From: Spirochaetaceae bacterium
GTDB taxonomy: Bacteria; Spirochaetota; Spirochaetia; Treponematales; Breznakiellaceae
Assembly (NCBI GenBank): GCA_031279895.1
Contig: JAITHR010000044.1
Span: 1 to 12,587, forward strand
DNA: 12,587 nucleotides
Reading direction: 5' to 3'
Part shown: one piece after another, positions 1 to 12,587 of the stretch
Layout of the letters: each line of letters starts with the position of its first letter
How positions within the stretch are numbered: the first letter of the stretch is position 1
Program-made: the position numbers and the translations under genes
The notes under the pieces: model-generated
What the model saw: the letters and a program-made list of their open reading frames with translations, nothing else
Database searches by the model: none
What the model was told of the DNA's origin: nothing

Positions 1-182
1 CCGAAGGCGGCACTCTGGTACTGAAGGTTTTCCAAAGCGACGGCGCGCAGGGCCTTTTGAAACGGATGCGGGAACGTTTCGCCAAAGCGAGCGGCTTCAA
101 ACCCCGCGCCTGCCGCAGCGGGTCCGTTGAAATCTACTATATCGGCCAAAACCGCCACCCCCGCAGCCGGCGGCTGTTTTAA
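1..182 (+). CDS. rlmE: RlmE/FtsJ-like 23S rRNA 2'-O-methyltransferase, C-terminal end (partial)
   Basis: Reading from base 3 gives 59 residues up to the TAA at 180-182; the 5' part lies outside the window. The peptide has the typical C-terminal third of the RrmJ/RlmE fold: a GGTLVLKVFQ strand, then an amphipathic helix (LLKRMRERF), then SGSVEIYYIG, which corresponds to the R-SREVY-I end of E. coli RlmE. The family methylates the 2'-O of a uridine in the A-loop of 23S rRNA, using S-adenosylmethionine. The SAM-binding motif and most of the K-D-K-E catalytic residues fall in the missing part; the K of LVLKVFQ is the expected third catalytic residue and the E of VEIYY the fourth. The last codons (CGGCTGTTTTAA) run into the dispersed repeat that begins at about 182. 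It is convergent with ftsH. Confidence 0.8.
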   Translation, partial: EGGTLVLKVFQSDGAQGLLKRMRERFAKASGFKPRACRSGSVEIYYIGQNRHPRSRRLF

Positions 183-303
183 ACATGGCCGCTTGTTGTT
201 TCAAAGTGATGCAACACCTTGTCCGTTTAGGGGGCTTGATACTAGCCAGGCGCGGCTACGCTCCGCGCAGCCTCCGACGGTTCCATAAGCTTCACGCGCC
301 GCT
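182..303 (+). repeat. Dispersed hairpin-bearing leader repeat, copy L1
   Basis: Two blocks are shared with L2 (1288-1458, opposite strand) and L3 (5259-5392). Block A contains TGCAACACCTTGTCCG (about 209-224). Block B contains the hairpin GCGCGG-ctacgct-CCGCGC (250-268), followed by CTCCGACGGTTCCATAAG. The first 44 bases (182-225) match 1458-1415 of the other strand at 38 positions, and all six differences are transitions. It begins directly at the rlmE stop codon and is followed about 60 bp later by 21-bp array 1 in the same orientation. Confidence 0.8.
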
Positions 304-366
304 ATTCAAACCACGACCGTCCGCTTACCCATCGTGCGCCTCTAAGCGGACAACCACTACTTACCC

Positions 367-681
367 CGCGCTTAGCACCACACCTCTCCGCTTTGACACC
401 ACGCCGCGCTGCTTCGGAATTACGCCTCCCCGCTTTGACAACACGACTCCGCGCTCTAACAACACGTCTCCGCGTTTCAGACACACCACTCCGCACTTCA
501 GGCACACAACCCCCCGCTTTGGCACCACGCCTCCGCGCTTCGGGGACACAACTCCGCACTTTTGGGACACTGCTCCGCGTTTCAGACACACAACTCCGCA
601 CTTCGGCACCACGCCTTCCCGCTTCGGCAACACGTCTCCCCGCTTTGCCACCACAACTCCCCGTTTTGACAACGCGTCCCC
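367..681 (+). repeat. 21-bp tandem array 1 (15 degenerate units)
   Basis: Fifteen consecutive 21-bp units follow the rough consensus SCGCTTYGGCACCACG then MCTCC, with no indels. One further, poorer unit can be seen at 346-366. Individual units differ at several positions, but the GCTT/ACAC skeleton persists. Because 21 is divisible by three, several frames on both strands stay open and spell heptapeptide repeats (TTPRFG-like on +, VPKRGVV-like on -). This is a by-product of the period rather than evidence of a protein. The unit consensus is the reverse complement of that in array 2. Confidence 0.85.
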
Positions 682-691
682 CCTGTCATGC

Positions 692-760
692 GGTCTCCGG
701 CTGTTTCATAAGCGTCATACCACGCGCCCCTCAGCTGTCCCCGTCCGCTTTGCTGCGGTA
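692..760 (+). repeat. Partial block-B copy of the dispersed repeat
   Basis: CGGTCTCCGGCTGTTTCATAAG, read here in two pieces (TCTCCGGCTG and TTTCATAAGCGTCAT), then ACGCGCC and CCGTCCGCTT, follow the same order as block B of L1 and L3. Block A and the GCGCGG hairpin are absent. It lies between arrays 1 and 2. The rest of 682-859 holds small inverted repeats (ACAGTCGGAGGCTGT near 778 and CCCCCTCCCCGGGGG near 841-855) and no recognisable gene. Confidence 0.55.
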
Positions 761-859
761 TCAGGACGCCGTTTAAAACAGTCGGAGGCTGTAACTCCTT
801 TACTAATCTATACTTACTACGCCGTATCCACAGGATTCCGCCCCCTCCCCGGGGGTTAT

Positions 860-1174
860 ACACCGGTATTTCCGTCACAGAAATACGCATTTCCGTCACG
901 GAAACACGTCCTGCCGAAACAGGAATCCGTGTGTCCAAAACGGAACCCCTTGTCCCTAAAGCGGAGACCCCTCCCGCCAACACACGGGCTTGCACCCGCG
1001 GGGCGCGGAGTCCTCTCTTCAACACGAAGAGTCCACTCCCCAACGCAAAGGTGCGCACCTCCGGGGCAAAGGGGCGGAATTCCACGACGCGGATCCGGAT
1101 TCCTATGGTGAGGGGTCGGAATTCCAAGGCGCGGAGTTGTGTGTCTGAAGCGGGAAGGCGTGGTGCCGAAGCGG
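860..1174 (-). repeat. 21-bp tandem array 2 (15 degenerate units, inverted relative to array 1)
   Basis: Read on the - strand from 1174 down, fifteen 21-bp units follow. The first two (CCGCTTCGGCACCACGCC..., then CCGCTTCAGACACACAAC...) are nearly identical to units of array 1, and later units diverge progressively. Several units contain perfect or near-perfect dyads: GGAATTCC twice, exactly 42 bp apart (1076-1083 and 1118-1125), AGGTGCGCACCT, and GAAATGCGTATTTC. No stable protein-coding pattern is visible. Confidence 0.8.
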
Positions 1175-1208
1175 GGCGGCGATTGACTAGCTGCCTCCGG
1201 CGGCTGGT

Positions 1209-1220
1209 GAGGCCGGCCTC
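1209..1220. repeat. 12-bp perfect palindrome
   Basis: GAGGCCGGCCTC is perfectly self-complementary. It sits in the 1175-1290 stretch between array 2 and leader copy L2, where no gene is seen. Its function is unknown. Confidence 0.5.
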
Positions 1221-1287
1221 CCCAGACCCCACGGTAGCGGCTTCCTGCGCCGCGCCCCGAACCACGACTGTCCGCTTACTACGCACA

Positions 1288-1458
1288 ACAACGCACGGCT
1301 CCCAAACCGCAGGAGGCGGCGCGAAGCGTAGCCGCGCCTAAGTAGCACTGATTCGCTCAACGGACAGGGTGTTGCACCGCTTGGAAAAAACAGTGCTGAA
1401 ACAGCCGGAGGCTGCGGACAGGGTGTTGCACTACTCTGAAACAACAGGCGGCCATGCT
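1288..1458 (-). repeat. Dispersed hairpin-bearing leader repeat, copy L2 (block A duplicated)
   Basis: On the - strand, block A occurs twice (TGCAACACCCTGTCCG near 1415-1430 and near 1358-1375). Block B follows, with hairpin GGCGCG-(9 nt)-CGCGCC at 1318-1338 and the GCTACGCT loop shared with L1 and L3. The upstream end overlaps the ftsH coding sequence: bases 1458-1431 encode the last FtsH residues and its stop codon. Array 2 follows in the same orientation after about 110 bp. Confidence 0.75.
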
Positions 1459-3389
1459 GTGCCTCCGGCGCCGCCGGCGGCGGTGATGGCTTTGAACTCG
1501 CGCTCGTCGAGGGTTTCCTTGTCAAGAAGCGCCTGCGCTACCTCGTCGAGCATACTCCGGCGCTCCTCCAGCATACGTTTGGTTTTCCCGTACTCCTCCG
1601 CAAGAATACGGGCAATCTCCTCGTCAACATACTGCTGCGTGCTCTCGGCATACTCCCGCTGGAAAAGCGGCTCCTCCCGATTCCCGCCGGCGCCGCGGGA
1701 GGCGAGCGCCACATTGCGGAAGCGCTCGCTCATGCCGTAGTCGGTTATCATCTTGCGCGCTATGTCGGTGGCTTTCATAAGATCGTTCGCCGCGCCGGTG
1801 GAATACTCGCCGGAAGCCATCTCCTCGGCCACGCGCCCGCCTAACAGCATGGCTATCCGTCCCAGAAGGTAGGAGCGGGTAATCGTATACCGGTCTTCCG
1901 CGGGCATCTGTATCGTATACCCCAGAGAAACCCCCCGCGGGATTATCGAGATTTTCTGCACCTGGTCCGCATTGGGCGTAAACGCCGCGACAAGGGCGTG
2001 GCCGGCCTCGTGGTACGCGGTAAGCCGGCGCTCCTCCGGCGGGATAACGCGGGTTTTCTTTTGCAGGCCCGCCACGATTTTCTCGATGGCCTCGCTGAAA
2101 TCCCGCTGTTCCACCAGCGTTCTGCCGGAGCGCACCGCAAGGAGCGCCGCTTCGTTCACGATATTCGCGAGATCGGCGCCGGAAAAGCCCGACGTAATGC
2201 GGGCCACCCCGTCAAGACACACCTCCCGACTCAGTTTCACTGCCCGCGCATGAATACGGAGTATCGCCTCCCGTCCCTTGAGGTCGGGACGGTCAACGAG
2301 AACCTGACGGTCGAAGCGTCCGGGCCGGAGGAGCGCCGGATCAAGCACGTCCGGTCGGTTCGTCGCGCCCAGAATGATAAGGCCGCCGGTCCCCTCGAAG
2401 CCGTCCATCTCCACAAGGAGCTGGTTGAGGGTCTGTTCCCGCTCGTCGTTGCCGCCGGCCACGCTGTTAAGCCGGCTCTTGCCGATGGCGTCAAGCTCGT
2501 CGATGAAGATGATGCACGGCGCTTTCTCCCGCGCCTGTTTGAAGAGGTCCCGCACCCGCGCCGCGCCGACGCCCACGAACATCTCCACGAAATCGGCGCC
2601 GCTCATCCTGAAGAAAGCCACGCCCGCTTCCCCGGCCACTGCCCGTGCCAGAAGGGTCTTGCCCGTGCCGGGGGGTCCCACCAAGAGTACGCCTTTGGGG
2701 ATCTTGCCGCCGATGTCGGTGTATTTCCGGGGGTTTTTGAGGAAGTCGACCACCTCGACCAGCTCCTCTTTGGCCTCGTCCACGCCGGCCACATCGGAGA
2801 AACAGGTGGCCACGTCCCCTTCGGCCAGAATAACCGCCTTGTTCTGCCCCACCGAAAGCACGTTCCCCCCCATAGTGCGCAGGCGCTTCAGGATGAGACG
2901 CCAGATGAGAAACAATACCCCCACAGGGAGGACCCAGCTAAAGAGAATACTGAGAATAAGGTTCCCCTCGCGGGAGACCGCGTAATACGAAACCCGCTTC
3001 TCGTCCATGAGCTTTATGATGTCGGGATCGTTAATGGGAACGGCGCGGTACACCGGCTCCTTCGGGGGGTGGCGGTTCCGAAGGCCGTTTCCCGCCGGCT
3101 CCGGCGCCTCCCGTTGTGCGGCGGTATAGCCGGTAAAATACGAGTCCGTAAGTTCCACGCGCTTTATTTCACCGGAAACGATTTTGGCTTTGAACTCGGA
3201 GAAATCAATGGTGGGGTTGGCGCGCTTTATAAAGACGTAGTTAAAAAAGGTTATGCCCGCAACCAGTATAACCACGTACACCGCTGAAAACTTCCAGTCT
3301 TTGAACGGTTTGAGATCCGGCAGCCGGGGACCGCCGAAGCCGTCTCCGGGGGACTTTTTTTTCTGGGAATCGGACCCGTCGCTATTCAT
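1431..3389 (-). CDS. ftsH: ATP-dependent zinc metalloprotease FtsH
   Basis: This 652-residue protein has the full FtsH order: cytoplasmic N-tail, TM helix about 34-53, extracytoplasmic domain about 55-140, TM helix about 144-166, AAA+ domain, M41 protease. Visible motifs are Walker A GPPGTGKT (238-245), pore FVG (271-273), Walker B IIFIDE (293-298), the second region of homology GATNRPD...GRFDR with arginine fingers R358 and R361, zinc-binding HEAGH (460-464) and the third ligand D536 in AND. FtsH is a membrane-bound hexamer that extracts and degrades misfolded membrane proteins and some regulators. The ATG overlaps the TGA of the upstream channel gene (ATGA, 3386-3389), with GAGGAG at 3398-3403 as ribosome-binding site, so translation is probably coupled. 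The C-terminal residues TAWPPVVSE and the TAG stop lie within dispersed repeat L2, so the native tail may have been replaced. Confidence 0.97.
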
Positions 3390-4219
3390 GCCAAACGCTC
3401 CTCATTAACTTTAATATCTATCTTTTGATAGGGCAATTCAATACGCTCCTCGTCAAACCGTTTCTTTATGCCCATAAACAGGGAGGTTTTCGTCTCTAAA
3501 AGATAGTTCCTGTCGAACCACACGTTGAAAATAATCTCCGGCCCGGCCCGGTCGAACCGGTCGACCCGAAAAAGCGGCGCCGGATCCGCCAGCGCGTAGG
3601 GGTCTTCCGCCGCCGCCGCCAGCGCCGCGTCCCGCACCTTCTCAAGGTCCGCCGCGTAGGTTACGGTAAACACCACGTCCAGCCTTCGTATGGGGAAGCG
3701 GGTCAGGTTTGTTACGCTGCTCTTAAACAGGGTTTCGTTGGGAATACGCACGTAGAGGTTGTCAAAGGTGCGGAGTTTCACGGACAGCAGGTCCACGGAC
3801 AGAACCTCCCCCATAAGGTTGTCCACGATAATCGCGTCGCCCGCCTCGAAAGGCTTTTCGGAGAGGAGGAAGAGTCCGGAGATGATGCTGGAGACCGACG
3901 TCTGGGCCGCGAACCCCACCGCGATCCCCACCACGCCCGCGGCGCCGAGGAGCGCGGAGGTGTCGATGCCCATGCTCTTAAAGAGAAAGAGCATACCCAT
4001 CACAAAGCCGGTATACCGGATCCCCTTGCGGATCATAAAGGTTCTGCGGGGGTTCGTGCGGTTTTTAAGGAGGCGCCCGGCAATAAACTGGATGAGGTTA
4101 AAGACGATCATAATCACCGCCACCATGAGAACCGCGCACGCGATACGCACCAGAAGGTCAACAGGGCCGGCGCTGTCAAGGTGAAGCAACACCGCTTCGA
4201 TAAACTCGCTGATACTCAT
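3386..4219 (-). CDS. mscS: Small-conductance mechanosensitive channel, MscS family
   Basis: 277 residues. Three hydrophobic segments (about 22-48, 67-85 and 88-119) are followed by a soluble beta and alpha/beta domain, as in MscS. The pore helix region reads [22 protein letters not shown] and then PFEAGDAI (written here as two pieces), and VRIPNE (157-162) matches the family signature in the beta domain. MscS channels open under membrane tension and release solutes on hypo-osmotic shock. The ATG at 4219 was chosen because it has an AAAGGT sequence upstream and begins the first hydrophilic helix. A longer frame to 4360 exists, but its extra 47 residues look like translated leader. It overlaps ftsH by 4 bp and lies downstream of the DUF432-like gene, so it probably belongs to one envelope-related transcription unit. 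Confidence 0.93.
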
Positions 4220-4324
4220 TTCGGATACCTTTTTAACGTTAGAATTGGGTACTACTTTCAGTCTTCCGCATGAAGACGTTTCCGCTCCCCGGGGCCCGCA
4301 CGGGCAGGAGACTTTGACTTTTTT

Positions 4325-4354
4325 ACCATACCCCAAAAGAGCGGGCGCGGTCAA
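4325..4354 (-). promoter_or_regulatory. Possible promoter for mscS-ftsH
   Basis: On the - strand, TTGACC (4354-4349) and TATGGT (4330-4325) are separated by 18 bp, giving a leader of about 100 nt before the mscS ATG. The 18-bp spacing equals that of the three better promoters in this window. The -10 is weak. The remainder of 4220-4423 holds no gene. Confidence 0.35.
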
Positions 4355-4423
4355 GGACAATGGTACGAAACAGGAGGGGAAAAAGGAATTCCCTCCCGCC
4401 GTACCCCGCGGGCGCGGACTGTT

Positions 4424-5239
4424 CTAGGAGAAAACGTTTCCGAAGGGTTCCACGGCGAACCGGATGATGGCGACGCTCTGGCGGGCGAACAGCTCTCCGG
4501 CGCCGGTTTTGACGCCCGGGCTTAAGAGCCGGCAGTCCGCGTTCCCCGCGCCGTCCAGGGGGCGGACCGTGGTTTTCCCGTCGGCGTCGGGGCCGAAAAA
4601 CTCGAAGTCAACCGAGTCCGAGACGAGAATCCCGCCGCGCTCGTACACCGCAAGCGGCGCGGGGCAGAGCAGGAACCGCTCCAGAGCGAACACGGTTTTT
4701 GAGCGGTTCCTCACGCGCAGGCCGCACCGGACAAACGCCGAGGGTTCCGGTTCCGGCGCGTCTTCCCCGGGCCGGAGCCCCCCTTCAAGGCAGTGGCAGA
4801 AGCAGCCGGACATGGTATCCGGCCCGAACCACGTCTTAGGCGGCGCGAGGGGCATGGCCTCCCCCAGCACAAGCCCGTCAAGTTCAAGCCGGACGAGCGG
4901 CGGCAGGGACACGGTAAAACGCGCCTCCCCCTCAGGCGCTATTTTCACCGATTCCCCGGGCCTAAGCTTAAGGAGGTACGGCGCGGCGCTCAAACAGGGA
5001 CGGAGAAGCGCGGACTCTCCTTCGCCCCACACGCTGGAGCAGGGGAGGCGCGGCGCGTCCCCCTCTTCCGGGCCGCCGTACCTGTCGGTTTTCTTCCAGG
5101 AGGGCGCGGAGACGAAACAGGTTTCCCAGACCCCCCGCTTTTCCCCGTCCTTTTCCGGTATTTTCCGAAGGTACACCGCGCCGCCGTTCAAGCGCCAGAG
5201 ATACCACGTCATCGGTTTCGGTTTCAAAGTATTCCACAT
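4424..5239 (-). CDS. DUF432-like protein of unknown function
   Basis: 271 residues from the ATG at 5239, with no signal peptide or clear membrane helix. It is rich in beta-forming segments (YLLKLRPGESVKIAP, ARFTVSLPPLVRLEL, VRCGLRVRNRS), with a central WFGPDTMSGCFCHC patch (137-150). The arrangement of a GP-D--SG-hC-h core followed by h-V-NRS----LERFLL and then V-Y-RGG resembles the DUF432 family. I recall members of that family being encoded beside MscS channels in archaea and spirochaetes; this is from memory and was not searched. A frame with a TTG start extends to 5275, but that TTG is the -35 element of the promoter, so the ATG at 5239 is preferred. The cytoplasmic beta-rich character and the neighbouring channel suggest a partner or regulator of MscS; this is inference. 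Confidence 0.7.
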   Translation of the reverse strand: MWNTLKPKPMTWYLWRLNGGAVYLRKIPEKDGEKRGVWETCFVSAPSWKKTDRYGGPEEGDAPRLPCSSVWGEGESALLRPCLSAAPYLLKLRPGESVKIAPEGEARFTVSLPPLVRLELDGLVLGEAMPLAPPKTWFGPDTMSGCFCHCLEGGLRPGEDAPEPEPSAFVRCGLRVRNRSKTVFALERFLLCPAPLAVYERGGILVSDSVDFEFFGPDADGKTTVRPLDGAGNADCRLLSPGVKTGAGELFARQSVAIIRFAVEPFGNVFS

Positions 5240-5245
5240 ACCCCC

Positions 5246-5275
5246 ATTATACACCACCGTCTCCGACGGTTTCAA
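5246..5275 (-). promoter_or_regulatory. Strong sigma-70-type promoter, apparently giving a leaderless mRNA
   Basis: On the - strand, TTGAAA (5275-5270), an 18-bp spacer and a perfect TATAAT (5251-5246) are followed by GGGGGT and the ATG at 5239. Transcription would begin at or within a base or two of the ATG, leaving no room for a ribosome-binding site. The -35 element falls inside the end of dispersed repeat L3, which may have supplied it. Confidence 0.75.
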
Positions 5276-5392
5276 ACACTGTTGTTTCCGAATGGTGCAA
5301 CACCTTGTCCTGTTAGCGGGCTTACACAGCCCAGGCGCGGCTACGCTCTCGCGCCGTCTCCGACGGTTCCATAAGCGTCATGCTACGCGCCT
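5259..5392 (+). repeat. Dispersed hairpin-bearing leader repeat, copy L3
   Basis: It contains block A (GGTGCAACACCTTGTCC at 5294-5310) and block B with hairpin GGCGCG-(10 nt)-CGCGCC (5334-5355), then CTCCGACGGTTCCATAAG, identical to L1 in that stretch. The stem sequence differs slightly from L1 but pairing is kept. A further GC hairpin, GGGGCG-(7 nt)-CGCCCC, lies at 5415-5433. Array 3 follows 63 bp after the end of the copy. Confidence 0.8.
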
Positions 5393-5454
5393 TTAAGTAG
5401 TCTCCGCCCGCTTAGGGGCGCGGCCTCCGCCCCGCACATGACCATGCCTGCCCT

Positions 5455-5748
5455 GATATGATTCAGTTTTACTCTGATATGATTCATTTCCGCTCTGGAA
5501 AGATTCAGTTTTACCTTGGAAACAGACGTGGCCGCGACAAACGGAAAACCTCCTGTTTCGGGCGGGTATCTCTCCGCTTCGGCGGGAAGTCCGTCCAAGT
5601 CATTCGGGAGCCCCCGCGTGTCAGGGGGGAGCCCCCGCGTCGTGCGGATACCTATCCGTGTCATGCGGATTCGTATCCGCGTGTTGTAGGGGAGCCCCCG
5701 CGTGGTATGGAAAAATCCCTGCGTGGCGGAGGGGAGCGGATATGCGGC
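5455..5748 (+). repeat. 21-bp tandem array 3 (14 degenerate units with dyads)
   Basis: Fourteen units lie in strict 21-bp register. The first three share a GATATGATTCAGTTTTA-type sequence. Units from 5602 to 5727 share a GYGTGNYRTG-like segment next to a dyad: GGGG-AG-CCCC, GGATA-CC-TATCC or GGAT-TCGT-ATCC. In the five units 5602-5706 the dyad centre falls at the same unit position. The array ends 22 bp before the -35 of the methyltransferase promoter. The frame across it on + encodes no conserved peptide. Confidence 0.85.
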
Positions 5749-5769
5749 GCCGGCTTTGGGGGCCGCCGG

Positions 5770-5799
5770 TTGACCGCGTCCGCCGGTTGTCTCTATACT
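5770..5799 (+). promoter_or_regulatory. Promoter of the methyltransferase / DUF262-HNH cassette
   Basis: TTGACC (5770-5775), an 18-bp spacer and TATACT (5794-5799) predict a start near 5806 and a short leader. AGAGGG (5819-5824) serves as ribosome-binding site 5 bp before the ATG at 5830. Confidence 0.65.
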
Positions 5800-5829
5800 C
5801 GAAAAAACTGAGAAATAAAGAGGGAAAAC

Positions 5830-6822
5830 ATGAGTAACAAAGACCTGCACCACGCGAAGAAAGCGAAGAACGACGAGTTCTATACCCAGCTCACTGATAT
5901 AGAAAATGAAATGGGCCATTACACGCCCCATTTCAAGGGGAAAACGGTCCTCTGCAACTGCGACGACCCGCGGGTGAGCAATTTCTTCCGGTATTTCTTC
6001 AAAGGGTTCTGCGGCCTCGGCTTAAAACGGCTTATCAGCACGTGTTATAAGAACCGCAACCCCGATTTATTCAGCGAAAACCGTGATGAGCAGGCGGTGT
6101 ATTGCGATTATAACGGCGCAGGGCGCGCCGATGACGTCATTACCGACTATGACACGTTCATTAAACAAAACGAATGGCGCCTTTTGGAAAAGGACGGGGC
6201 TTTCGACTCCCCCGAATGTATCGAACTCTTGAAGCAGGCGGATATTGTCTGCACCAACCCGCCGTTTAGCCTGTTTCGGGAGTACGTGGCGCAGTTGGTA
6301 GACCATGGCAAGCACTTTATCATCGTGGGGAATAAAAACGCGATTACCTATAAAGAGATTTTTAAGCTGATTAAGGAAAACAGGATGTGGATCGGCAATA
6401 CGCCGATGGGCGTTGATATGCTGTTTGACGTTTCCGAAGATTTTGCGAAAAAGGCGCTGTCCGATAAGAATAAGAAAGAAGGCAGCTCTTATAAAATAGT
6501 AGACGGCACGGTAAAAGGCAGGTCCCAGGCCGTTTGGTTTACGAACCTTGACCATCCGAAGCGCCGCGAGGAGATAATCCTGTACAGGAAGTACACGCCG
6601 GAGAAATACCCCGCATACGACAATTACGACGCCATTGAGGTGAGTAAAGTCAACGAAATCCCGCAGGATTACGACGGGGTGATGGGCGTCCCCATAACCT
6701 TTCTCGACAAGTACAACCCCGAGCAGTTTGAAATCGTGCGGTTTAGAAAAGGCGATGATGACAAAGACCTGTCCATAAACGGAAAATGTCCCTATTTCAG
6801 GGTGTTAATCAAAAGGAGATGA
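5830..6822 (+). CDS. Adenine-specific DNA methyltransferase, M.EcoRI family
   Basis: 330 residues, almost the length of M.EcoRI (326). It is recognisable along its whole length: HHAKKAKNDEFYTQLTDIENE (two pieces: HHAKKAKNDE, FYTQLTDIENE) near the N-terminus, CNCDDPRVSNFFRYF (42-56), catalytic NPPF (143-146) followed by SLFREYV, AITYKEIFKLIKEN (171-184), WFTNLD (236-241), YDNYDAI (263-269) and GVMGVPITFL with KYNPEQFEI. M.EcoRI transfers a methyl group from S-adenosylmethionine to adenine N6 in GAATTC and acts as a monomer. The sequence supports the family, not the exact target site. The coding sequence is visibly richer in A/T than ftsH or the ABC genes, and it stands alone with one partner gene, which suggests horizontal acquisition. 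Confidence 0.93.
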   Translation: MSNKDLHHAKKAKNDEFYTQLTDIENEMGHYTPHFKGKTVLCNCDDPRVSNFFRYFFKGFCGLGLKRLISTCYKNRNPDLFSENRDEQAVYCDYNGAGRADDVITDYDTFIKQNEWRLLEKDGAFDSPECIELLKQADIVCTNPPFSLFREYVAQLVDHGKHFIIVGNKNAITYKEIFKLIKENRMWIGNTPMGVDMLFDVSEDFAKKALSDKNKKEGSSYKIVDGTVKGRSQAVWFTNLDHPKRREEIILYRKYTPEKYPAYDNYDAIEVSKVNEIPQDYDGVMGVPITFLDKYNPEQFEIVRFRKGDDDKDLSINGKCPYFRVLIKRR

Positions 6823-6828
6823 AACAGG

Positions 6829-7908
6829 ATGACCATTGAACTGCATGAAATACCGGTTAAAGACCTGGTGGACGGGTATGTTGACCACAAGGAAGAGGGC
6901 GTTATTGGCTGGGGCGGGAGGCTTAATATCCGGCCCCCGTACCAGCGGGAGTTTGTCTACAAGGACGCGCAGCGGGACGCGGTTATTGAGACGGTCCGTA
7001 AAGGATTTCCGCTCAACGTGATGTACTGGGTGAAGAACGGCGAAAACTATGAGGTGCTTGACGGGCAGCAGCGCACGATCTCAATCTGCCGGTACGTCAG
7101 CGGGGACTTTCAAATAAACGCAATAGGCTGGAACAATTTAACCTCCGATCAGCGGGAACAGATACTCGATTACAGGCTTATGGTGTACTTCTGCGAAGGC
7201 GCGGAGAGCGAAAAGCTGGCGTGGTTCCGCATCGTGAACATTGCCGGGGAGAAATTAACCGAGCAGGAACTGAAGAACGCGACCTATACCGGCCCGTGGC
7301 TCGCGGACGCGAAACGGCATTTTAGTAAAACAGGCTGCGCCGCCTATAACCTTGCCAAAGACTATGTAAACGGCTCTCCGATACGGCAGGAATATCTTGA
7401 AACCGCCCTCGACTGGATCAGCTGCGGGAAAATCGAGGCGTATATGGCGGAACACCAGCGCAAACCCTCAGCGCTCCCGCTCTGGCAGTATTTCCAAGGG
7501 GTGATGACCTGGGTAGAAGAGGTTTTTCCCAAATACCGCAAAGAAATGAAAGGCGTCCCCTGGGGCGTTTTATACAACAAATATAAAGATAAAACGCTTG
7601 ACCCCGCCGGTTTGGAGAAAGAAGTTTCCCGGCTTATGGCGGACGACGACGTTACCAACAAGAGGGGCGTCTACCCCTATGTATTAGGTGAAGACGAAAA
7701 ACACCTCAGCATCCGCGCCTTTACCGCCAGCCAGAAACGGGCCGCCTATGAACGGCAGCAAGGCGCCTGCCCGCTCTGTAACGGCCATTTTGATATAAAC
7801 GAAATGGAGGGGGACCACACCGACCCCTGGCATGCCGGCGGGAAAACAACCGCGGACAACTGCCGGATGCTCTGCAAACCCTGCAACCGCCGCAAAGCGG
7901 GGAAATAA
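6829..7908 (+). CDS. DUF262 (ParB/GmrSD-N-like) domain protein with C-terminal HNH nuclease, probable restriction partner
   Basis: 359 residues. The N-terminal DUF262 domain shows RPPYQREFVY (35-44), KGFPLNVMYW (58-67) and DGQQRTISI (78-86). The DGQQR motif is the nucleotide-handling signature seen in GmrS, BrxU and SspE. The C-terminus is a zinc-type HNH nuclease: CPLC (C314, C317), EGDHTDPW with D329-H330, N344, LCKPCN (C349, C352, N353). The helical middle region is not recognised. The gene starts 6 bp after the methyltransferase stop. Its ribosome-binding site AAGGAG (6813-6818) lies inside the end of that gene, so the two are co-transcribed. Family members with DUF1524 in place of HNH restrict modified phage DNA. 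Here, next to a modification enzyme, it more likely cuts unmethylated DNA; this is inference. No EcoRI-type PD-(D/E)XK nuclease is present. Confidence 0.88.
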   Translation: MTIELHEIPVKDLVDGYVDHKEEGVIGWGGRLNIRPPYQREFVYKDAQRDAVIETVRKGFPLNVMYWVKNGENYEVLDGQQRTISICRYVSGDFQINAIGWNNLTSDQREQILDYRLMVYFCEGAESEKLAWFRIVNIAGEKLTEQELKNATYTGPWLADAKRHFSKTGCAAYNLAKDYVNGSPIRQEYLETALDWISCGKIEAYMAEHQRKPSALPLWQYFQGVMTWVEEVFPKYRKEMKGVPWGVLYNKYKDKTLDPAGLEKEVSRLMADDDVTNKRGVYPYVLGEDEKHLSIRAFTASQKRAAYERQQGACPLCNGHFDINEMEGDHTDPWHAGGKTTADNCRMLCKPCNRRKAGK

Positions 7909-7926
7909 CTGGTTCGGAGGGGCGTT

Positions 7927-8115
7927 TTGTTGGAACCAACCGAACCTTTGTTGGAACCAACCGAACTCTTGTTGGATCCAACCGAACTCTTGTTGGAACC
8001 AACCGAACTTTTGTTGGAACCAACCGGACCTTTGTTGGTTCTAACCGGACCTTTGTTGGTTCCAACCGGACCTTTGTTGGATCCAACCGAACTTATATTG
8101 GATCCAACCGAACCT
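7927..8115 (+). repeat. 21-bp tandem array 4 (9 well-conserved units)
   Basis: Nine contiguous 21-bp units of the form TTGTTGGNNCCAACCGRACYT are given here as core GTTGGNNCCAAC (12 bp) plus a 9-bp spacer like CGAACCTTT. The core is a dyad with 5-bp arms. Its centre varies (AA, AT, TT), whereas the arms are nearly invariant. A degenerate extra unit overlaps the stop codon of the HNH gene (7906-7926). The units are much more alike than those of arrays 1-3, suggesting recent expansion. After it, 8116-8310 holds no gene that I can recognise. Confidence 0.92.
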
Positions 8116-8310
8116 ATCCTGCCCCCGCATAAATCATTATTCTACAACGAATTATCGGCGCTGCCGCGCCTCTTTGGGAAGAGAACTTGGGGGGTCATAG
8201 ACCCTCCAAACCACCCATAAAGGCTTCCTGCTATGCGCCCGTGCGTTTGCGAATTCCGCTGAGGCGTTGCTTCTGGGTTGTGACTCAAATTGCAAACCCG
8301 CTCATCGCGA

Positions 8311-8350
8311 GAAGCACGTGAATCCCCCGCAGGGGGCAGCCTCCGGCTGC
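8311..8350 (+). repeat. Dispersed repeat C, copy 1
   Basis: GAAGCACGTGAAT, then hairpin CCCCC-gca-GGGGG, then hairpin GCAGCC-tcc-GGCTGC. The same order recurs at 9714-9749. Read on the - strand, it stands at the leader side of array 4, about 195 bp away. Confidence 0.65.
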
Positions 8351-8358
8351 GCAGGGGG

Positions 8359-8388
8359 TTGCAAGAGAGGTGGGCGCGGCAGTATACT
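8359..8388 (+). promoter_or_regulatory. Promoter of the TPR gene
   Basis: TTGCAA (8359-8364), an 18-bp spacer and TATACT (8383-8388) give a predicted start near 8395. This lies about 30 nt before the ATG at 8426, with AAAAGGAG (8412-8419) as ribosome-binding site. Confidence 0.6.
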
Positions 8389-8425
8389 GGGGAAAACGGG
8401 GTATATAAAAGAAAAGGAGTATGCT

Positions 8426-9532
8426 ATGGAAAGTGGTTTTCAAGGGGCGGTTCAACAGGCCGTTGGACGGTACGGATTAGCTGTATTGGACGATCCGGCG
8501 CGGTGCAGGGCGCTCTTGAGCGGTTTCGCTAAGGGGGAACACGCGCCCCGCATACGCCTCTTCACCCTGGCGCTTAAAGAAGGGCTGCATACTGAAATCG
8601 CCAAATCTTCGGATCTGAATATGGTCAAGGCCCGGCTTACGGGCATCTTAGAAAACCGGCACTTGATAGCCCCCCAAGCCGCAGAAGAGATCATACTGCT
8701 CTTAGGAACCCTGTATCACAAGCATATACCCACCACGCCTGCGCCTCACGGCCCCGGCAATGCTAGGTTCTACTTCAATCGGGGCAATGCATATTACGAA
8801 AAGAAGGACTATGACCAGGCCATTGCGGACTTCACCGAAGCCCTGCGTATTGACCCGCACGATACTGACGCCTACAACAACCGGGGCAATGCGTATTATG
8901 ACAAGAAGGATTACGACCGCGCCATCGACGACCTCAATACAGCCCTGCGTATCGACCCTAACTATGCCCTTGCCTACTACAATCGTGGCAATATATATGA
9001 GAAGAAAGGGGATTATGACCGTGCTATCGCAGACTACGAAGCCGCGCTGCGCCTCGACCCTCACTATGCCGACGCCTATCACAATCGGGGCTGGACGTAT
9101 TTCAGTAAAGGAGACTATGACCGTGCTATCGCAGACTACGAAGCCGTGCTGCGCCTCGACCCTCAAAATGCCGTTGCCTACAACAATCGGGGCAATGCGT
9201 ATGACGGCAAAGGGGACCATGACCGCGCTATCGCTGACTACTCCGAAGCCCTGCGCCTCGACCCGAACCATGTCTACGCCTACTACAATCGCGGCACTGT
9301 GTATAAGGACAAAGGGGACTATGATCGCGCCATTGCGGACTATACCGCAGCGCTGCGTATGGACCCTGACGATGCCGACGCCTACAACGATCGGGGCCTT
9401 GCGTATTATGACAAGAAGGATTACGACCGCGCTATCGACGACTTCAATGCCGCGCTGCGCCTCGCCCCTCACGATGCCAACGTCAAGAAATGGCTTGAAG
9501 AAGCGCGGAAGGCCCGGGGGCGGGGATATTGA
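8426..9532 (+). CDS. Tetratricopeptide-repeat protein with a helical N-terminal domain
   Basis: 368 residues from the ATG at 8426, chosen for its AAAAGGAG ribosome-binding site and promoter; the open frame to 8267 is leader and repeat C. Residues 1-100 form an uncharacterised helical region (LDDPARCRALLSGF, IRLFTLALKEGL, APQAAEEIILLLGTLY). Residues 114-351 are seven back-to-back 34-residue TPRs of the form AYNNRGNAYYDKKDYDRAI, then D-ALRLDP. A short charged helix closes the protein. TPR solenoids bind partner proteins or peptides; no catalytic domain, signal peptide or membrane helix is seen. Repeats 3 and 4 share over 50 nearly identical bases (about 9011-9062 and 9113-9164), pointing to recent 102-bp duplication. 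The gene is monocistronic, lying between arrays 4 and 5. The partner is unknown. Confidence 0.88.
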   Translation: MESGFQGAVQQAVGRYGLAVLDDPARCRALLSGFAKGEHAPRIRLFTLALKEGLHTEIAKSSDLNMVKARLTGILENRHLIAPQAAEEIILLLGTLYHKHIPTTPAPHGPGNARFYFNRGNAYYEKKDYDQAIADFTEALRIDPHDTDAYNNRGNAYYDKKDYDRAIDDLNTALRIDPNYALAYYNRGNIYEKKGDYDRAIADYEAALRLDPHYADAYHNRGWTYFSKGDYDRAIADYEAVLRLDPQNAVAYNNRGNAYDGKGDHDRAIADYSEALRLDPNHVYAYYNRGTVYKDKGDYDRAIADYTAALRMDPDDADAYNDRGLAYYDKKDYDRAIDDFNAALRLAPHDANVKKWLEEARKARGRGY

Positions 9533-9556
9533 ATACTGCCGCCCCTGCTCTCTTCG

Positions 9557-9724
9557 GCTGGTTTCAAAGTGGCTTTGGCTGGTGCCAAGAAACGTTATTT
9601 TGGTTCCAAAATAAACTTCCCCGCACCCATTTCTAGGTTCCGGTAGTTACAGGAAAGGCTCCGGGAACTACCGCTGAGACAGCGGAAATTACCGCTAAGG
9701 TGGCGGGACGCAGGAAGCACGTGA
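9557..9724 (+). repeat. 21-bp tandem array 5 (8 highly degenerate units with dyads)
   Basis: Eight segments lie in exact 21-bp register. Each starts with a 12-bp dyad-like half followed by a 9-bp spacer: CTGGTGCCAAG, TTTGGTTCCAAA, GGTAGTTACAG, CGGGAACTACCG, CGGAAATTACCG. Base identity between units is low, but the dyad centre falls at the same unit position in six of eight. Its TTGGTTCCAA core equals that of array 4. The frame carries stop codons, so this array is not coding. Confidence 0.65.
9595..9614. promoter_or_regulatory. 20-bp dyad / hairpin downstream of the TPR gene
   Basis: TTATTTTGGTTCCAAAATAA has two 9-base arms and a TT centre, the longest perfect dyad in the window. It could be an operator-like site or a weak hairpin terminator for the TPR gene, although no T-run follows. 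It is also the dyad of the third unit of array 5. Confidence 0.5.
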
Positions 9725-9749
9725 ACCCCCTTCGGGGGCCCTCCGGCTG
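9714..9749 (+). repeat. Dispersed repeat C, copy 2
   Basis: GAAGCACGTGAAC, hairpin CCCCC-ttc-GGGGG, then CCTCCGGCTG, matching 8311-8349. It abuts the stop codon of the second permease gene (- strand), much as L1 and L2 abut rlmE and ftsH. The hairpin could act as a weak terminator of the ABC operon, but no T-run follows. Confidence 0.65.
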
Positions 9750-10580
9750 TTAGCCTTTCACGGCGCCGGCGGTGAGGCCCCGGATAAATTGCCTGCTCAT
9801 AAAAAGATAGAGCCCGATAACCGGAACCGCCGAAAGAGTCAGCACTGCCAGCACCTTTGACCAGTCAGTCTGATATTGGCCGAAAAGACGGGTAACCCCC
9901 AACAGCACCGTCTTCGACCGGTCCTCAGTAATGAAAATCAGAGGGAACCACAGGTCGTTCCAAAAGGGAACCAGATGATAAATGGCAACCATCGAAAGCG
10001 CGGGCCGCAGCAGCGGCGCGATAATCAGGGTAAACACCCGCAAAGAACCCGCCCCGTCTATGATGCCCGCCTCAGTAAGCTCCCGCGGTATCTGCCGGAT
10101 AAACTCAGTGAGGATAAACACCCCTACAGGTATGCCCATAGCAACATAAATAGGAATAAGGGACCACACCGTGTTAAGCAGCCCCAGGCTGCGGATAATC
10201 TCGATAATTTTAATAGAGCCTATCTTAATAGGCACCATCATGCCGGCAATAAAAAAGAAGTACAGCCCCCGGGATACGGGGCCGCGCATATTCGCAAGGG
10301 CATAGCCCGCAAAGGCGCTTACGATAAGCAGGATGGCCAGGGAGAGCAGCACCGCGGTAAAACTGTTCTTGAAATACCCCAGAAAATCCCCGTCCCGCAG
10401 CACCGCAAGGTAGTTGCTTACGTTCCAGACTTGAGGAAGGGCGAAAGGGTTTTGATATATCGAGAGCCGGTCCTTAAAGGAGTTTATCACCATAATCCAC
10501 AAGGGAAACAGCACTACAAGGCTCCAGAGGCCGAGAATAATATGGGAACGGATGTTCCCCCGGGCTTTATACGATGTCAT
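9750..10580 (-). CDS. Carbohydrate-type ABC transporter permease, MalG/LacG-like
   Basis: 276 residues with six hydrophobic segments and the binding-protein-dependent permease (EAA) loop ELTEAGIIDGAGSLRVFTLI (167-186), continuing APL, where the ATPase docks. The length and the C-terminal FMSRQFIRGLTAGAVKG ending are typical of the MalG branch (CUT1 family). It forms a membrane heterodimer with the product of the gene upstream. The ATG at 10580 lies 6 bp after that gene's TGA with only a weak GAGG before it, so translational coupling is likely. The substrate is not determinable; sugars or oligosaccharides are usual. Confidence 0.93.
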   Translation of the reverse strand: MTSYKARGNIRSHIILGLWSLVVLFPLWIMVINSFKDRLSIYQNPFALPQVWNVSNYLAVLRDGDFLGYFKNSFTAVLLSLAILLIVSAFAGYALANMRGPVSRGLYFFFIAGMMVPIKIGSIKIIEIIRSLGLLNTVWSLIPIYVAMGIPVGVFILTEFIRQIPRELTEAGIIDGAGSLRVFTLIIAPLLRPALSMVAIYHLVPFWNDLWFPLIFITEDRSKTVLLGVTRLFGQYQTDWSKVLAVLTLSAVPVIGLYLFMSRQFIRGLTAGAVKG

Positions 10581-10586
10581 GGCGCC

Positions 10587-11519
10587 TCACTGGGTCTGAG
10601 TCATCTTGAGGGTGGGGATAACTCCTAAACAAAGGACGAAAAACGTAACCGCCGCCACCGCAGCCCCCATGCCAGGGTCAGGTATGCCTACCGGATGCTG
10701 GCCTGCGATACCGATGCGGTAAAAGAGGGTGCCGATAAGGTCGGTTGCGTACCCGGGGGCGCCGTTTACGTTTTCAAGGGCAAATACGATGTCAAAGGCG
10801 TTGAAGTTATTGACAAACGTGAGAATGCCTATCATCCCTGCGACAGGCTTTATCATGGGCAGTTTAATGTGCCAGAATATCTGGCCCGCGGTAGCGCCCT
10901 CAATGGCCGCGGCTTCAAAGTAATCATCGCTGATATTCCGCAGCGCCGCTACGAACATCATGGTCGGTATCCCTATCCACTGCCAGCAGGATACCAGCGC
11001 CGCGGCGATGAGCGCCGTTGCCTTGTCCCCCAGCCAGGGGCGGACAAGGACCCCCAGCCCTATCTTTTCGAGAAAGGGGCCGCTCCAGACCGGATTTAAG
11101 AGCAGTTTCCATAGATAGCCTGTAACAAGCACCGCCAGCGTTACAGGTATAAATATGACCGTCTGGTAAAATCCGGCGCCCCTCAGGGCTTTCTTGGTCA
11201 GGATAACCGCAAAGAGGATGCCCAGGCAGTTCTGTACAACCATGTGGATAAGAAAGAACAGGAAGGTGTGGCCGAAAGCGCCCCAATACCGCTGGGCGTA
11301 CCGCTCGGCCAGAAAAAGGTTTTTGAAATTCCCAAGCCCCGCAAAGGTCCAGCCGGTGCTCGCAGAACCGGTATACAGGCTCATCCGCAAGGAATCCGCC
11401 AGGGGCCACACCATAAACACCGCATAGAACGCCAGCGCAGGCGCCAGATAGAACATCCATTTTGCCTGCGCGCGTTTAATGGCCCTGCCGCCGGAAGGGC
11501 GCTTAGGCTGTCTCTGCAT
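10587..11519 (-). CDS. Carbohydrate-type ABC transporter permease, MalF/UgpA-like
   Basis: 310 residues. A basic cytoplasmic N-tail (1-20) is followed by six hydrophobic segments, with the EAA loop EAAAIEGATAGQIFWHIKLP (202-221). WMFYLAPALAFYAVFMVWPL (21-40) is the usual first helix with its YLAPAL---F---P pattern. It pairs with the downstream permease in an importer. The ATG at 11519 lies 9 bp after the stop of the binding-protein gene. The ribosome-binding site is weak, so coupling is likely; an internal ATG at residue 22 would remove part of the first helix and is less likely. No ATPase gene follows, as often happens when one shared MsmK/MalK-type ATPase serves several importers. Confidence 0.93.
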   Translation of the reverse strand: MQRQPKRPSGGRAIKRAQAKWMFYLAPALAFYAVFMVWPLADSLRMSLYTGSASTGWTFAGLGNFKNLFLAERYAQRYWGAFGHTFLFFLIHMVVQNCLGILFAVILTKKALRGAGFYQTVIFIPVTLAVLVTGYLWKLLLNPVWSGPFLEKIGLGVLVRPWLGDKATALIAAALVSCWQWIGIPTMMFVAALRNISDDYFEAAAIEGATAGQIFWHIKLPMIKPVAGMIGILTFVNNFNAFDIVFALENVNGAPGYATDLIGTLFYRIGIAGQHPVGIPDPGMGAAVAAVTFFVLCLGVIPTLKMTQTQ

Positions 11520-11528
11520 AATATATTC

Positions 11529-12587
11529 TTACTGCCCTCTGAGGGGCGCGGCTTCGGCTTCCAGTTCCGCAGCGGCCTGAGACGGGGTTTTCTCCCCCTT
11601 TACCACCCGGATAACCGCCTGATTGAGCGGCGCATAGAGGCCGAGCAGGGAAGGCCACACAAACCGGACGTCTGTGTCCCTGCCGTTATTAAGGGCAAGG
11701 AACTCGTTGGCGTGGGGGTCTTTGAGTTCTATCGGGAAGTTAATCATCGGGAAAAAGCCCAGAGGGAGGTTTTCAGACGCGATAGCCGCGCCGTCTTCGG
11801 CGGCAAGCCAGGCAAGAAAGTCCCGGCACTCTTGCGGATGCTTTGTTGCCTTATTATACGTTATCGCCATGTCCGGATGAAACGTAATCATGGTTTTCCT
11901 CCCCTCAGGCGCGGGCATGGCAAAAACCCCCCATGCAAAGGGCGCATCGGCGTACACGCCGGCGGTCCATGACCCGTCCATGAACATCGCCGCCTGCTGG
12001 GTATTAAACAGGGCTTGGGAGTCGTTATAAGTTACTGCCTCGTAGCCTTTGGGCAGGTACGGGGATACATCGGCCATTGCTTGAAACGCCGCGGTAATGT
12101 CCGGGCTGTTGAAGGATTTCGCGCCGGTTTCGTACTGCGCCCGCTCCTCGGCGCCGCCTGCGAAATTGGGGAGCATCCCCAGAAAAAAGACTTCAAGAAT
12201 ATCCCATTCATCAGCCGCGCCGTTTGCAAGAGGGTAGACGCCGGATGCCTGCAAAGCCGCGCAGGTCTGGAGAAACCCTTCCCATGTCTGGGGGACGGCA
12301 AGCCCGGCTTGCTCGAAGAGGGTTTTATTATAATAGACCCCGTGGGAAACCGCCGCAAAGGGAACCGCGAAGACCGTGCCGTCATCCATCTGCCAGGGCG
12401 CGAGGCTTGCAGGGGAGAAATTGGTTTTCACCCCCGGAATATCCGAACAGTCCCCAAAGTATCCGGCGCTGTAGAGCTCCCGCCCCGGGGCGTAGGAGCG
12501 GGCGTACATGAGATCCGGCGCGGTGCCGCTCTCAAGCTGGAGGCGCAGCGTGGCGTTATAGTCCGGCGGGTTGGTGGGCCGGAACTG
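11529..12587 (-). CDS. Extracellular solute-binding protein of a sugar ABC importer (N-terminus missing)
   Basis: 352 residues remain open to the window edge; the start and signal or lipoprotein sequence lie beyond 12587, so roughly 70-100 residues are missing. It has the family-1 solute-binding pattern: L-LESGTAPDLMYA near the present start, VFAVPFAAVSHGVYYNKTLFEQAGL, continuing VPQTWEGF (shown in pieces), a mid-protein ALFNTQQAAMFMDGSW segment, and a C-terminal helical PSQAAAELEAEAAPL. Such proteins capture sugars outside the cytoplasmic membrane and deliver them to the permease pair. It is the first of the three genes, with 9 bp to the next. An internal Met at 12509 is not the start, because conserved family sequence precedes it. 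Confidence 0.92.
   Translation of the reverse strand, partial: QFRPTNPPDYNATLRLQLESGTAPDLMYARSYAPGRELYSAGYFGDCSDIPGVKTNFSPASLAPWQMDDGTVFAVPFAAVSHGVYYNKTLFEQAGLAVPQTWEGFLQTCAALQASGVYPLANGAADEWDILEVFFLGMLPNFAGGAEERAQYETGAKSFNSPDITAAFQAMADVSPYLPKGYEAVTYNDSQALFNTQQAAMFMDGSWTAGVYADAPFAWGVFAMPAPEGRKTMITFHPDMAITYNKATKHPQECRDFLAWLAAEDGAAIASENLPLGFFPMINFPIELKDPHANEFLALNNGRDTDVRFVWPSLLGLYAPLNQAVIRVVKGEKTPSQAAAELEAEAAPLRGQ

Follow-up and report, generated by a model that had tools for sequence, protein, structure and literature searches.

Hairpin-rich repeats border islands of 21-bp tandem arrays in a Spirochaetaceae genome

Results

Borders and Arrays of the Locus

The window, by which we mean the whole 12,587-nucleotide stretch of DNA that was analyzed, starts with the end of an RlmE/FtsJ-like gene (3–182), and two bases past the last base of that gene begins L1 (184–284, + strand; nhmmer profile), a repeat consisting of blocks A and B that forms the left end of island 1. 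Inward of it lie an array of about 16 units of 21 bp, of the CCGCTTCGGCACCACGCCTCC type in the L1 orientation (348–708; lag-21 scan and TRF), a dyad-symmetric array segment of the TTTCCGTCACGGAAATACG type (849–985; lag-21 scan) and a further segment (1003–1182; inverted repeats I4–I6 and lag-21 scan) in which, near L2, CCGCTTCGGCACCACGCC-type units appear again, in the L2 orientation. The right end is L2 (1304–1456, − strand; nhmmer profile), which is made up of one copy (1304–1393) and an extra partial block A (1412–1456, − strand) and within which the ftsH stop codon falls (1431–1433); L1 and L2 close one and the same island. Island 2 has L3 as its left end (5279–5370, + strand; nhmmer profile), flanked on its outside by a mini-hairpin module, CCGTC-TCC-GACGG (5257–5269, + strand; sequence and hairpin statistics), and followed by 21-bp arrays of the CTGATATGATTCAGTTTTACT type (5420–5531) and of the GGGAGCCCCCGCGT and GCGGATACCTATCCGT types (5568–5739), both from the lag-21 scan; no border was found at its right end. 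A fourth array, of the GTTGGAACCAACCGAACCTTT type (7890–8141; lag-21 scan), is absent from the original prediction, which also missed the border facing it (8118–8336, − strand): the inner end of this border, AATGATTTATGCGGGGGCAGGATAG, is followed by the array, and its profile match overlaps the array edge. We call it type 2, as it belongs to a sequence family unrelated to that of L1–L3 (type 1) and common to a congener, G004.

The leader blocks that L1, L2 and L3 had been claimed to share are real, if slightly narrower than first drawn, and place all three in one family of 150 copies in 93 clusters (nhmmer profile; 41 contigs, 288 kb). Thirty-five of these contigs were picked as leader-bearing, and the other six (C1–C6) all turned out to have leaders too, and their 31.7 kb contain 7 arrays. 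Copies of the leader are numerous and found genome-wide: with at most one mismatch, its hairpin has 280 matches in the source assembly (G000, 75% complete), none in five congeners and 29 other genomes of the family, and a single match, with one mismatch, across 23 genomes of the order. Type-1 borders make up ∼5% and 21-bp arrays ∼6% of the sampled sequence, the sample being mostly leader-chosen, and at these proportions the islands shape this genome. Rfam at gathering scores, viral contigs searched with the border pattern and a plasmid search each gave no match. In the border mini-hairpin, 103 of the 108 TCC-centered 13-mers form all five pairs, and pairs 2, 4 and 5 show double changes; in high copy number, extragenic location and compensatory changes of the hairpin stem, type-1 borders have the features by which REPIN and BIME elements are recognized.

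Period 21 dominates the arrays although the units differ from array to array. Self-identity at lag 21 was seen in 10,065 windows of 84 bases, whereas lags between 10 and 69 other than multiples of 21 never exceeded 444. TRF was less clear-cut, giving a period of 21, 42, 63 or 84 for 70 of 153 loci and of 105 for 7, the commonest other period being 9 (12 loci). Repeated 9-mers within arrays are spaced by multiples of 21 in 5,772 of 5,992 cases, a figure from arrays delimited by lag 21, for which the lag scan is the unselected comparison. Adjacent units are on average only 0.66 identical and abut directly, with no spacers; 1-bp phase slips occur, and the lag profile has no 10.5-bp subperiod. Dyad symmetry is significant in 28 of the 61 arrays. 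In samples from three single-contig relatives (G032 and G060, 160 kb each, and G065, 240 kb), the lag-21 scan returned only two coding-looking stretches; with these samples essentially devoid of such arrays, the arrays look dispensable in the family.

Orientation and Position

An array lies within 400 bp downstream of 38 of the 69 leader clusters that have at least 500 bases of contig on that side, and upstream of 2 of 77; seen from the arrays, a leader within 400 bp points toward 41 of 57, and of the 16 that lack one, 8 are at contig ends. These counts, the test that the original prediction had set for itself, bear out its claim that an array follows the leader, and the combination of a conserved leader, differing 21-bp arrays and fixed orientation extends from L1–L3 to the whole genome. 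Leaders face the array in 42 cases and point away in 1 (p = 1e-11, not counting two clusters that have an array on either side). Leaders face arrays from both sides in 8 of 57 cases, from one side in 33 and from none in 16, and the full layout of an array between inward-pointing borders is seen at loci L004, L008, L010 (9945–11145), L012, L022, L025 and L034 and in the window. Seven inner regions have at least two leader clusters; the cluster at the left end is directed rightward in 4 of them and the one at the right end leftward in 6, and borders of the same direction are mixed in between arrays at L010 (339–1137 and 3449–4735) and L034. Inward pairs less than 4 kb apart number 13 among the 93 clusters, contig breaks hiding some partners, and 10 of them have no clear gene between; the other 3 enclose a clear gene (LRR, MOFRL and BacA), and two further called frames overlap arrays. 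Pfam placed no transposase inside any of the 13, which rules out borders around a transposase gene for these pairs. The leader behaves as the border of an island.

The gene upstream of a leader cluster presents its 3′ end in 31 of 80 cases and its 5′ end in 49, and we reject a terminator or 3′-UTR role because of the latter. Where a region has a single leader cluster, the A end lies closer to the gene in 21 of 25. Similar border-encoded C-terminal tails are found on FtsH and three other proteins. FtsH ends differently in G005, G001 and G002, where no island was seen by eye (in G001 over 130 bases only), and G004 has a type-2 island at its ftsH end; gene order beyond ftsH differs between the genomes compared.

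The Type-2 Junction

Two unrelated border families share one island plan, the second of them in the congener G004. Where its type-2 clusters have room of 500 bases or more, an array lies downstream of 15 of 22 and upstream of 2 of 35; the 14 matches in the source assembly, mostly partial, break the rule (2 of 12 downstream, 3 of 14 upstream). After the type-2 inner end (≤6 mismatches), the array starts at once in 10 of 11 matches, two of the 11 coming from loci added later, L131 for ftsH and L147 for the type-2 match itself. The dyad axis of the junction arrays is at 1.0 or 11.5, positions of one lattice, in 13 of 14. Over 14 majority units, arm pairing is 0.64 vs. 0.49 in shuffled data (reached in 0 of 500), double-change cells number 21 vs. 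9.5 (0 of 500) and extra pair types 12 vs. 7.8 (9 of 500); the dyad center was located on the same 14 arrays, some of them related, that were then tested for covariation, and one slid center (13.0) was mildly raised (pairing, 6 of 500). The type-2 border has a fixed junction to the array, one dyad register and covarying arms.

Candidate Genes and Genus Background

Neither DDE_Tnp_1 nor reverse transcriptase had a match in the 75% complete source assembly, and mobilization by either was set aside on that ground. The sole Y1 transposase-like gene of the assembly lies within a stretch of GC 0.46, and neither border was found in the surroundings of the Y1_Tnp match, 3.3 kb in G000, a quarter of whose genome is missing, and 1.9 kb in G004. 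With the only Y1_Tnp gene lacking flanking borders, RAYT mobilization is unsupported; Y1 matches number 1 in G000, 1 in G004, 8 in G001, 16 in G002, 11 in G003 and 0 in G005.

The sbcD product cuts long hairpins. Its gene scored above cut-off in none of the six incomplete genomes of the genus, while 8 of 14 controls passed and 13 gave a signal. As the cause of the islands, sbcD absence fits the genus but does not explain why G000 and G004 are dense; should the gene be truly absent, the tolerance of long-hairpin DNA in the genus becomes testable. A coding density of 0.69 is given for an ectosymbiont of Treponematales in the consulted part of a paper on termite-gut relatives. Of two papers on such relatives, the portions at hand do not contain the words "tandem," "intergenic" and "mobile" in one case and "intergenic" and "transposase" in the other, and among the literature matches listed (for one search, the best 15 of 339) 21-bp arrays in these bacteria are unreported.

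Discussion

We favor, at somewhat better than even odds (a probability of roughly 0.57), a reading of the islands as dispersed, noncoding composite repeats that act as DNA, with MITE- or REPIN-like borders and a 21-bp minisatellite that varies by slippage. Hairpin-rich borders face, from one or both sides, tandem 21-bp units, many of them dyad-symmetric; the borders may have spread to gene edges through a transposase acting in trans, in the manner of MITEs and REPINs, or through recombination. Inside the arrays, slippage and unequal exchange would add, remove and rearrange units, so that the arrays diverge in sequence while the unit length is kept at two helical turns, 21 bp. Counting against the composite reading, no more than 8 of 57 arrays have paired borders and 33 of 61 arrays are without significant dyad; counting against its mobility, no autonomous partner emerged from the searches of the 75% complete assembly for DDE_Tnp_1, reverse transcriptase and Y1 transposase.

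Several other explanations deserve weighing. The units could be operator-like dyad sites, two helical turns apart and selected for a DNA-binding protein with a nucleoid, partition or regulatory role, the borders then being boundaries. The predominance of 9-mer spacings in multiples of 21 despite the low identity of adjacent units, in arrays that were selected on lag 21, is consistent with such a lattice, as are the covarying dyad arms and the register kept at type-2 junctions, but the arrays without significant dyad are not, and the differences in units between arrays exclude a single recognition sequence; we consider this explanation unlikely. We are a shade more skeptical that two ordinary intergenic repeats coincide, borders sitting at gene edges and arrays filling the leftover space, downstream by geometry. 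The A end does tend to lie nearer the gene, and among gaps of 120 bp or more between called genes, arrays are found in 13 of 32 with a leader and in 4 of 29 without (p = 0.024), an association that becomes weak once length is controlled (0/8 vs. 0/18 at 120–400 bp, 4/12 vs. 3/8 at 400–800 bp and 9/12 vs. 1/3 above 800 bp); orientation, and not mere co-occurrence, is therefore the strong fact. Geometry, however, sits poorly with the exact type-2 junction and the dyad register fixed from it, with the identical plan around an unrelated border in G004, and with the 12-mers shared near type-1 leaders, which favor the same over the opposite orientation by 591 to 250 (first 150 bases of one-sided arrays), a bias that shrinks over whole arrays (1130 vs. 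717) and once two-sided arrays are included (2907 vs. 2494).

A coding role for the arrays, in which 21 bp would be seven codons of a heptapeptide-repeat protein, strikes us as very improbable. Long open frames do cross some arrays, such as the ORF at 185–1111 of the window, and are slightly in excess (2.33 vs. 1.79); frames called as genes overlap 7 of 57 arrays, and single arrays have a synonymous excess in one frame, like that at 349 of the window, with 28 such changes of 58 in frame +1 and 16.4 expected. Yet substitutions show no codon phase against column shuffling (p ≤ 0.05 in 3 of 61 arrays, combined p 0.72), synonymous changes summed over six frames come to 2365 with 2235.5 expected, and there are 1-bp phase slips. 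The likeness to a CRISPR or integron seen in the original prediction, one conserved element of fixed orientation beside varied units and the leader as their entry point, has fallen away almost entirely: spacers are absent, unit identity, compared between the two ends of 25 one-sided arrays, declines to a similar level next to the leader (0.37) and at the opposite end (0.35), and some arrays are bordered on both sides, the leader being a border. Nor did the 75% complete source assembly have a match to Cas1 (9 of 14 control genomes give a signal) or to phage integrase (14 of 14).

A broader idea, which we hold tentatively and think doubtful as yet, is that the islands might be bacterial satellite DNA: lineage-wide arrays on a 21-bp dyad lattice whose units turn over while period and symmetry register are kept, with species-specific, replaceable borders and a phased nucleoprotein or hairpin lattice that the cell uses or tolerates. 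If true, bacterial noncoding DNA would be under a new type of constraint, one that conserves period and dyad register independently of sequence. With those two conserved and the unit sequence not, the islands would amount to a natural experiment on minisatellite unit length in bacteria, the candidate causes of its fixity being helical phasing, hairpin geometry and a protein.

The composite reading has relatives among known systems. Intergenic mosaic elements of Neisseria with dRS3 are bounded by short inverted repeats, and the islands are like them in description, as intergenic mosaics with inverted-repeat bounds; we know of no 21-bp minisatellite core in the Neisseria elements. With REPIN, BIME and REP elements and their RAYT genes, as the sections consulted describe them (PMC3116915, PMC3733652), the type-1 borders share a high copy number and extragenic hairpins whose stems change in a compensatory way, as well as inverted pairs with a spacer between them and the occurrence of clusters beside solo copies; they differ in that the spacer is a long tandem array, the modules are larger, pairs are in the minority and no RAYT gene flanked by borders was found in the 75% complete assembly. 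A further mark of REPIN and BIME elements is an unpaired tag, GTAG or CGTC, at one end. The tandem repeats of Borgs, in the part of the account used here (PMC9879509), likewise form many independent arrays with differing units scattered over one genome, but their units are perfect, A-rich and of varied length (between genes, 14–38% of the lengths are multiples of three) and, unlike the islands, are without shared borders.

The nearest precedent is BrickBuilt of Porphyromonas gingivalis, a MITE with an internal minisatellite, described in the portion seen as a leader, 23-nt head-to-tail units and a tail, and distinguished by its authors from CRISPR (PMC4596501). Both are noncoding, intergenic, spacer-less minisatellites beside a flanking repeat, and we count as further likenesses that BrickBuilt varies in unit number, is species-restricted and occurs with solo or partial flanks. 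Going by the same portion, its leader and tail are distinct and its ends resemble those of IS5-family elements, whereas here both ends, where present, are inverted copies of one border; it has one unit family and 19 copies, against many period-21 unit types and hundreds of copies here, and in the islands two unrelated border families follow one plan. Of the "undescribed array-forming element" originally proposed, the composite of leader, minisatellite and tail was thus already known from P. gingivalis, and what stands as new is its 21-bp, dyad-register form.

Results

The leader, a type-1 border with an outer block A and a block B, was taken for a repeated element in the original prediction, and it is one throughout G000, the assembly containing the window (1,880,187 bases over 292 contigs, with a completeness of 75%; its contig C229 is the window): 150 copies form 93 clusters on 41 contigs, and the hairpin has 280 matches in the assembly, none in 34 other genomes of the genus and family, and one among 23 genomes of the order. 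Of these contigs, 35 were picked because the leader was listed there; the six not so picked all carry leaders, and hold 7 arrays in their 31.7 kb. On their outer side, type-1 borders have a mini-hairpin with a TCC loop, all five pairs being formed in 103/108 and the pairing kept across several different stems.

Besides the end of an RlmE-like gene and ftsH, the window encodes an MscS channel, a TPR protein, two ABC-transporter permeases, a type II methyltransferase paired with a restriction enzyme, and a protein that matches no family. The methyltransferase (PDLC03297) and the restriction enzyme (PDLC03418, which has GmrSD-N and HNH domains) lie together at 5830-7908, between two repeat islands. 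C-terminal tails encoded by the border are similar among FtsH and three other proteins (window 1431-1475; fetched loci L010 6654, L016 2190 and L026 8066). In the congeners G005, G001 and G002, the FtsH C-terminus is unlike that of the window and by eye no island lies behind it, only 130 bases being visible in G001; in G004, a fourth congener (L131), a type-2 island with another array follows ftsH, so that the same gene end adjoins islands differing in both border and 21-bp units.

The original prediction placed an array downstream of each leader, and genome-wide this orientation holds: an array lies within 400 bp downstream of 38/69 leader clusters and within 400 bp upstream of 2/77. Among clusters with arrays on one side only, 42 face that array and 1 points away. 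Seen from the arrays (n=57), leaders face 33 from one side, 8 from both and 16 from none. The order gene, border, array, inverted border, gene was mapped at eight places, and same-direction borders stand between arrays at L010 and L034; in the seven inner regions with at least two clusters, the leftmost points rightward in 4 and the rightmost leftward in 6. The nearest upstream gene end is a 3' end for 31 clusters and a 5' end for 49, and the orientation rule is thus independent of transcription.

A lag of 21 dominates the arrays, with 10,065 windows of self-identity and at most 444 at any lag of 10-69 outside multiples of 21; 70/153 TRF loci, a listing that takes in short and coding repeats too, have period 21, 42, 63 or 84. 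We delimited 57 arrays, retaining 7 that overlap frames from a simple gene finder. Their units vary widely, although a similarity network links many of them, and they share a within-genome register (8.41 bits vs 4.01 column-shuffled, 82/155 G000 segments; inflated by related arrays). Within arrays selected on lag 21, 5,772/5,992 repeated 9-mer spacings are multiples of 21 and neighbouring units have a mean identity of 0.66. Dyad symmetry exceeds column shuffling at p<=0.05 in 28/61 arrays (54 from G000, 7 from relatives), and codon phase of substitutions is absent, only 3/61 reaching that level. Open frames are somewhat above expectation, and individual arrays contain frames rich in synonymous changes. 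Two 21-bp arrays resemble coding sequence, with heptad repeats inside genes (L009 2951-3205; L055 103-226). Unit identity drops alike toward both ends in 25 arrays, with no growth polarity.

The window's fourth array, at 7890-8141, directly adjoins a type-2 border (8118-8336, minus strand), 219 bp of sequence unrelated to type 1. Its relatives form 40 clusters in G004, where, given room, an array lies downstream of 15/22 and upstream of 2/35; the G004-type island at congener locus L108 (4354-5566) has the complete inverted arrangement of type-2 borders, with 21-bp units unlike the window's. The 14 matches in G000, mostly partial, do not follow the rule (downstream 2/12, upstream 3/14), and the border was found in none of 57 other family genomes searched, a draw that excluded G004. 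An array directly adjoins the inner end, AATGATTTATGCGGGGGCAGGATAG, in 10/11 matches with at most 6 mismatches; at most 8 mismatches give 24 matches, with arrays at 14. Measured from the junction, the dyad axis of 13/14 of these arrays has a constant phase, either 1.0 or 11.5, both of which belong to one lattice. In their 14 majority units, some blending different units, the arms covary (pairing 0.64 vs 0.49 shuffled; double-change cells 21 vs 9.5; 0/500 shuffles reached either), a case that the shuffles overstate because the arrays are related to varying degree and the centre was derived from the same set. Slid centres stay close to their own shuffles, bar centre 13.0, which is mildly raised (pairing 6/500).

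Arrays per 100 kb number 18.5 in G000, 15.9 in G004, 6.6 in G008, 4.8 in G010, 4.7 in G013, 4.0 in G002 and 1.9 in G001, counts from 20-288 kb per genome; judged by eye, a few of those in G008 and G013 are 7-bp arrays and one in G002 is coding. The stretches sampled from G003, G005, G006, G007, G020, G031 and G032 contain none. In G008 and G013 some further arrays repeat every 22-23 bp. Over 160 kb, G060 shows no array at lag 21; 240 kb of G065 give two stretches, both coding-looking. TRF assigns period 21 or one of its multiples to 2 loci in G032 and to 6 in G065. Two single-contig genomes of the family measure 3,855,671 and 4,059,867 bases.

Discussion

The border-encoded tails and the differing FtsH ends of congeners indicate that borders came to sit in gene ends, in the manner of mobile or recombining repeats. 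The orientation asymmetry is partly geometric, since in single-cluster regions the A end is closer to the gene in 21/25. Arrays occur in 13/32 intergenic regions with a border vs 4/29 without, and at 400-800 bp in 4/12 vs 3/8; once intergenic length is equal, the border predicts an array weakly. Geometry leaves two facts unaccounted for, namely the exact junction of the type-2 border and the excess of same-orientation 12-mers common to arrays near leaders: 591 vs 250 opposite in the first 150 bases of one-sided arrays, 1130 vs 717 over whole one-sided arrays, and 2907 vs 2494 over all sides.

Spacing at multiples of 21, dyads, and the absence of codon phase and end polarity together favour a DNA-level minisatellite and speak against coding and CRISPR-like growth. 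The conserved leader with differing arrays, on which the CRISPR or integron likeness was originally proposed, stands; the arrays show no growth from one end, and Cas1, phage integrase, RVT_1 and DDE_Tnp_1 have no match in the 75%-complete assembly. The phage-integrase family PF00589 has 0 matches in G000 vs 14/14 control genomes positive; its XerC/D may be missing or lie within the unassembled quarter. SbcCD cuts long DNA hairpins, and the absence of sbcD above cut-off from all six genus genomes (G000-G005, 62-81% complete; one weak match in G001) is in line with tolerance of such DNA.

Two known elements invite comparison. BrickBuilt of P. gingivalis joins a leader, a 23-nt minisatellite and a tail, and is termed a MITE by its authors (PMC4596501); REPINs consist of two hairpins in inverted orientation flanking a spacer, and carry compensatory changes (PMC3116915). 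G000 has one Y1_Tnp gene, with no border adjoining within the stretch examined, and we do not claim REPIN membership because no RAYT flanked by borders was found. Both plans are united in the present elements, which further show units that change while a 21-bp period dominates, border copies in the hundreds and different borders in sister species. We file the islands as a variant form of minisatellite-bearing, MITE-like intergenic repeats.
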